Positions 1 to 64,000 of a stretch of DNA of 64,000 nucleotides are shown one piece after another. The notes below the pieces were generated by a model. That model saw only the letters and a list, made by a program, of their open reading frames with translations, ran no database searches and was not told the origin of the DNA. Origin of the DNA: Candidatus Kapaibacterium sp. (GTDB taxonomy: Bacteria > Bacteroidota > Ignavibacteria > Kapaibacteriales > NICIL-2); contig JANWWF010000001.1 of NCBI GenBank assembly GCA_025055755.1, positions 152,915 through 216,914 of the forward strand. The letters are read 5' to 3'. Both the position numbers and the translations under genes were made by a program. Each line of letters starts with the position of its first letter. Positions within the stretch are counted from its first letter, which is position 1.

Positions 1-368
1 GCAGGCTGCACCGTAGCTGTTGATGTGGTTGGCTGTACCACCGAAGGCGAGCTCTGCACTCCAGCACTTTGGGGAGCATGGGCTGGTTCTTGCGGTGCAG
101 CACTTGGCTGTGGCGCAGATGCAGCTGTTGCCTCTGTTTCGATTCGAGCAATTACTTTCCCCACCTCAACGGTATCCCCTTCATTTGCCAGTAATTCCGT
201 GATGACGCCACTTGCGGGGGCGGGAACTTCAGTGTCAACCTTATCGGTGGAAATCTCGAGCAATACCTCATCTCGCTCAATGCGATCACCAACTTTCTTG
301 ACCCAACGGAGAATTTTGCCTTCCTGCACCGACTCGCCCATCTTGGGCATAACAACATCAACTTTCAT
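1..368 (-). CDS. 2-oxo acid dehydrogenase E2 (dihydrolipoyl acyltransferase), N-terminal part
   Basis: The first about 122 residues of a lipoyl-dependent acyltransferase run off the left window edge. The start at 368 gives MKVDVVMPKMGESVQEGK, followed by a complete lipoyl domain (about residues 1-78) with the lipoyl-lysine K43 in the motif EISTDKVDTE. An Ala/Pro/Gln-rich flexible linker follows, as is usual between the lipoyl and subunit-binding domains. In the family this subunit carries the acyl group between E1 and E3 of the pyruvate, 2-oxoglutarate or branched-chain complexes. Which complex cannot be told without the catalytic domain. It lies 45 bp downstream of the TPR gene on the same strand, so it may belong to the fumC run. 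Both the family call and the start are secure; the substrate is open. Confidence 0.9.
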   Translation of the reverse strand, partial: MKVDVVMPKMGESVQEGKILRWVKKVGDRIERDEVLLEISTDKVDTEVPAPASGVITELLANEGDTVEVGKVIARIETEATAASAPQPSAAPQEPAHAPQSAGVQSSPSVVQPTTSTATVQP

Positions 369-413
369 GTCTCGGCTCTACTAATCGTGGACGAACAATA
401 GCGAAATTACCAA

Positions 414-1499
414 TCACCAGCGGTAGCGGCTAACATAATTCTCTCGGGTGATAACAAGGCGATTGTGCGATATCCATTGTTCCAAGCGCCGCAATTGGCG
501 ACGATTTTGCTTAGCATATTGCTCAAACTGCATTGGTTTCCCATGCTGGGCAAGCACAAAGACATACGGCTCAAGCAAGCCTGCTTTCCATAATTGTTGC
601 TGACGTTCGATCAAAATGTTGGGATAAATCTTCGCATAACCCTGGCTTTCCCACTGCATTAAGAATTCCCGGAACAGGGTGTCAATCGAAGCAAGAGGTA
701 ATTCGAAATCTCGGAAAAAGCGTAACGATCGTGCCGCAGTAGTGAGCACTTCAGCATAAACTTCCGGGAATGGACGCTTAGTATCCTCTGCATTACCTCT
801 AATCTCGCGCGACAGGACAATGCGCCCTTGTTGGTCAAATTCTTCGATCACTTCGCGTAGGAGGTTATACCAGAGTGTACTCATCTCATCTGCTTTAGGG
901 CTGTTGGGACGTAAGTTGAGAAATATCTCCGCGTAAAACAATGCCCATATCCGTTCGGTAGAGGCACGGTAAAATCGTGCTCCCCAGTAGTAGCTCAATG
1001 GATAGGTCGGGTCACCACTTATGGCACTCTCGATTGATTCTAACGCCTCCTCTAAGTCTCCTCGTATCGCTTGGCGAATTGCAAGCTCGACATGGAGCCG
1101 TGCAGAGGTAGGAAAGCGTTTTAATCCAAGCTGATAGACTGAGTCGGCACGAGTGGTATCGTCTTGCTGGGCATAGAGATTTCCGAGCAGGTGATAATAG
1201 TGGTCACGCTGTTGGTCCTTTGGAAGAGATGTGTCGCACAAAGGCAAGCATGTTATCAGGGCTTCCTGGAACTTCTGCTGCAGGGAAAGAGCTAACGCGA
1301 GTTCATAGCGAGCTTCATGGTAGGATGGATGTTTGCTCACAACCTGTCGCAGAATCTTTTCTGCCTCTGCGTACTTCCCCCTGTTGAGTAAGACAATGGC
1401 TCGCTGAACCTGCCGTTGGGCAATAGGTGTTTGCCCCCTGACAGGTGTCCACCAAGATACACAGGCAATAAAGAACACAATAATCACAGAGTGTCTCAT
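414..1499 (-). CDS. Exported tetratricopeptide-repeat protein
   Basis: A 361-aa protein with an N-terminal signal peptide (hydrophobic core about residues 5-18, likely cleaved after the VRG of WWTPVRGQ). TPR-like helical repeats follow: residues about 25-65 ([19 protein letters not shown]), 100-130 and 135-175 ([20 protein letters not shown]). The C-terminal half is helical, charged and not recognised. TPR repeats normally mediate protein-protein contacts, and export suggests a periplasmic or envelope-associated scaffold. Its ATG overlaps the fumC stop codon by 4 bp, so the two are translationally coupled. There is no enzyme signature and no direct functional evidence. Confidence 0.75.
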
Positions 1500-2899
1500 C
1501 CGGCAGAAAGGTTAGGTCCAAGCATTGTTTCGGGCCGAACAATACGGTCAAATGATTCCCCATCGAGCAAGCCAAGTTCTATTGCAGCTTGGCGAAGAGA
1601 CAAGCCATGTGCATACGCATGCTTGGCAATCTTAGCAGCATTGTCGTATCCAATGTAGGGATTGAGCGCCGTTACAAGCATAAGTGAATGGTGGACGTAG
1701 TAGTCTAATCTTTCCCGATTCGGCTCAATACCACGCGCACAATGCAAATCGAACATACGACATGCATCACCCAGTAAGCGTATGCTCTGGAGCACGTTGT
1801 AGATGATGAGCGGCTTAAACACGTTTAGTTCGAAATTGCCGGATGCACCCCCGATGTTGACAGCTACGTCATTAGCAATTACCTGTGCACACACCATTGT
1901 CATAGCTTCGCTTTGCGTGGGGTTAACCTTGCCCGGCATGATAGAACTACCTGGTTCATTTTCTGGAATAAAGATCTCGCTTAACCCACAGCGTGGACCC
2001 GATGCCATCCATCGAATGTCATTGGCTATTTTCATCAATGAGCATGCTAACGTCTTGAGAGCTCCGTGGGCAAAGACTAAAGCATCATGCGCTGCAAGGG
2101 ACTCAAACTTATTTTCTGCACTACGGAATGGAAGACCAGTCAGCTCTGCGATCTTCGCAGCTACTCGTATGGCAAATTCGGGGTGTGTGTTTAGACCTGT
2201 CCCTACCGCCGTGCCCCCGATTGCAAGATCGTAGATACGGTCAAGGGCGCTTTCTATTCGCTCGATCCCTAAAGTCAATTGCTGAACGTAGCCGCTAAAC
2301 TCTTGCCCTAACGTCAGAGGGACAGCATCCATCAAGTGAGTGCGACCAATTTTGATAATGTTTGCAAATGCATGGGCTTTCTCTTCCAGCGTCTGGCGTA
2401 ATTGATGCACCGCAGGGAGCAAGTGATGAACCAGTTGCTCAGCCGTTGCAATGTGCATTGCTGTCGGGAACGCATCGTTAGAGCTTTGAGATTTATTGAC
2501 ATCATCATTGGGGTGAATGGGTTTTTTAGAACCCAATTCTCCTCCGGCAAGCTCAATAGCACGATTGGCAATAACTTCATTGACATTCATGTTTGTTTGG
2601 GTGCCAGAGCCCGTCTGCCACACTGAGAGTGGGAAGTGTGCATCGAGCTTTCCCTCAATAACCTCGTCGGCAGCTTGCACAATAAGATCACGTTTTTCTG
2701 GCGGGAGCAACCCCAATTCTGCATTCACTATAGCTGCAGCTTTCTTGAGAAGACCGAGTGCACGTATGAGCTCTCGCGGCATTCGCTCCGTTCCAATAGC
2801 AAAATGGATAAGGGATCGTGCCGTCTGTGCCCCATAGTACACCTCCGCTGGCACTTCAATGGTGCCCATTGTGTCGGATTCGACTCGAGTACGACTCAT
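1496..2899 (-). CDS. fumC: Fumarate hydratase class II
   Basis: A 467-aa protein of the aspartase/fumarase superfamily, full length for class II fumarase. It interconverts fumarate and malate in the TCA cycle as a cytoplasmic homotetramer without an iron-sulfur cluster. The superfamily signature [16 protein letters not shown] carries the catalytic Ser of the flexible SS loop. [17 protein letters not shown] and [16 protein letters not shown], the other two conserved regions, are also present. Aspartase is the main alternative, but the SGTQTNMN and TGTAV-like blocks fit fumarase better. The start [12 protein letters not shown] is typical of the family. A promoter-like TATCTTTG lies about 35 bp upstream. 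The gene heads a run with the TPR protein. Confidence 0.95.
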
Positions 2900-2931
2900 A
2901 GATCACGTCAGCCATGGTGTTGAACGAGCGG

Positions 2932-2965
2932 CAAAGATACTGCGCTTTCTTTTAGTTGAGTCCAA
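2932..2965 (-). promoter_or_regulatory. Bacteroidota-type promoter for fumC
   Basis: On the minus strand TATCTTTG (plus-strand 2932-2939) matches the TAnnTTTG -7 element. A TTG (2963-2965) lies 23 bp upstream, slightly longer than the usual 19-21. It sits between the preceding gene and the fumC start at 2899. Confidence 0.4.
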
Positions 2966-3683
2966 CGGCAAATGTCAAGAACAGTCCCCCGAAATCTGTA
3001 ATTGGCTGTCCTTGGATGCTCTCTAAACCTTGTCCCCCAAATGGAATAGTGTAATAGCGCACATTGAGGGCTACACTTCCTCGCGAAGGGGGACCAATGT
3101 ATGTACCTACCCCAACAAACGCACCCAATCGAATATAACCCCGAGCATATCCCCAAGATTGGAAAAATTCGTATTGGTATGGCGTAGCCACAATGAGCGT
3201 AGGACCAACTCCACCGCTAATAAATGGTCGCATCGTCTCGCTCAACGATTCAGTAAACAGCCGATGCTGAACGCCTATCATCAGAGGAAAGATGAAAAGC
3301 CAATTAACTTTTCCTGGCACAAGGAAGCGACCAGTGACAGGATCGTAGATTGTTTCAATTTCACTCGACTTCCGAGCTCCCGAAATGCCCAAATCGGCAA
3401 ACACGGATAAAACATCTGACAGAGAATGCTGAATGAATGCGCCACCCCCAAAGCCACTTTGCGAAAACAATATCTGCAATCCCCACATGGTTGTTTTCTG
3501 CCCTACCGGTTGCGCCGAAATTAGAGGACGTGGAGATGAAAAAATGAATACGGTATCGGGCGGAATGACCTCCCCTACTTCACCTTGATTGGGATTTCTG
3601 CCGCCAGGCACAATTGCCTGGGCATACAATAAAGGGACAATCAGTGCACTAAGCACTAATACGCGAACTATCTTGGCTACCAT
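2952..3683 (-). CDS. Predicted outer-membrane beta-barrel protein
   Basis: A 243-aa protein with a signal peptide (about residues 1-22, hydrophobic VLVLSALIVPLLYAQA). The rest is rich in alternating polar/hydrophobic strands with Gly and aromatic residues (GGGAFIQHSLSDVLSVFADLGIS, GYIRLGAFVGVGTYIG), ending in a strand closing with a hydrophobic residue and Asn (FLTFAVGLN). This fits a small 8-10-stranded outer-membrane barrel of the type common in Bacteroidota. No specific family was recognised. It stands alone between the ftsZ terminator and the fumC promoter. Confidence 0.65.
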   Translation of the reverse strand: MVAKIVRVLVLSALIVPLLYAQAIVPGGRNPNQGEVGEVIPPDTVFIFSSPRPLISAQPVGQKTTMWGLQILFSQSGFGGGAFIQHSLSDVLSVFADLGISGARKSSEIETIYDPVTGRFLVPGKVNWLFIFPLMIGVQHRLFTESLSETMRPFISGGVGPTLIVATPYQYEFFQSWGYARGYIRLGAFVGVGTYIGPPSRGSVALNVRYYTIPFGGQGLESIQGQPITDFGGLFLTFAVGLN

Positions 3684-3749
3684 CTATCTCAGCGTAAAAG
3701 GTGAGAGCATTGCACAATACATAAACGGAATCTCGCCTGCCTCCGTGTA

Positions 3750-3789
3750 TAAAAAAGCTGCCGATTGCCTCCACAGGCACATCGGCAGC
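3750..3789 (-). terminator. Rho-independent terminator after ftsZ
   Basis: On the minus strand a perfect 9-bp stem GCTGCCGAT/ATCGGCAGC (arms at plus-strand 3781-3789 and 3757-3765) is followed directly by TTTTTT (3751-3756). It lies about 30 bp beyond the ftsZ stop and closes the division-gene operon. Confidence 0.9.
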
Positions 3790-3820
3790 AATACGGCAGC
3801 CGTATTGTGTAGTGTCACCG

Positions 3821-5101
3821 CTAATCCATTATGCGGCGCAGGAATGCTGGTTTGTCACCTTCTGTTTTTGCCTTTTCCTGTCCTAACGGAACCTGCGAAA
3901 TTGTACTTCCGCGGCGTAAATATGCAGGTTCGTTGTACTTTGCAGTTTCTGCATGACCTATTGGAGCAGCATCGGGGATATGCCGTTCGACCGAATAGGT
4001 AGAGGTTATCTCTCCATTTGCAACGAGGCGATGTTGTTCTTCTTCGCGCGGAGGCTCGGTTGTCTTTTGGAGTGTTACAAGCGGTATTGTCGTCGCTGGC
4101 GTAGTTGAAGCTGCGTGATGATTAAAACCTGTTGCAACGACGGTAACCATGATAGAATCGCCCATTTCAGGATTGAATACAACTCCGAATATCAGGTTTG
4201 CCTGCTCACCTGCTGCTTCCTCGATAGTTTGGACTGCCTCTCCTATTTCCGCCATGCTTACATCTTCCCGAGCCGTTATGTTGATAAGAACCCCTTCTGC
4301 CCCTGCGATCGAGATACCGTCGAGTAGTGGCGAATTGATTGCGTTAATTGCAGCTTCGCGTGCCCGATATTCCCCTGTTGCTGTACCTATACCCATGATA
4401 GCATCACCTTTGTTCTTCATGATTGTGCGCACATCAGCAAAGTCCACGTTAACATATCCATTTCCGCTAATGATGTCGGCGATTCCGCGCGTGGCATTAT
4501 AGAGCACATCATCAACTTTTTGAAATGCTTCAATAAAGGTGGTGCTTCGCTCGATGATGTCCATTAGGCGTTGATTCGGGATGACAATGAGGGCATCGAC
4601 CTGACGACGGAGAAGCTCGATACCCTCGAGTGCAACCTGCATGCGACGCCGAGCTTCCCAGTGGAACGGTTTAGTCACAATTCCAACGACTAATGCACCA
4701 AGTTCTCGCCCTATCTGCGCAATAATCGGTGCCGCACCAGTACCAGTTCCTCCCCCCATCCCTGCCGTAACGAAAATCATGTCGCTTCCTGCAAGTGCTT
4801 GGCGCACTTCTTCGATGCTCTCCTCGACTGCTCGCTGACCGATCGTTGGATCAGCACCCGCTCCTAAACCACGTGTCAGCTGACGTCCTAATTGAATCTT
4901 CGTTGGTGCTGGGCTGGCTGCCAAAGCTTGGGCATCTGTATTTGCCACAATAAAATCAACGCCTGCAAGCCCTCGGCGTATCATGCTGTTGACAGCATTA
5001 CTGCCACCGCCTCCAACACCAATAACACGGATACATGCTCCAGCGGTCGCTGGTGTATCCAGGTGAATCCGTACATCATAAGACTGTTGCTGTGGATTCA
5101 T
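3821..5101 (-). CDS. ftsZ: Cell division GTPase FtsZ
   Basis: A 426-aa tubulin homologue that polymerises into the division ring at midcell. The nucleotide-binding [11 protein letters not shown] block and the tubulin signature GGGTGTG (in [13 protein letters not shown]) are intact, as is the T7-loop-like [11 protein letters not shown]. After the globular domain (to about residue 325) there is a variable linker of about 90 residues. It ends in a C-terminal conserved peptide, [10 protein letters not shown] (residues 417-426), the usual docking site for FtsA and other partners. A second near-copy, PAYLRR, occurs at 392-397. The gene follows ftsA by 21 bp and is the last gene before a strong terminator. 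Confidence 0.97.
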
Positions 5102-5122
5102 AATCGCCCCCGCCAGTAGTGG

Positions 5123-6436
5123 TTACAAGTGTTCAAAAAAATGCTTAATTCGTTCCAAGACATTACGATAGCCAAGTGTTGAACGCTGACTTCGTTCAAT
5201 ATGGCGATAGGTCATGCCTGTTCTATAAGCTGCATTAGTACGGAGTTCTTGTGCAAAGAGCACTAAACCAACCGCAGTCGCATACATAGGACTTTGCACC
5301 TCTGGTACAAAGCCTCCGTGAAGACCTATGGTTGGAATACCCACCTTTACAGGCATACCAAAGATGCGTTCTGCAAGCTCTGCTGCACCCCGCAGCTGTG
5401 CACAGCCTCCGGTCAGAACTACCCCCGCTGCAAGATTTCGTGCATATCCACTTCGACGGATTTCTGCGAAGGCAAATTCAAAAATTTCTTCCATCCGAGG
5501 CTGGATGATCTGACAGAGCATGCTCTTGCTTACTTCGATCGGTTTGCGACCATTGATACCCGGAATCATGAATACCTCATCATGCAGAATGCTCTCTTGT
5601 AATGCATGACCATAGGCTATCTTGATTTGCTCTGCCTGTGCGTGGACAATCCCCAGACCTTTTTTGATGTCGTCGGTGACCTTATTACCTGCTATTGCAA
5701 ACATTGCTGTGTGCCGTATTACACCTTCGTCGAAAATCGCAATGTCAGTAGTGCCACCTCCAATATCTACTAAGGCAACCCCTACTTCCCGCTCCGCACT
5801 ATCGAGGACCGCCATGCTGCTGGCAACAGGCTGAAGAACGATCTCAGTCACTGAAAGACCAGCACGTTCGACACAGCGATGGATATTTTCTAATGCAGTA
5901 CGTGCTGCTGTTACAACGTGAATATTTGCTTCCAGTCGCACGCCCGTCATCCCCAAGGGATCAACGATTCCATCTTGTCCATCGAGAATGTAATCCTGTG
6001 GAAAAAGGTGAAGAATCACTCGATCGGCTGGTATTGCAATCCTCCGGGCATCATCCATCAGGCGCTGCAGGTCACTTGAGCGAACCTCTCGCTCTGAACC
6101 AGCAATCGCAACTGCGCTTCGACTCTGGAACGATTGAACATGGTCGCCAGCAATACCGACGACCACATCAGTAATTTCTACACCTGATGTCGTCTCTGCT
6201 TGTGCAATAGCCTCCTCGATGGCAGCAACAGTTTTCTCAATATTCACAACAATACCCCGCGCAAGACCTGTATTTTCCGCAACCCCTATTCCAAGAACTG
6301 TCAATGCGGCGTTTTTTTCATCCGGTGCCGCAACAATAGCACAAACTTTCGTAGTCCCAATATCCAGCCCAACGATAACGTTGCTGTGGCGCGGCGAGCG
6401 TGAAGCTCGTGCAATTCGCTGCTGTGGATTATTCAT
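5123..6436 (-). CDS. ftsA: Cell division protein FtsA
   Basis: A 437-aa actin-like ATPase that tethers FtsZ to the membrane. Signature blocks are NVIVGLDIGTTKVCAIV (phosphate 1), the 1C domain after about residue 85, VALVDIGGGTTDIAIF (phosphate 2) and GVVLTGGCAQLRGA (adenosine). The C-terminus ends in ERIKHFFEHL, an amphipathic helix expected to bind membrane. The frame is open further upstream, but the ATG at 6436 overlaps the ftsQ stop as ATGA and is preceded by a G-rich Shine-Dalgarno-like GGGGGGAGT, so this start is chosen. It lies between ftsQ and ftsZ in the classical order. Confidence 0.95.
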   Translation of the reverse strand: MNNPQQRIARASRSPRHSNVIVGLDIGTTKVCAIVAAPDEKNAALTVLGIGVAENTGLARGIVVNIEKTVAAIEEAIAQAETTSGVEITDVVVGIAGDHVQSFQSRSAVAIAGSEREVRSSDLQRLMDDARRIAIPADRVILHLFPQDYILDGQDGIVDPLGMTGVRLEANIHVVTAARTALENIHRCVERAGLSVTEIVLQPVASSMAVLDSAEREVGVALVDIGGGTTDIAIFDEGVIRHTAMFAIAGNKVTDDIKKGLGIVHAQAEQIKIAYGHALQESILHDEVFMIPGINGRKPIEVSKSMLCQIIQPRMEEIFEFAFAEIRRSGYARNLAAGVVLTGGCAQLRGAAELAERIFGMPVKVGIPTIGLHGGFVPEVQSPMYATAVGLVLFAQELRTNAAYRTGMTYRHIERSQRSTLGYRNVLERIKHFFEHL

Positions 6437-7191
6437 ACTCCACCCCCCACAGATGTGGACTGTTGACTGGCTAAGCTCACAATAATCCGATTCTGCCATC
6501 GAAGGTCAACCACGGCCACGTTTTGTCTATACCATGGCGATTCAATGAACCATGCAAGGCGATCTATTTTGCTGGATAAGTTTGTGTTACTTCCCAGAAG
6601 AACAGCGGTTGATGTGGGAGAAAGAATAATCGAGAGTGTTCCATCCCTGCTGCACTGAAGCTCTGCGCACCATGTATTCAGACGGCTATCTGCGCTAAAC
6701 GTCCTGAGAATCGGCAAAGCTTGTGCAAGTTGACGCAGATGATGGATCGAAATAACAGGAACATTAGCCTGCCGATAATACGGGCGATACTCGCCGATGA
6801 GACTATCGCTAAGCACCCACCTTACGCTACCGTCGGCAGCACGGACAAGCGCACACGGATGATGCTCCGTCACTGTAATCTTGAGCACCGTGCCAATCCT
6901 ACGCGCCATAGCTTGGCGAATAAAGGGGAAACGTTCTACCTCTTGCTCGATTTGGCGCAGCGATGGAAGTGTTTTTTTTGAGAGAAGGAGATTCACCGCA
7001 CACGTAACGGAATCTCGATACTCCTGGGCAATATGCTCCCAGCCCTCAATACTGACAGATGTCACCTCCTGTCCGCGATGCCAGAGATGAGCAGCCACCA
7101 CCACTGCTATGCATAGAATAGCAGCAGTCAAGAATTCACTTACGCTGAATGAGTGTTGTTCCAGACGTTGTTTCATTCCATGCATACGCAT
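6433..7191 (-). CDS. ftsQ: Cell division protein FtsQ/DivIB
   Basis: A 252-aa bitopic membrane protein: a short cytoplasmic N-terminus, one transmembrane helix (FLTAAILCIAVVVAAHLW), then a periplasmic POTRA-like domain (VTSVSIEGWEHI onward) and a FtsQ-type beta domain. FtsQ links FtsB/FtsL and the septal peptidoglycan synthase to the divisome. Sequence similarity in this family is weak, and identification rests on topology plus position directly before ftsA and ftsZ. The frame opens at 7230, but the ATG at 7191 shares its A with the TGA of an upstream small ORF (TGATG). ATGs at 7185 and 7176 are also possible. Confidence 0.85.
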   Translation of the reverse strand: MRMHGMKQRLEQHSFSVSEFLTAAILCIAVVVAAHLWHRGQEVTSVSIEGWEHIAQEYRDSVTCAVNLLLSKKTLPSLRQIEQEVERFPFIRQAMARRIGTVLKITVTEHHPCALVRAADGSVRWVLSDSLIGEYRPYYRQANVPVISIHHLRQLAQALPILRTFSADSRLNTWCAELQCSRDGTLSIILSPTSTAVLLGSNTNLSSKIDRLAWFIESPWYRQNVAVVDLRWQNRIIVSLASQQSTSVGGGV

Positions 7192-7349
7192 CAAGTGGGC
7201 GATAATGACGCCAGTGCTAAAAACAGGCACAGCACACCAATAACTGTGCTGAGAATTGGCGCATCAGTTGATTTTGCCCACAACTGTGAAGGAACTGCTC
7301 GGATTGAGTCATCTGCAATAGTGCTGCATCTATTGCAGACGCGCAGCAA
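7191..7349 (-). CDS. Possible small membrane protein upstream of ftsQ
   Basis: An open frame of 52 codons from a TTG at 7349, ending at a TGA that overlaps the ftsQ ATG by one base. The product has a polar N-terminus (LLRVCNRCSTIADDSIRAVP) and one hydrophobic segment (APILSTVIGVLCLFLALASL), so a single-pass membrane protein is plausible. Against it: there is no ATG, no Shine-Dalgarno sequence and no recognised family. It fills the only sizeable gap (142 bp) in the operon between the HisA-like gene and ftsQ. Treat as tentative. Confidence 0.3.
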   Translation of the reverse strand: MLRVCNRCSTIADDSIRAVPSQLWAKSTDAPILSTVIGVLCLFLALASLSPT

Positions 7350-7373
7350 AAATAGCGTCAGAATGTGTACTTG

Positions 7374-8144
7374 TCAAGAGTTTTCTGAGGGAAGCGGAAA
7401 ATTTTTTTGTAATAGGCTTTCTACTTTTCGCCAAATGTGCTGGCAGGGGAATCGGTTCTCCGCAATAGCCCGCCCAACAATAACCGAGTCCACACCTAAT
7501 GGTTGCATTTGATTACAGCGCCATAGTTCCTCTGGCGTGTCAATCCCCCCTGCTACGGTAATATTCATGCATGTCGCTTGAGCAAAAGACTTGATAACAT
7601 CGAAATCTGGACCCTGATATGTACCCTCCCATGCTATGTCGCTATAGATTATCCGTCGAATTCCACATGCTTTTGCCATCGCAGCAAAGGCAACATCATC
7701 AATCTGTTGTCCTGCTATATGCAGCACACGATTACGGGCGCGAATGCCTGCAACAATGCGAGACGAGGAGTACTTGGCAACTAAATGCTTGACTTGGTCA
7801 GGGACAGTAACGATCATCTCAGTAAGGACAAGTCGAAAAGCACCCTTATCAATCCAATACAGGCATTCATCAATATCTGGAAATGCCGAAAGAAGCTCGA
7901 TAGGAATGTCCACAGCATCAATGATATGCTCAATTGCTTGGCGCGTTGCGACGGTTGGCCTGCAGTCAAGAGCATCTAAATCCACGATATGAAGAGTACG
8001 AGCATTCTCTTGGCGCAGTAAGCGTGCTACTTCATGAGGATGTGCCACCAAGTAATCGTAATAGGCTTCCATGCCAGGCTCGCCAAGAATACGCCGCCGG
8101 CATTGTCCATTGCGAAGCTCAATTGCGGGAATGACCAGTATCAT
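7374..8144 (-). CDS. HisA/HisF-related TIM-barrel protein with altered catalytic residues
   Basis: A 256-aa protein with clear overall similarity to HisA, the ProFAR isomerase of histidine synthesis: MILVIPAIELRNGQC, LHIVDLDALD, IIYSDIAWEGTYQGPD, ITVAGGIDTPEEL and GVDSVIVGRAIAENRF. The C-terminal phosphate-binding loops are therefore kept. Both HisA catalytic aspartates are changed, however: IPAID is IPAIE (E9), and GIDAR is GIRAR (R135). The first phosphate motif, GGGIRS, is replaced by LLSAFP (84-89). It is unlikely to catalyse the HisA reaction. No other his genes are near; it sits 5 bp after ruvA and upstream of ftsQ. Function unknown. Confidence 0.8.
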   Translation of the reverse strand: MILVIPAIELRNGQCRRRILGEPGMEAYYDYLVAHPHEVARLLRQENARTLHIVDLDALDCRPTVATRQAIEHIIDAVDIPIELLSAFPDIDECLYWIDKGAFRLVLTEMIVTVPDQVKHLVAKYSSSRIVAGIRARNRVLHIAGQQIDDVAFAAMAKACGIRRIIYSDIAWEGTYQGPDFDVIKSFAQATCMNITVAGGIDTPEELWRCNQMQPLGVDSVIVGRAIAENRFPCQHIWRKVESLLQKNFPLPSENS

Positions 8145-8149
8145 TGGCT

Positions 8150-8755
8150 TTAGCTTATCTGGTGAAGAATGCGCAGCGCATGTTTTATGAGCGTCTCAAC
8201 TGACGGACTCTGCCCTTGCTGCCGCATTGTCTCGAACGCTGTCCGAAGTGCCTTCTCTGCCTGTGCACGATTATAACCAAGAACGACCATTGCCTGAAGT
8301 GCCTCACTGAGGAGTAAGGAAAATTCTCCCACTCCCTCTCTCTCAATGCTGACTGAAGCAATTTTTTCGCGCAATTCCAATACCAACCGCTCTGCGGTCT
8401 TTTTCCCAACACCGGGGATTCGCTGCAGCACGACAAGATTATTTGCAAGAACTGCATGCTGAAGCTCAGCAACACTCATCGCAGAAAGAATGCTTAGTGC
8501 AATCCGTGTACCGACGCCGGGAATAGCGATCAGGAGAAGAAACATCTCTCGCTCACTGGGAGTAGCGAAGCCGACTAATTCAATGCCATCGTCGCGGACA
8601 ATCAGATGAGTATGGACAATTGCATGCTCTCCAACGGAAGGTAACTGCCCCGAGGTCGTCAGCGAAACACTCATTCGAAATCCGATGCCCCCACAATCTA
8701 CCACAATGTGGGAAGGTGATTTTTCGATAAGCGTACCAGAAAGTCGAGCAATCAT
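8150..8755 (-). CDS. ruvA: Holliday junction DNA helicase subunit RuvA
   Basis: A 201-aa protein with the RuvA architecture: an N-terminal OB-fold (MIARLSGTLIEKSPSHIVVDCGGIGF), two helix-hairpin-helix motifs (LIAIPGVGTRIALSIL and LQRIPGVGKKTAERLVLEL), and a C-terminal three-helix domain (LLSEALQAMVVLGYNRAQAEKAL) that contacts RuvB. RuvA tetramers bind four-way junctions and load the RuvB motor for branch migration. Length matches the family. The ATG overlaps the stop of the upstream phosphatase gene by 4 bp. ruvB and ruvC are not in the window. Confidence 0.96.
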   Translation of the reverse strand: MIARLSGTLIEKSPSHIVVDCGGIGFRMSVSLTTSGQLPSVGEHAIVHTHLIVRDDGIELVGFATPSEREMFLLLIAIPGVGTRIALSILSAMSVAELQHAVLANNLVVLQRIPGVGKKTAERLVLELREKIASVSIEREGVGEFSLLLSEALQAMVVLGYNRAQAEKALRTAFETMRQQGQSPSVETLIKHALRILHQIS

Positions 8756-10359
8756 ACGCCAGGATTCCGCATTACAACCACTGTCCAGTCATCATGTACT
8801 GCACAACCTGCACTATGCTCGCCAAGGGCGCTGCAAATACGCTCAACGTATTCGGCAGCAGAGATGCACTGGGCGCTTGCTAACACCTGTGCCACTTGCT
8901 CAGTACCAAATTCTTTCCCCGATAGGTTACGCGCCTCAGACACTCCATCAGTGTAGAGACAAAGGGCACTTCTCTCTGGAAGCGGAAGCTCCTCTTGGTG
9001 ATACTCTACCGCCTCGAGAACACCGAGCACTACATCCCGCTGCCCTAATTCTTGCACGCTGCCATCGCAAGTGACGATCAAAGGAGCGGGATGTCCTGCA
9101 CATGCATAACGGATTACCTTTGTGTCCGGGTTGTAATGGACGACCACCGCTGTTACAAATGAGCCACTATCGGTATGCTCAAGCAACAGCTGATTCCACT
9201 GCGCTAACACCTGTGCAGGCGAAGCATTCATCGAAGCAAGCAAATGAAATGAAGCGTGGAGGTGTGCCATGATAAGGGCAGCACCTATTCCTTTACCGCA
9301 AACATCAGCAATAGCCAGCAGTACTCCATCATCTTGTAAAGCGACGTCGTAGTAGTCCCCGCTAACATGATGCGCAGGAGAAAGGTGAGCAGCAATTTCC
9401 ACCCCTTCTATCTTTGACAGGCGATCAACAGAGGGAAGCAGACGTTGTTGAATCGCTCGAGCGAGTGCAAGCTCGCGCTCGAGACGCTCCTTTTCAACCT
9501 GAGCTTCCATCAGTGCCAAGTGCTCCACTGCAGCTGCTACCGCCGTAGCATATGCCGGAAGGAATTCGTCGCTAAGATAACTTTGATTCTTTCCGAGACG
9601 CGCACCAAGACCAATCACGCCGATAATGTTCTGCCGCCCAATAAGAGGCAAAAGATACCTGATTCCATTTTCTTCTAAGTATTCTCGCAGTTCTGCTGGT
9701 TCAAAGGTGTCAATGCTTGTAGCAGAGTGCACATGTTCAAGGATGCTACTAACGATTTTATTGTTGAGTTGTATTCCCTTTGCCCAAAGGTGAATCCCGC
9801 TGCCTCGATCAACAACCGCGATAAAGCTCCGTGTTGTTATAGTATGCCCTAACAAACGCAAGCCAGCAGTATAAAGCAAGCGCTCCCACGAGTCAGTGAG
9901 TTGTACATCACGGACGACATCAACTAATGTTTCGAGCATTTGGCTCTGCTCTATGAGCTTGTGGTAATAGGCACGGTACCGCTGTCGTTCTGCTACAGTC
10001 GAGAATATCGCCCGTGCCCCTCTGATGGCTGGTTTAAGAGCATAGTCATTTTCCCCTGGAAAGACAAGAATAAATTCCGCTGATTGAGCAGCATCAAAAA
10101 AAGAGACGCATGCTGTACCATTTGCCGGTAAATTCCCACTGGCACAGAAGGACTCCGCAATCTGAGGCGGTACAGAGGACGATTGTGCTACAGGAGTGTA
10201 CTTTCCTCTTTGCCCGCGCTCTATAACGATAGCCCAGCACTGGTGCTTGTTCTCTATCCACAGGCACAATCGGTGGAAGAACTCTTCTGTGGTTGCCGCA
10301 TCACTCAAAGTAACAACCAGCTCAACAGGCACTAAAGCGTCTTGTCGGTTATTGTTCAT
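8752..10359 (-). CDS. GAF-domain PP2C/SpoIIE-type serine phosphatase (RsbU-like)
   Basis: A 535-aa protein. Residues about 100-270 look like a GAF sensor domain (RSFIAVVDRGSGIHLW, IRYLLPLIGRQNIIGVIGLG), followed by a coiled-coil linker (QVEKERLERELALARAIQQRLLP). The C-terminal PP2C-SIG catalytic domain carries the metal-binding motifs VSGDYYDV, IADVCGKGIGAALIM and LYTDGVSEARN. Proteins of this build dephosphorylate anti-anti-sigma factors in partner-switching stress pathways. No anti-sigma or STAS gene is adjacent, so the target is unknown. The frame extends to 10434, but the ATG at 10359 at the end of the thioesterase gene begins the first domain-like sequence; ATG 10386 is an alternative. 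Function is known only at family level. Confidence 0.85.
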   Translation of the reverse strand: MNNNRQDALVPVELVVTLSDAATTEEFFHRLCLWIENKHQCWAIVIERGQRGKYTPVAQSSSVPPQIAESFCASGNLPANGTACVSFFDAAQSAEFILVFPGENDYALKPAIRGARAIFSTVAERQRYRAYYHKLIEQSQMLETLVDVVRDVQLTDSWERLLYTAGLRLLGHTITTRSFIAVVDRGSGIHLWAKGIQLNNKIVSSILEHVHSATSIDTFEPAELREYLEENGIRYLLPLIGRQNIIGVIGLGARLGKNQSYLSDEFLPAYATAVAAAVEHLALMEAQVEKERLERELALARAIQQRLLPSVDRLSKIEGVEIAAHLSPAHHVSGDYYDVALQDDGVLLAIADVCGKGIGAALIMAHLHASFHLLASMNASPAQVLAQWNQLLLEHTDSGSFVTAVVVHYNPDTKVIRYACAGHPAPLIVTCDGSVQELGQRDVVLGVLEAVEYHQEELPLPERSALCLYTDGVSEARNLSGKEFGTEQVAQVLASAQCISAAEYVERICSALGEHSAGCAVHDDWTVVVMRNPGV

Positions 10360-10867
10360 CTGCAAATGTGACGTGAGCTCCTTCATACTCCCGAATGAGA
10401 GAGCGATAAGCATCCGGAATGCGCTCCGGAACATGCGTTGCTGGATTCAGGTGAACAAGAACTGCTTTTGCTTTAACAAGCAGCTGTCCCTCCACAAGTA
10501 CAACTAACTGCTCGAAGGTCAGAGAGGAGCGGCGTATGTGAGAAATACGTGTTAAGACCTCGTATTCATCGTCGAATTGGGCGGCAGCAAAGTAATCAAT
10601 CTCTTGATGAGCGACTACAAAGCGATGTTTTGTTACAAAAGTTTCTCGATCAATAGGTAACCCAATTGCCCGGAAATACTCGACTCGAGCGGCTTCGAGC
10701 CAGTAGAAATACACCGCATTATGTACAATGCCCTGCCGATCGACATCATACGTTCGGACTCGAGTCCGTACGACATGCCGATAAAGCGTGCGCTCTGTCG
10801 CAAGAATTGCTTCGGCACGCTGGGCAGCGCTTGGGATAACAACAGCATGCACAGGAGCACTGCTCAT
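10349..10867 (-). CDS. 4HBT-family acyl-CoA thioesterase (YbgC/FadM type)
   Basis: A 172-aa hot-dog fold protein. The block VRTRVRTYDVDRQGIVHNAVYFYWLEAARVEYF contains the catalytic Asp of YbgC/4-hydroxybenzoyl-CoA thioesterases and the conserved GxxHNxxYxxxxExARxEY pattern. The C-terminal part (SLTFEQLVVLVEGQLLVKAKAVLVHLN) matches the second half of the fold. Enzymes of this family hydrolyse short or aromatic acyl-CoA thioesters; the substrate is not predictable here. The first about 28 residues are an unusual extension before the domain. It lies 7 bp after ltaE and overlaps the phosphatase start. Confidence 0.85.
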   Translation of the reverse strand: MSSAPVHAVVIPSAAQRAEAILATERTLYRHVVRTRVRTYDVDRQGIVHNAVYFYWLEAARVEYFRAIGLPIDRETFVTKHRFVVAHQEIDYFAAAQFDDEYEVLTRISHIRRSSLTFEQLVVLVEGQLLVKAKAVLVHLNPATHVPERIPDAYRSLIREYEGAHVTFADEQ

Positions 10868-10874
10868 AGTGTCT

Positions 10875-11951
10875 TCACATCACGATAGTTGAACGACCTG
10901 TTAGTTCTTCATGAAGCTGAAGAAGCAATTGGCTTGCTTGAGAAGTGTCATTGCTGTCAACATCCAAATGAAATACTGCACGAATCCAACCTGTAGGACC
11001 AGGCGATAAAAGCACCCCACGACGAGCTGCTTCTTTCAGTATCAGTTCTGCTGGTATCCCCAATCGAGAGCGGAAAAGAACAATGTTTGTCGGTGGTGGA
11101 TTGAGCATGAGCTCAAAGTGGTTGCTGATCCCATTGGCAAACAAGCGTGCATGCTCATGATCTTCAGCAAGCCGCTGGAGGTGATGTTCCAAGGCATATA
11201 GCCCCGCCGCTGCAATTACTCCCGTTTGTCGCATCCCCCCGCCAAGTATCTTGCGCCACCGCCGCGCAGCAGAGATAATTTCCCGCGGACCAGCCAGCAC
11301 AGAACCTATCGGTGCACCTAATCCCTTCGATAAGCAAACCATAACTGTTGTGCATGGTGAGACAAACTCTGAAGGTGCAATTCCTGTTGCAACGGATGCA
11401 TTCCACAAGCGTGCCCCGTCGCAGTGGAGAAAGAGGCCATGCTCATTGCACCATCGAGCTATGGCACAAATCCGCTCCAATTGCATGATTGCCCCGCTGT
11501 ACCGGTTGTGTGTGTTCTCGATGCATACGCCCTTCGTGCGAGGATAATAATACGCTGCCGGACGCATAGTCTGGGTCAAACGTTCAACGTCATCACCACT
11601 CCAAAACAATTCCACTGCTCGCAATTGGACTCGGGAAATAACTGATGCTGCACCCGTCTCATAGTGAAGGATGTGGGACTCGGAGTCAACGATTACTTCA
11701 TCGCCTGCACCGGCTTGGACGGCAAGAGCGATTTGGTTTCCCATCGTCCCGCTTGGAACAAAGAGTGCAGCTTCCTTGCCAAGAATAGCTGCCACCTTTT
11801 CCTCCAACTCATTCGTCGTGGGATCCTCACCAAATACATCATCTCCCACCTTGGCAATTGCCATTGCGTGGCGCATGCCGGGCGTCGGCTTTGTTACAGT
11901 GTCGCTACGAAGATCTATCACTGCTCGATCATCGAATGGTGTTTTAGACAA
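10875..11951 (-). CDS. ltaE: Low-specificity L-threonine aldolase
   Basis: A 358-aa PLP enzyme that cleaves L-threonine or L-allo-threonine to glycine and acetaldehyde. The N-terminal [19 protein letters not shown] is diagnostic, as are [31 protein letters not shown] and [13 protein letters not shown]. The PLP lysine lies in [14 protein letters not shown]. Length is normal. It is the first gene of the minus-strand run that ends with ftsZ, and diverges from the AMP-ligase gene over a 59-bp spacer. An SDR-type threonine dehydrogenase homologue lies about 10 kb away at 22022. Confidence 0.93.
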
Positions 11952-12010
11952 ACGAAACTATGCCGCTGTGCGAAATTCGCTATTAAGGAAACCAATCCTC
12001 GACAAGAGCA

Positions 12011-13657
12011 ATGGCAGAACTTGAGACACTCATTCACCGTGCACAAACAGCCCATGGCATTTCCCTCCATGATGCCCCACTTCGCTACCGAACGATCGCT
12101 CAATGTGCGCAAGATCGGCTCGCTATGCACGCCGAGCATCTTTTCCTGACCTACTACGATGAGCACGGCAGTCGTAGTAGCTGGACCTATCGACAGTTTA
12201 TTGAGCAAGCATGCCGTACAGCAGCATATCTGCGGAAAAAGGGCCTACGTCCAGGAGACCGATTCGCTACTGCAGCGCATAACCATCCGGATACAATCGT
12301 GCAATATTTTGCTGCATGGTTATTGGGCTGCTGTGTTATTCCCCTCAATATGACCGAAGAAGATCAAAGACTTCACTACATACTACAAACCTCGGGCGCA
12401 CAAATGTTGCTGTGCCGTCCAGATTATCTCGATCGCCTTCCCGCGATCACAAAGGACCTTTCGATAGAAACCATCCCCATCGATGGCACTTATCATGAGC
12501 AAGTTGCTCGCTGTGAACCTATTTCTCTGGACGAAGGATGTGCATCATACGATAGCGAGGCACTTCTTGTCTTCACCAGTGGAACAACGGGAAATCCAAA
12601 GGGAGTGGTCTTGGTGCAACAGAATCTGTTAGCAGACGCGGAAGGAATAGCACAGTGGCATAAGATTACTTCGAGAGACCGGCTCATGTGCGTGCTGCCT
12701 GTCCATCACGTCAATGGAACAATTGTCACGCATGTCACGCCGTTTTTTGCCGGTGCATCGGTTGTCCTCAATCGCAAATTCCAAACAGAGTATTTTTTCC
12801 CTCGCATACGGCAAGAGCGGGTTACAATTGTCTCTGTTGTGCCAACTCTTCTTGCCTTTTTGCTCGAAGCAGGAGCAGACAGCTGCGATGTTCGTCAGCA
12901 TGGGTTCCGCCATATCATCTGTGGTGCTGGCCCCTTGACCTGTGACCTTGCTGCACGATTTGAAGAGCGCTACCAAATCCCAATTATCCATGGCTATGGG
13001 CTCTCCGAGACGACATGCTACTCCTGTTTTCTCGAAATTGACCTGGACGAGCAGCAGCATCGCCGATGGATGCAGGATTACGGTTTCCCATCAATTGGTG
13101 CCCCGATCCCGCAGAATGAGATGGCAATTCACGATCCTGATGGCAATGAGCTTGGTGAAGGTCAGCGCGGAGAAATCGTCATTCGTGGTTGGAATGTTAT
13201 GAAAGGCTACGATGCCAATCCCGAAGCAAACTATGCAGCTTTCACTCATGGTTGGTTTCGCAGCGGCGACGAAGGCTTTTTCATTCGGAAAGAGGACGGC
13301 ACACCATACTTTTTCATCACGGGGCGAATCAAAGAGCTCATTATTCGCGGTGGTGTCAACATTGCTCCCCTTGAGATCGACGAGGTGCTTGCACGTGCTC
13401 CTGGTGTCCGTGCTGGAATAGCTGTCGGTTTTGAACATGACCTCTATGGCGAAGAGGTCGGTGCATTGGTCATCCCAGCGGAAGGTGCTACAGAGGAAGC
13501 AATCCTTTCGTACTGCCGCCAGCATCTCCCACATCACAAATGCCCGAAGGTAGTGCTTTTCACAGACTCGTTACCGGTGACCTCAACAGGCAAGTATCAG
13601 CGGAATAAAGTCAAGCACTTGTTTGCCCAGTGGCGCTCAGTCCAGTTTCCAAAGTAG
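12011..13657 (+). CDS. AMP-dependent acyl-CoA synthetase/ligase
   Basis: A 548-aa member of the adenylate-forming (ANL) superfamily that activates a carboxylate with ATP and transfers it to CoA. The ATP-binding P-loop LLVFTSGTTGNPKGVV, the adenylate motif HGYGLSETTCYS, the WFRSGDEGFF motif, the hinge GRIKELIIRGGVNIAP and the C-terminal catalytic lysine in TSTGKYQRNKV are all present. The substrate (medium/long-chain or aryl acid) is not predictable from motifs. It is the only plus-strand gene in this stretch. Its 3' end overlaps the convergent membrane-protein gene by 47 bp. Confidence 0.9.
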   Translation: MAELETLIHRAQTAHGISLHDAPLRYRTIAQCAQDRLAMHAEHLFLTYYDEHGSRSSWTYRQFIEQACRTAAYLRKKGLRPGDRFATAAHNHPDTIVQYFAAWLLGCCVIPLNMTEEDQRLHYILQTSGAQMLLCRPDYLDRLPAITKDLSIETIPIDGTYHEQVARCEPISLDEGCASYDSEALLVFTSGTTGNPKGVVLVQQNLLADAEGIAQWHKITSRDRLMCVLPVHHVNGTIVTHVTPFFAGASVVLNRKFQTEYFFPRIRQERVTIVSVVPTLLAFLLEAGADSCDVRQHGFRHIICGAGPLTCDLAARFEERYQIPIIHGYGLSETTCYSCFLEIDLDEQQHRRWMQDYGFPSIGAPIPQNEMAIHDPDGNELGEGQRGEIVIRGWNVMKGYDANPEANYAAFTHGWFRSGDEGFFIRKEDGTPYFFITGRIKELIIRGGVNIAPLEIDEVLARAPGVRAGIAVGFEHDLYGEEVGALVIPAEGATEEAILSYCRQHLPHHKCPKVVLFTDSLPVTSTGKYQRNKVKHLFAQWRSVQFPK

Positions 13658-14708
13658 TCCCTGGGCGAAAAAAGCTTATTAGGGAAACACCTTCTCGCAC
13701 AACATACCCTGCACCGACAAGCATAACCGTCACGTAGTTTATCGCATGCGCTATAGTAATGAAGACGAATGCTTCCTCAATTGGTACCTGGTAGAGGCGA
13801 TACATTGCCTCCGCGACTAAGGCGTGGACAACCCCTATCGCTCCTGGCGTCGGTGCTACGGTCGTTGCAACTGCTACCACCAGAAGCACGATGCAGCCAT
13901 CCCAGAAAGTCCACGCAAACTTAGCGGGAGCATGCATAGGCACAGCCGCCATCACAATCCACAAGGGAAGTACATACAAAACCCAAATTGCTAATGATTC
14001 CAGCAGAATTCTTCCTGCATCTGCTGGATGGCGAATAACGCGTATCCCTCGGCGGAATGCATCGAAAATGCCATGAACACGTTCAGCTGCCTGCACTGAA
14101 AATACCCGAATGATGCGAAGAATTATACGTTCTCCCGCGGAACTAAAACCAATCAGCACCCCTATTGCTGCAAATACAAGCACCATCAGAGCAAGTGTAC
14201 GCGCCCCTTCTCCGATAAGCCACTGTGGCAGTGCATGTGTTGCGATCTCGGGGAGAAGATATAAGGCACACGCAAGAAAGAAAAGAAGCTGGAGGACGTC
14301 AATGCTCCGTTCTGCAAAGACTGATGCCAAAACAAGAGCACTCGACAGACGATACCGCCTTGCGAGTACATATGGGCGAAGAACCTCGCCACTGCGGGGC
14401 ACAAGATTATTAGCAACATACCCCACCATGACAGCAGAAAAAAGGTCATGGAGACTCAGCCTGGGAAGACCCTCCACAGCACGAAGCATCGTTTTCCACC
14501 GTACTGCCCGCATCCAGTGTGAGGCAACAACCGGCACAGCACTTGCAAGCACCAGCCAATAATTTGCTGAGCGGAATGTCTGCCATACACGGCCAAGATC
14601 CAGCACTGAGCTGATCCAAATAAACACCCCCGCAAAGACCACTCCTCCGAGAACGATCTTCCACAGAATTGGCGGTCGTGACGTAATTGTTCGTTCTGCT
14701 TCAGGCAT
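13611..14708 (-). CDS. Lysylphosphatidylglycerol synthase TM-region/YbhN-like membrane protein
   Basis: A 365-aa polytopic membrane protein with about 8 predicted helices, starting with VLGGVVFAGVFIWISSVLDL. Family features are WLVLASAVPVVASHWMRAVRWKTML, the loop YVANNLVPRSGEVLRPYVLARR and TVAPTPGAIGVVHALVAEAMYR. The family covers MprF flippase-like and other lipid or polyprenol transport-associated proteins, without a catalytic domain here. It begins 3 bp after the secreted Asp-box gene, so it is co-transcribed with it. Its last 15 codons overlap the convergent ligase gene. Confidence 0.85.
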   Translation of the reverse strand: MPEAERTITSRPPILWKIVLGGVVFAGVFIWISSVLDLGRVWQTFRSANYWLVLASAVPVVASHWMRAVRWKTMLRAVEGLPRLSLHDLFSAVMVGYVANNLVPRSGEVLRPYVLARRYRLSSALVLASVFAERSIDVLQLLFFLACALYLLPEIATHALPQWLIGEGARTLALMVLVFAAIGVLIGFSSAGERIILRIIRVFSVQAAERVHGIFDAFRRGIRVIRHPADAGRILLESLAIWVLYVLPLWIVMAAVPMHAPAKFAWTFWDGCIVLLVVAVATTVAPTPGAIGVVHALVAEAMYRLYQVPIEEAFVFITIAHAINYVTVMLVGAGYVVREGVSLISFFRPGTTLETGLSATGQTSA

Positions 14709-14711
14709 TGG

Positions 14712-17693
14712 TTAGCGAGCAATCATCATTTTTTCCGTTAGCAACGTATTTCCTACCCTACACTGGAGCATATAAACACCCGTTGGCAGCTGAGATACAT
14801 CGAGTTGTAGTGTTATCGAAGTCGAGACCGGCTCCGAATAGACATATTCACTGACGATGCGCCCCATGACATCAACAACAGCAATAGTGCACTGTGCCGG
14901 CTGGTCTGAGCGTAGCTGAACACTAACTACATCTGATGCTGGTTGCGGATATAGTTCGAGACTTGGATGGGCTTGGCTTATAGAAGTTTCCACTGATGCT
15001 ACACTATCGGTCAACCCGATATTATCAAGATACCACCCGTCGTCAGCACCTAAAGCTCCGGCAACCAAAACAAATCGCACAAAGACTGTATCGCCGACAT
15101 GCGCTGCTAATGAGCGATGTGCCCAATACCATGGGGCAGTCTGCACCGTTGCATTTCCCCCCCACTCTGGCACCGAGGCACGATTAAAGGTTCCCCACCA
15201 TCGCCATGTTCGACCGAAGTCTGTGCTGTACTGAATTGCACCGTAATGCGATGCTGTCGCTCGAATGAGAGCAATGTGCGCAAAGGAGAATGTGTTTTTT
15301 GTCGGAGGGACCACAAAAGGTGCCAGAATAAGATGATTAGAAGTACCAGGCACATAATTCCCTCCGGGCGAGTCCGTAATTGAGTTCGGCTGTGATAGTG
15401 CGCGTACATTTGTACGGGTCCACTGGGGATTTGTGGGCACTATTGTCCCATCAGATGAGCGAGTGCTGTAGCCATACCATACGACCGTATCCGCTGCATC
15501 ACGGTCGAAACTTACAAAGAGATCACGTAGCGGGGCACCACTGTAAGCTAACACAGCCTCTGTTGGAACACTGTAGGTAAATCGGTCATTTCGTTTGCCA
15601 ACCGCACGAAGCGTAAGCCAATAAAATTGTTTAGTGGGTACACGAAGGACGTATCGGCCTGGCTGACCTGCCTGCACTTGAGGAAAAGAAATACTATCTA
15701 CCGGCGTACCATTGCTGTAAAACACAATCCGATCGAAATCATGGAAATATGAGCCATCTACATGTTCACGCGGGTTTGTCCACAGCACTTCGATACCATC
15801 AGCGTGCGGTTTAGCAATAACGTTGGTTGGTGGTTTCGGCTCAAGAGCCCCACCTGTAAAGATGCTCGTTGAGACGGGTGTACTTTCTAAGCCGTCCGGA
15901 GTACGGACAATGATTTCATAAGTATAGGGCGCACCGTCGCTTAAGCCGGTGTCCGTGTATGTTGTTGTGCCAGCGGGAAGCTCGGCTATTTGCTGTCCGT
16001 TACGGTAGATAACAAGGGTGTATGCTCCAAGTGGCTCACCCAACATTGTTGTCGTTGGATTGGTCCATCGAAGAACTGCTTGAGTGGGATTCTCATAAGT
16101 GTTGGTTACAGTAAAATTCTCGACAGGTCGGGGACCTAACGTTACGATCGCGACATATGTATCATTCGTTGACATCGCCCCGTTGGGGGAATCAGGCATC
16201 CAAAAACAAGCATAAAACTTGCCGCCACGGGCTGCGATACTGGTGTAGTCTCCCCAATAGTTACCACCACTGCCCCCTTGAGGCGAGACTGTGTTGGGCG
16301 AACGGAAATACCATGTTTGCGGAGTTAATCGAAAGCGGCGCCATGTCGAACCACCGTCGCGCGAAATAGCTAAGTACGCATCTGCCCCTGTGTTGTCCGG
16401 TGCATTTTGTGAGCTGTAGTACAATACCCCGATTGCACCAGTTAGTGGATCGACGGCAATCGCAGGCATAAAAACGTCATTATTGAGCGGATTATCATCT
16501 ACTCGAATCGAGGAGGACCAAGTCGCTCCACGGTCAGTTGAACGAACAAGGTAAACGCCTGGTTGTTGTGTGGTTTGATGTCTGCCTGCTTGTACCACAT
16601 AAACCCAGCCCCGCCGAGGTCCATTAGAACGATCCACCGCAATCGCAGGATAGGAACTAATTCGCATGTTTTGCTTTTGTGCAAGTTCATAGCGTCCATT
16701 CTGGGAATTGTATGTCCCCAGGTTTAGAACTGTCTGCGCAACACGGGAGGGCTGAAATGATGCTCCTCCATTGGTGCTAACGCGCACAACGGCATCGGTC
16801 CTGCCCCCACTTTGTGCTCGATAGGCAACGTAGAGAATCCCATTTGGACCAACGCAGGGAACAGGAGATTGAATGCTACCGTAGGCAAGCTCTACGGGGG
16901 GCTGTTCCCATGTTTCGCCACCATCAGTAGAGTATGAGAATGCAATAAAGTTCGGAGCTGACCTGCTAAAGTGAGTCCACGTAACATACACGCGGTTTTT
17001 GTACGGTGACGATGGATCGTTATCAGCATCCATAAGCCACTTATCGTTGAAGGGGGGATTTTGTTGCCCCTCGTAGTACCAAACATAGGGGAGCATCCGC
17101 CATGTGACCCCTCCGTCAGTCGATTTGCACACAATGACGTAGTTGTCGCCATTTCCATCGTCTTGGGTAAGTCGTGCCCACCCATACCCATAATACAAGT
17201 TCCCGTCTGCATCAAATGCGAGCGCAGGATCAAAGTTGGTTTGTCCCCCTCCGGCGGGTCGCCCGATGTTCGCATTACTCGGTAGCAAATACCGGTTCCA
17301 TGTTTTCCCGCCATCCTTGGTAACGAACGCAGTCATGCGGTAGCCATTTACACCATTGTATTGCATGTCATTGGAGTTTGCAACGATATTAAGAGGATCG
17401 CGAGGATTGATAGCAATCCATGTTTCAGTTTGGTCATATGGCGCGCCCCCACACGCATTCGCAATTGGGAAACCGTCTGGAGAAACTAACCCATTTTGAA
17501 AGCGAGAGACATGCTTTTCTGTTCCTGGAGGATAGGTTGGCGCTTTCACCCACATAGTTGGCTTCGAAAAGCTTACCCCTTCTTGTTCGGACGGCGGGCG
17601 AAGATAAAAGGGTATTGTTCGAGCATCATATTGCCCACTTGCATGCACAACAGCCAAAAGAACAATCACACTTATTCTTACCGCCGCATGCAT
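14712..17693 (-). CDS. Secreted Asp-box (BNR/sialidase-like) protein with FN3 domains and T9SS sorting domain
   Basis: A 993-aa exported protein. The ATG at 17693 is chosen because GGAG lies 7 bp upstream and it begins a clean signal peptide (ISVIVLLAVVHASG); an in-frame ATG at 17720 overlaps the adk stop. The N-terminal half is a beta-propeller with five Asp-box motifs: STDGGVTW, STDGGETW, STNGGASF, STDRGATW and SRDGGSTW. Two fibronectin type III-like domains follow (near PRPVENFTVTNTY and EPKPPTNVIAKPH), then a jelly-roll-like segment ending GWYLDNIGLTD. The last about 80 residues form a T9SS type-A sorting domain (LELYPQPASDVVSVQL, VVDVMGRIV, LPTGVYMLQC). Sialidase catalytic residues were not identified, so an adhesive or other hydrolytic role is equally possible. 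It is expected at the cell surface or outside. Confidence 0.85.
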   Translation of the reverse strand: MHAAVRISVIVLLAVVHASGQYDARTIPFYLRPPSEQEGVSFSKPTMWVKAPTYPPGTEKHVSRFQNGLVSPDGFPIANACGGAPYDQTETWIAINPRDPLNIVANSNDMQYNGVNGYRMTAFVTKDGGKTWNRYLLPSNANIGRPAGGGQTNFDPALAFDADGNLYYGYGWARLTQDDGNGDNYVIVCKSTDGGVTWRMLPYVWYYEGQQNPPFNDKWLMDADNDPSSPYKNRVYVTWTHFSRSAPNFIAFSYSTDGGETWEQPPVELAYGSIQSPVPCVGPNGILYVAYRAQSGGRTDAVVRVSTNGGASFQPSRVAQTVLNLGTYNSQNGRYELAQKQNMRISSYPAIAVDRSNGPRRGWVYVVQAGRHQTTQQPGVYLVRSTDRGATWSSSIRVDDNPLNNDVFMPAIAVDPLTGAIGVLYYSSQNAPDNTGADAYLAISRDGGSTWRRFRLTPQTWYFRSPNTVSPQGGSGGNYWGDYTSIAARGGKFYACFWMPDSPNGAMSTNDTYVAIVTLGPRPVENFTVTNTYENPTQAVLRWTNPTTTMLGEPLGAYTLVIYRNGQQIAELPAGTTTYTDTGLSDGAPYTYEIIVRTPDGLESTPVSTSIFTGGALEPKPPTNVIAKPHADGIEVLWTNPREHVDGSYFHDFDRIVFYSNGTPVDSISFPQVQAGQPGRYVLRVPTKQFYWLTLRAVGKRNDRFTYSVPTEAVLAYSGAPLRDLFVSFDRDAADTVVWYGYSTRSSDGTIVPTNPQWTRTNVRALSQPNSITDSPGGNYVPGTSNHLILAPFVVPPTKNTFSFAHIALIRATASHYGAIQYSTDFGRTWRWWGTFNRASVPEWGGNATVQTAPWYWAHRSLAAHVGDTVFVRFVLVAGALGADDGWYLDNIGLTDSVASVETSISQAHPSLELYPQPASDVVSVQLRSDQPAQCTIAVVDVMGRIVSEYVYSEPVSTSITLQLDVSQLPTGVYMLQCRVGNTLLTEKMMIAR

Positions 17694-17716
17694 AGGACTT
17701 CTCCATTGTTGAACTA

Positions 17717-18283
17717 TCATGATGTTGCTGTCAAGGGGATAATTAATTCGGCAAGTGATGAGTAAACATCTTCAATTGGTGCATTTCCATCAACGGTGTG
17801 CAGCTTTCCTTGCCGAGCGTAATATTCGAGCACAGGAGCAGTCTGTTCGCGGTAAACACGAAGACGCTCGCGAATAACTGCTTCGGTGTCGTCACTTCGT
17901 CCTCGGCTAAGCATACGACGAACAAGCTCATCTTCGGGAACTTCAATCGTCACAACAGCATCAACGGTCCTGCCCAATTGAGCTAATAGCTCGTCGAGTG
18001 CATGGGCTTGCTGAAGCGTTCGTGGAAAGCCATCGAAAATGCATCCTCGCCGATAATCCTCAGCTTCAAGTGCTGCTCTTACCACCGCAAGAACAATTTC
18101 ATCCGGAACAAGTGCTCCCGACTCCACAATTCCTCGGATTTGTTGACCCAGTACTGTGTTGTTAGCAATATGGCGGCGAAATTCTTCACCGGTTGAAAAA
18201 TGTGCCAACCCCAACCGCTCCTTTAGAAGGGCTGCTTGTGTACCTTTCCCTGCACCAGGTGGTCCAAAAAGTACGATGTTCAT
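17717..18283 (-). CDS. adk: Adenylate kinase
   Basis: A 188-aa nucleotide kinase that interconverts AMP + ATP and 2 ADP. The P-loop GPPGAGKGTQA is at residues 7-17. FSTGEEFRRH replaces the usual STGDxxR (Asp to Glu), and FDGFPRTLQQAHAL and RERLRVYREQTAPV are conserved. The LID is the short form (MLSRGRSDDTEAVI) without a zinc-binding insertion, which accounts for the small size. It lies between an RluA-type synthase gene (47-bp gap) and the secreted Asp-box gene. UMP/CMP-type kinase is a less likely alternative. Confidence 0.93.
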   Translation of the reverse strand: MNIVLFGPPGAGKGTQAALLKERLGLAHFSTGEEFRRHIANNTVLGQQIRGIVESGALVPDEIVLAVVRAALEAEDYRRGCIFDGFPRTLQQAHALDELLAQLGRTVDAVVTIEVPEDELVRRMLSRGRSDDTEAVIRERLRVYREQTAPVLEYYARQGKLHTVDGNAPIEDVYSSLAELIIPLTATS

Positions 18284-18330
18284 CGAGACAAGATATTGTT
18301 GCTTCCACTATCTGGCTACAAGTTAGCAAA

Positions 18331-19092
18331 TTACTGTTTAAATCGTAAACTCTCAGGCGCATGGTAAGAGCTGTACTTTCGCATAGCATGCAATAAGGCC
18401 CGAAAATCCCTGGGATAGGGTGCAACGTAGCTACATGGCTGTTGAGTGATTGGATGAATAAATGCTATTTCCTCTGCGTGCAACGTTGCCCGTGCAATGA
18501 GGGGACGCTCGGGGTGCTCATGGGAGGGTTTATATCGTGTCTTAAGGGCAGATAAGTAAACACCTTCCCCTACTCCGTAAAGGGGATCAACAAGGAGAGG
18601 ATGACCGATTGCTGCTAAATGGACACGTATTTGATGTTGTCGCCCTGTAACTGGTACACACTCGAGCAGAGTCGCTCCTCGGAAACGCTCCATGACGCGA
18701 ACATGAGTTAGAGCTTCTTTTCCACGCGCTGAAGGAATAACCCTGCCCGGTTTTGCTGGATCCTCCATCAGCGGGATGTCTATGTCGAATAAGTCCTGCT
18801 CGACCAGTCCAACCACAACTGCATGATACCGCTTGTTTACAGTGCGCTGCTCAAATTGTAAAGACAACGCACGGTGTGCATCGGCTGTCCGCGCAAATAT
18901 GATTACCCCGCTTGTGTCGTGATCTAACCGATGCACTACATAAATCTTGCCTAATCGCGACTGCAGCCAGTCACGCAAGTTAGGAATGTCGCGCCGAAAG
19001 CGGTCCGGCAATGTGTGGTATGCTGGCGGCTTCGAAACAACAACGATTGCTTCGTCTTGGTACAGTATCACTGGAACAGGTGCTTTCTCCAT
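18331..19092 (-). CDS. RluA-family RNA pseudouridine synthase
   Basis: A 253-aa synthase that isomerises specific uridines in rRNA or tRNA. The catalytic Asp is in VVHRLDHDTSGVIIFART, and the family blocks FEQRTVNKRYHAVVVG and VTGRQHQIRVHLAAIGHPLLVDPLYG are complete. No N-terminal S4 domain is present, so the target cannot be assigned to RluC/D or another subtype. The start at 19092 overlaps folD by 25 bp. It belongs to the folD-adk run. Confidence 0.92.
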   Translation of the reverse strand: MEKAPVPVILYQDEAIVVVSKPPAYHTLPDRFRRDIPNLRDWLQSRLGKIYVVHRLDHDTSGVIIFARTADAHRALSLQFEQRTVNKRYHAVVVGLVEQDLFDIDIPLMEDPAKPGRVIPSARGKEALTHVRVMERFRGATLLECVPVTGRQHQIRVHLAAIGHPLLVDPLYGVGEGVYLSALKTRYKPSHEHPERPLIARATLHAEEIAFIHPITQQPCSYVAPYPRDFRALLHAMRKYSSYHAPESLRFKQ

Positions 19093-19961
19093 GCTTGTCC
19101 GTTTGCAGCATTGACAGTATTCCGAAGCAACATTGCAATAGTCATCGGTCCAACCCCACCAGGCACAGGGGTTATCGCGGATACCTTCGGCGCTACCGAG
19201 GCAAATGCAACATCTCCCACAATACGGTAGCCATTTGGCGAGGTATCATCGGGGACACGATTAATTCCGACGTCAATGACAACGGCACCTTCGCGAACGT
19301 CGTCTGCAGTGATGAATTCTGCCCGACCTACCGCAACAATAAGCACATCAGCGCTACGAGTGTACTGGCGAAGATTTGCTGTAGCACTATGGCAAACAGT
19401 TACGATCGCGTCTGCCCACGGCGCTTTTTGCAGCAAAAGATTGGCTACGGGTTTTCCAACAATTAGGCTTCGTCCCACAACGACAACGTGTTTACCGCGA
19501 ACAGAAACGTCATACCGTCGCAATAGCTCGATAATTCCAGCCGGTGTACATGGAACAAAAGAGGGCAATCCTATCAGCATGCGCCCTATGTTAACCGGGT
19601 GGAATCCATCAACGTCCTTGAGTGGATCAATTGATAAAATGACACGCTCACTATCAATGTGGGTTGGCAAGGGTAGTTGAACCAAAATCCCATGAACTGT
19701 AGGGTCTACATTCCATTGTTGGATGTGCCAAAGGACCTCTTCTTCGGATGTTTCCGCAGGAAGATGGAGGACTGTTGAACGTATCCCAACACGCTCGCAT
19801 GCACGACTTTTGGCACGCACATAAGTGAGCGAGGCAGGATTATCACCAACAAGGAGCAATGCTATATGAGGTACAACACCTTGCTGGCGTAAGTACTCAA
19901 CCTCACAACGTAACTGTTCGTATATGCTGTTGGCGATTACTTTACCATCTAAAATCATCAT
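19068..19961 (-). CDS. folD: Bifunctional methylenetetrahydrofolate dehydrogenase/cyclohydrolase
   Basis: A 297-aa cytoplasmic enzyme of one-carbon metabolism that converts 5,10-methylene-THF to 10-formyl-THF. Conserved blocks are SLTYVRAKSRACERVGI (catalytic Lys), VDGFHPVNIGRML, VVVGRSLIVGKPVANLLL (NADP site) and the terminal GGVGPMTIAMLLRNTV. Length matches the family. It lies 21 bp after the DUF255 gene. Confidence 0.96.
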   Translation of the reverse strand: MMILDGKVIANSIYEQLRCEVEYLRQQGVVPHIALLLVGDNPASLTYVRAKSRACERVGIRSTVLHLPAETSEEEVLWHIQQWNVDPTVHGILVQLPLPTHIDSERVILSIDPLKDVDGFHPVNIGRMLIGLPSFVPCTPAGIIELLRRYDVSVRGKHVVVVGRSLIVGKPVANLLLQKAPWADAIVTVCHSATANLRQYTRSADVLIVAVGRAEFITADDVREGAVVIDVGINRVPDDTSPNGYRIVGDVAFASVAPKVSAITPVPGGVGPMTIAMLLRNTVNAANGQAWRKHLFQ

Positions 19962-19982
19962 TGGAGTAGCAGGGAGGTAGAA

Positions 19983-22013
19983 TCACCACTTACTTGTCTC
20001 ACCACTTGCTTTAGTAAGCGCATTCTCTACATCTTCAAGGCTTCGAAGAAGCGGAGAACAAGCCTCATTGGTGCAGACAGTAGCATTAATAAGCATATCA
20101 GGATAATCTGCCGCGAGCACTTGCCATAGCCGCAATGGATTATAGCATTCTCGAAGAATCGTCCGAATCTGTTCGATGGTTGTCTCGGAGCACTGTGCAT
20201 AGAGTTTTTCCCCACGGGTTACAATCATGTATGCAATGAGTAAGGTCGTATGTGCAGCAGGGTAGGAAGAAACTGTTCCTCCATAGCGAGAAAGGATAGA
20301 GTCTGCCATGTTGCGTAGGTCTGGCATATCATCGAGAAGTGCAATCATTGCTGCAACAGCAGCCAGTACTCCTATTCCTGATAGAGTTGCTCCATCGGAT
20401 GGTTCGGTTATTTGCGGAATATCTTTTGTTGAAGAGGTGTAGTAGATTCCCTCCAACGATGAGAATCGTTCTCGAGCTTGTTGAACAAGAGCGATAGCCT
20501 TTTCAAGGTATGCAGAGTTTCCAGTTGCCTGATATAATTCGACTGCCGCCCATGCTGCGAAGGCATAATCGTCAAGAAATCCATCGACTGTGGGAACACT
20601 ATCATAGGAACAATGTGCTATTGTATAATCCATCCCACAGTGAACATGTTCGACGTACTTCCATCCTCTTTCTGCACGCTGGATGAAAGAAGGCATCCCC
20701 AGAATTCTCCCCGCTCGTGCTAAGGCTGCAATCGTAAGGGCATTCCAATCAGTTAGTACTTTCTCATCACGAAGGGGGGCTGGCCTGTTCCGTCGCAAGC
20801 TTAATAGATGCTTTCGAATTGGCTCCCACCACGCAATGAATTCCTCAAGTGTACCACCGAACCGTTCCAAAACGGATGCTGTACGGACACCTGCATATAA
20901 AATGTTTCGCCCTGTTGATTTTCCTGTTGCTTCTTCGTATGCATTTCCTTCTGGTGTAACCCCAAATACACGGCACATCCGATCAAGGTTATCACGATCA
21001 AGCACAGAGGCAAGCTCAGCATAAGTCCATTGGTAATACGCCCCTTCCCCAGCCAGCGTATCAGCATCAATTGATGCAGCATAGACGCCCGAAGGGAGTA
21101 AAAAATTACTCTCGAGTGCCTCAGCAATTTCCTCGACGACTACGCGGCAGAAATGATCCTTTGTTATCGCAGCGGCTTCCGAATAAACAAGAAGGAGAAG
21201 CGCTTGATCGTAGAGCATTTTCTCAAAGTGTGGCAGGAACCACCGTCGATCCGTAGAATACCGGTGAAATCCTCCCCCGACATGATCCCATAGTCCACTC
21301 CACCGAAGTGCCTGGAGTGTTTCCAAAACCATCACTATCGCTTGACGATCGCTACTAATGTAGCCCCATAGCAGAAGGTACCATAGCATGGACGCTCCAG
21401 GAAACTTAGGCTCTGTTCCAAAACCACTGTATTCCTGGTCGTAGCTACGACGTGCAAACTCGAGCACCTGCTTACAGGTGTCATCAGAAATAGCTCCTGC
21501 ATTGACGTTCTGCAAAGCCGGTAGGATGCGCTCCATGATATTTGCTGCTGAATCCCTCACATCCTGCCGATTGGTGCGCCACAGTTTCACGATCCTTTCC
21601 AGAATCTCAAGAAGTCCTATTCGATAGGATGTGCTGCGTTTGGGGAAATAGGTGCCAATAAAAACTACCTGCTTATCCGGTGTCAGAATTACCGTCAATG
21701 GCCAGCCCCCATGCCCAGTCGCCGCTTGACATACACTCATATATAGCGCATCTATGTCCGGCCGCTCCTCTCGGTCAACCTTGACAGCAATGTAGTGTTG
21801 ATCAAGAAGAGCGGCTACTTCCCCATCTTCAAAGGACTCTTTCTCCATGACATGGCACCAATGACATGCCGAATAGCCAATACTGAGAAAAACGAGCTTG
21901 TCTTCCTGCCGAGCACGTTCGAACGCCGCTTCGCTCCATGGATACCAGTTGACGGGATTATGCGCATGCTGGCGAAGGTATAGGGACCGCTCGGCTGCAA
22001 GGGCGTTTGGCAT
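19983..22013 (-). CDS. DUF255 thioredoxin-domain protein (YyaL/SPATA20 family)
   Basis: A 676-aa protein. The N-terminal thioredoxin-like domain begins [19 protein letters not shown] and has the redox motif CHWC ([14 protein letters not shown]); [11 protein letters not shown] and [13 protein letters not shown] are also diagnostic. The C-terminal about 450 residues form an (alpha/alpha)6-barrel-like domain similar to N-acylglucosamine 2-epimerase/cellobiose epimerase folds ([25 protein letters not shown]). The biochemical role of the family is not established. It sits in a run with an epimerase-like SDR and folD. No signal peptide, so probably cytoplasmic. Confidence 0.9.
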
Positions 22014-22021
22014 TTCCTTGA

Positions 22022-23068
22022 TTACACGTTCTCAGTGGTTACAGTTGCATATCGCTGCTTAATTGCCGGCACTAAATATTCTGCAAATGCACGCACATAG
22101 TCATATTGAGGTTCCCATCCCCAATCGCGACGAGCCGCATTATCATTAACATCAGCGCACCAAGAGTCCACAATAGCTTGCCGGCGAGTGTCCACTTGAA
22201 AAGTAATTGATGCCGAAGGGAAATATTCGGCTACAGTCGTTGCAATTTCTGCAGCTGTTGGTGCAAAGGCGCCAATGTTGTATACCTGGCGGGAGAGCCT
22301 ACTTCGTTCCGCTTGTGCTAAAAGAAGTAGTGCTCGCACTCCATCAGGCATTGCCATAAATGGGATTTGCGTGTCAGGTCGCACAAAGCACAAGTAGGGC
22401 ACTCCTCGAGCGGCAGCATGAAGCATCTCGGGAGCATAATCGCTGGTTCCTCCCGTAGGAAGCGTCTCTGCACTAATAAGACCAGGAAAGCGAAGTGCTC
22501 GGAAATCTACCCATGATTGCTCCCCCGAAAGCTGCTTATAGTAGTGGCTGTAATAAATGCCCAACCGTTCGCAATGGAGCTTCGTCACTCCATACAGCGT
22601 GCGAGGCTCAAGAGCATTGTCTTCGGTCACTTTTCCAGCTTGATGTTTGTCGTGCACCGATGCGAAACCATACACAGCGATAGTGCTTGGGAAAATGACC
22701 TGAACCGTCCGCTCGTAACGCTGACCGATGGCTTGAGCCAATTCGAGTATGTTTAGTGTACCCTGGACGTTGATCTGATGGGCACGTACTGGATCACGCT
22801 CAGCAGCTGTAGAAAGGACAGCGGCAAGGTGAAAAATTCTCGTGATAGGGTACTCCACCAATGCATAACCCAGTTCCGAGGTTGTTACATCTCCTCTCTC
22901 GCCCTCAAGGACGACTGAGCAGTAGCGAGTAAGTTCTGGAGGAAGGGATCGAACATCAGCAGCAATAACTGCGCTATTTCGATTCCCAAGCTCTTTGATA
23001 AGAGCTTGCCCCAATTCACCACTAGCGCCTGTGATAAGAACCATTTCCTGTGAATCGTGCACTGCCAT
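22022..23068 (-). CDS. NAD-dependent epimerase/SDR, probably L-threonine 3-dehydrogenase type
   Basis: A 348-aa extended SDR. The Rossmann motif is [14 protein letters not shown], with FHLAAVLS and the catalytic YxxxK in [14 protein letters not shown]. The block [25 protein letters not shown] and [16 protein letters not shown] resembles the SDR-type NAD-dependent L-threonine 3-dehydrogenases found in Bacteroidota rather than sugar epimerases. That reaction would oxidise threonine to 2-amino-3-ketobutyrate. Specificity is inferred from these motifs only. It heads the run leading to adk and diverges from a glycosyltransferase gene across 103 bp. Confidence 0.8.
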
Positions 23069-23171
23069 GTAAAAGTCAATCGACGAATCTTCTATACTGC
23101 GCGAAAATAGAACTCCTGTTTCAGAATGCTATAAACGTAATTTCGCGGCCGGACGCCCTCTTTTTTGTACG

Positions 23172-24353
23172 ATGCCATTTTTCAAAGTTGTACGGGACAT
23201 CTTAGCGTTACTTGACAGGCGACGGCGAGCGCTTACGCTAAAACTAATCGGCTATATTCTCTTATGGCGTAATAGGCTACAGGAGCACGATGGTACTCAC
23301 CTTCGCCGCATTCTCGTAATTCGCGACGACGGTCTTGGTGATGCGATCACAACCTTGCCAATGCTTGGCTTACTTCTCCGTAAGCTCCCAGCAGCACAGA
23401 TTGATGTATTGTGCACAGTGCGAAACGCCCAACTCCTTGCAGCTATCAACGGCATAGGCAACATCTGGGTGATTCACAGGAGACCATGGGATTATTTTGT
23501 TCTTGCATCCAGACTTCGGCGTCAAAGGTATGATGTGATTCTCTTGACTGTTCGAGGTCAAACGTCATGGCGTGCCCTTTACATGCATATGATTGCTGGG
23601 TCTCACACCATCTTGGTAGCATCCCACCGTGGAGATGGATATCTGCCGTACTTTGACATCAATAGTTTGCTGGCGGCCACTGGAAAAAATGAATGGGAAC
23701 GCACCTTCTTTCTCGCATGCGATTTGCTCAAGTATTCACCACAAGAAGAGGACTTGACTCCCTTTTTCCCTCGTGTCCACTTTTCCTGGGATAGAGTCTG
23801 CCAATGGCTTGCGGCACATCGAATCAATCACAACAGATATGCGGTCGTTAATCTTAGTGCGTATCAGAAACACAATCGGTGGGGGTATGAACAGCTTGCA
23901 GAAGTTCTCTCGTTACTCCGTACAACCATTGACATGCCAATTGTTGTCTCAGGTGTAGCAGAGGATTGCCGTCACTACAGCCCCCTTCTTGAACAATTGG
24001 GCATGAAAGTATATCCACCTACCGACGATATCCATGAAATTGCAGGTTTGGTTGCCCATTCTCTTTTTGTACTCACCCCTGATACGGGGATTGTTCACGT
24101 TGCAACCGCGCTTCGAACGCCTCTTGTAGCCCTTTATACTGCAAATGGCAGAAATGAGCATGAATGGGCACCTTTTCGCCATCCAGCAGCACGTGTCATC
24201 CATAGTGAAATCGGTAAGCCTCTTTCCACAATTCCGCCCGATGTGATTGTATCAGCAGTTCATGACCTCCTCGCCCAACTGCAAGTGCACCTTAACACCC
24301 AGGATGACTACCTCTCATCATCGAGCAACGGTGGTTCTTCCGTTGTACGGTAG
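23172..24353 (+). CDS. Glycosyltransferase family 9 (heptosyltransferase-like)
   Basis: A 393-aa GT-B enzyme. The N-terminal domain has ILVIRDDGLGDAITTLPMLGLLLRKLP, the GDxxxTTP block typical of ADP-heptose:LPS heptosyltransferases. The C-terminal domain has FVLTPDTGIVHVATALRTPLVALYTANGRNEHEW, the nucleotide-sugar-binding end. The about 45-residue amphipathic N-terminal region may associate with the inner membrane. A role in LPS core assembly is inferred from the family. It is a lone plus-strand gene; its 3' end overlaps the convergent DUF2851 gene by 46 bp. Confidence 0.88.
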   Translation: MPFFKVVRDILALLDRRRRALTLKLIGYILLWRNRLQEHDGTHLRRILVIRDDGLGDAITTLPMLGLLLRKLPAAQIDVLCTVRNAQLLAAINGIGNIWVIHRRPWDYFVLASRLRRQRYDVILLTVRGQTSWRALYMHMIAGSHTILVASHRGDGYLPYFDINSLLAATGKNEWERTFFLACDLLKYSPQEEDLTPFFPRVHFSWDRVCQWLAAHRINHNRYAVVNLSAYQKHNRWGYEQLAEVLSLLRTTIDMPIVVSGVAEDCRHYSPLLEQLGMKVYPPTDDIHEIAGLVAHSLFVLTPDTGIVHVATALRTPLVALYTANGRNEHEWAPFRHPAARVIHSEIGKPLSTIPPDVIVSAVHDLLAQLQVHLNTQDDYLSSSSNGGSSVVR

Positions 24354-25327
24354 AAGTCGAGTGCTACCAGAGTTCCATACGAACGAAATATACTCCCCAC
24401 CGATACTGGATGATGTCGAAGTCGGAGCATTTCAAGCATCCCTTGTTGTTGCCACACATATTGCTGAGGAAGGAGGGGAAATTCTCGGCAAAGAATTCCA
24501 TACCGACACAAAGCTGGAGCACTCCAATACCACGTAAATACCCCAATCCGCTCATCATCACGGGCAAGTACACAAGCTGATGGTAGCAAGCAATTCGTCA
24601 TAATCTCCATCCGCAGTTGGGGCCCTTCCTGAGCAATCGGAGTTGTGCATAGTTGAGCAAGTCGTGCTGGAATTGCATTCTCCATCCCTGCTACCATCTG
24701 CTCAAGAAAATTCGCATGCGGCGAGTATGCCGCGCATGTTCTAATATGGTCAAGCTTCGCATTCGCATATGTCGGACGGCGCCGCTTCTGCCGATATCGC
24801 TCTATAAAAGCACACACTGATACGCTAAACCCCTCTCGGACTGAACGGTTCTTGTAGTACGGAATATGTTCGGTGCTCAGGCGTAGTAGACGTGCTAATG
24901 CATAACTCTGCACCTCCTCAAGTGTTACAGGCTCGGTTGTAGCTGGCAACTCATCGACCAGCAAAAGAAGCTCATCAGCAGGAATAACTATTGCCTCTGG
25001 TGTTGAATAGTCATCCACGTCACTAATGAGCACTGCATGCAGAACTACTCTTTCGTAGCCAGCTTGCTTATCATGAAGATGTTGCCGCCATGCGCTTTGA
25101 TGCTTATCAAACTCGATTGCACCTGTGCATACGATACTATCAAGTAGAATTGCAGCCCCTTGAAAATCTGGTCCCTCGTAAGGATTATACTTGCCTGGAG
25201 TAAGTATTTGCACACGCTTGCCGCGAACTGTCCTAAGGACGCGAACAGGATCGCTCATCCAGCGGTGTACCGCAGTATGCAACGCTCGCTCCGGTAAGCT
25301 GAGTAATTTATCCAATGATTCGCTCAT
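24308..25327 (-). CDS. DUF2851 family protein
   Basis: A 339-aa protein matching the DUF2851 pattern known from Bacteroidota and Chlorobi: VRGKRVQILTPGKYNPYEGPDFQGAAILLD, then GAIEFDKHQSAWRQHLHDKQAGYERVVLHAVL, in which conserved His/Asp positions suggest a nuclease-like or metal-binding core. No function has been established for the family. The ATG overlaps the pyrF stop by 4 bp, making it the last gene of the mtaB-truA-M48-pyrF run. It ends inside the convergent GT9 gene. Confidence 0.8.
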   Translation of the reverse strand: MSESLDKLLSLPERALHTAVHRWMSDPVRVLRTVRGKRVQILTPGKYNPYEGPDFQGAAILLDSIVCTGAIEFDKHQSAWRQHLHDKQAGYERVVLHAVLISDVDDYSTPEAIVIPADELLLLVDELPATTEPVTLEEVQSYALARLLRLSTEHIPYYKNRSVREGFSVSVCAFIERYRQKRRRPTYANAKLDHIRTCAAYSPHANFLEQMVAGMENAIPARLAQLCTTPIAQEGPQLRMEIMTNCLLPSACVLARDDERIGVFTWYWSAPALCRYGILCREFPLLPQQYVWQQQGMLEMLRLRHHPVSVGSIFRSYGTLVALDFYRTTEEPPLLDDER

Positions 25328-26109
25328 CTGACGGCAAGCTGCTGATGGTAACGCTCAAGAGCCTGCTGTAGCCCTGTGACACCATGGTCTCGATATGAGG
25401 CAAGCAACGCACGCGATACATTGACAACAGCTACACCTTCCGCATTCGCCTCCAACACATCACCGATGCTCCCCCCTTGCGCACCAATACCAGGGATAAG
25501 TAACGGCACCTCAGGTCCTACAAGCCCACGGATTGCCTTGAGTCGGTCAGGATATGTTGCCCCGACAACAAAGCCGACATTTGTACTCCACGGCATGTGT
25601 TGACATGCACGAATTACCCGCTCGTACAACGGGATACCCTCACTTTCGACGAGTTGAAAGTCCCTTGCTCCCTCATTCGAAGTTAAGGCTAAGACAAATG
25701 CCAGCTTTTCAGAATAGACCGCAAATGGCTCGATTGCATCCATACCCATGTAAGGATTGACTGTCACTGCATCAGCTTTGAAGTACGTATATGCTGCTTG
25801 AGCATATGCATGGGCAGTGGTGCCAATGTCTCCCCGTTTAGCATCGAGAATGGTAAACCGTCTTGCGGGAACAGTTGCTATAAGCTCAGCAAGTACCTCC
25901 ATTCCTTCGCTGCCGAATTGCTCAAAAAAAGCACTGTTGAACTTAAACGCCGCACAAAAATCGCTACTTATTTCGATGATAACTTTCCCCCATTCTAGCA
26001 GAGTAGCACCATTGATGCTGCCTACATACTCGACATGTGGATCTATTCCAACGCATAAACACGTGCCAGAGTCCTTTATCGCAGCTGTAAGTTTCTGGCA
26101 TCCGGTCAT
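25324..26109 (-). CDS. pyrF: Orotidine 5'-phosphate decarboxylase (type 2)
   Basis: A 261-aa enzyme for the last step of UMP synthesis. Type 2 features are LCVGIDPHVEYV, FKFNSAFFEQFGSEGMEVL, the catalytic DxKxxD in ILDAKRGDIGTTAHAYA and VNPYMGMDAIEPF. The phosphate-gripper segment is VPLLIPGIGAQGGSIGDVL. Start and stop overlap its neighbours by 4 bp, so it is translated within the mtaB-DUF2851 operon. Confidence 0.95.
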   Translation of the reverse strand: MTGCQKLTAAIKDSGTCLCVGIDPHVEYVGSINGATLLEWGKVIIEISSDFCAAFKFNSAFFEQFGSEGMEVLAELIATVPARRFTILDAKRGDIGTTAHAYAQAAYTYFKADAVTVNPYMGMDAIEPFAVYSEKLAFVLALTSNEGARDFQLVESEGIPLYERVIRACQHMPWSTNVGFVVGATYPDRLKAIRGLVGPEVPLLIPGIGAQGGSIGDVLEANAEGVAVVNVSRALLASYRDHGVTGLQQALERYHQQLAVR

Positions 26110-26900
26110 GGAAGGAGTCTTTTGAGCTCTTGATAGGGTTGTGAACGAAGATTTTCCTCCGTTGGGGGAGGAAGATTTGCAGCCTGAACACGTTGTGCAT
26201 TAGCTTTGATACGGTCTTCCGGGAGTGGGTGCGTGCTAAGCAGCCGTTCAATTGCACCACCGCTGCGTCCCTTGACTTTCTCGAAAAAATAGCCTAAAGC
26301 CCCGGGGTACCATCGTGTACTCTGAAGGTAACGGAAGGAGTATTCATCACTTTCTGCCTCATCATCACGGCTATTCTTGAGCAAGGCAAGACCTACAAAG
26401 AGATTGGCCGCCAATTCCGTTGTTCGCGAAGGATTCTTCCCAAGCGCGATGTCCAAAAGCAACTGGGCGCCCAGCGCCTTCGTCATCCTCTTTGTTGCAT
26501 GTCGGCGCTCGGCATGAGCGATTTCATGCCCTAATATAGCCGCTAACGTCGCTTCATTGTCTATTGCTTTCATAAGTCCGGTGTACACGTAGATGTACCC
26601 TCCGGGGGTGCAGAATGCATTGAGAGTGTTCGGATCATTGATAATCGTCACTCGATATGCAAAGCGTCCGCGGTGTTCCACAAGTGGCGAGCGAATAATG
26701 TCATCTACCATTCTCTGCACAGCGGAGCGAACGGTTTCATTGTTAAGGATAGGATATTCGCGAGGATTATTCCGAATCTCCTGGTCTAAGTTTGCCCCAA
26801 GCTGGGCATCATACGAGGCAGGAAAGATGTTGACCCCACAATGAAGACCAGCAAAAGATCCTGCGACAATTACTACAATCCACCATGCTACTTGTCTCAT
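26106..26900 (-). CDS. M48-family metalloprotease (exported, LoiP/BepA-like)
   Basis: A 264-aa protease with the zinc motif HEIAH in ILGHEIAHAERRHATKRM, and the third ligand region in DDEAESDEYSF. An N-terminal hydrophobic segment (WWIVVIVAGSFAGLHCG) is a signal peptide. Cys follows LH, so a lipoprotein is possible but the lipobox is imperfect. Periplasmic M48 enzymes of this size act in outer-membrane protein quality control. The ATG at 26900 overlaps the truA stop (ATGA) and is preferred to the in-frame ATG at 26912. Confidence 0.9.
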   Translation of the reverse strand: MRQVAWWIVVIVAGSFAGLHCGVNIFPASYDAQLGANLDQEIRNNPREYPILNNETVRSAVQRMVDDIIRSPLVEHRGRFAYRVTIINDPNTLNAFCTPGGYIYVYTGLMKAIDNEATLAAILGHEIAHAERRHATKRMTKALGAQLLLDIALGKNPSRTTELAANLFVGLALLKNSRDDEAESDEYSFRYLQSTRWYPGALGYFFEKVKGRSGGAIERLLSTHPLPEDRIKANAQRVQAANLPPPTEENLRSQPYQELKRLLP

Positions 26901-27682
26901 GCACACAAACACGCATTGTGAAACACAACACCTAAATGCGGAGGATATTCCACCGCTTCAAACACCAAGCCATGTGGAGGCGCAAGAGGGCTTGCCAGCC
27001 GGCGATCACGTGCATCCAGCGCATCAGCAAGTTCTTGCAAGGATCTCTTCCCACGAGCACAATCAACCATTGCACCAACTAATGCTCGCACCATACCGTA
27101 AACAAAGCGATTTGCCGCAATTTCTAATCGATACCGACCCTTCCCCAAGGACTGCCACTCGCACTGTTCTACACTGCAAATGTACGAGTGCTGCGAAGCG
27201 TTTTGTTTAGAAAAAGTGGTAAAATCATGCGTACCAATGAATAAGCGGCTACACTCCTTCAATACTTCCGGATCGAACGGAAAGCGCACCTGCCATTCAT
27301 ACCGACGGTTCAGCGGATCCTGACAACAGTTGATAGTGTAGCTATACACGCGTCGAATTGCATCATAGCGTGCATGAAACTGGTCGTCGTCACGCACATG
27401 CACACCGAGGATGCGAACATCTTCCGGTAGTGCGCTATTGAGGGCATTAGCTATCCGCTGCTGGGGCACCCGCGGTGCACACTGCAGCCGACTATGTACT
27501 ACCATCCCCCGCGCATGCACTCCAGCATCTGTACGACCAGCAGCAACAACGCTTGATCGCTCCCCCAAGATTTTTTCTATTGCCTCGGAAATCACTTGCT
27601 CTACAGTCCGCCCGTTCGGCTGGCGTTGCATGCCAACAAACTCGGTGCCATCGTATGCAACTTTCAGTACCACCGTTGGCAT
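26897..27682 (-). CDS. truA: tRNA pseudouridine(38-40) synthase TruA
   Basis: A 261-aa enzyme that isomerises U38-U40 in the tRNA anticodon arm. The catalytic Asp lies in VVAAGRTDAGVHARGMVVH, and VLKVAYDGTEFVGMQRQPNGRTVE, HDFTTFSK and VYGMVRALVGAMVDCARGK are the other family blocks. Length is normal. It starts 5 bp after mtaB and overlaps the M48 protease gene, so tRNA-modification genes are paired here. Confidence 0.96.
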   Translation of the reverse strand: MPTVVLKVAYDGTEFVGMQRQPNGRTVEQVISEAIEKILGERSSVVAAGRTDAGVHARGMVVHSRLQCAPRVPQQRIANALNSALPEDVRILGVHVRDDDQFHARYDAIRRVYSYTINCCQDPLNRRYEWQVRFPFDPEVLKECSRLFIGTHDFTTFSKQNASQHSYICSVEQCEWQSLGKGRYRLEIAANRFVYGMVRALVGAMVDCARGKRSLQELADALDARDRRLASPLAPPHGLVFEAVEYPPHLGVVFHNACLCA

Positions 27683-27687
27683 AGAGG

Positions 27688-29031
27688 CTACGCCAGAATT
27701 GGCAAGGCAAAGTATCGGGGCTCTGTTTGCACTTCTGATCGCACACGGGCAAGGAGATACTGCCCAGCGATACCATCAACCAGCACCTCCACGATCTCCC
27801 CTTGCGGCGCAGCCGGCAATACCACACGACAGTAGTTCTCGGTATACCCTACAAATCCTCCCACACCCTCATCGTAGCTTTCGACGAGCACCTTGCGATA
27901 GGTGTTAATGTTTTCTCGATAGAATGCAGCTTTTTTTTGCTCTCCCAATTCCCGAAGACGACGAGTGCGCTCCTTCCGTATGCGATAAGGTACTTGGTCA
28001 CTTCGCTGTGCAGCTTCGGTCCGTTCACGCTCGCTATAGGTAAAAACGTGCAGGTATGAAAGCGGCAATTGCTCAATGAAACGGTACGTCTCGGCAAAGT
28101 CGGCTTCGCTTTCACCTGGGAATCCAACCAAGACATCTGCACCAATGCAGGCAGAGGGAATACGCTGCTTAATGTAAAGGACACGCTCGGCGTAGAGCTC
28201 TCGTTTATAACGACGTCGCATCGCGCGGAGAACAGCCGGCGAACCACTTTGGAGGGGCAGATGAAAGTGCGGGCATATAGTTGGATGCTCAGCAATGAAG
28301 TCAATCATCTCTGGATGCATTCGGTTCGGCTCGACGGAACTGAGGCGATAGCGGCAATCCAGCCTTAGCGACACCAGGAGCCGCAGTACATCAATAAGGC
28401 GCTCTCCCGTGGGGGCGCGATATTCCCCCAAGTTGATACCGGTCAGTACAATTTCCCGATAGCCTGCCTCGGTAAGTCTGCGGACATGGTGCTCGATCTC
28501 CGAAAAATTCATCGACCGGCTTTTGCCTCGAGCACGAGGAATAGTGCAAAACGAACAGCTATAGTCACATCCATCCTGCAACTTCAAAAAGGCACGAGTA
28601 CGGCTATCATGTTCCGAAAAAACAGCCGGAACAAACTCAAGCTGTTGAGTACGTATGTCTCCCGCATGCACAACAAAAGGATACTCATTGCGCGAAAGTG
28701 CCTCGCTGAGCACATCGGCGAGAGTATTCTTTTCGCTATTGCCGATGACAATATCAACACCATCAAACGATGCGATTTCATAGGGCTGTAGCTGCGCATA
28801 GCAACCGGTAACCACAATGCGCGCATGTGGCGCAATACGCCGGGCACGATTGAGGATTTTACGGCATTCACGGTCAGCCGATTCGGTCACACTGCATGTG
28901 TTGAGCACAATAACATCTGCTGGCTCCCCAAAGGGCACTATCGTGTATCCTCGTTCCTCCAAGCTTCGCGCAAGTGAAGAACTCTCCGCGTAGTTTTGCT
29001 TACAGCCGAATGTATAGATTGCAGCTTTCAT
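27688..29031 (-). CDS. mtaB: tRNA t6A37 methylthiotransferase MtaB
   Basis: A 447-aa radical-SAM methylthiotransferase that converts t6A37 to ms2t6A37 in tRNA. The N-terminal UPF0004 domain begins KAAIYTFGCKQNYAESSS, with further cluster cysteines in LNTCSVTESADREC and VVTGCYAQ. The radical-SAM Cys triad is in DYSCSFCTIPRARG (CxxxCxxC). A C-terminal TRAM domain ends the protein. TFGCKQNxAES distinguishes MtaB from MiaB (TxGCQMN). The frame is open to 29130, but the ATG at 29031 matches family N-termini. It heads a five-gene operon and diverges from the FlK-like gene across 31 bp. Confidence 0.92.
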   Translation of the reverse strand: MKAAIYTFGCKQNYAESSSLARSLEERGYTIVPFGEPADVIVLNTCSVTESADRECRKILNRARRIAPHARIVVTGCYAQLQPYEIASFDGVDIVIGNSEKNTLADVLSEALSRNEYPFVVHAGDIRTQQLEFVPAVFSEHDSRTRAFLKLQDGCDYSCSFCTIPRARGKSRSMNFSEIEHHVRRLTEAGYREIVLTGINLGEYRAPTGERLIDVLRLLVSLRLDCRYRLSSVEPNRMHPEMIDFIAEHPTICPHFHLPLQSGSPAVLRAMRRRYKRELYAERVLYIKQRIPSACIGADVLVGFPGESEADFAETYRFIEQLPLSYLHVFTYSERERTEAAQRSDQVPYRIRKERTRRLRELGEQKKAAFYRENINTYRKVLVESYDEGVGGFVGYTENYCRVVLPAAPQGEIVEVLVDGIAGQYLLARVRSEVQTEPRYFALPILA

Positions 29032-29062
29032 CGAGTAATAAGTCGTACATTTTGGGCAACAT

Positions 29063-29485
29063 GTGAAACCGGAAGTTTGTTCCAGTAGTGCAACGGTTAC
29101 CGTTACTGTCACACCAGAAATGGCAGCCACTCTTGACGGACGGAGTATTCATCCGCTCTACTCGACATTTTGGCTTGCCTACCATGCCGAAGTGGCCGCA
29201 CGCAAAGCAATAGAACCATATTTCGACGACGGTGAAAATGCAATAGGCGGAGCGATTACGCTCGAGCACTTCGCCATGTGCCCCATTGGAGCACAAGTGC
29301 ATATTACCGCCACTGTAGCTGAGCGGAAAGGCAATCGTATTATTTGCTCAATTACAGCACGCACTCCGCACCGTGAAATAGCACGAGGAACTCAAACACA
29401 AATTGTGCTACCAGCAACTGTTATCAGCGAGAAAATTCGTCAAGCATATGACGATCACCACCTGCCGTTACCGGACGAGTCCTAA
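29063..29485 (+). CDS. Hot-dog thioesterase, fluoroacetyl-CoA thioesterase (FlK)-like
   Basis: A 140-aa single-domain hot-dog protein. The segment AIEPYFDDGENAIGGAITLEHFAMCPIG aligns by eye with the FlK motif (YLEPGEGSLGTAICVTHTAATPPG), keeping the Glu and His that serve catalysis in FlK. TATVAERKGNRIICSITA follows as expected. Most FlK-type proteins are not fluoroacetyl-specific, and a housekeeping acyl-CoA or aldehyde-scavenging role is possible. It is a lone plus-strand gene that overlaps the SET-protein gene by 18 bp at its 3' end. Confidence 0.7.
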   Translation: MKPEVCSSSATVTVTVTPEMAATLDGRSIHPLYSTFWLAYHAEVAARKAIEPYFDDGENAIGGAITLEHFAMCPIGAQVHITATVAERKGNRIICSITARTPHREIARGTQTQIVLPATVISEKIRQAYDDHHLPLPDES

Positions 29486-30013
29486 TGCTTTAGCCATTTC
29501 CTCACCATAATCGGCAAGGAGTTCCTCCCCTGGTTCGATCGTCCGAATAGTCCAAACCTCCACACAGGTTCCGGTAGTATAATACTGCACGTTAGGCTTA
29601 CGCCCGGAACCATGGTAAGAACAAATGAATCGTGCCACTCCAGCATCGGTACGGCGTGCATCAATCACGGTAGTAGCGTTAAGCTCAATTGCATACGGTC
29701 CGACGCCTAGCTCCGCGTACCGTTCGGTGTACTCTTGCACACTGAGCCGGTCACCATCGTAGTAGAAAAGGAATGTGTCTTTCGGTAGCCGACGAACTGC
29801 AAAAAGTCCCTTCCCCGCACCTGGTATCGTTGATTCCCGAACTTCAACACCGTGAACGATACGGGTGTGATGATAGCAATACGGATGTGTAAGCGTCGTC
29901 AGCCGTCGGCATCGCTGCCCATCAGCCCCTACATACGCACATTGCTTTGTGATGTACTCAGTCAAATCACTCCAGCATCCTATTTGAGAACTTCGCCTGT
30001 TTCGATTGCCCAT
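29468..30013 (-). CDS. SET-domain protein with N-terminal zinc-knuckle-like motif
   Basis: A protein of up to 181 aa. The SET domain begins VEVRESTIPGAGKGLFAVRRL, continues through ARFICSYHGSGRKPNV, where the usual RFxNHxCxPN is altered, and ends with VWTIRTIEPGEELLADYGEEM. SET domains transfer methyl groups from SAM to protein lysines; bacterial targets are mostly unknown. Before it lies C-x9-C-x10-C-x2-H (C25, C35, C46, H49), which resembles the short zf-C3Hc3H-type zinc motif seen in eukaryotic chromatin proteins. The start is uncertain: ATG 30013 overlaps the glycosylase gene, and TTG 29965 just after that gene's stop is an alternative that keeps both domains. Confidence 0.75.
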   Translation of the reverse strand: MGNRNRRSSQIGCWSDLTEYITKQCAYVGADGQRCRRLTTLTHPYCYHHTRIVHGVEVRESTIPGAGKGLFAVRRLPKDTFLFYYDGDRLSVQEYTERYAELGVGPYAIELNATTVIDARRTDAGVARFICSYHGSGRKPNVQYYTTGTCVEVWTIRTIEPGEELLADYGEEMAKALGLVR

Positions 30014-30603
30014 AAAAGCAAGTCTAATTCTTGAAGAGGTAGCCCACACTGAGCTGCGAAATTGCAGAAAGCATTCTCAATTTGTTCGTAGTGGCGTTCA
30101 GTGCGTGGAAAATCGTTGGTGTCAATTGCTCCGAAGCGGCACAGATTTCGGAGAACATGTCGGTCAACTATCGCAAGCTCAAAGCGCCCAAGATTGCGGA
30201 GCACATGGCTTGCTTCTTTCATGCCAAAACCTGCAACATTTTTCACAATCCACCGACGCAGATCTCTTGCACTCTGAATCGAGCTGAGGGCGCCAACAAT
30301 AGCTGAGAATTGCGAATGGAGACGCAAAAGACGTTTTGCTTTCGTCCGATGGAATCGCACATAGTGATTGCGATCTGCGAGAACCGGTGTTGGATCTACG
30401 GGATGCTCGAAAAAACGTTCCGCACGAAGACACTCGACAACACGCATTGCGTGGCGCGCCTTGCTTTGCGGTGTACAAAGACAGTAGCAAAACTCGTAGA
30501 ATATGTCCTCTTTGGTCTTCGGAGCACAAAATTCCGCCAATCTTGCCCTAATTGCGTTAGCAAATGCGGCATAATGCTTATCAAGAGGTGGTGGCAAATT
30601 CAT
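29980..30603 (-). CDS. 8-oxoguanine DNA glycosylase/AP lyase, Ogg2 (archaeal) type
   Basis: A 207-aa HhH-GPD repair enzyme that excises 8-oxoguanine. The helix-hairpin-helix with catalytic Lys is in VAGFGMKEASHVLRNLGR, and the catalytic Asp in LAIVDRHVLRNL. FYEFCYCLCTPQSKARHAM matches the Ogg2 N-terminal block. Ogg2 is best known from archaea and some bacteria, and lacks the N-terminal domain of eukaryotic OGG1. The ATG at 30603 overlaps the upstream dehydrogenase stop as ATGA, fixing the start. Confidence 0.85.
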   Translation of the reverse strand: MNLPPPLDKHYAAFANAIRARLAEFCAPKTKEDIFYEFCYCLCTPQSKARHAMRVVECLRAERFFEHPVDPTPVLADRNHYVRFHRTKAKRLLRLHSQFSAIVGALSSIQSARDLRRWIVKNVAGFGMKEASHVLRNLGRFELAIVDRHVLRNLCRFGAIDTNDFPRTERHYEQIENAFCNFAAQCGLPLQELDLLLWAIETGEVLK

Positions 30604-33374
30604 TTTGCCATCTGAAGGAGAGCAATCCACAAGTGCACAAACGGCTTTCCTGTAGTGTGGGCTAATTGCCAAATGCAAGGAAGGTTAGTCCCGACGTAGA
30701 AGTCCGCGTCCGACTGTCTAATTTCCTCAGCCTGTTGCGCAAGGGCATGCGCAGGGAGTTCTGGATACCGCAATCCTCGATCTCCTGCCATCCCGCAGCA
30801 TGCCGCCGATGGGGGAATGATAACTTGACAACCTAACCGCTCAAGAAGTAACCTTATCCGCTCGGTTGCACCCAGGCGCTCCCCTGCGCAGCCAGGATGG
30901 ACAAGTACGCGATATCGCCGAGCAGGGGCTGAAATTTGCCCATGTGTGTACAGATACTCAGCTGCATCCACGGGATCGAGGACTTTTACCTGCATCGTAT
31001 CATCTGAAGCAGTCATCTTTTTTAGCTCCTGCCCGATAGAGAGTGCACATGAGCTGCTGTCAACAACAAGCGGTATAGCCCCATCTTCGGTTGCCTTCAT
31101 CGCTGCTGCTATCCACCTGGATGCGACGCGACGGTATTCAGCAACCATCCCTCCAGAATGCCATGGATGCCCACAGCACACAGTACATGCTGCAGGAGGA
31201 ATTGCCACCTTTACCCCTGCCTGCTTTGCAAGGTGAAGAAATGCTTCGGCAACCGACCCATGTCGATTACGCCCCCCAAAGCATGTCATACAGGTTGGCA
31301 GATATGTAAGGTGTGGTGCTCGACACGATTGTGCACGGAGGCGTTCGGGCACCCCCATTGTACGAAGCCACATCGGTGTCCGTGCTACGTGTGTAGCAAT
31401 GTTAGACACGCGTTCCATGAGGCTCTCCCCCGTTAGTGATGCAATTTTTTTCGCAAGGAAAAGCTTCATTCCTGTTGCCCGGATCCAAAAAGCAGGAGAA
31501 AGTGCAGCTAATTGCCAGCCGATGCGCGATAGACCATTGGCCTTCTGCTCCCGTTGTTCGATGATCACCTCACCAGTGTTGATACCCACCGGACAGGCAA
31601 GCATGCACATTCCATCAGCTGCACAGGTTACTTCACCGGCGTAAGTGAAGGCACGGTGGAGGATACGGCGCTCATTATCCCTTCTACATCGGGCAATTTC
31701 ACGAAGAACAACAATGCGCTGACGAGGCGAAAGAGTAAGTGTTGCTGAAGGGCACACGCGCTCACAAAAGCCACACTCGATGCAATGATCGAGCACAGGA
31801 TGCACCCTCGGCAGATGCTTGATATTGCGCACATGAAGCGTTGTATCCCGCGTAAGGATGACATCTGGATTGAGAAGATGCTGAGGATCAACAAGCCGTT
31901 TGATACGCCACATGATCTCGGTCGCCCGATCTCCCCATTGCTGCACAAGATATGGTGCCATGTTTCGCCCTGTCCCATGTTCTGCTTTGAGAGAGCCATC
32001 ATAGCGCTGAACAACTAACTCAGCCAGCGCATCCATGAATGCAGCGTAGGTATCTATCGAACGCTGATCAGAAACAAGCGAAAATGCAAAGTGCATGTTT
32101 CCATCGCGTGCATGCCCGAAGATGACAGCATCATCAAAGCTAAAGGTGTCGAGCAAGCGGCGCAAATCCCCTACTGCCTCTGCCAAGCGATCGCGCGGGA
32201 AGGCGACATCTTCGTTGATAAGAGCAGAACCAACCGGTCGGGCTGCGCCGACACTAGGCATTGCGCCTTTGCGCAGCTTCCATAGAAGAAGGCGTTCGTA
32301 GTCATTGGTAGCGATGGTAACAGAATCAGCATTGCACATGTCTGCAACATGCGCAATGTGGGTGGATGGAATTGCTTCTGCAGAGTCCGCATAGCGGAAT
32401 TCAACTAATAATCCTGCAGCGCGGGGCAATTGAACTCTCGTTCCCTGTACAGCATAATGCTGTATAGCCCGCAAAGTCGCATCATCCATCAACTCGATTG
32501 CAGTCGCACCCATGTCATCAAACGCTGCCACAGCTCGGCATGCATCGGCAATCGTGGGGAAGCCAATAAGGGCAGTTTGCGCAAACGGCGGTTCCTCGAT
32601 AGTAGCAAGTGTAACATTAGCGATAAAACCAAGGGTACCCTCACTGCCAACCATCAAGTGCTGCAGAATGTCTGCTGGCAGGTCATAATCCAGAAAAGCT
32701 GCCAGTGCAAACCCCATCGTGTTTTTCAGGCGACTACGGTGGCGAATCAACGCAACCAGTGCCCGATCTGCTCGAATCTCATCCCGCAGTGTTGCAAGCC
32801 CCTGGTAAAGCTCTGGTTCATAGTGTGCTAACTGCGCATCTGCAGCAGCAATGTCCGTAGTATCGATCATTGTCCCCGAGGGCAGGACTAGTGTCATCGC
32901 GCGCAGTGTGTGGTATGAGTTCTGCGTAATACCACAGCACATACCACTGGCATTGTTTGCTACAATTCCGCCTATTGTGCATGCATCGATCGAGGCAGGG
33001 TCCGGACCAATGCGCCGGTGATAGGCTCGCAGCCGTGCATTGACGTATCCTCCCCGCAACGAGCATCCAGCAGTCACTACTGCCCCATCGCGCCCAACAA
33101 CAAAATCATTGAAGTTGCGCACAACAACGAGAACATGGTGGGTTACTGCTTGTCCCGAAAGACTTGTTCCCGCTCCACGGAAAGTGATCGGAATGTTCTC
33201 TCGCCTACTCCATGCAAAAAGGCTCTGCACATCCGCAATTGATTCAACGCGAACGACCGACCGCGGCACAAGCTGATAAAGGCTTGCATCACAGGAATAC
33301 GCAACACGATCGAGAAGTGATGTGGAGACTTTATCCGCGCCTAATACTGCTGCTAACTTCTCCTCTGCATCCAC
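30600..33374 (-). CDS. FAD-linked oxidase with Fe-S and CCG domains (D-lactate/glycolate dehydrogenase type)
   Basis: A 924-aa fusion. Residues about 30-180 form a PCMH-type FAD domain (PITFRGAGTSLSGQAV, GGIVANNASGMCCG), and about 200-470 the FAD-oxidase C domain (GHARDGNMHFAF, AEHGTGRN). A ferredoxin-like part follows with CIECGFCERVCPS and CAADGMCMLACP, two 4Fe-4S sites. The last about 250 residues hold two CCG modules (CTVCCGHPW, SAACCGMAG). The layout equals GlcD plus GlcF in one chain, feeding electrons from a 2-hydroxy acid to the quinone pool. The substrate is inferred only from family. The frame opens far upstream inside the thiolase gene; the GTG at 33374, 5 bp after the thiolase stop, is the sensible start. 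Confidence 0.88.
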   Translation of the reverse strand: MDAEEKLAAVLGADKVSTSLLDRVAYSCDASLYQLVPRSVVRVESIADVQSLFAWSRRENIPITFRGAGTSLSGQAVTHHVLVVVRNFNDFVVGRDGAVVTAGCSLRGGYVNARLRAYHRRIGPDPASIDACTIGGIVANNASGMCCGITQNSYHTLRAMTLVLPSGTMIDTTDIAAADAQLAHYEPELYQGLATLRDEIRADRALVALIRHRSRLKNTMGFALAAFLDYDLPADILQHLMVGSEGTLGFIANVTLATIEEPPFAQTALIGFPTIADACRAVAAFDDMGATAIELMDDATLRAIQHYAVQGTRVQLPRAAGLLVEFRYADSAEAIPSTHIAHVADMCNADSVTIATNDYERLLLWKLRKGAMPSVGAARPVGSALINEDVAFPRDRLAEAVGDLRRLLDTFSFDDAVIFGHARDGNMHFAFSLVSDQRSIDTYAAFMDALAELVVQRYDGSLKAEHGTGRNMAPYLVQQWGDRATEIMWRIKRLVDPQHLLNPDVILTRDTTLHVRNIKHLPRVHPVLDHCIECGFCERVCPSATLTLSPRQRIVVLREIARCRRDNERRILHRAFTYAGEVTCAADGMCMLACPVGINTGEVIIEQREQKANGLSRIGWQLAALSPAFWIRATGMKLFLAKKIASLTGESLMERVSNIATHVARTPMWLRTMGVPERLRAQSCRAPHLTYLPTCMTCFGGRNRHGSVAEAFLHLAKQAGVKVAIPPAACTVCCGHPWHSGGMVAEYRRVASRWIAAAMKATEDGAIPLVVDSSSCALSIGQELKKMTASDDTMQVKVLDPVDAAEYLYTHGQISAPARRYRVLVHPGCAGERLGATERIRLLLERLGCQVIIPPSAACCGMAGDRGLRYPELPAHALAQQAEEIRQSDADFYVGTNLPCIWQLAHTTGKPFVHLWIALLQMAK

Positions 33375-33379
33375 GGGCG

Positions 33380-34585
33380 TTAGGATACACGTTCGACCAC
33401 TGCTGCAACACCTTGACCGACGCCAACACACAGAGAAGCAACACCATAGCGCCCGTTGTGGCGGTGTAGTGCTCGAATAAGCGTTCCGAGAATTCGTGCG
33501 CCGCTCATTCCCAGTGGATGCCCAATAGCAATGGCACCGCCGTGCACGTTGAGTTTTTCCAAGGGGATGTTTAGCAGTCGCTGGCATGCAAGTACCTGCG
33601 CTGCAAATGCCTCGTTGATTTCAAACAAATCCACCTGTTCGATGGATATGCCCGCTTTGCGCAATGCGCCTGGAATTGCCTCAACTGGACCAATTCCCAT
33701 ATAGCGGGGGTCCACGCCAACAGCATGTCCTGCCAGATACCGCGCCAGTGGCTGGAGGTTATACTGTTGCACTGCCTTCTCACTGGCAACGATTACTGCT
33801 GCTGCCCCATCGTTGAGAGATGAAGAATTTCCTGCTGTAACTGTCCCGTTTTTGCGGAATGCCGGGGGTAGCTGGGCAAGCTTCTCAAGAGACGTATCTG
33901 TCCGCGGTCCCTCATCCCGACCGACCGTTGTCTCATTTCCTTTCGCATCCCGCACAACAACTGGCATGATTTCTCCCTGCAAAAAACCATCTTCATATGC
34001 AGCAATTGCAAGCTGATGAGAACGGAGAGCATAGGCGTCTTGATCAGCTCGGCTAATCGAGTAACGCTCTGCAACATTTTCAGCTGTCTCGCCCATGGAT
34101 TCAAGAGGAAAGAGTTTTTCCATCGCAGGATTAGGGAACCGCCATCCCAGCGCTGTATCGTACGCTGTAAGATTTCCGAACACAGCACGGCCACTAACGT
34201 TCTTCGGAAGCACATACGGTGCTCGCGACATGGACTCAACGCCCCCAGCGATGATAAGATCGGCTTCTCCCGCCATTATTGCCCGTGCCGCAACAATAAC
34301 TGCTTCCAGCGAGGAGGCGCAGAGCCGATTAACCGTAACGCCTGGCACATGGTGTGGCAGCCCAGCAAGAAGCACTGCCATCCGCGCTACATTACGATTG
34401 TCTTCTCCAGCTTGATTGGCACAGCCGAGCACGACATCGTCTATTGCCGAGGGATCAAGAGAGTTTTTCTCGATCATTGCCTGCAGCAGCAGGGCAGCCA
34501 TGTCATCGGGACGAACAGAGCTCAAAAGACCACCATACTTGCCAACCGGTGTGCGAAGTGGACTGCATAGAAAAACAGTGCGCAT
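33380..34585 (-). CDS. Acetyl-CoA acyltransferase (thiolase)
   Basis: A 401-aa thiolase. The acyl-accepting Cys is in VNRLCASSLEAV, the catalytic His in GGAIAIGHPLGMSGAR, and the second Cys in ASLCVGVGQGVA. The N-terminus (VFLCSPLRTPVGKYGGLLSSVRPDD) resembles PcaF/PaaJ-type 3-oxoadipyl-CoA thiolases as well as general beta-ketothiolases. Whether it degrades beta-ketoacyl-CoA or condenses acetyl-CoA is not resolvable by eye. It is 6 bp after valS and 5 bp before the dehydrogenase start, within one operon. Confidence 0.92.
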   Translation of the reverse strand: MRTVFLCSPLRTPVGKYGGLLSSVRPDDMAALLLQAMIEKNSLDPSAIDDVVLGCANQAGEDNRNVARMAVLLAGLPHHVPGVTVNRLCASSLEAVIVAARAIMAGEADLIIAGGVESMSRAPYVLPKNVSGRAVFGNLTAYDTALGWRFPNPAMEKLFPLESMGETAENVAERYSISRADQDAYALRSHQLAIAAYEDGFLQGEIMPVVVRDAKGNETTVGRDEGPRTDTSLEKLAQLPPAFRKNGTVTAGNSSSLNDGAAAVIVASEKAVQQYNLQPLARYLAGHAVGVDPRYMGIGPVEAIPGALRKAGISIEQVDLFEINEAFAAQVLACQRLLNIPLEKLNVHGGAIAIGHPLGMSGARILGTLIRALHRHNGRYGVASLCVGVGQGVAAVVERVS

Positions 34586-34591
34586 AGCGTG

Positions 34592-37297
34592 CTATTGAGT
34601 AAGGTATCGTAAACTTTGCTCGACCTTGGCGAGTGCTTCGACAAATGCGGCTTCTTTTGCTCGCTCGTTTTCGACGATTTCTGGCTTTGCACGTTGGAGG
34701 AATTGTTCGTTTGCAAGACGTGATCGAGTTTGTGCAAGGAGACGTTGCAGGCGCTCATACTCTGCTTGTAGTCGCTCACGCTCACGATCGATGATGTGTT
34801 CTCCGACCACCAGAAATAGCTCAGTATCTCGAACAAAGGCAGTAAGTGCTCCCGCTGGTTTGCCCGATGGCGTGTATGGTGTTGGCACGTCAATACGCGC
34901 AAGCTCTGCCACAAGGGCAGCATGGCATTCGAGCAATTCCAGTGCATGATTCTCTGCACGGTAATATGACACGGGACGCTCCGATGGCTTCAGTCCCGCT
35001 GTAGCCTTGAGCATGCGATACTGCTCGATGATCTGCTTGAGGATTTCCATCTGCTGTTCGAGCGTGGGTTGCTCCCAGGAAGGATTGTACGACGGCAATA
35101 AGGACGTGCAAAGAGACTCCGTACGATCACGCAAGCCAAGCCGGTGCCAAATTTCCTCGGTGATAAATGGCATCAGGGGATGCAGCAGACCAAGTGCATC
35201 TTCGAATATGCTCAGTGCAAAGCGAACACGTCGTTGTCGTAGCTCGGTGTACTCTGTCCGTTGAAGCTCGATTTTGAGCAATTCGATGTACCAATCGCAG
35301 TAGTCATGCCAGAAAAAGTCGTACAGCGTGCGGACATACTCATTAATGCGGTATCGGCTCAAATGCTCCTCAACCAGGCGAATTGTCGCATGCAGCCGGG
35401 AGCGAATCCACCGGTCACTTAAGGATAGCTCCTCTTCGGCGAGCGTGGGAGATCGTTCAGCGCCTACCTGGGCTTCGTCTGCTTTGAGTGCTAAGAAACG
35501 TGCCGCATTCCACAGTTTATTGGCAAAATTTCTCCCCAGCTCCATCTGTGGTGCATCCTGGGTCACCGGATCGACAGTGATGCGCACATCCTGCCCAACT
35601 GGAGCAAGGTAAAGAACCGTGTACCGCACTGCATCTGCCCCGTATTTGCCAATAAGCTGAAGAGGATCAGGGGAATTCCCCAGTGACTTCGACATCTTGC
35701 GTCCTTTGTCATCGCGGATGATGCTGGTGAAATACACATCCCGGAAAGGAATAACACCCCGAAAGTAGAGCGACGCCATGATCATCCGCGCAACCCAGAA
35801 GAAAATGATGTCTGGTCCTGTGACCAGCAAATCCGTTGGCAGGTAAGTGCGAAGCACAGGGGTATCCTCTGTTTTTCCATCATGGAGCCATCCCATTGTC
35901 GTAAGCATCCACAGCCAAGAGGAAAACCACGTGTCAAGAGAATCTTCATCCTGCCAGAGGGGAACGTCGGGACCAAGCTCGAGCCGAGCGCGCGCTTCTT
36001 CTTCGCTCCGTGCAGCAGTGAAGCGGCCGTCCGGCGCATAGTACACGGGAATGCGATGCCCCCACCAAAGCTGACGGGATATGCACCAATCTCGAATATT
36101 TCGCATCCAGTGTTCGTAGGTCTTCACCCAATGTTCGGGGAAAAAGCGTATCTGCCCTTGGAGAACTGCTTCGAGCGCTGGCTGGGCCAAAGGCTGCATA
36201 TGAACAAACCACTGATCGCTGTAATATGGTTCGATTGGCTCACCACTCCGCTCGGAGAACCCGACATTATGTTTGTAGGGCATTTCCGAGACGATAAGCT
36301 CTTGTGCACGTAAGTCTTCGACGATACGACGACGAGCCTCGAAGCGGTCCATTCCCGCATATCTCCCTGCGACCTCGTTGAGCTTTCCATCGGGATTGAT
36401 GGAAACGAGCACTGGCAAGTGATGCCGCATTCCAATTTCGAAGTCATTTGGGTCATGGGCAGGAGTAATCTTAAGGCAGCCTGTTCCAAAGGCTGGATCA
36501 ACGTAGCTATCAGCGATAACCGGCACGTAGCGATCGGTTAAGGGGACACGAACGCGCGTTCCCACCAAGTGCCGATACCGTTCATCGTCTGGATGAACGG
36601 CCACCGCAACATCTCCGAAAATTGTTTCTGGCCGTACCGTAGCAATCGGCAAGTAGTCAGTGGTTGAGCCCTCGCAGTAGTACTTGAGGGTGTAAAGCGT
36701 ATCTTCTACTTCTCGGTAGAGGACCTCTTCGTCCGAGAGTGCGGACTGAAGGGTGGGTGACCAATTGATGATCCGCTTGCCTCGATAAATTAATCCTGCA
36801 TCGAAAAGGCGAATGAAGACTTCGCGGACTGCATTCGATGCCCCTGGGTCCATTGTAAACAAGGTCCGATTCCAGTCACACGAGACACCAAGGGAGCGAA
36901 GCTGCTCAAGAATGATTCCACCGTATTGTTCCTTCCACTGCCAAACGCGACGGAGGAATTCTTCCCTCCCCAAATCCCACCGTGTTTTGCCCTCCGTGCG
37001 GTATAGCTCTGCTTCAACCTTGCTTTGCGTTGCAATCCCCGCATGGTCGAGACCGGGGAACCAACACGCAACCTTTCCTTTCTTTCGATGGTAGCGGATG
37101 TAAAGATCCTGGATAGTGTTATTGAGCACATGCCCCATTGTCAATACCCCTGTCACATTGGGAGGGGGCATCAAGATGCTGTAGCGAGGCTTATCTGTTT
37201 CGTCGGGACATGAAAACAGATTAAGTCGCAACCAATGCTCATACCATTGCCGCTCGATACGAGAAGGATCGTACTGACGGTCAAACTCGCGCTGCAT
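34592..37297 (-). CDS. valS: Valyl-tRNA synthetase
   Basis: A 901-aa class I aminoacyl-tRNA synthetase. The valine-specific opening REFDRQYDPSRIERQWYEHW is followed by PPPNVTGVLTMGHVLNN, the HIGH region, here reading TMGH. The CP1 editing domain (about residues 200-400), KGRKMSKSLGN, an anticodon-binding domain (HDYCDWYIELLKIEL) and a C-terminal coiled-coil arm are present. The frame reaches a GTG at 37345, but a TAnnTTTG promoter element at 37328-37335 lies inside that extension, so the ATG at 37297 is preferred. First gene of the run to the SET protein. Confidence 0.96.
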   Translation of the reverse strand: MQREFDRQYDPSRIERQWYEHWLRLNLFSCPDETDKPRYSILMPPPNVTGVLTMGHVLNNTIQDLYIRYHRKKGKVACWFPGLDHAGIATQSKVEAELYRTEGKTRWDLGREEFLRRVWQWKEQYGGIILEQLRSLGVSCDWNRTLFTMDPGASNAVREVFIRLFDAGLIYRGKRIINWSPTLQSALSDEEVLYREVEDTLYTLKYYCEGSTTDYLPIATVRPETIFGDVAVAVHPDDERYRHLVGTRVRVPLTDRYVPVIADSYVDPAFGTGCLKITPAHDPNDFEIGMRHHLPVLVSINPDGKLNEVAGRYAGMDRFEARRRIVEDLRAQELIVSEMPYKHNVGFSERSGEPIEPYYSDQWFVHMQPLAQPALEAVLQGQIRFFPEHWVKTYEHWMRNIRDWCISRQLWWGHRIPVYYAPDGRFTAARSEEEARARLELGPDVPLWQDEDSLDTWFSSWLWMLTTMGWLHDGKTEDTPVLRTYLPTDLLVTGPDIIFFWVARMIMASLYFRGVIPFRDVYFTSIIRDDKGRKMSKSLGNSPDPLQLIGKYGADAVRYTVLYLAPVGQDVRITVDPVTQDAPQMELGRNFANKLWNAARFLALKADEAQVGAERSPTLAEEELSLSDRWIRSRLHATIRLVEEHLSRYRINEYVRTLYDFFWHDYCDWYIELLKIELQRTEYTELRQRRVRFALSIFEDALGLLHPLMPFITEEIWHRLGLRDRTESLCTSLLPSYNPSWEQPTLEQQMEILKQIIEQYRMLKATAGLKPSERPVSYYRAENHALELLECHAALVAELARIDVPTPYTPSGKPAGALTAFVRDTELFLVVGEHIIDRERERLQAEYERLQRLLAQTRSRLANEQFLQRAKPEIVENERAKEAAFVEALAKVEQSLRYLTQ

Positions 37298-37327
37298 AGG
37301 GTAGATGTTTTTCTTCTCACCAGGCTG

Positions 37328-37335
37328 CAAAGATA
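37328..37335 (-). promoter_or_regulatory. -7 element (TAnnTTTG) for valS
   Basis: TATCTTTG on the minus strand lies between the PorU-like gene's stop (37359) and the valS ATG (37297). No good TTTG was found 19-21 bp upstream; a TTG occurs 12 bp upstream. This is support for the shorter valS start, not proof. Confidence 0.35.
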
Positions 37336-37358
37336 GCAGCACCACACCAACGCTTCCT

Positions 37359-40300
37359 TTATCGCACGATGGTCAGTAAGCCACTCCGCGCATCTTCGGG
37401 AGTGCTATCGGTAAGCCACACTCGCCAGTAGTACACCCCACTTTTCAAAGTACCCCCCTCAGTTTGGTCAAGAAGCGGTAGAGTAACGATGTTATCACCA
37501 AACCGAAGATCAAGCGTCTGTGAGCGTACTCGCCGTCCAAGAGCATCATACAATTCAAACACAGCGCTGCTCTGGTATGCAAAACCGCGATAAGTAATTC
37601 GAAGCTCTATCTGCTCACTTTCTCCTGCTGGGTTGGGTATGACAAATGCACTGTCCAATGACAATCCACCGTGAACAACCAAGACATACTGCGCTGTTGT
37701 CGTGTTTCCGAATGCATCACGGGCATTGACAAGCAGCACGTTTGTTCCCCGTTCAAGCTCAACTTCGGTCTCAACTGCAGCACGAATCAAAGGGGTAGCT
37801 CTCCAGCGTGGCTGCAAAGCTGCTGAATCGGTGGAATAGAACACGTACCGTACGCTTCCTGCTGGCAGTCGTACTCCATTGAGCCGAAGAGTGATTGTAT
37901 TCCTGTCGGAAATTGGCACAGCAGCAGAGTCAATTAATCCACATTCGATTGTCACCCTCTGTGGAACGGAGGAGGTGTCCCCAAGTTCTCTGCCATTGGC
38001 ATATGCGCGAATGGTTGGTGGCTGAGTATCCTCGCGAACGAAAAAAGGAGCAATTACGGTGTTATTGAAACCATACAAGTCTCCTTGTCCAGGCAAGGAC
38101 AATTGAAGAAGCGAACGCTGAGGTAAAGAAAGTGTGGGAACAAGCAGTGCAATGGTGGTATCCCCAAGAACCATAGTGGCTGTATCCGGCAGCGTTGGCA
38201 CGGCAACTGATGTGCCATCCTCAGAGCGCAACTGCCATACAACCTGTGTTGAGGACATACCACTGCGCTGAACGAGGTTGACTACACGACCTTTGATGAA
38301 TACAGTGTCACCTCGTAAGGGTTTGTCAGGGAGAACATCTAAAACAGCAGCGAATTCTGGCTTTGGTGTATACTGAATGGCAGCGCGCCTGAGCATGTAA
38401 GGATTGAAGTCACCGCTATCACGCGAGAATGAGCATACCAGGCGCAGGTATGGATACTCGGCTGCCAAGATTGAGTCAAGCAGTAAGGTTGTCTCTTCTC
38501 GACTAAGCAAAAGCGTGGTGGTGGTCTCTGGGGTCTGGCCTCCATAGACGCTGACCCGCACTCGAGGCACACCATCCTGGAAATCAAGGTGCATCGCATG
38601 CCATCGTGCAGCGGGACCAGCAACAGGGAGGGTAAGTTCGGCATCTCTTAAATAGAGGGGCAATCCAAACTTTGCCCATAGGGTATCCCCTAAGGCTGGT
38701 GGAGTCTCACTCCCGATGTGTTCGACAACAAAGGGGCGTCGATTCGACCGCATGCCGACAAAAAGATAGGAACGCGTTCCGGTCAATAGATGCACCTTCG
38801 TTGCACCAAAGCCAGAAAGGACTCGAGCAAACTCTTGAGCATATTGGGCGTATTGCAAACCCCAAGCAGCCCCACATGAGACTAAAAGGACATAATCTTC
38901 CTGTTCAACCGTATCCCGCAAATAGCCAATCAATTCTCGGATACTCCCCCAACTGCGAGCCACGGGTGTTGTTGTCCACGTAGCATACCATCGCACAGTT
39001 TTGAGCGATCCATCTCGAGAGGATACCACAGCAAGATGCACACCTACTTCATCATTGCGCTCTGACGCGACATTGACGCCGCCAAGACGCAGACGATAAC
39101 CCGGCTGTATTGCCACGCGAACAGTATCACTATCGAGGTATTGGTAACCACCCGCGGACATGAGTTCGACAGCTATCTGGCTGCGGAATATAAGCCCCCC
39201 CGTTGTATCGAGGCTCAAACCATATGTAGTGGACCGGCTCCAACCCGCTGCTTTTCCCTGCCATAGAGTAACAGTTTGGGGCATAACGGTGTCCTGTACA
39301 ACAACAGGTACCACAAGCCATGGTGTCCATCGCTGATTTGCTGTATTGTAGCCCCGAATAAAAGCAGTATACTCCATGCCTTTTTGCAACGTTTGAGGAA
39401 TCCGCCATTCACAATGAGTCCGATATTCAACAACAGGGCTATTGTCAGTAGCCATCACTGTATCTCCTGCTGCAGAAACAAGAAAGGCTTGATATGTAAA
39501 TGGCGATTGTACCGAAAATGGATTGAGAAAGCGTATGATGCTATTCCCAGCGGCAATGTCCCATCCGTGCAGTGGCTCTACTGGGTAGAGCTGCTCAGCG
39601 TAAACATACAACGGTTTTTCAAGCACTGGAAATCGTCGGCCCATTCGACCCAAAGGATCAATTTCGAAGTGAAGGATATGCTCTCCCGGCATGTCGCGAA
39701 TTGGGAATGATAAAGAAAACCCCTCTGGCAAGCAAAGCTCATGAAGCAATACGACGTTTGTATCCCGACGATCAAGATAGGACCGCACAACACGAACTTC
39801 AATAGCAGTGTCCTCATACACTCCTGCATTGAAAACAACACCCTCGATACGTATGCTGTCAAGGTCTGCGGTTATAATTGGTGCTGCTGGTATCGGGCGA
39901 AAGAGAATGGAAGCGTCATCCAGCACCGGATGAGCAACAGTGTCGATTGGTATCCGCGTGAGAGGATCCCCCAACAGACTTGTCTGCATTATCGTGTTGA
40001 TTGCCACTTGGGAGCCATCACTGAGGTACTGTTTAGCTGCATTGAGCACTTCACCTACTCTGCGCAGAGGCGTCCGCGCTACCACGGCAAACAGTCCGGC
40101 ATTGAGGATATCATCGTAGGAACGAATCCCAAATCCCGTCGTTGCAATGACCGCAACGGCGCCACTATTAGGGCGGATAAGGAACTCCTCCCCTAATGCT
40201 TGGAGAGAAGGCTCTGCAAATGCACCAATCTGGCAAGAGAAGCTTGCAAGGACAGGATAGCGTCCCTTATTGCTTAATCGTTCGGGCTCCCAGCCGGCGA

Positions 40301-42581
40301 CCTCAAGCGTTCGAGGAGCACCATGACCGATGTAGTTAACCCACCCAACGCCATTGTTGATTGCCCCAGTAATCGCCGCAGGAATAGGTTGATTGCCGGG
40401 AGTCCCGGCATATAAGGAGATCACCGTCGTATCCGCACAAAGCGCGCGCTGGTTAGTTTCCGCAACAAGCGGCACAAGTGAATAAATGACGGACTCATAA
40501 AAATCCCGCTGCTCGTTTGCGTCTGCCCCACCTGTGATGAAAAGAAAATGCTTTTGCCACTGTTGCATTGGCATGGTATCATGCTCGATAATTTTATTCA
40601 CAACTGCATGCGCCTGTTCAAGCGTCTGTACAGGCAAACGTCCGACAGAAAAATGGGGTATTAGGTTGTCTTCCTCGAATAAGGCATACCACGTGTCACT
40701 GACTGGCTTCCCGTATGAAGGGATGAAATCCTCATTACTGGCGTTTGCAGTAACTCGGCGCGGATCCCAGCTGGCATCCCCCATCAAAACGACTGCTCGA
40801 ATTTTTGGATTTTGCCAGTGAGTAAGCGCATAACGGAAGAATGCTTTAAGTGCATGCGGTGATTTTTCCCCTCTCCCAAAGGCATCGAAGATTTCCTGTA
40901 CATCCACAACACGAGCTCGAACCGAATCTCGCAGAGAGCGATAGCGTGCAAGTCGTTCTGCAGCAGGACGGAACCTCGAGTGCGTGACGACGACATACTC
41001 TGCACTGTTGGTATCAGCAAAAAGCTGTGCCCCCGTGCACGGAGCAACACGAGCGCGCTCGATGGACTGCATTCCTACTGCAATAATGCTATGGTGTCCA
41101 TCTCTGAGAGGAAATGACACAGCATAGGTATTCCCCTGTGCAGTTGGAACCCACTGCGCAAGTACAGCGCGGCCATTACCCACTTGCTCTTTCAGAGAAG
41201 CTGGATTTCCCCGGATGCCAACAGCAATGTATGAATCTCCATTTGCTACAGTAGCAATCCGAGTGCTGCCCTCAGAGGTAAGTCGAGTGCGGAGTTGACC
41301 GTCAACGTATCTTCCATCAGTTATGGTTACGGCATAGGGAGTCTCCATGGGTAATGCCCCAATGAAAGCAGCAACTGCGCTCGGACTGTTGTCAGCGTAA
41401 TACTGCAATTGTTTTTGCTCATCGAGCCAGGCCACAACAAGAGGATATCGTCCAAGTATGATAGCGGTATCTCCCAAACAAATACTGATGCGCTGAGGCA
41501 GTGCCCGAACTGCAATGCGGTACATAATCCCCCGTTCTCCATTTCGGCGAGACCAGCGAAGCGCCGACGAATCAAGCATGATAACAGTCGGCGAGGAGAA
41601 ATTGTACACGATCAAACGCTCCACCTGCTCAGTAGTACAGGTTCCTGAAAGGTAATCTGAATCCGCAACGGCTAACTCTCGCCCCGTGGTTGTAATGTAG
41701 TCTATAGCCTGCGCAGCGGTAGTATTTGCAAGGTTGCGAAAGGTAAGGGAATCAACCAAGCATCCATCTCGAGAGGGATAAAGAGTAAATCTCAAGATTG
41801 TATCCCGTGGTCCATCATACAGTGCCGTGTCACGGATAGTCCCTCCATACCAAAGGTGCAATCTATTATCAGGGTGAGTGTATACATCGTCGCTGATAGA
41901 GGAAAGGACAAGCGTTATTTCTACACTATCTCTTCCGTTAGGATCAGGAGTCAAACGCAAGAGTGTACTAAAGGGACGCAGAGGATAGGTCACCATCCAC
42001 ACCCAACGCTCCCCTGGTACTGTTTCTGTCACAAAGGTAGAATTGATTTGTGTATATCGGTTATTATCGAGCCATCCTTGCACATACTCGTGTTCTTGTT
42101 CAATATGACGTTGAATAACCAGATGTTGCCTAAGGGGAAGAACACCGACTGGCAGGCTATCAAGAAGGTAGCGCTTCGGTTCAATTAAATCGTCATACCA
42201 CACCTCGAATGCAGCTAATGAAGAATAGGCGTTAAAGTACGTAGTGTCGCCCTCGGGATGGGTACTTGCAAAAAACAGGGTATCAACCTCGTTGAGTATG
42301 CCGTCAGAGTCCACAAAAGCAATAGGAATTGTTTTCCCCCTCCGCCTCAAATGTAAACCATGGCTCGATTTCCCCTCTAAAAATGGAATTATCTCTAATA
42401 AATCTCGCAGGGGAAGATATGCAATGCCATCGTGCTGGGTAAACACGTATGCCAGAGGTATAGTTGCAGTTTCTTGAGTCTGGGTAAGTTGATCATCCGT
42501 TGCATTAACGACGGATGAGCAGAGTATGTAAAAGCAACCTATCTTAATTCCCAATTGGAGCAATTGGTGTTGCTTTAGCAT
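37359..42581 (-). CDS. porU: C25 gingipain-like peptidase, probable T9SS sortase PorU
   Basis: A 1740-aa exported protein with an N-terminal signal (IGCFYILCSSVVNA). The central caspase-like C25 domain has the catalytic His753 in NYIGHGAP and Cys783 in VLASFSCQIGAF, the dyad of gingipains and PorU. Beta-rich Ig-like regions follow. The C-terminus carries a T9SS-type sorting domain (FVIPNPAGESEQIEL, ELYDALGRRVRSQ, GVYYWRVWL). PorU cleaves the C-terminal signals of T9SS cargo at the cell surface and attaches them to lipopolysaccharide. Typical PorU proteins are about 1100-1300 aa, so this one is unusually long. A secreted C25 protease that is cargo rather than sortase is the alternative. PorV is not in the window. 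Confidence 0.75.
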   Translation of the reverse strand: MLKQHQLLQLGIKIGCFYILCSSVVNATDDQLTQTQETATIPLAYVFTQHDGIAYLPLRDLLEIIPFLEGKSSHGLHLRRRGKTIPIAFVDSDGILNEVDTLFFASTHPEGDTTYFNAYSSLAAFEVWYDDLIEPKRYLLDSLPVGVLPLRQHLVIQRHIEQEHEYVQGWLDNNRYTQINSTFVTETVPGERWVWMVTYPLRPFSTLLRLTPDPNGRDSVEITLVLSSISDDVYTHPDNRLHLWYGGTIRDTALYDGPRDTILRFTLYPSRDGCLVDSLTFRNLANTTAAQAIDYITTTGRELAVADSDYLSGTCTTEQVERLIVYNFSSPTVIMLDSSALRWSRRNGERGIMYRIAVRALPQRISICLGDTAIILGRYPLVVAWLDEQKQLQYYADNSPSAVAAFIGALPMETPYAVTITDGRYVDGQLRTRLTSEGSTRIATVANGDSYIAVGIRGNPASLKEQVGNGRAVLAQWVPTAQGNTYAVSFPLRDGHHSIIAVGMQSIERARVAPCTGAQLFADTNSAEYVVVTHSRFRPAAERLARYRSLRDSVRARVVDVQEIFDAFGRGEKSPHALKAFFRYALTHWQNPKIRAVVLMGDASWDPRRVTANASNEDFIPSYGKPVSDTWYALFEEDNLIPHFSVGRLPVQTLEQAHAVVNKIIEHDTMPMQQWQKHFLFITGGADANEQRDFYESVIYSLVPLVAETNQRALCADTTVISLYAGTPGNQPIPAAITGAINNGVGWVNYIGHGAPRTLEVAGWEPERLSNKGRYPVLASFSCQIGAFAEPSLQALGEEFLIRPNSGAVAVIATTGFGIRSYDDILNAGLFAVVARTPLRRVGEVLNAAKQYLSDGSQVAINTIMQTSLLGDPLTRIPIDTVAHPVLDDASILFRPIPAAPIITADLDSIRIEGVVFNAGVYEDTAIEVRVVRSYLDRRDTNVVLLHELCLPEGFSLSFPIRDMPGEHILHFEIDPLGRMGRRFPVLEKPLYVYAEQLYPVEPLHGWDIAAGNSIIRFLNPFSVQSPFTYQAFLVSAAGDTVMATDNSPVVEYRTHCEWRIPQTLQKGMEYTAFIRGYNTANQRWTPWLVVPVVVQDTVMPQTVTLWQGKAAGWSRSTTYGLSLDTTGGLIFRSQIAVELMSAGGYQYLDSDTVRVAIQPGYRLRLGGVNVASERNDEVGVHLAVVSSRDGSLKTVRWYATWTTTPVARSWGSIRELIGYLRDTVEQEDYVLLVSCGAAWGLQYAQYAQEFARVLSGFGATKVHLLTGTRSYLFVGMRSNRRPFVVEHIGSETPPALGDTLWAKFGLPLYLRDAELTLPVAGPAARWHAMHLDFQDGVPRVRVSVYGGQTPETTTTLLLSREETTLLLDSILAAEYPYLRLVCSFSRDSGDFNPYMLRRAAIQYTPKPEFAAVLDVLPDKPLRGDTVFIKGRVVNLVQRSGMSSTQVVWQLRSEDGTSVAVPTLPDTATMVLGDTTIALLVPTLSLPQRSLLQLSLPGQGDLYGFNNTVIAPFFVREDTQPPTIRAYANGRELGDTSSVPQRVTIECGLIDSAAVPISDRNTITLRLNGVRLPAGSVRYVFYSTDSAALQPRWRATPLIRAAVETEVELERGTNVLLVNARDAFGNTTTAQYVLVVHGGLSLDSAFVIPNPAGESEQIELRITYRGFAYQSSAVFELYDALGRRVRSQTLDLRFGDNIVTLPLLDQTEGGTLKSGVYYWRVWLTDSTPEDARSGLLTIVR

Positions 42582-42600
42582 AGGCGGAGTTCATGGTGTC

Positions 42601-42608
42601 CAAACTTA
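42601..42608 (-). promoter_or_regulatory. Possible -7 element for the PorU-like gene
   Basis: TAAGTTTG (within TATAAGTTTG) on the minus strand fits TAnnTTTG and lies 20 bp before the ATG at 42581, after the terminator of the upstream gene. The nearest TTTG is only 12 bp upstream, so the -33 part is not convincing. Confidence 0.3.
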
Positions 42609-42646
42609 TAAGCATCACGACAAACGGCTGTTTGGATTGTATTGCT

Positions 42647-42684
42647 GAAAAAAACAAAGCGCTGGGGACCCTACCCCAGCGCTT
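42647..42684 (-). terminator. Rho-independent terminator of the orphan membrane-protein gene
   Basis: On the minus strand a perfect 11-bp stem AAGCGCTGGGG/CCCCAGCGCTT (arms 42674-42684 and 42657-42667) with a 6-nt loop is followed by TGTTTTTTTC. It lies 23 bp beyond the stop at 42707 and separates that gene from the PorU-like gene. Confidence 0.95.
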
Positions 42685-42706
42685 GAGCAGTGTTGGATGC
42701 AACAGA

Positions 42707-44035
42707 TTAGCGATTCAGCTGTTCTTTGAAACCGATTTTGAGGTTTTCTACAATAGCTTTACTGATCTTTTCCCGCATTGCTTCATCGTTCGACAGATGT
42801 TGACTAATAGCCTCCTCCACGCGTCGCTTGATCATTTCGGAGGATTCGCCGATGAGTTTATCAACAAAGAGCCGTATGTCACGTTGTTGCTCTTGCAAAA
42901 TGTCTAATTGGCTGCGACTTGCATCCTCCATTTTTTTCAGCATTTTGTCCATTCGCTCTTCTTCCTCTGTGTAAAGGAGCGTAAAAGCAAGAAGAACTAA
43001 CATTGAGAACTCAAGAAAGATAGCCCCTAAAATCAACGAGGGTCGCGTAGGTGGTATGAACTTAAGACCACGAATACCAACCGCCACAATCAACAATGCT
43101 GCCCCTCCGTAGGCAAGACCGGTAACGTTGTTTGAATACTGTTCAGTAAAGTGGTGTGCCATGTAAAGACGCAGAGCAGCGCCAATGCGGAAACGGTTAC
43201 GCTGCCAGTTGAGCGCATCCTTGAGATCTTCAATACTCTTCTCAACAAACTCGCTGAAGTGCTCACGGATGCGGATATATAGCAGGTTGTTCCGGAAAGC
43301 CACGGGATCAGTGTTTCTATCAAATACTTCGTCAAAAGAGACGGCATGGCGTTGTGATCCACCAACTTCTTCTTCGGGTATCGTCCGATTCCAAACTATT
43401 CGGAAAGCCTCTACTATTCGGCGTCTGTCGGACTCTGCTAATGCTGCCAGCCGATCATCTGGCATGACCAAAAGCTCAATGATATCTTCGGAAAACCCTG
43501 TTTGCAGCCGCACTTTCGCTTTATTATTGTGAATCTCCCTCTCTACCTTAAGAGACATTATCCCAATGCTCGGTGGCAACACCAATGTTACCAACACGGC
43601 AATTACAAAGCCTATGTCCACAGAAAATATGATGAACCCTACATTCGGGTCGAGGTAAATTGGATCGTCTCCCAATTTTGGCGCCTTAACTACCCACTCG
43701 TCTGGAGCTTTGGTATAGCCGTGAACTTTCTCCTGTCGCGCTTTGTTTGTAAAGTCGAAAATGTAATCAGGCTTTATGAATTCACGTTTGACTTCTTCCC
43801 CAATGTGCTTTTGCCCTTCTGCGGTTGGAACAGCCTTGACCCCGTTGAAATCAGCCAACTGCTCGCGTTCAGGTTTAAACTGGAAAATAACGAAGCCTTC
43901 GACCAGACGCACTAAAAGAAGTTTGTGAAAAATCGCTGCCGTTGCAAAAAAAATAGCAAAAAAGACAACGTAGTGTACAACACTTGCTTTATATAGCGTA
44001 TGTTCGGGCGCCTGAGGATTTGTCCGTGCATTCAT
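42707..44035 (-). CDS. Orphan integral membrane protein with C-terminal coiled coil
   Basis: A 442-aa protein of no family I recognise. Predicted membrane segments are about residues 19-41 (VVHYVVFFAIFFATAAIF), 131-158 (GFIIFSVDIGFVIAVLVTLV), 305-325 and 335-355 (LGAIFLEFSMLVLLAFTLL). Between helices 2 and 3 is a roughly 140-residue charged domain (SEDIIELLVMPDDRLAALAE...). After helix 4 come about 85 charged residues with heptad character (EERMDKMLKKMEDASRSQLD...), a likely coiled coil. The gene is monocistronic, with its own near-consensus promoter and a strong terminator, which suggests independent and possibly high expression. Confidence 0.7.
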   Translation of the reverse strand: MNARTNPQAPEHTLYKASVVHYVVFFAIFFATAAIFHKLLLVRLVEGFVIFQFKPEREQLADFNGVKAVPTAEGQKHIGEEVKREFIKPDYIFDFTNKARQEKVHGYTKAPDEWVVKAPKLGDDPIYLDPNVGFIIFSVDIGFVIAVLVTLVLPPSIGIMSLKVEREIHNNKAKVRLQTGFSEDIIELLVMPDDRLAALAESDRRRIVEAFRIVWNRTIPEEEVGGSQRHAVSFDEVFDRNTDPVAFRNNLLYIRIREHFSEFVEKSIEDLKDALNWQRNRFRIGAALRLYMAHHFTEQYSNNVTGLAYGGAALLIVAVGIRGLKFIPPTRPSLILGAIFLEFSMLVLLAFTLLYTEEEERMDKMLKKMEDASRSQLDILQEQQRDIRLFVDKLIGESSEMIKRRVEEAISQHLSNDEAMREKISKAIVENLKIGFKEQLNR

Positions 44036-44109
44036 AGACAGCTATTCCTTCGACAATTGTACAATGAACCGGCACACTGCTGAACTCTTAGTGCCTCCAA
44101 TAGGTGCGG

Positions 44110-44140
44110 CAAAAATAGTAACTACTTTTTTATTCGCAAA
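44110..44140 (-). promoter_or_regulatory. Bacteroidota-type promoter for the orphan membrane-protein gene
   Basis: On the minus strand TTTG (plus-strand 44137-44140), a 19-bp spacer and TATTTTTG (44110-44117) exactly fit TTTG-N19-TAnnTTTG. It lies 75 bp upstream of the ATG at 44035. The divergent lat promoter begins only 5 bp away. Confidence 0.7.
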
Positions 44141-44145
44141 CACTT

Positions 44146-44177
44146 TTTGTAAGCTATGGATAGCGCACTTATTTTTG
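44146..44177 (+). promoter_or_regulatory. Bacteroidota-type promoter for lat
   Basis: TTTG (44146-44149), a 20-bp spacer and TATTTTTG (44170-44177) fit the Bacteroidota primary-sigma consensus on the plus strand. Transcription would start near 44182, leaving a leader of about 230 nt before the lat ATG at 44414. Confidence 0.65.
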
Positions 44178-44181
44178 CGTT

Positions 44182-44413
44182 TGTATGCGAGCGCAAACTC
44201 TGGTCGGTTCAACTGTCAAAAGAGAGCACGGTACCATCCGTGGCAGCTCGTTTATTAGCGCACACGCAATCCGTAACGCGCTCTTAGGGACACTCATCCT
44301 ATCCAGCTTACCACACGTGGGTGTATAAGGGAGACTCAATCTCTCCTCATCACCGCCTTTCTCAATACACATTTCATCAAGTTCATCTGTGTTCAACGTG
44401 TTGTGCAGTGCTT
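44182..44413 (+). ncRNA. Long structured 5' leader of lat (candidate cis-regulatory RNA)
   Basis: The 378-bp gap between the divergent genes holds the two promoters and this leader. Foldable elements, in order: a closing helix GAGCGC (44189-44194) with GCGCTC (44278-44283); inside it CTCT/AGAG (44198-44201, 44221-44224), and a hairpin GAGC-ACGG/CCGT-GCTC (44224-44249) with loop TACCAT. Beyond it lie a hairpin CTTA..ACAC/GTGT..TAAG (44307-44329, loop GTGG) and a hairpin GGAGA/TCTCC (44330-44346). The pattern suggests a multi-branched RNA, but no known class was recognised (not the lysine-riboswitch consensus). Short ORFs in the gap do not look coding. Confidence 0.35.
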
Positions 44414-45745
44414 ATGAAGCTAACACTTCTTCAACCATCCGACGTTCATCCCACATTACGGCAGCATTTACTTGTAGATGGATTTGATTTAGTGCTTGAT
44501 CTCGATCAAAGCGGCTGTGGATACTTTATTGATGCACGAAATGGAAAACGATACATTGACATGTTTTCTTGCTATGCTGCACTTCCCCTTTCCCTGAACC
44601 ATCCGGACTTGCGAGATTCTGAATTTATCGAACAAATTGGAAAGATTGCTCTCCACAAGATTACAAACTCTGATGTGTACACCGATGTGTATGCTACGTT
44701 TGTCGATACTCTTTTCCGCATCGCAATACCTCCCCAATTCAAATATGCCTTCTTTATTGAAGGCGGGGCACTTGCCAACGAAAATGCCTTAAAAGTTGCA
44801 TTTGACTGGAAAGTAAGAAAAAACTTTCGAAAGGGATATACACGAGAGGTAGGCCACAAGATAATCCACTTCCGACAAGCGTTTCACGGTCGCAGTGGAT
44901 ACACTATGTCCCTGACAAATACTGACCCGATAAAGGTAGCATATTTTCCCAAATTCGACTGGCCCCGTATTATAAATCCCAAGCTTCGCTTTCCTTTGAC
45001 TGAGGAATCCTTAGCACAAACAATTGCCGACGAAGAGCTGGCTATTCGTCAAATAAAAATGGCACTGCAAGAGCACGGAGATGACATCGCCGCAATCATC
45101 ATCGAGCCAATTCAAGGAGAGGGCGGGGATAATCACTTCCGCGCTGAATTTCTTCAGCAGCTTCGGAGGATTTGTGACGACCATGAACTACTCCTGATCT
45201 TTGATGAGGTTCAGACTGGTGTTGGTATCACGGGCACATGGTGGGCTTTTCAACAGCTAAACGTAATCCCAGATATTTTCAGCTTTGGAAAGAAAATGCA
45301 GGTTTGTGGGATCGCCGTTACAAACCGCATCGATGATATACCTGACAATGTATTCCATGTTCCCAGTCGTATCAATTCGACATGGGGTGGGAACATCGTC
45401 GACATGGCGCGTGCAACCGCATATCTCAAGATAATTGAACAGCGAAACTATTTAGAAAACGCACGAATACAAGGGAAATATCTGCAAGACAACCTTATCA
45501 GACTAAGTCAGAATTTCCCACATCTTGTCAGCAACCCTCGTGGCCGAGGATTGTTCTGCGCATTCGATCTGCCCTCGCCAGCAATACGACGGCAATTCTT
45601 GCAACGTTGTACTGAAGAAGGTCTTCTCTTGCTTGGAAGCGGTGAACAAAGTGTGCGCTTTCGCCCGACGTTAGACATTACGCAAGAACGTATTGCGGAA
45701 GCAATACACATTATCGAGAAAGTTCTAAGCAGCATGGTCGCATAG
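44414..45745 (+). CDS. lat: L-lysine 6-aminotransferase
   Basis: A 443-aa class III PLP aminotransferase that moves the epsilon-amino group of lysine to 2-oxoglutarate, giving aminoadipate semialdehyde. Diagnostic blocks are MFSCYAALPLSLNHP, FFIEGGALANENALKVAFDW, IIEPIQGEGGDNHF, FDEVQTGVGITGTWW and the PLP-lysine region FSFGKKMQVCGI, which are typical of LAT rather than ornithine or GABA aminotransferases. The ATG at 44414 (MKLTLLQPSDVHP) is preferred to an upstream ATG at 44321, which would add a non-conserved Cys/His-rich stretch. It is preceded by a strong promoter and a long structured leader, and followed by a terminator. Confidence 0.9.
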   Translation: MKLTLLQPSDVHPTLRQHLLVDGFDLVLDLDQSGCGYFIDARNGKRYIDMFSCYAALPLSLNHPDLRDSEFIEQIGKIALHKITNSDVYTDVYATFVDTLFRIAIPPQFKYAFFIEGGALANENALKVAFDWKVRKNFRKGYTREVGHKIIHFRQAFHGRSGYTMSLTNTDPIKVAYFPKFDWPRIINPKLRFPLTEESLAQTIADEELAIRQIKMALQEHGDDIAAIIIEPIQGEGGDNHFRAEFLQQLRRICDDHELLLIFDEVQTGVGITGTWWAFQQLNVIPDIFSFGKKMQVCGIAVTNRIDDIPDNVFHVPSRINSTWGGNIVDMARATAYLKIIEQRNYLENARIQGKYLQDNLIRLSQNFPHLVSNPRGRGLFCAFDLPSPAIRRQFLQRCTEEGLLLLGSGEQSVRFRPTLDITQERIAEAIHIIEKVLSSMVA

Positions 45746-45775
45746 CACCTTTTCGTGGTTCCTCCTCCATCCCCT

Positions 45776-45813
45776 GTGCCCTTTTGCCTCTGTGCAAGAG
45801 GGCACGCTTTTTT
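45776..45813 (+). terminator. Rho-independent terminator after lat
   Basis: An 11-bp stem GTGCCCTTTTG/CAAGAGGGCAC (one G-U pair; arms 45776-45786 and 45795-45805) with an 8-nt loop is followed by GCTTTTTT. It lies 30 bp after the lat stop and just before the next gene. Confidence 0.9.
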
Positions 45814-45862
45814 ATGCAAGACAATGCTGTATTTTTTCAATGGAGCACATTGTTGCACTTTT

Positions 45863-48832
45863 ATGCTGATGGTAATGATTGCTCTGCTCTTCATCGGAAT
45901 TGTAAGCTTAGGAATTGCTCAACCGCTGCAATCACCATATCCCTGGAGTTTGAGCCCACTGAGTACATTGGACTCGTTTTCGCTTCCAATACCACCATTG
46001 CGTACTACAGTCCAGAAAGGTCGAATTAGCATACGGGAGGGAAAGCTTGTATATCCTGATGGCTCCCGAGCCCGGCTATACGGAGTAACGATTGCGGGTC
46101 CTGCTGTCTTCCCAGATAGTGCCCAGGCTGTTGCTGTTGCTCGCCGCCTTCATAGCCTTGGTATCAACCTTGTCCGGCTAACGCTTTTTGACTATACCAA
46201 CTACAACGACGCTTCGATCCTAATTCGCTCCAATACTACCAGTCGTGGTTTTGACAGCAGTATGCTTCGACGCTTTGATTGGTTTATTGCCCAACTTCGC
46301 CAACATGGAATCTATGTTTCTCTTGTTCTTCGCTCGACTCGCCTTGCCCGACGCGAGGATGGTATTATCGGCTGGGATTCAATACGATATGCAGGACGGT
46401 TGTACTCGTATTTTTTGCCCAGCTATCAACTCGTTGTACGCGACTACATTCGTGATTTACTGACCCGACGTAATCAATTTACTGGTGTGCCATACCGTGA
46501 CGATCCAACTATAGCCATCCTTGAGATAGACCAAGACAACTCCCTCATCACTCAATGGATATCTAACACTCCTTTTCCTATCTCTCAGGGCGGTCAGCTA
46601 TCATACCTTCACTCGCGAATCCTTGATAGTGCATTTATCCGTTTTGTTCTCAACAAATACCGCACAGCCCAAGCAGCACAACAGGCATGGAGCTTTGCTC
46701 CTCGCTCAACAGCTAATGTCATCACCAATTCAAGCTTTGAGGATGCATTTGATAACACATGGTTGTTAAGTGTAGGAGGAAATGCCCTCGCAATTTCAGA
46801 ACGTGATCCATTAGACAAAAAAGATGGTAGTTACTCTATGCGCATTCGCATTGCACAGCCAGGTACAGCACCAGGAAATATTCGATATCGCAACATCACC
46901 CCGCAGTTACAACGGTATGCCCTCTATCGAATACAGCTATGGGCAAAAACAGATGTTCCCAGTCGACTGATAACCATTGCAATAGGTAACTTTTCTGTCC
47001 GCGACACCCTTCGATCACAATGGAGAGAGTACACCTACACCTTTCGCAGTAATGTTGAGGGTGCTGCAGAATTCCGCGTGGAAGCAGGCGCAGCAAATGG
47101 TGACGTTTGGCTGGATAATGTCCGCGTTACAGCCGTCCCAGAATCAGGTTTAGTGACAGGAGAGTCATTTGCAACCTATACTGTTGCACGTAGCCGTTAC
47201 CAGCAACACACCGAACACTCCCTTGCACGGTGGCGAGATAATCTTGAATTTTATCAAGCCCTGACAGAGTCCTGGTATAATTGGATTTACCGCCTTGTTC
47301 ATGATACGCTTGGATGTCGTGCCCTTATAGCTCCAGGGAATCAACTTTCTACTCTTAACGAGGTATACGCATCCCGTCTGCTTGACTTGCCATCAGTTGG
47401 AACTGGCTGGGATAGCCCTTACCGTCGGGTCGCAGGTGCAACAAGTGACTCCGCGTGGTACATTCTCAACGATCCCCAACTTGGCAACCGATTCGGCGGA
47501 ATAATTTTTATTCCTGCCCGCATTCGTATTACTGGCAAACCCCTGATGGTATGCAGTTACTCTGTTCCCTACCCCTTTGCATCCATGGCAGAGATGACAA
47601 TGATGGTACCTGCCTACCTTGCCTACCAAGATGCAGATGTGTTCGTACTCACATACTATGCCTATAATCGTGCAAGTCTTACAACACCATGGGTGCGCGA
47701 TCGATATGGAGTCAATGCTGCAGGTACTATCACACACTATGAATATGCAGGGAATCCTGCCGTGATTTCTGCATTACCACTGTCAACCCATGTTTTCCGG
47801 CAGGGAATAATCGCGCCTGCTCGCGACACACTATTCTTAAGGCATACCCAAGAAGCACTGTCCTACCCTCCTTACAATCAGTCAGGAGGCTTTTTTCTTG
47901 CAAGCGGAACAGACAACCGACTCCCGCTATTCCGCCGTATCGAGATTGATTCATTCAATGCTGTTTTACAGAGCTTTCAACCTCACAGAGAAGTTCCTGC
48001 ACTCGCAGACCAAGGAAACGTCAACATCGCTGAACTGCTGAGCGATACAGGTGAGCTGCTCTGGAATGCAAGTGACACGGTGTTCATAGTGCGCACTTCT
48101 TTTTATCGTGCTGCCACAGGTGTCATAAGAGGTAAAATTATCGATCTCAGTGGTCGTGGCACTCACACTATCGAGCGGCTTGACAATGGGTGGATAGGTA
48201 CTGCCGAGTTTCTCTCTCTTGATAGAACGCTTGACTCTGCAGAGAAGGTACTTATGGCTCTCCACACGAGAACCTCTACAACAGGAGCTATCTGGGATGG
48301 AGACTCAACCACCTACAGGAGATGGGGTGATCCTCCCATGCAAATGGAAGCGATGCAGATAGTTGTTTCGATCCGTCACAATACCGCAGACTCACTCCTA
48401 ATAATCCCCCTCGACACTAATGGCATTCCGCAAGCGTCTCGAGCATGGATTGTGACTAAATCGGGAGGACGGTTCCGCTTCACGATTGATCAGCGTTTAG
48501 ATCGCACCGTTTGGTATTCACTTCGTTTTCTCCGCACTGCTGAGCCTTTGGCAGTCAAAGATAATCAGCTGTCTTCCCGAAGAATACTGCTCCGTTCTTC
48601 TTTACCTGATCGATTAGAAGCCGTAATTGAAGGATACATAGAGGGAACACCTATCCACATAGCTGTCTATTCTCTCGACGGACGAAGGATCGTTCAACGC
48701 TCCTTAGAAGCAGTTCGTGCGCCCAGCGAGATTCGTCTGATAGACTTATCCTTTCTCGGTAGAGGGGCTTATATCTGCACCCTCACCGTTGGAACCCAAA
48801 CTATTGCAGAAAAAGTGCTTGTTGCTCCTTGA
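45863..48832 (+). CDS. Secreted glycosidase-like (clan GH-A type) protein with T9SS sorting domain
   Basis: A 989-aa exported protein. After a signal peptide (MLMVMIALLFIGIVSLGIAQ), residues about 60-300 resemble a GH-A TIM barrel: GKLVYPDGSRARLYGVTI, ARRLHSLGINLVRLTLFDY, then DPTIAILEIDQDNSLITQW, where related enzymes usually read EINNENSL, so the acid Glu appears replaced by Asp. A CBM-like jelly roll follows (about 300-430: NVITNSSFEDAFDNTW ... GDVWLDNVRVTAV). The C-terminus is a T9SS-type sorting domain (IAVYSLDGRRIVQRS, LGRGAYICTLTVG). The frame is open back to a GTG at 45755, but the lat terminator lies there. ATG 45863 begins the signal peptide; ATG 45824 is possible. The substrate is unknown. 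Confidence 0.75.
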   Translation: MLMVMIALLFIGIVSLGIAQPLQSPYPWSLSPLSTLDSFSLPIPPLRTTVQKGRISIREGKLVYPDGSRARLYGVTIAGPAVFPDSAQAVAVARRLHSLGINLVRLTLFDYTNYNDASILIRSNTTSRGFDSSMLRRFDWFIAQLRQHGIYVSLVLRSTRLARREDGIIGWDSIRYAGRLYSYFLPSYQLVVRDYIRDLLTRRNQFTGVPYRDDPTIAILEIDQDNSLITQWISNTPFPISQGGQLSYLHSRILDSAFIRFVLNKYRTAQAAQQAWSFAPRSTANVITNSSFEDAFDNTWLLSVGGNALAISERDPLDKKDGSYSMRIRIAQPGTAPGNIRYRNITPQLQRYALYRIQLWAKTDVPSRLITIAIGNFSVRDTLRSQWREYTYTFRSNVEGAAEFRVEAGAANGDVWLDNVRVTAVPESGLVTGESFATYTVARSRYQQHTEHSLARWRDNLEFYQALTESWYNWIYRLVHDTLGCRALIAPGNQLSTLNEVYASRLLDLPSVGTGWDSPYRRVAGATSDSAWYILNDPQLGNRFGGIIFIPARIRITGKPLMVCSYSVPYPFASMAEMTMMVPAYLAYQDADVFVLTYYAYNRASLTTPWVRDRYGVNAAGTITHYEYAGNPAVISALPLSTHVFRQGIIAPARDTLFLRHTQEALSYPPYNQSGGFFLASGTDNRLPLFRRIEIDSFNAVLQSFQPHREVPALADQGNVNIAELLSDTGELLWNASDTVFIVRTSFYRAATGVIRGKIIDLSGRGTHTIERLDNGWIGTAEFLSLDRTLDSAEKVLMALHTRTSTTGAIWDGDSTTYRRWGDPPMQMEAMQIVVSIRHNTADSLLIIPLDTNGIPQASRAWIVTKSGGRFRFTIDQRLDRTVWYSLRFLRTAEPLAVKDNQLSSRRILLRSSLPDRLEAVIEGYIEGTPIHIAVYSLDGRRIVQRSLEAVRAPSEIRLIDLSFLGRGAYICTLTVGTQTIAEKVLVAP

Positions 48833-48863
48833 GGCCAAGGCATAAAAATTTCGGCGATGTGCA

Positions 48864-49682
48864 TTAGAAAGCAAACCGCACGTCGATTTGCGCTTGAATA
48901 GTACTAACGCGCCAACTTTCATTTCGTGTAAGATTTGTAATGCCAAAATTGTAATTCAGGGAGGGAACAATTGTCATACGGCGGAGGAAGATTTCGTATT
49001 GAATTCCCGCCTTCAAACCAATGCGTAAAGCGTTGGATTCGGGTATCTCGTTGCTGAAAATAACAACGGTGCGATTAAAGTCGCGGTACGTGTAATTGGG
49101 GTCAGGCACAAATTGTGCATTGGGCGGATCAACAAGCTTAAGGAGCTGCTCAACTTTCTTTTCAATAGCATAGCTCACAACAGGACCTGCCTGAATACCA
49201 AAACCCGTTGTACCTAATCCAAAGCGGTACATTGCCTCAAAATCTATTGTGGTATAGGTAACATCAGCAGTAAACTCTGTTGTTGTAAGGATTGTGCGGG
49301 TTTCATTGCCCGAAATAACTCGACTGGGAAGCTGATCGTTGATTTGCTGGAAGGAAGAAGGCATGCGATTGTAAAGCAAGCGGAAAATCAACGATGAACG
49401 TGAGTCTTTTGGATTTCCAAGAATTATTTCTGTGTTCACCCCCACAAAAAAACCATTGGCGCTTCCATCTTCGAGAGTTGGGCACAACGGTGCATTCTCA
49501 GGATTAGCATAGTACTGAAACCCTCCTGTTTGCATAACACGGTTATAACCTACAACAGGTCCGACAAAAATTCTCGATGGCGCCTTTGCTGGTTCCAGTG
49601 GATTTGCCAGGTCCTGGGAATAAATTACCACCGCATTTGCAAACAGAGCAATGTATGCAACCGCTGTACGCAAGCATTTCAT
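48864..49682 (-). CDS. Predicted outer-membrane beta-barrel protein
   Basis: A 272-aa protein with a signal peptide (TAVAYIALFANAVVIYSQ) and alternating strands typical of a porin-like barrel (IFVGPVVGYNRVMQTGG, NGFFVGVNTEIIL, GFGIQAGPVVSYAIEKK), ending in the aromatic terminal residue of VRFAF as expected for BAM substrates. The pattern resembles PorT-like barrels of Bacteroidota, but the similarity is too weak for a name. The ATG at 49682 has GGAG 8 bp upstream and lies 11 bp after the giant gene's stop, so the two are co-transcribed. Confidence 0.7.
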   Translation of the reverse strand: MKCLRTAVAYIALFANAVVIYSQDLANPLEPAKAPSRIFVGPVVGYNRVMQTGGFQYYANPENAPLCPTLEDGSANGFFVGVNTEIILGNPKDSRSSLIFRLLYNRMPSSFQQINDQLPSRVISGNETRTILTTTEFTADVTYTTIDFEAMYRFGLGTTGFGIQAGPVVSYAIEKKVEQLLKLVDPPNAQFVPDPNYTYRDFNRTVVIFSNEIPESNALRIGLKAGIQYEIFLRRMTIVPSLNYNFGITNLTRNESWRVSTIQAQIDVRFAF

Positions 49683-49693
49683 GGTACCTTCTC

Positions 49694-52600
49694 CTATTGT
49701 TTGAGATAACAACAGCTACTGATGTATTCACCGTCTGCGGACAATAGAACCAAGCTGTAAAGCCCGCTCGACAAATGTTTTGTTTCAAATATAATAACTC
49801 GATGCCCTACATCCAAACGTTCCTGCCCTAGCATTATCCGCTGCCCATGAAGAGAATATGCCAAAAGTTGAACTGTCTGCGGCGTATACACATCGAGTTC
49901 CACACAGATAATATCCTCGAGAGGATTGGGAGTCACCTTTTGGAGCTTAATTCCTCCTAATTGCACACCTCGTAAGGTGTGGCCGCAAACAAGCTTAGTC
50001 CCAATAGTCGCTTGGGTAGAATCAGGACGATAACATTCACCCAGGGAGAAGCTCCCCCGAACAATACCGCTTGGAACAATCGAGTATAGCAAGCGTATTG
50101 GTAATGCAAGCGTCCATGTACATGTATCGACAAAACGAGGTATCTGCCAAGCAACCCGGAGCTTGTTGGGATACTGCAGAGCAACGATCCCCTTCGTTAT
50201 GCTGACTGAGCCATCACATCGGAGAAGGACAGGCACATCACTATCTCCTCCATAGTCTGCAATCAACTCGGGCAGTTCTGCTTGCAGAACAGCATTAAGC
50301 TGTGTATTGTATCCCTTCATTACAGTGCCACCCACACGTAATGAGATGACACTATCTATACTGCCTAGTACATTTTCAATTACAAGCTTGAGTTGTCCTT
50401 GTGTTGGTGTAACACGTACAACGCGCTCTAAAACTACCGTATCGTTAGCTGTAATTCGTATAAGGAACTCACGCTGCAGTTGTGGTGGGGGGAATGCCAG
50501 TCGAACCCTCAGTTGCTCTTTTGGATACATCATCGTCGGAAATCGTGAAAGAATAGTAGTTCGGGTCGTTCCTTCGATTATCTCCGCCGAGGATAAGCGC
50601 ACCGGCATAGTACCCTTATTCTGGAGCAACAGAGTAAGGAAAAATTCGCTACACCGATGGGGAAAAGGATCATACTCAAGGTCAAGCTGTAGAACAGGCA
50701 ATTCAGCCCTATCGGTAGTATCTCCTGGATTGTTCTCTGTCGAGTCATCATTAGCAACACCGAGGCCATACAGCGCCCCCCTTGACGTTGTAGGTATGTA
50801 GTTCGGTTGTGCATCATGGCGTACAACAATCATCACCGTGTGCAAGCCAACGCGGAGTGGCTCAAAAATTACTGGCAACAATAATTCATCTCCTGGTGCC
50901 AGGCGTATCGGAAACGACTGAACGCCTGCGATGCGAAATGCAGCCCGATCAGGACCCTCCATCCACAGTGTATCAATTGTTAGTCCCTCATTTCCACCCG
51001 ATCGAGCAACACGAATTGTGTAACTCTTTGTGTAACCAATGCGTACTGGTCCAACAGTCGTATCAAACATGGATATTTCAGGTAAAGTCCCAATACCCCG
51101 TGCTGAAAAGGATATAACAGACCCTGCTTGATCGATAAACTCAAAGGTCGAACTGAGCATCCCGCGTACTTGCGGAGAAAATCGTAATGGTACCGTTACG
51201 GTTCCGGCTGCGGGAATACGTAGCGTATCATTCGGTTGCAGTGAGTGTAAAAATGATGCCCTATCACCCTGCTGTTGCCGAAAGCGAACGAATGCAGGGA
51301 TATTCCCCCGATTGAAAACCCGAGCGACTGTATCAAAGCGGGTCCCAACACGACGGAGACCAAAGTCAACATCTTCCGCTTGGAGTTGCACGCGTATTCC
51401 ACGCCCCTGTAGCACAGCACGAACCATTAGCTGTTTATCATTTCTGAACAACAAGTAGGTGGTAGCCTGTCCAGTATCTTTCGGAGAATAGCAAACACGA
51501 AGGCTGACACTATCCCCTGGCAAAAGTTGAATAGGAAAACGGCTTTGGTCAACAGAGAACATAGTTGAATCCTCTACTATCGCACTCGTTAGCACGATCC
51601 CCTCTGAACCTGAATTACGTATCACCGTATAGCGACACGCGGAATCTCCAACAAGCACATCTCCAAAGTCAACATCAACAATAGAAAGCTCTGCTTGTGG
51701 CAAAAATCCCTCAAGTGGCTGAGCATATGTAAGCCCACAGCTGAGTTGCCATATCAGGGTATCCCGAATAACTCCCGATGCTCGAGCAGTATAGCAAACA
51801 TTCACTTTAACCTCCCTGCGAGGTAGGCAATACAGTGGAAATTGCGCATCACGAGCAGAAAATGCGCTCAGATTACCATTTCGAAGCCAAACCGTGTCTA
51901 TTCGAAGCGTATCGCGGAAGCTAAAGTTTCTGAGTGTGGCTTGTGCACAATGGACTTGTCCTACTGCTGTAGCTCGAAATCGTAGCGGACGAGGGATAAT
52001 ATCCACCTGCGGTGCTTTATAACGATAGCGGTAGCGTATCCCGTTACCTGCATAATCTCTCGTGATGATAGCTACCACCCCATCCTGGTAAGGATTGACA
52101 AGTTCAGCACGAAACGAGATACCTGCTCCGGTGGGATAAGCACGAAAAGTATAGTTATGGCTACTATCTGGCTCGATAACAACGTATGCTAACCCAGCGC
52201 CACCGTGATCTTGTGCTACACCACTAATGTTGCCGCAGCTGTCCTCAATAGCGATTGTCGGTATGATTGTGTCCCGGCTGACAACCCCGGTTACTCCAAG
52301 AACATGCGCATAGGAGTCGGTATAGCCCATTCCATAGAGTACCCCACTAAAATACCCGCTGTCGGTTTCTAAGACATGTGTCCCCGGAGAAAGAGGGATT
52401 TGTGCCCAATACATACCGCTACTGCGGAACTTCTGGGTTGCAAGCTCAGGAGCTATCGTTGCAGCTATCGTCTGTCCATCAAGTCGTACCGATAACCGTG
52501 CCCGTTCATCACAAATGATATTGAGCATGTGGCGGTCAAATTGGCGAGCAAATATTGGATCCTGCAGGTTCGCGGGAGCTTGAAATACGCAACGTGACAC

Positions 52601-53722
52601 ATAACGACCGATTGGCACCGCGATAACCATGGCCGGATCAAACATGATCGAATTTGCAATTGTCCCAGTCGTCATATACTGCACAAGCGCAAATGGCTTA
52701 TCAGCATACCACCACGTAGGAGAATTGACGCGCGGAAGGGTCAAGGTATCCCCGGCATGCGCCAGTACTCGCGTAATATCCTCACGCTCGGTGTAAATCA
52801 TAATTCGAGTGTTGGGGTAAATAGCCACGGCTCGAAGGTAATCGCCCGCTGCTATGCGTCCCCCTGTTGCAAAAGGCACCGTCACATAGCTTGAGCCAAG
52901 AACACTATTCGGCAAGAGCATTTCTACCAGATGGTCCTTACTATCAAGCCGCTGAGGCAACCCAATAGGTACGGAGGCTCGAACATGACCGGAAACGACA
53001 GTTATTGGTTTATTGGCGCGTATCCATGTGCCTGAAAGATCGCCTTCCCCTTGCGGAAGAGGATAGGCTTTCACCAAGTAGCATTCACCTCGTCCTAACG
53101 TGACAGAATGCCACTGTCCAGCAGATTTTCCCCCTTCTGTCGGCACGGTAGGACGAAACTCTACTTGTGTAGCATCCTCTGCAGCAATAATCATGAACTC
53201 AGATTGACGAATAGCAGGTGGATCAACTGGCGTCCCAATCCCATCCCCATAGGTATCGTTGGGCAACGAGAGGACAACGTACTCTTTTCCCCACATGTGA
53301 AGAGGTAGTGCTGCATAGCTGTCACTAGTCGTGTATTGACTACTCATCGCATACACGGCAATAGGGAGCTCTGAACGAACCTCAATTGCTCGGCGTATTG
53401 GGACTTCTGATTGGCGCACCTCAAGGGTATCGGGGAGCAACAAAGGAAGAGTCTCGTAAGCTCTTAGAATGTACTTTTTCTCATTTCCATCAGGGTAAAT
53501 AAGTGTAACAGTGTTCGGATATGCTGTGGCAATGAGAACACGCAGTCGAAGCCCTGATGGTTGAATTTCGTTTTCATTCTGCATAAAACCAACGATAAAG
53601 TGCGTCCCCTCGGACTGATTCGGTCGCTGCACTGGAAGGGTGTCAAGCACTTGAGCGCCAACTGCCAAGGGCGTAGCGATTAGCACAATCCATAATTTCC
53701 ATAGCTTCCAGCGGAGAACCAT
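49694..53722 (-). CDS. Giant secreted protein: IgGFc-binding-like N-terminus, choice-of-anchor D repeats, T9SS domain
   Basis: A 1342-aa exported protein. After the signal peptide (KLWIVLIATPLAVGAQ), residues about 20-480 match the IgGFc-binding N-terminal type domain (GTHFIVGFMQNEN, PIAVYAMSSQYTTSDSYAALPLHMWGKEYVVLSLP). Several HYDIN/choice-of-anchor D Ig-like repeats follow (VDFGDVLVGDSACRYTVIRNSG, VDFGLRRVGTRFDTVARVFNRG). The end is a T9SS-type sorting domain (QKVTPNPLEDIICVEL, AYSLHGQRIML, LSSGLYSLVLLS). A surface adhesin or structural role is plausible and unproven. ATG 53722 is preceded by GAGAGG; a GTG at 53737 overlaps the upstream stop. Confidence 0.8.
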   Translation of the reverse strand: MVLRWKLWKLWIVLIATPLAVGAQVLDTLPVQRPNQSEGTHFIVGFMQNENEIQPSGLRLRVLIATAYPNTVTLIYPDGNEKKYILRAYETLPLLLPDTLEVRQSEVPIRRAIEVRSELPIAVYAMSSQYTTSDSYAALPLHMWGKEYVVLSLPNDTYGDGIGTPVDPPAIRQSEFMIIAAEDATQVEFRPTVPTEGGKSAGQWHSVTLGRGECYLVKAYPLPQGEGDLSGTWIRANKPITVVSGHVRASVPIGLPQRLDSKDHLVEMLLPNSVLGSSYVTVPFATGGRIAAGDYLRAVAIYPNTRIMIYTEREDITRVLAHAGDTLTLPRVNSPTWWYADKPFALVQYMTTGTIANSIMFDPAMVIAVPIGRYVSRCVFQAPANLQDPIFARQFDRHMLNIICDERARLSVRLDGQTIAATIAPELATQKFRSSGMYWAQIPLSPGTHVLETDSGYFSGVLYGMGYTDSYAHVLGVTGVVSRDTIIPTIAIEDSCGNISGVAQDHGGAGLAYVVIEPDSSHNYTFRAYPTGAGISFRAELVNPYQDGVVAIITRDYAGNGIRYRYRYKAPQVDIIPRPLRFRATAVGQVHCAQATLRNFSFRDTLRIDTVWLRNGNLSAFSARDAQFPLYCLPRREVKVNVCYTARASGVIRDTLIWQLSCGLTYAQPLEGFLPQAELSIVDVDFGDVLVGDSACRYTVIRNSGSEGIVLTSAIVEDSTMFSVDQSRFPIQLLPGDSVSLRVCYSPKDTGQATTYLLFRNDKQLMVRAVLQGRGIRVQLQAEDVDFGLRRVGTRFDTVARVFNRGNIPAFVRFRQQQGDRASFLHSLQPNDTLRIPAAGTVTVPLRFSPQVRGMLSSTFEFIDQAGSVISFSARGIGTLPEISMFDTTVGPVRIGYTKSYTIRVARSGGNEGLTIDTLWMEGPDRAAFRIAGVQSFPIRLAPGDELLLPVIFEPLRVGLHTVMIVVRHDAQPNYIPTTSRGALYGLGVANDDSTENNPGDTTDRAELPVLQLDLEYDPFPHRCSEFFLTLLLQNKGTMPVRLSSAEIIEGTTRTTILSRFPTMMYPKEQLRVRLAFPPPQLQREFLIRITANDTVVLERVVRVTPTQGQLKLVIENVLGSIDSVISLRVGGTVMKGYNTQLNAVLQAELPELIADYGGDSDVPVLLRCDGSVSITKGIVALQYPNKLRVAWQIPRFVDTCTWTLALPIRLLYSIVPSGIVRGSFSLGECYRPDSTQATIGTKLVCGHTLRGVQLGGIKLQKVTPNPLEDIICVELDVYTPQTVQLLAYSLHGQRIMLGQERLDVGHRVIIFETKHLSSGLYSLVLLSADGEYISSCCYLKQ

Positions 53723-53733
53723 CAGCCGACCTC

Positions 53734-55038
53734 TCACCTATCGAGAATAGCACCACGAGTAAGTAACTGGTCTCGGCGTGGTTTAGTTTCAGCAAACCAC
53801 TGAAACTCACGCAAATATCGTTCCTCTGGTCGAAGAAGATGCTCTGGAACATACTCACTTTGAACATTCCCATACCAGCTTGTGCGCTGTATTTGACCAT
53901 TGCTGAGCGTAATCGCAATGCTATCACTTGCAACCCGAGTTATACCATCAGGTTCCCCCGTATCACTTCGATTCAGGTAAAGCGTTTTGACGTTACCCGA
54001 CCCAAAAACATAGCGCAGCGTATCGCCCTCAAAACGGAGCAGAATGCGCTCTGCGACTAACTGGTGGGGAGCGGTACTCATGCTATCTTCTATGATACCG
54101 AGCGTTGCATTTCCAATTGCAATAAGCTGTTGTAGCCGACGCTGAACCAACTGAGCGTAGATCACTGAACCAGTGAGTTGCGAAGAATCAGCCCATACTA
54201 CAGGTGCATGGTAAAGCGAAATAGCGTTTTCCCCTTGCATCACTAAACTGTCCCCACATCCAGATAATGCCCCACGGAGAAAACGAACTTTCCCCCATGC
54301 AACCAACAGCCGACCATGCAGGGAACTATCAGCTAACGCAAAGCACTGTGAACGGAGAAAAAGTGTATCACCCTCCACTGTATCAGCCTGTATAAGTGTG
54401 CTATTACCACAGACGCGCGCATACCGATGCACAACATCCTGATAAGCAGAATCACCGCTTACTGCCATCTTTTCAGCAGTGAAAGTAATACTCACGTTAC
54501 CCCACGCAAGCCGCTCTTGCGTTTCGCGGTAGTAAGCCAGGCTATCAGCAAGTACTACTGTGCCACTATCTACAGCACGGACGCGATCATAAAAGATGGC
54601 TTTCTTTGTATCAAAAAAGTACTCTCCATGTGGAGCATACAAAGCACTTGCTCCATCTTCGATGATGACATTCCCTATTCCTTTGGCACGGCGCTGAAGC
54701 GAAAGATACTCCCCACGGTCCATACGCATCCGGAGAGTCCCTTGTGTTATGATAACACTGCCGCTAAGCTCTGCTCGTCCTGTTGTGAGTTCCTGACGTG
54801 CTTTCATACAGCTAATTATGACGTCACCATGCATAAGCTGCACGTTGCCCTGCAATTCCCTGGTTGGTCCTCGATCAGTTTCATAGCCGATCATTTGATC
54901 AGCATGCCGTATGACAAGGGGTGGATTATTCGTATTTTGTAATTGAGCAAACGATAGCTGCACAGTATAGAGAAGCATGCATACTATTACTTGCAGAATT
55001 TCTGACCACACTTGGTAAGGTGCACAATCGTTTCGCAT
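53734..55038 (-). CDS. OstA-like (LptA/LptD N-terminal type) periplasmic protein
   Basis: A 434-aa exported protein with signal peptide (ILQVIVCMLLYTVQLSFAQ) and OstA-type repeats: IRHADQMIGYETDRGPTRELQGNVQLMHGDVIISC, AELSGSVIITQGTLRMRMDRGEY, RLAWGNVSITFTAEKMAVSGDSAY. This beta-jellyroll lines the periplasmic LPS bridge (LptA) or the N-terminus of LptD. Bacteroidota carry long free-standing OstA-like proteins like this one, and a role in LPS transport is inferred. The start is uncertain: the ATG at 55038 overlaps the hflX ATG on the other strand; in-frame starts at 55065 and 54978 exist. Confidence 0.8.
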   Translation of the reverse strand: MRNDCAPYQVWSEILQVIVCMLLYTVQLSFAQLQNTNNPPLVIRHADQMIGYETDRGPTRELQGNVQLMHGDVIISCMKARQELTTGRAELSGSVIITQGTLRMRMDRGEYLSLQRRAKGIGNVIIEDGASALYAPHGEYFFDTKKAIFYDRVRAVDSGTVVLADSLAYYRETQERLAWGNVSITFTAEKMAVSGDSAYQDVVHRYARVCGNSTLIQADTVEGDTLFLRSQCFALADSSLHGRLLVAWGKVRFLRGALSGCGDSLVMQGENAISLYHAPVVWADSSQLTGSVIYAQLVQRRLQQLIAIGNATLGIIEDSMSTAPHQLVAERILLRFEGDTLRYVFGSGNVKTLYLNRSDTGEPDGITRVASDSIAITLSNGQIQRTSWYGNVQSEYVPEHLLRPEERYLREFQWFAETKPRRDQLLTRGAILDR

Positions 55039-56362
55039 GCGGACACTACTTAGTTTGACAGGCACAGAGCACTCGGCAACAACAAATCACGAAAGCGGTA
55101 TTGCGGTCGCTGTACTTCACAAAGGTACTGACCGTACAACGGTTGATGAATATCTTGACGAAATAGAGCAACTGTGCTTAACGGCGGGGGCAAATATTGT
55201 TCTCCGTGTTGTCCAGGAGCGTGAACGTTTAGATCCAGCAACGTTCATAGGGAAAGGAAAAGTTGCTGAACTCCAGCAGCTTGTGTCTCAATATGGGGTG
55301 CACTTTGTCATCTTCGATGACAGTCTCTCTCCAGTACAGGTACGTAACCTCCAACAAGCGTTGGGGGTAAAAATCCTCGATCGCTCGATGCTGATTCTCG
55401 ACATCTTCGCAAAGCATGCTCGCACAATTGAAGCAAAAACCCAAGTTGAACTTGCCCAACTGCAATACCTCTACCCTCGCTTAACTCGCCTTTGGACTCA
55501 CCTTTCACGCCAGTACGGTGGCATAGGAACAAAAGGACCTGGAGAAACACAAATCGAAACAGACCGTCGGCTTATCAAAGAGCGCATTGCACATCTCCAG
55601 CGCCGATTGAAAGACATCGAGAGTCATCGAGCTCTCCAGCGAAAAGAACGACAGGACCTCTTTCGGTTTGCACTAGTTGGGTACACAAATGCCGGAAAAT
55701 CTACTCTTTTCAACCTCATCACAGGAGCCCATGTAATCACGGAGAATAAGCTCTTTGCAACACTTGATACAACGGTGCGACGCTTTACTCTTCCTTCTGG
55801 AATCGAAGCACTTTTGTCCGATACCGTAGGTTTTATTCGCAAACTCCCTGCACACTTAGTCGCATCTTTCCATAGCACCCTTGCAGAGGCAGCAGAATCA
55901 GATGTTCTCATTCATGTCGCAGACGCAGCCCACCCAGCCCTTGATCGCCATATCGAGACGGTAGAAGAAACATTAGTCAAACTAAGCATCGAACATAAAC
56001 CACAGCTATTAGTGCTCAACAAAATCGATCAAGTCCGCGATCCGGAACTGCGTTTCTCCCTCCGCAAGCGATACCCCATGGGGCTGTTTCTTTCTGCTCA
56101 AACAGGGTATAACGTCCATACCTTACTTCGTACAATGGAACAGCTGTTTCGACAGCAGTGTGTACGACTTCGGGTGCATCTGCCCTACAGTGCTATGGCA
56201 ACTTTATCTTATCTCTACACAAATACAATTGTTGAGCATCGAAGCGATAGTGATGAAGGAATTACTCTTGAGCTTATCATTCCGCAGCATTTATCGAGCA
56301 CGGTAACTGCTGCGGTTGAGCCATGTGGTAAAATCATTCACTCGACGGTAGGTGCCGCATGA
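55037..56362 (+). CDS. hflX: GTPase HflX
   Basis: A 441-aa ribosome-associated GTPase that splits stalled or heat-damaged ribosomes. The HflX N-terminal domain has RERLDPATFIGKGKVAELQ and VIFDDSLSPVQVRNLQQALGVKILDRSMLILDIFAKHA; a glycine-rich linker RQYGGIGTKGPGETQIETDRR follows. The G domain has ALVGYTNAGKSTLFN (G1), LSDTVGFIRKLP (G3) and VLNKIDQV (G4). Start and length match the family. Its start codon lies within GCATGC shared with the ostA-like start, and its stop overlaps the ATG of a small membrane-protein gene. Confidence 0.95.
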   Translation: MRTLLSLTGTEHSATTNHESGIAVAVLHKGTDRTTVDEYLDEIEQLCLTAGANIVLRVVQERERLDPATFIGKGKVAELQQLVSQYGVHFVIFDDSLSPVQVRNLQQALGVKILDRSMLILDIFAKHARTIEAKTQVELAQLQYLYPRLTRLWTHLSRQYGGIGTKGPGETQIETDRRLIKERIAHLQRRLKDIESHRALQRKERQDLFRFALVGYTNAGKSTLFNLITGAHVITENKLFATLDTTVRRFTLPSGIEALLSDTVGFIRKLPAHLVASFHSTLAEAAESDVLIHVADAAHPALDRHIETVEETLVKLSIEHKPQLLVLNKIDQVRDPELRFSLRKRYPMGLFLSAQTGYNVHTLLRTMEQLFRQQCVRLRVHLPYSAMATLSYLYTNTIVEHRSDSDEGITLELIIPQHLSSTVTAAVEPCGKIIHSTVGAA

Positions 56363-56526
56363 AAACACTTGTCATCTTTACCCTGCTTGCGACAGGGGTC
56401 TTTCTTACAACGATCGCACTTGTAGTCATAGGACAGGAAATCAGCGTACTCCTCAGCATCGTCCTGTTTGCGCTATTAGCCTATGGTAGTGTGCGATTTG
56501 GATTAGGAAGACTGACCCGTTTATGA
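56359..56526 (+). CDS. Small two-helix membrane protein downstream of hflX
   Basis: A 55-aa ORF starting at an ATG that overlaps the hflX TGA (ATGA). The product has two hydrophobic segments, about residues 3-24 (TLVIFTLLATGVFLTTIALVV) and 28-44 (ISVLLSIVLFALLAYGS), and a basic C-terminus (RFGLGRLTRL), consistent with a hairpin in the inner membrane with positive-inside ends. The coupled start and coherent amphipathic design support coding. No family recognised. Its 3' end overlaps the convergent UspA gene by 6 bp. Confidence 0.65.
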   Translation: MKTLVIFTLLATGVFLTTIALVVIGQEISVLLSIVLFALLAYGSVRFGLGRLTRL

Positions 56527-56979
56527 CTGTCCACTGCCAGCGCGAACAACAAACACAGGACAAGGAGCACGGCGAACAACCCTCTCTGTCGTGCTCCCTA
56601 AAATCAAATGGCTAAACCCGCGACGCCCATGTGTTGCAATGCAAATGAGGGAGATTGCGTTCTGCTGTGCGTACTCGATGATTGCTTCAGATGCTCGCCC
56701 CTCTCGAATCGTTGTCACGACACGAAATCCTTCCTGTTGTCGTTGCTGAGCTAGCTGCGAGAGTCGCTCCTGAGCACTCTCTCGGAGATCCTTGAGGACA
56801 TCAAAATAAATGCTTTGTTCTACGCCGTTGATGGTTGCAAAAGTATCTATTGGTTCGATTGCGTAGAGATAGTGTAATTCCGAGTGGAACTGCTTTGCCA
56901 GCGCAACTCCGTAGTGTTCTGCATGTTGTGCGCATTCAGAAAAATCTGTTGGAATAAGAATGGAGCGAAACTCAAGCAT
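56521..56979 (-). CDS. Universal stress protein (UspA family)
   Basis: A 152-aa single-domain Usp. It begins MLEFRSILIPTDFSECAQHAE, with the usual ILIPTDFS opening, and ends in ISLICIATHGRRGFSHLILGSTTERVVRRAPCPVFVVR, where the GxxGxxxxxxGS(T) ATP-binding pattern is intact. Cytoplasmic Usp proteins act in stress survival, often by binding ATP. The frame is open upstream to 57204 through the tRNA gene, so that extension is not coding. The ATG at 56979 with AAGGATAA upstream is the start. The gene is monocistronic after the tRNA terminator. Confidence 0.93.
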   Translation of the reverse strand: MLEFRSILIPTDFSECAQHAEHYGVALAKQFHSELHYLYAIEPIDTFATINGVEQSIYFDVLKDLRESAQERLSQLAQQRQQEGFRVVTTIREGRASEAIIEYAQQNAISLICIATHGRRGFSHLILGSTTERVVRRAPCPVFVVRAGSGQS

Positions 56980-57029
56980 GGAAGTTATCCTTTGGTGTGG
57001 AATCCTTCCGCAAATTACACTATCTGCTC

Positions 57030-57078
57030 TAAAAACAAAATGCCCGACAGTCTGGGGGGAAAGGTGACTGCCGGACAT
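57030..57078 (-). terminator. Rho-independent terminator after tRNA-Gly
   Basis: On the minus strand a 13-bp stem (arms 57066-57078 and 57040-57052, with two G-U pairs; ATGTCCGGCAGTC with GACTGTCGGGCAT) is followed by TTTGTTTTTAG. It lies about 40 bp beyond the tRNA 3' end. The last T-rich bases may double as the upstream element of the uspA promoter. Confidence 0.92.
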
Positions 57079-57116
57079 GCAGCATAAGGGAGGCAAAACT
57101 GAGGTGGAAACCTCGA

Positions 57117-57188
57117 GCGGGAAACGGGACTCGAACCCGCGACCCCAACCTTGGCAAGGTTGTGCTCTACCAACTGAGCTATTCCCGC
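57117..57188 (-). tRNA. tRNA-Gly (anticodon GCC)
   Basis: A 72-nt cloverleaf on the minus strand: acceptor GCGGGAA/TTCCCGC, D-arm GCTC-AGTTGGTA-GAGC, anticodon stem CAACC/GGTTG with loop TTGCCAA, and T-arm GCGGG-TTCGAGT-CCCGT. The anticodon GCC reads glycine GGC/GGU. CCA is not encoded. It has a near-consensus promoter and its own terminator, so it forms a single-tRNA transcription unit embedded downstream of lipB. Confidence 0.98.
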
Positions 57189-57206
57189 CTCCAAAAGGAT
57201 GCACCG

Positions 57207-57237
57207 CAAAAATACATCGTTGCTATGGCTTCTGCAA
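57207..57237 (-). promoter_or_regulatory. Bacteroidota-type promoter for tRNA-Gly
   Basis: On the minus strand TTG, a 20-bp spacer and TATTTTTG (plus-strand 57207-57214) fit the consensus. The element ends 19 bp before the tRNA 5' end and lies over the last codons of lipB. Confidence 0.7.
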
Positions 57238-57873
57238 GTGCCCTCGACCAAACACTACCTTAAACACATCCGCAACAACAGATGCAACTTCCGAGACTGC
57301 AACCGCTGTGCCAAGCTCACGCTCCATTGACGTAACCTCGCGATCTGGTATGCCGCATGGAATTATACAATCAAATTGCTGTAAGTCATTTGCAACATTG
57401 AGGGCAAAGCCATGCGAGGTAACCCAGCGAGAACAGCGAATCCCAATTGCGCAGATTTTCCGCTGACCTTCCACCCAAACCCCCGTCAAGCCTGGTACCT
57501 GTCCTGCTACTATCCCCCAATGCTTGAGTGCATCAATAATGCACTGCTCGATAGTACGAACAAACCAGTGTAAATCTGCACGAAACTGCATCAGGTCGAA
57601 AATCGGATATCCAACCAGCTGGCCCGGATTGTGAAGAGTTACATCTCCACCTCGATCAGTTTCAACAAGATCTATTCCACGCTGTGCGAGTTCTTCCGGA
57701 GAGCAAAGCACATGCCGGAATGTTCCTGCGCGCCCTACTGTTATCACTGCTGGATGCTCACAGAGCACCAGCGTACTTTGCCGCACCCCCTGCTGTATAT
57801 GGCGGACGTACTCTCGCTGTCTCTCCCAGGCAGCTCGATACTCAATAAGCCCCCAGTTTTCTACGACAATCAT
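57223..57873 (-). CDS. lipB: Lipoyl(octanoyl) transferase LipB
   Basis: A 216-aa enzyme that moves octanoyl groups from acyl-carrier protein to lipoyl domains, such as that of the E2 encoded at 1-368. Conserved blocks are VLCEHPAVITVGRAG, ETDRGGDVTLHNPGQLVGYP, the catalytic-lysine region EGQRKICAIGIRCSRWVTSHGFALNV and the catalytic Cys in IIPCGIPDREVTSM. Length is normal. The ATG overlaps the uvrA stop as ATGA. Confidence 0.94.
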   Translation of the reverse strand: MIVVENWGLIEYRAAWERQREYVRHIQQGVRQSTLVLCEHPAVITVGRAGTFRHVLCSPEELAQRGIDLVETDRGGDVTLHNPGQLVGYPIFDLMQFRADLHWFVRTIEQCIIDALKHWGIVAGQVPGLTGVWVEGQRKICAIGIRCSRWVTSHGFALNVANDLQQFDCIIPCGIPDREVTSMERELGTAVAVSEVASVVADVFKVVFGRGHLQKP

Positions 57874-60677
57874 CGCTTTTTACGTGTCTGTGATGACTTT
57901 CCATGAGCAGATGCAAAAAATTCCTGCAGAGCTTTTCCTGTCCAGGATTCTTCACACATCGCAATGTCTTCTGGAGTCCCTACACAAACCACCTGTCCCC
58001 CCTCCTCACCGGCACCAGGTCCAAGATCAATAATCCAATCGGCTGCAGCGATTACATGGAGATTGTGTTCAATAACGACAACACTTTGTCCTCGTTCGAT
58101 TAGGCGTTCAAAACATCGGAGTAGAACTGCAATATCATGCAAATGCAGCCCAGTGGTAGGTTCATCAAATAGGTACAGTACATGTCCACTTGCGGCAGCA
58201 TCAAGATATGCCGCTAATTTCAATCGTTGTGCTTCTCCTCCGCTGAGCGTAAGGCTGGACTGCCCAAGCTTTAGGTAGCCCAATCCCACGTCTTGCAGCG
58301 TCTTAAGACGTTGGAGAACTTTCCGTTTCCCCTTGAAAAATGCTGCTGCTTCATCTATGGTCATATTCAGCACATCCACAATGGATTTTCCATTGTAGAG
58401 AATCGAACGGGCGTCTTGTTTGTACCGCGTACCGCCACATGCTTCGCATGGTACCTCGATATCAGGAAGAAATTGCATCTCCACCAGAACACTGCCAGCA
58501 CCTTCGCATACTTCACACCGACCGCCCGGAACATTGAAGGAAAAATGACTACTGGTCCACCCTCGTTCCCGTGCCGCAGGAGTTTCTGCAAACACTTCTC
58601 GAATTGCATCGAATGCCTTCGTATATGTTGCGGGGGTCGAGCGCGATGAACGTCCTACCGGACTTTGATCGACTAGCTCGATATCGGTAATGAACTCAAG
58701 TCCACGGATTTCGTCGCAACGCCCTGCTGGAAGCGCAGTTCCTCCAAAATGACGTTTGGCATTTGCATAGAGAACTTGTTCAATAAGTGTGCTCTTGCCA
58801 GAGCCACTTACTCCTGTGACAACAACGAAGCGATGGAGAGGAATATCCACCTGCTCGATACGCAGATTATTCTCCCGTGCTCCAACGATGGTGATCATCT
58901 GTTGACTATCCCCTGTCCGTCGGCGAGGCAACTCAATTTTCTTCCGACCAGCTAAATAGGCACCTGTTAGTGATTCCGGATGCTGCATGATCTCGGCAGG
59001 CGTCCCTGCCGCAACAACACGCCCGCCATTTTCTCCTGCACCTGGTCCCATATCCACGACGTAATCGGCACAACGAATAATGTCGGGATCATGCTCGACG
59101 ACTACAACAGTGTTACCGACACTACGCAATGTATGGAGCATGCGAATCAACCGCTGTGTATCACGCCAGTGAAGACCAATACTTGGTTCATCCAGCACAT
59201 ACAGTGTTCCCACTAACGTTGAGCCAAGCGAAGTAGCAATACTTAGCCGTTGTGCCTCACCGCCACTAAGGGTGTGAGAAAGACGATCGAGCGTCAGGTA
59301 CTCGACTCCAATATCGCAGAGCAAGCGGAGTCTCCACCGTATCTCACGAAGTACATGCTCGACAATTGCTATCTCATGCTGGGGAAGCTCCAATTGCTCG
59401 AAAAATGAATGTGCTTGCTCGATTGTCATGCGGAGTAATGAAGGGAGGTTTATCCCTCCTACATAGACCTGCCGTGCTGAGCGGCGCAATCGCGATCCAT
59501 TACATGAAGGACAGCGCGTGTAGCCTCGGTAACGTGCTAACATGATGCGATTCTGCACTTTGTAGGCATGGTCCTCCAAGTACTTGAAGTAGCCATTTAT
59601 GCCAAAGAATGTCTCATCCCCCTCCCACAGCCAACGGTATTGCTCAGCGCTCAACTTCGCAACAGGAACGTCGATGGGAATTCCTTTCTTTTTTGCAGCC
59701 GCAAGCATTTCTGCTTGCACTGGATAATTCCGAAACGGATGGATTGCCCCCATAGCCAGTGAGCGAGAGCGATCCGGTATGACCAAGTCCTCATCAATAC
59801 CAATTGTCCTACCGAACCCCTCACAGGTTGGACATGCACCGTACGGGCTGTTGAAGGAAAAAAGACGCGGTGTTGGCTCCTGATAGCGGATACCACAGTG
59901 GCTGCATTCGTATTGGGGCGAAAAAAAGTATGTTTCTTCTTTTGCCATCCGCCGGACAACAACCCTTCGCCCCAGCCGAAATGCGGTTTCTACTGCCTCA
60001 GTTAAGCGCATAAGGGTATCACTCTCTTCAGGCTGGAGAGTTACTCTATCCACAATGACTACCCGCTGGCTCTCTTCAGGAATTGATTCGTTCTCACCTA
60101 TCGTGTAAACCTCCCATGTCCGGAGATCTGCAACACGAATGAATCCTGCCGCAGTTATTGCCTGAATGTCCGAAAGATCCGACGATGGCACAAATCCAAT
60201 CATGATCCGTTCCCCTGGATTCCACTGCAGAATATCTGCAACAACTTGCTGCGGAGTATCTCTGCGAACAAGACGCTGGCACTGATGGCAAATCGTTTTT
60301 CCTACATGTCCAAACAGGAGACGGAAATAATCGTAAACCTCCGTTGCAGTGGCGACAATTGAGCGCGGATTGCGTGCCAATGGTTTTTGCTCGAGCGCTA
60401 TTGCAGGGGGCAAGCCGCTTATTCGTTCGACGTTTGGCCTACCTTTCCGCTCAAGAAACTGACGAGCATAAGCTGAAAGAGACTCAACAAATCGGCGTTG
60501 TCCTTCTGCATACAGCGTATCAAAGGCCAAAGAAGACTTCCCCGACCCACTGACCCCTGTAATAACAGTCAAGCGATTATGCGGGATGCGAACGCTCACG
60601 TCCTTCAAATTGTTGACGTTTGCCCGCACAACCTCAATTGCGGTAGTAGTAGCGCGTTTTGTCTTTGTCTTAACCAT
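57870..60677 (-). CDS. uvrA: Excinuclease ABC subunit A
   Basis: A 935-aa DNA damage-recognition ATPase of nucleotide excision repair. It has two ABC ATPase modules with Walker A GVSGSGKSSLAFDTLYAEGQRR and GVSGSGKSTLIEQVLYANA, and signatures LSGGEAQRL near residues 480 and 820. Zinc modules are YECSHCG...CPTCEGFG and CEVCEGAG...CEACGGTRY. The frame opens at 60746 inside the btuB-like gene's end, but MVKTKTKRATTTAIEVV at 60677 fits family N-termini. A TAGTTTTG at 60704-60711 on this strand could give it its own promoter; read-through from the B12 operon is also possible. Confidence 0.96.
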   Translation of the reverse strand: MVKTKTKRATTTAIEVVRANVNNLKDVSVRIPHNRLTVITGVSGSGKSSLAFDTLYAEGQRRFVESLSAYARQFLERKGRPNVERISGLPPAIALEQKPLARNPRSIVATATEVYDYFRLLFGHVGKTICHQCQRLVRRDTPQQVVADILQWNPGERIMIGFVPSSDLSDIQAITAAGFIRVADLRTWEVYTIGENESIPEESQRVVIVDRVTLQPEESDTLMRLTEAVETAFRLGRRVVVRRMAKEETYFFSPQYECSHCGIRYQEPTPRLFSFNSPYGACPTCEGFGRTIGIDEDLVIPDRSRSLAMGAIHPFRNYPVQAEMLAAAKKKGIPIDVPVAKLSAEQYRWLWEGDETFFGINGYFKYLEDHAYKVQNRIMLARYRGYTRCPSCNGSRLRRSARQVYVGGINLPSLLRMTIEQAHSFFEQLELPQHEIAIVEHVLREIRWRLRLLCDIGVEYLTLDRLSHTLSGGEAQRLSIATSLGSTLVGTLYVLDEPSIGLHWRDTQRLIRMLHTLRSVGNTVVVVEHDPDIIRCADYVVDMGPGAGENGGRVVAAGTPAEIMQHPESLTGAYLAGRKKIELPRRRTGDSQQMITIVGARENNLRIEQVDIPLHRFVVVTGVSGSGKSTLIEQVLYANAKRHFGGTALPAGRCDEIRGLEFITDIELVDQSPVGRSSRSTPATYTKAFDAIREVFAETPAARERGWTSSHFSFNVPGGRCEVCEGAGSVLVEMQFLPDIEVPCEACGGTRYKQDARSILYNGKSIVDVLNMTIDEAAAFFKGKRKVLQRLKTLQDVGLGYLKLGQSSLTLSGGEAQRLKLAAYLDAAASGHVLYLFDEPTTGLHLHDIAVLLRCFERLIERGQSVVVIEHNLHVIAAADWIIDLGPGAGEEGGQVVCVGTPEDIAMCEESWTGKALQEFFASAHGKSSQTRKKR

Positions 60678-60708
60678 AGCATCAAAAAGAAACGCTCGAA
60701 CTACAAAA

Positions 60709-62640
60709 CTACCGCTTTGGATTCCACCCCACCAGCAACCGCACACGCCACGCCCGTCCGGGCATCGGAAAGTTTCGAATTATCGCGTAGTGCGCATCGA
60801 ATGCGTTCAGAAGATCGAGCGTTAATGCCCCTTGCAGCCCAGCGTACTCAATCGCGAGACGACATGAGAAGTCCACCGTCATCACTGGATCAAGGGCTGA
60901 CGACGGTGCATTGTCAGTCTGTGAGTACCGCTTACCGATATAGTTTGCGGTAGCAAGCATTTGCAGGTGCCTACCCACTGCATACGTGGTACGCACCATA
61001 CCAAGCAGTGATGGTGTGTAGATTACCTGTTTACCGTATGTAAATGCTGTGGGATCGTCATACGTTACCAGCTGATAGGTTAGCGATGAAACGACCGAGA
61101 GCAACGATTGCTGCCATTGAATGTACAGTTCTGCCCCTCGGGAGAGTACTTTCCCTGCGTTTTGGACCGACCACGTTATTGCGCTCCGCGGCACTGCAAT
61201 GATTTGGTCTCGTATCCACATGGTAAATGCATCAAGATCACAGCGCAGATGCCCTATTTGCAGCATTACTCCTGCGTTAATGTCGTAGGATCGCTCTGGT
61301 CGTACGGCAATGGAGCCAAAATTCTGGTAGTACAGTTCATTGAATGAAGGCGGACGGTAACTTGTTCCCGCACTTAGTCGCACGCCTATCGGGGACTCAG
61401 TAATCCACCGCATTTGTACACTCCCTGTCAGAGCATCAGCAACATCAGAGTAAAGATCAGCACGGAACCCGGACTCAGCTATCAATGCGGAGCTACCGGC
61501 GTCAAGCAACGTTCCCCCGGCTACTATGGCCGCTCCGAACTGCAATCGCTCTGCGAAGGAACCAGCACCGAAACGATACAGATTGCCCCGCAAGGTGTTG
61601 TAATATGCCTCTACTTTTGGCTCGAGGTACCATCCCACCAATTGAATACGCGGCGCTTCGACGACAGCTACAAAATCACGTGCAATGAAACGATCATATG
61701 CACCCTGAGGTCCGCGGAAACGGGCAAGTGAATCACGGTAGAGCTGTTCGAACCATCGCGCTGCTATTCGGAGCCGCCATGGATTAGTATCGTCGCCCGC
61801 GGCGAATGACTCAATTGCAAACAACTCTTGTTCATCAAGTCGGGCTGCTGTCTGCTCGATGGCACCTTGGAGCACTGCTCCAGGTGCACCCCGCTGGCTT
61901 GATCGCAAGATAACCACCAACGAGTTTCCATAGTCGGCAAGTTTCCACTGCCATTGCAATGCAGCATTTAGCAAGAATGCATCCCCATTGCGGCGCTCTA
62001 TGCGCTGCCAAGAACCGAATTGGTTGAAAAGAAAAGGATAGTTCCCTTGAGAGTACACGCCATCGGCAATAACACCGAATTGATGCTGCTGATGGTGGTA
62101 GCCTACATCTACCGTCAATGCCCGCTCCCCGAATGCACCAAGAACGCCTGTCACACTTGCACCCCTGCGCGGCTGCCGACAAGATAATAGCACTGTTCCC
62201 GCCATTGCACCGGCACCCCATAACGTCCCTCGACTACCGCGTTCTACACTGATTTGCTCAATTAATGCTGTGGGGATTTGCCCGATATCCACTAAGCCAT
62301 TTGTTGCAGTATTGAGGCGTACACCGTCGAGAATAATTGCAGTTTGTGTTGCTGTTGCACCGCGGAGGGACACTGTCTTGAGCCCTCCCAAGCCACCATA
62401 ATTCCGAACAAACACACCCGGCAACCCTTGGATTGCATCAGCAACATTGACAACCGGTAGTTGCTCGAGCATTCTCCGCGGTAGCTGGGCAAGCGGCAGT
62501 GCATACATAATCTCATGGAGAAGCGTATCTTCGACTACTACTGGACGAAATACCCGGCGGACAGAATCCTCATGCTGCGCTGTACCGGGGGCAGTCGCAA
62601 TGAGCAACAGCACGAGGACCTGTCCGCTTTTCCATTGCAT
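60709..62640 (-). CDS. btuB: TonB-dependent outer-membrane receptor, BtuB-like
   Basis: A 643-aa receptor with signal peptide (GQVLVLLLIATAPGTAQ), plug domain (LPVVNVADAIQGLPGVFVRNYGGLGGLKTVSLRG, TQTAIILDGVRLN, IEQISVERGSRGTLWGAGAMAGTV) and a 22-strand-type barrel ending in an aromatic-containing strand (WRVRLLVGWNPKR). The size fits the small BtuB class rather than SusC. It follows a cobalamin riboswitch and a BtuG-like lipoprotein gene (25-bp gap), so corrinoid import is the best assignment. TonB, ExbB/D and BtuCDF are not in the window. Confidence 0.85.
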   Translation of the reverse strand: MQWKSGQVLVLLLIATAPGTAQHEDSVRRVFRPVVVEDTLLHEIMYALPLAQLPRRMLEQLPVVNVADAIQGLPGVFVRNYGGLGGLKTVSLRGATATQTAIILDGVRLNTATNGLVDIGQIPTALIEQISVERGSRGTLWGAGAMAGTVLLSCRQPRRGASVTGVLGAFGERALTVDVGYHHQQHQFGVIADGVYSQGNYPFLFNQFGSWQRIERRNGDAFLLNAALQWQWKLADYGNSLVVILRSSQRGAPGAVLQGAIEQTAARLDEQELFAIESFAAGDDTNPWRLRIAARWFEQLYRDSLARFRGPQGAYDRFIARDFVAVVEAPRIQLVGWYLEPKVEAYYNTLRGNLYRFGAGSFAERLQFGAAIVAGGTLLDAGSSALIAESGFRADLYSDVADALTGSVQMRWITESPIGVRLSAGTSYRPPSFNELYYQNFGSIAVRPERSYDINAGVMLQIGHLRCDLDAFTMWIRDQIIAVPRSAITWSVQNAGKVLSRGAELYIQWQQSLLSVVSSLTYQLVTYDDPTAFTYGKQVIYTPSLLGMVRTTYAVGRHLQMLATANYIGKRYSQTDNAPSSALDPVMTVDFSCRLAIEYAGLQGALTLDLLNAFDAHYAIIRNFPMPGRAWRVRLLVGWNPKR

Positions 62641-62665
62641 CGAGCACAGAAAACGATAGCTTCAC

Positions 62666-63754
62666 TTAGAAGATTACTGCACGCACTGGCGCTACACCAC
62701 AGCGAAACTCTTGCAGGACCTGCCCAGTACTGCTCAGCATGAGCACTCGTCCGTTACTTTGGTAGTCGCGAGCATCGAAGAGCATAAATCCACCGTTCAG
62801 TGGATTGATCACAAAACCATTGGCAGTCACTCCAGTTGGCAATGGAATAGCGGTAGGTGTAACGTTCTGCTGTGATACGTCGAACCGAAGAATATTCTTT
62901 GCACTATACGTGGCAGGATCGTAGTCAAACGCATATAAGGCACCGCGGTAGAATTGCAAAGACCCACCACACCGCAGCCGCCATCGTCGCAGCTCTCGGA
63001 ATGTTTGCACATCGTACTCAATGATGCCCTGGAGGGAATCAGGCTTACTGTACAAGTGCTGGTAGAAAGCGTAGAGTTTTTTCCCATCTTCGGACAGAAC
63101 TACTTCACGCACGTTGGGACCAGCGGGTAGATAGCGCTCAACTTGCCGCGTAGAGAGGTTGACCACTGCAATTGTCCCAGCATGTTGCTCTCCCTGTCGA
63201 AGATCACCATATCCACTATTGGCGACAAATGCATAGTTGCCCACGACAGCAACACCTTCGGTTGCAGGACCAGTGGTCACTGTGGTGATAAGTCGTATCG
63301 CTGTTGGATCGAACAGAGCAATGCCATCTCCGTTCGTTGTGGTCACTACACCAAGAGTTGAGGAAACAATCGTAATCCGCCACGGCTCGTTTTGACCGGT
63401 GAAAGTAATCCGGCCAACCGATTTGCCAGTGCGAATGTTAATAGCCTCTATCGTTTTCGACGACGTCACAGTAATAAACGCAGTGTCTCCCTTCAATGCA
63501 ATGTCATTAGCAGTCGCACCGAGTTTTTGCCCATTATTTGCAGCACCGAACCAATCAAGATCGACAGCACCCGTGCGAAAATCAATACGCGTAAGGCTGG
63601 CGTTGTCCTGACCGAATGTTCCCTGATTGACGACGATCGCGATACTATCAGGCGCTTTGGGGGGGGGAGAAGGCTCGGTCGAATTCGATGAACATGACCA
63701 CAGAAATACAGCTAAGCCTGCACTGAGCAGGAGCAAAATCTGTCTCGAACGCAT
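62666..63754 (-). CDS. Surface lipoprotein with YncE/DUF5074-like beta-propeller, BtuG-like
   Basis: A 362-aa lipoprotein: signal peptide with lipobox LWSC (Cys21), a Ser/Pro-rich tether (SSNSTEPSPPP), then WD-like propeller blades (DSIAIVVNQGTFGQDNASL, VGNYAFVANSGYGD, GTIAVVNLSTRQVERYLPAGPNVREVVLSEDG). In Bacteroides, BtuG is a surface seven-bladed propeller lipoprotein that binds cobalamin tightly and caps BtuB. The order riboswitch, propeller lipoprotein, BtuB here matches that arrangement. Function is inferred from this context and fold; sequence identity to BtuG was not measured. Confidence 0.8.
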   Translation of the reverse strand: MRSRQILLLLSAGLAVFLWSCSSNSTEPSPPPKAPDSIAIVVNQGTFGQDNASLTRIDFRTGAVDLDWFGAANNGQKLGATANDIALKGDTAFITVTSSKTIEAINIRTGKSVGRITFTGQNEPWRITIVSSTLGVVTTTNGDGIALFDPTAIRLITTVTTGPATEGVAVVGNYAFVANSGYGDLRQGEQHAGTIAVVNLSTRQVERYLPAGPNVREVVLSEDGKKLYAFYQHLYSKPDSLQGIIEYDVQTFRELRRWRLRCGGSLQFYRGALYAFDYDPATYSAKNILRFDVSQQNVTPTAIPLPTGVTANGFVINPLNGGFMLFDARDYQSNGRVLMLSSTGQVLQEFRCGVAPVRAVIF

Positions 63755-63945
63755 AGGAAACTCTACCGTTGTGGAACAAACCTAAAATGCCTTTGCACCT
63801 CTGGTCATCAGAGGCGACTTTTGTCGTACAATTGCGGTAGAGAGAAACAGCGTCACCTGCTTGTGCACAGGAGGCACCAGCGGAAGGCGCGTCTCTCTCA
63901 TCGCGCTGTTTTGCGCAGCGCTGTACTGGCGTACTGATGAGCATT
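63755..63945 (-). promoter_or_regulatory. Expression platform/leader between riboswitch and lipoprotein gene
   Basis: This 190-nt stretch has no ORF that looks real. On the minus strand it has a hairpin GCGCTG/CAGCGC (plus-strand 63903-63921), facing AGAGAGA and TCTCTCT tracts that can pair, and a hairpin CCTCTG/CAGAGG (63798-63814). None is followed by a clear T run, so control at translation initiation is more likely than termination. The start at 63754 has GGTAGAG upstream. Confidence 0.45.
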
Positions 63946-64000
63946 GCAGGCAGGTCTTCCGGCTTCGGGGTCATCCTCTGCGTTCGCCTTCCCACAGTCG
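63946..64000 (-). promoter_or_regulatory. Cobalamin riboswitch, 3' part (cut by window edge)
   Basis: Read on the minus strand, the last 55 bp contain the 3' core of the B12 aptamer: GACTGTGGGAAGGC, then GGATGACCCCGAAGCC, then GGAAGACCTGCCTGC. This corresponds to the conserved GGGAAGGC ... GATGA ... AAGnCnGGAGACCTGCC pattern. The 5' half, with the B12-box region, lies beyond position 64000. It would repress the downstream lipoprotein/BtuB genes when corrinoid is plentiful. Confidence 0.88.

What the first reader, a model, noticed from the sequence alone, without database searches (positions are those of the whole stretch)
7374..8144. HisA paralog that has lost both catalytic aspartates and the first phosphate loop
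The protein keeps the HisA scaffold and second phosphate site, but has Glu for Asp at residue 9, Arg for Asp at 135, and LLSAFP in place of GGGIRS. No histidine genes are nearby; it sits between ruvA and ftsQ. This looks like a recruited barrel with a new ligand or role, not a decayed gene, because the frame is intact.
Basis: partly seen in the sequence, partly recalled or inferred. Interest (0 to 1): 0.6.

Follow-up and report, generated by a model that had tools for sequence, protein, structure and literature searches.

The report
HisA-derived protein outliving histidine synthesis
A protein descended from the histidine-biosynthesis enzyme HisA has been kept, under strong selection and usually right next to the DNA-repair gene ruvA, by an order of bacteria that has almost entirely lost the histidine pathway; its active site has been destroyed or remodelled while the opposite end of the protein stayed frozen, which points to a new, probably binding or scaffolding, job.

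Summary
The ORF is a HisA-family barrel (AlphaFold pLDDT 95) with E9, R135 and LLSAFP where HisA has Asp, Asp and GGGIRS. The 99%-complete genome has no HisD, HisB, TrpC, TrpF or other HisA. Relatives occur in 71 of 99 genomes of the order (Kapabacteria): 68 lack HisD, 3 also carry a canonical HisA. The gene lies directly 3' of ruvA in 54 of 68 genomes, whatever follows; dN/dS is 0.03-0.17. It descends from the C-terminally extended HisA of Chlorobi/Rhodothermota his operons. In the wider class all 22 sampled genomes lacking HisD still keep a copy. In Kapabacteria the catalytic end eroded, while R44, E46, R164, S220, N230, F232, C234, Q235, W238, R239 and E242 are identical in all 63 non-pathway sequences. 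Outside family f3 the pocket is re-specified (D135 to R, D173 to E, second phosphate site intact); in f3 most of it is gone. Best reading: a HisA-derived non-isomerase retained for a binding or scaffold role. The partner is unknown; RuvA is a candidate, not shown.

The parts
7374..8144 (-). HisA-derived non-isomerase, 256 aa
8118..8120 (-). codon 9: E in place of the first catalytic Asp
7740..7742 (-). codon 135: R in place of the second catalytic Asp; R in 20 of 23 readable sequences outside family f3
7878..7895 (-). codons 84-89 LLSAFP in place of the first phosphate loop
7623..7631 (-). codons 172-174 WEG (R/K-D-G in HisA); E173 in 23 of 24 and W172 in 21 of 24 outside f3
7539..7553 (-). 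codons 198-202 AGGID, second phosphate site; G199 G200 in 24 of 24 outside f3
7998..8015 (-). codons 44-49 RQENAR, helix-1/strand-2 turn; R44 and E46 in 63 of 63, N47 in 62 of 63 non-pathway sequences
7419..7457 (-). codons 230-242 N.FPCQ.IWR..E, helix-8 hallmark
8150..8755 (-). ruvA, conserved upstream neighbour, 5 bp away
6433..7230 (-). ORF in the ftsQ position (no Pfam hit); neighbour in family f1 only

Best explanation
It is a HisA-derived protein that no longer works in histidine synthesis. The lineage's own C-terminally extended HisA acquired a second, non-catalytic function carried by the N-terminal ('bottom') end of the barrel and helix 8. After the histidine pathway was lost, or its HisA replaced by a transferred one, that second function alone kept the gene. 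In Kapabacteria the gene came to lie behind ruvA, the ProFAR chemistry was destroyed (first phosphate loop lost, second Asp replaced), and in most families the pocket was re-specified to what is probably a one-phosphate site. Proposed mechanism: a docking or scaffold subunit, co-produced with RuvA, whose residual pocket possibly senses a small phosphorylated ligand. Shown: loss of HisA residues, relationship to extended HisA, independence from his and trp genes, purifying selection, ruvA linkage, end-wise conservation. Inferred: that the conserved end binds a partner, and that the pocket binds a ligand. Partner identity is unknown.
For: Own genome has no HisD, HisB, TrpF, TrpC; its other PF00977 hits are Dus and IMPDH. 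71 of 99 order genomes carry it, 68 without HisD. All 22 HisD-lacking class genomes keep the family, and several HisD+ genomes hold it beside a canonical his-cluster HisA. One clade, 100/100. Relative to his-operon members, conservation falls at the top end (0.69 to 0.45) more than at the bottom (0.69 to 0.60), 0 of 20,000 permutations as extreme. Eleven positions invariant in 63 sequences; R135, E173 and W172 nearly fixed outside f3. dN/dS 0.03-0.17. ruvA directly upstream in 54 of 68. TIGR00007 score falls from 283-295 (his-operon type) through 186-224 (class, no pathway) and 125-132 to 54 (family f3).
Against: No partner or ligand identified. Invariant residues could be internal packing or salt bridges rather than an interface (no coordinates available). 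The gene is absent from some genomes (e.g. G009, where ruvA is followed directly by nuoG), so it is dispensable in places. Family f9 has it away from ruvA.
Confidence: 0.55

Rival explanations
1. A re-tooled enzyme or ligand-binding barrel: the remodelled pocket (R135, W172-E173, one intact phosphate site) acts on or senses a new small phosphorylated molecule, and that is the main function.
For: Outside f3, R135 (20/23), E173 (23/24), W172 (21/24), G174, G178, G199, G200 (24/24) and R225 (23/24) are nearly fixed in a new combination; D55, D57 and Y29 stay in nearly all.
Against: The 17 f3 relatives have lost most of this pocket, second phosphate site included, while keeping the gene, mostly the ruvA linkage, and the helix-8 motif; g32 relatives are shortened (204 aa in the two read).
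Confidence: 0.25
2. A dedicated RuvA/RuvAB accessory protein acting in Holliday-junction processing.
For: Directly behind ruvA in 54/68 genomes although downstream genes differ; distances correlate with RuvA after correcting for NuoG/H/I (partial r 0.50).
Against: Class-level relatives and family f9 are not next to ruvA; some genomes have ruvA and no copy; the tree-distance test shows background too (0.35 with NuoI).
Confidence: 0.12
3. A relic decaying after loss of the histidine pathway.
For: Graded loss of HisA residues; shortened copies in g32; absence in G009.
Against: dN/dS 0.03-0.17, invariant motif across many families and nearly fixed new residues, conserved gene pair.
Confidence: 0.04
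4. Still a working HisA or PriA-type isomerase.
For: HisA fold; second phosphate site kept.
Against: Both catalytic Asp and the first phosphate loop lost; no HisD, HisB, TrpC, TrpF in the genome.
Confidence: 0.02

Closest known systems
HisA (ProFAR isomerase, TIGR00007) of Chlorobi and Rhodothermota with the C-terminal extension (PMC8305728)
   Same: Fold; C-terminal FPCQ..W helix, R44, N47, R164, D219-S220
   Different: Those have D9, D135 and GGGIR in all 14 examined, several sit beside hisB, hisH or hisF, and the two scored exceed the HisA cut-off; the window protein has none of these
PriA (bifunctional HisA/TrpF, Actinobacteria)
   Same: Best fold and sequence matches in the PDB (4w9t, 4u28, 2vep)
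   Different: PriA needs both Asp residues and serves His and Trp pathways (established knowledge); neither the residues nor TrpC/HisD are present here
Class-level relatives in HisD-lacking Ignavibacteria-type genomes (e.g. L183-L186, L189, L190)
   Same: Helix-8 motif, E46, R239, E242; kept without the his pathway
   Different: Still have the GGG loop and mostly D135; not next to ruvA
Pseudoenzymes in general (e.g. HisZ, derived from histidyl-tRNA synthetase; from general knowledge and PMC8305728)
   Same: Enzyme-derived protein that lost part of its original function and was kept
   Different: HisZ has a known partner (HisG); here the partner is unknown

Membership tests
HisA (TIGR00007 equivalog) | score above the curated cut-off | tested here: not met
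   125 bits against 228.95
HisA (TIGR00007 equivalog) | two catalytic aspartates | tested here: not met
   E9, R135
HisA (TIGR00007 equivalog) | two phosphate loops | tested here: not met
   second kept, first replaced by LLSAFP
HisA (TIGR00007 equivalog) | rest of the histidine pathway in the genome | tested here: not met
   HisD and HisB absent; other PF00977 hits are Dus and IMPDH, so no HisF
HisA/HisF superfamily (Pfam PF00977 His_biosynth) | family score and barrel fold | tested here: met
   123 bits, cut-off 23.6; AlphaFold pLDDT 95.3, Foldseek 4.3e-17 to HisAP
PriA / TrpF | Trp pathway present and catalytic Asp kept | tested here: not met
   no TrpC or TrpF in the genome; E9, R135
Pseudoenzyme | enzyme homologue lacking catalytic residues, under purifying selection | tested here: met
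Pseudoenzyme | no catalytic activity of any kind | not testable with these tools
   needs biochemistry
RuvA accessory protein | physical interaction with RuvA | not testable with these tools
   only linkage and tree-distance correlation

The most novel reading that the evidence does not exclude
The C-terminally extended HisA of the Chlorobi-Ignavibacteria-Kapabacteria lineage is an ancestral moonlighting protein whose second, non-histidine function sits at the opposite end of the barrel and is important enough to have kept the gene after repeated pathway loss or HisA replacement; in Kapabacteria it became a dedicated partner of the RuvA recombination machinery.
Probability: 0.15. Interest if true: 0.8.

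Novelty: new variant of a known kind. Interest (0 to 1): 0.52.

Why it matters
Automatic annotation is likely to call these proteins HisA, giving histidine-auxotrophic bacteria a false histidine gene. More broadly it is a natural experiment in which many related lineages separate an enzyme's catalytic end from a second conserved surface, so a hidden second function of a textbook metabolic enzyme becomes directly testable. The literature found noticed that I. album and M. roseus carry a probably transferred HisA (PMC8305728), but the passages read do not mention that genomes of this kind keep the older one.

Tried and rejected
Working HisA or PriA: rejected on residues and missing pathways. Decay: rejected on dN/dS and invariant motif. 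ftsQ-ftsA-ftsZ linkage as a clue to division: only in family f1. nuoG-H-I linkage: only in f2, f3, f6. Viral carriers: none. Literature searches for HisA pseudoenzymes and for HisA with RuvA found nothing relevant. Limits: the top/bottom assignment rests on DSSP elements and barrel topology, with positions assigned by me; neighbouring positions and related sequences are not independent, so the permutation p is optimistic, as is the Mantel p.

Full report
OBSERVATION. The ORF at 7374-8144 (-) is intact and encodes 256 aa. Residues 9, 135 and 84-89 are E, R and LLSAFP. Pfam assigns His_biosynth at 1.2e-35, but the HisA equivalog TIGR00007 scores 125 against a cut-off of 229. AlphaFold with an alignment of 73 sequences gives a confident barrel (pLDDT 95.3, pTM 0.91) whose nearest solved folds are HisA/PriA (4w9t, E 4e-17).

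GENOME. The assembly is 2.33 Mb and 99.2% complete. It has no HisD, HisB, TrpF or TrpC, and its only other PF00977 matches are a dihydrouridine synthase and IMP dehydrogenase. The closest named relatives are Candidatus Kapabacteria and Chlorobiota metagenome bins. A published Kapabacteria lineage was inferred to be probably unable to make histidine and tryptophan (PMC6338057).

DISTRIBUTION. In 99 genomes of the order, 71 carry a relative of the orphan type, three of them (genus g32) matching only partly; separate hits of about 24% identity are canonical HisA. HisD occurs in only 13 genomes: ten of family f7, in which no orphan was found, and G016, G036, G083, which have the orphan and a canonical HisA. 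So 68 genomes have the orphan and no HisD. TrpC is absent from all 31 order genomes tested. In the wider class, 22 of 64 genomes lack HisD and all 22 still match the family at E <= 1e-44. Genomes such as G112, G117, G127, G131, G172, G213, G235, G331 and G343 hold a canonical HisA next to HisF plus the separate extended protein. Elsewhere in the phylum the extended protein is the his-operon HisA itself, beside HisB, HisH or HisF, with both Asp and GGGIR intact. This agrees with a published C-terminal HisA extension in Chlorobi and Rhodothermota and a proposed horizontal replacement in I. album and M. roseus (PMC8305728).

DESCENT. In a 97-sequence maximum-likelihood tree the order's proteins form one clade (100/100, together with L145, a public record whose place marks it as a member), and canonical HisA another (100/99). 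Helix-1 and helix-8 residues absent from canonical HisA (R44, N47, R164, S220, F232, C234, Q235, W238) tie the orphan to the extended HisA. TIGR00007 scores run 283-295 for two his-operon members, 186-224 for three class members without the pathway, 125-132 for the window type and 54 for a family f3 protein.

SELECTION AND SITES. Close pairs give dN/dS 0.03-0.17 wherever dS was finite. Compared with his-operon members, mean conservation falls from 0.69 to 0.45 at the catalytic ('top') end and only from 0.69 to 0.60 at the other ('bottom') end; none of 20,000 permutations was as extreme (positions and sequences are not independent, so this p is optimistic). R44, E46, R164, S220, N230, F232, C234, Q235, W238, R239 and E242 are identical in all 41 order and 22 class sequences, N47 in 62 of 63. 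In the 24 order sequences outside f3, the second Asp has become R (20 of 23 readable), D173 has become E (23 of 24), W172 has appeared (21 of 24), and G199-G200 of the second phosphate site is complete (24 of 24) while the first loop is lost in all. In the 17 f3 sequences most of the pocket, second phosphate site included, is gone. In f3 genus g32 the protein is shortened to 204 aa in the two copies read, and the one scanned has no Pfam match.

NEIGHBOURHOOD. Of 68 order genomes with both genes located, 54 have the orphan directly downstream of ruvA on the same strand; twelve of the fourteen exceptions are family f9. What follows differs: the ftsQ-position ORF, ftsA and ftsZ in f1; nuoG-H-I in f2, f3 and f6. 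In G009 the gene is missing and ruvA is followed directly by nuoG. Orphan and RuvA distances remain correlated after correction for NuoG/H/I (partial r 0.50; 0.35 for NuoI under a similar correction, so partly background).

INTERPRETATION. The gene is not a HisA by function, not a PriA, and not a relic. The feature kept by every member is a cluster at the bottom of the barrel and helix 8, which argues for a binding or scaffold role; the pocket has a second layer of selection only outside f3. RuvA is the best genetic lead for a partner, but the class members examined are not next to ruvA, so the original partner may be something else.

Noticed in passing
L113-L121 and L126-L148: In two separate Ignavibacteria-type groups the HisA-derived gene lies near genes that look by eye like histidine degradation (a urocanate-hydratase-like protein in one, an imidazolonepropionase-like protein in the other) and behind a ~760-aa propeller-like secreted protein.
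   Followed up: no
L071:4707-5321, L072:5517-6131: Genus g32 copies are shortened to 204 aa, losing a middle stretch of the barrel but keeping N- and C-terminal motifs and the ruvA-nuoG position; no Pfam hit remains for L071.
   Followed up: partly
L262 (G009): Clean absence of the gene between ruvA and nuoG, which lie 100 bp apart.
   Followed up: partly
L099, L109, L122, L142, L150: Public records named Bradyrhizobiaceae, Melioribacter roseus, Desulfobulbaceae, Chloroherpeton thalassium and Ectothiorhodospiraceae carry the Kapabacteria/Ignavibacteria-type gene, most with the same neighbours; probably mislabelled or contaminated bins.
   Followed up: no
6433-7230: The ORF in the ftsQ position gives no Pfam match; the name rests on position only.
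   Followed up: no
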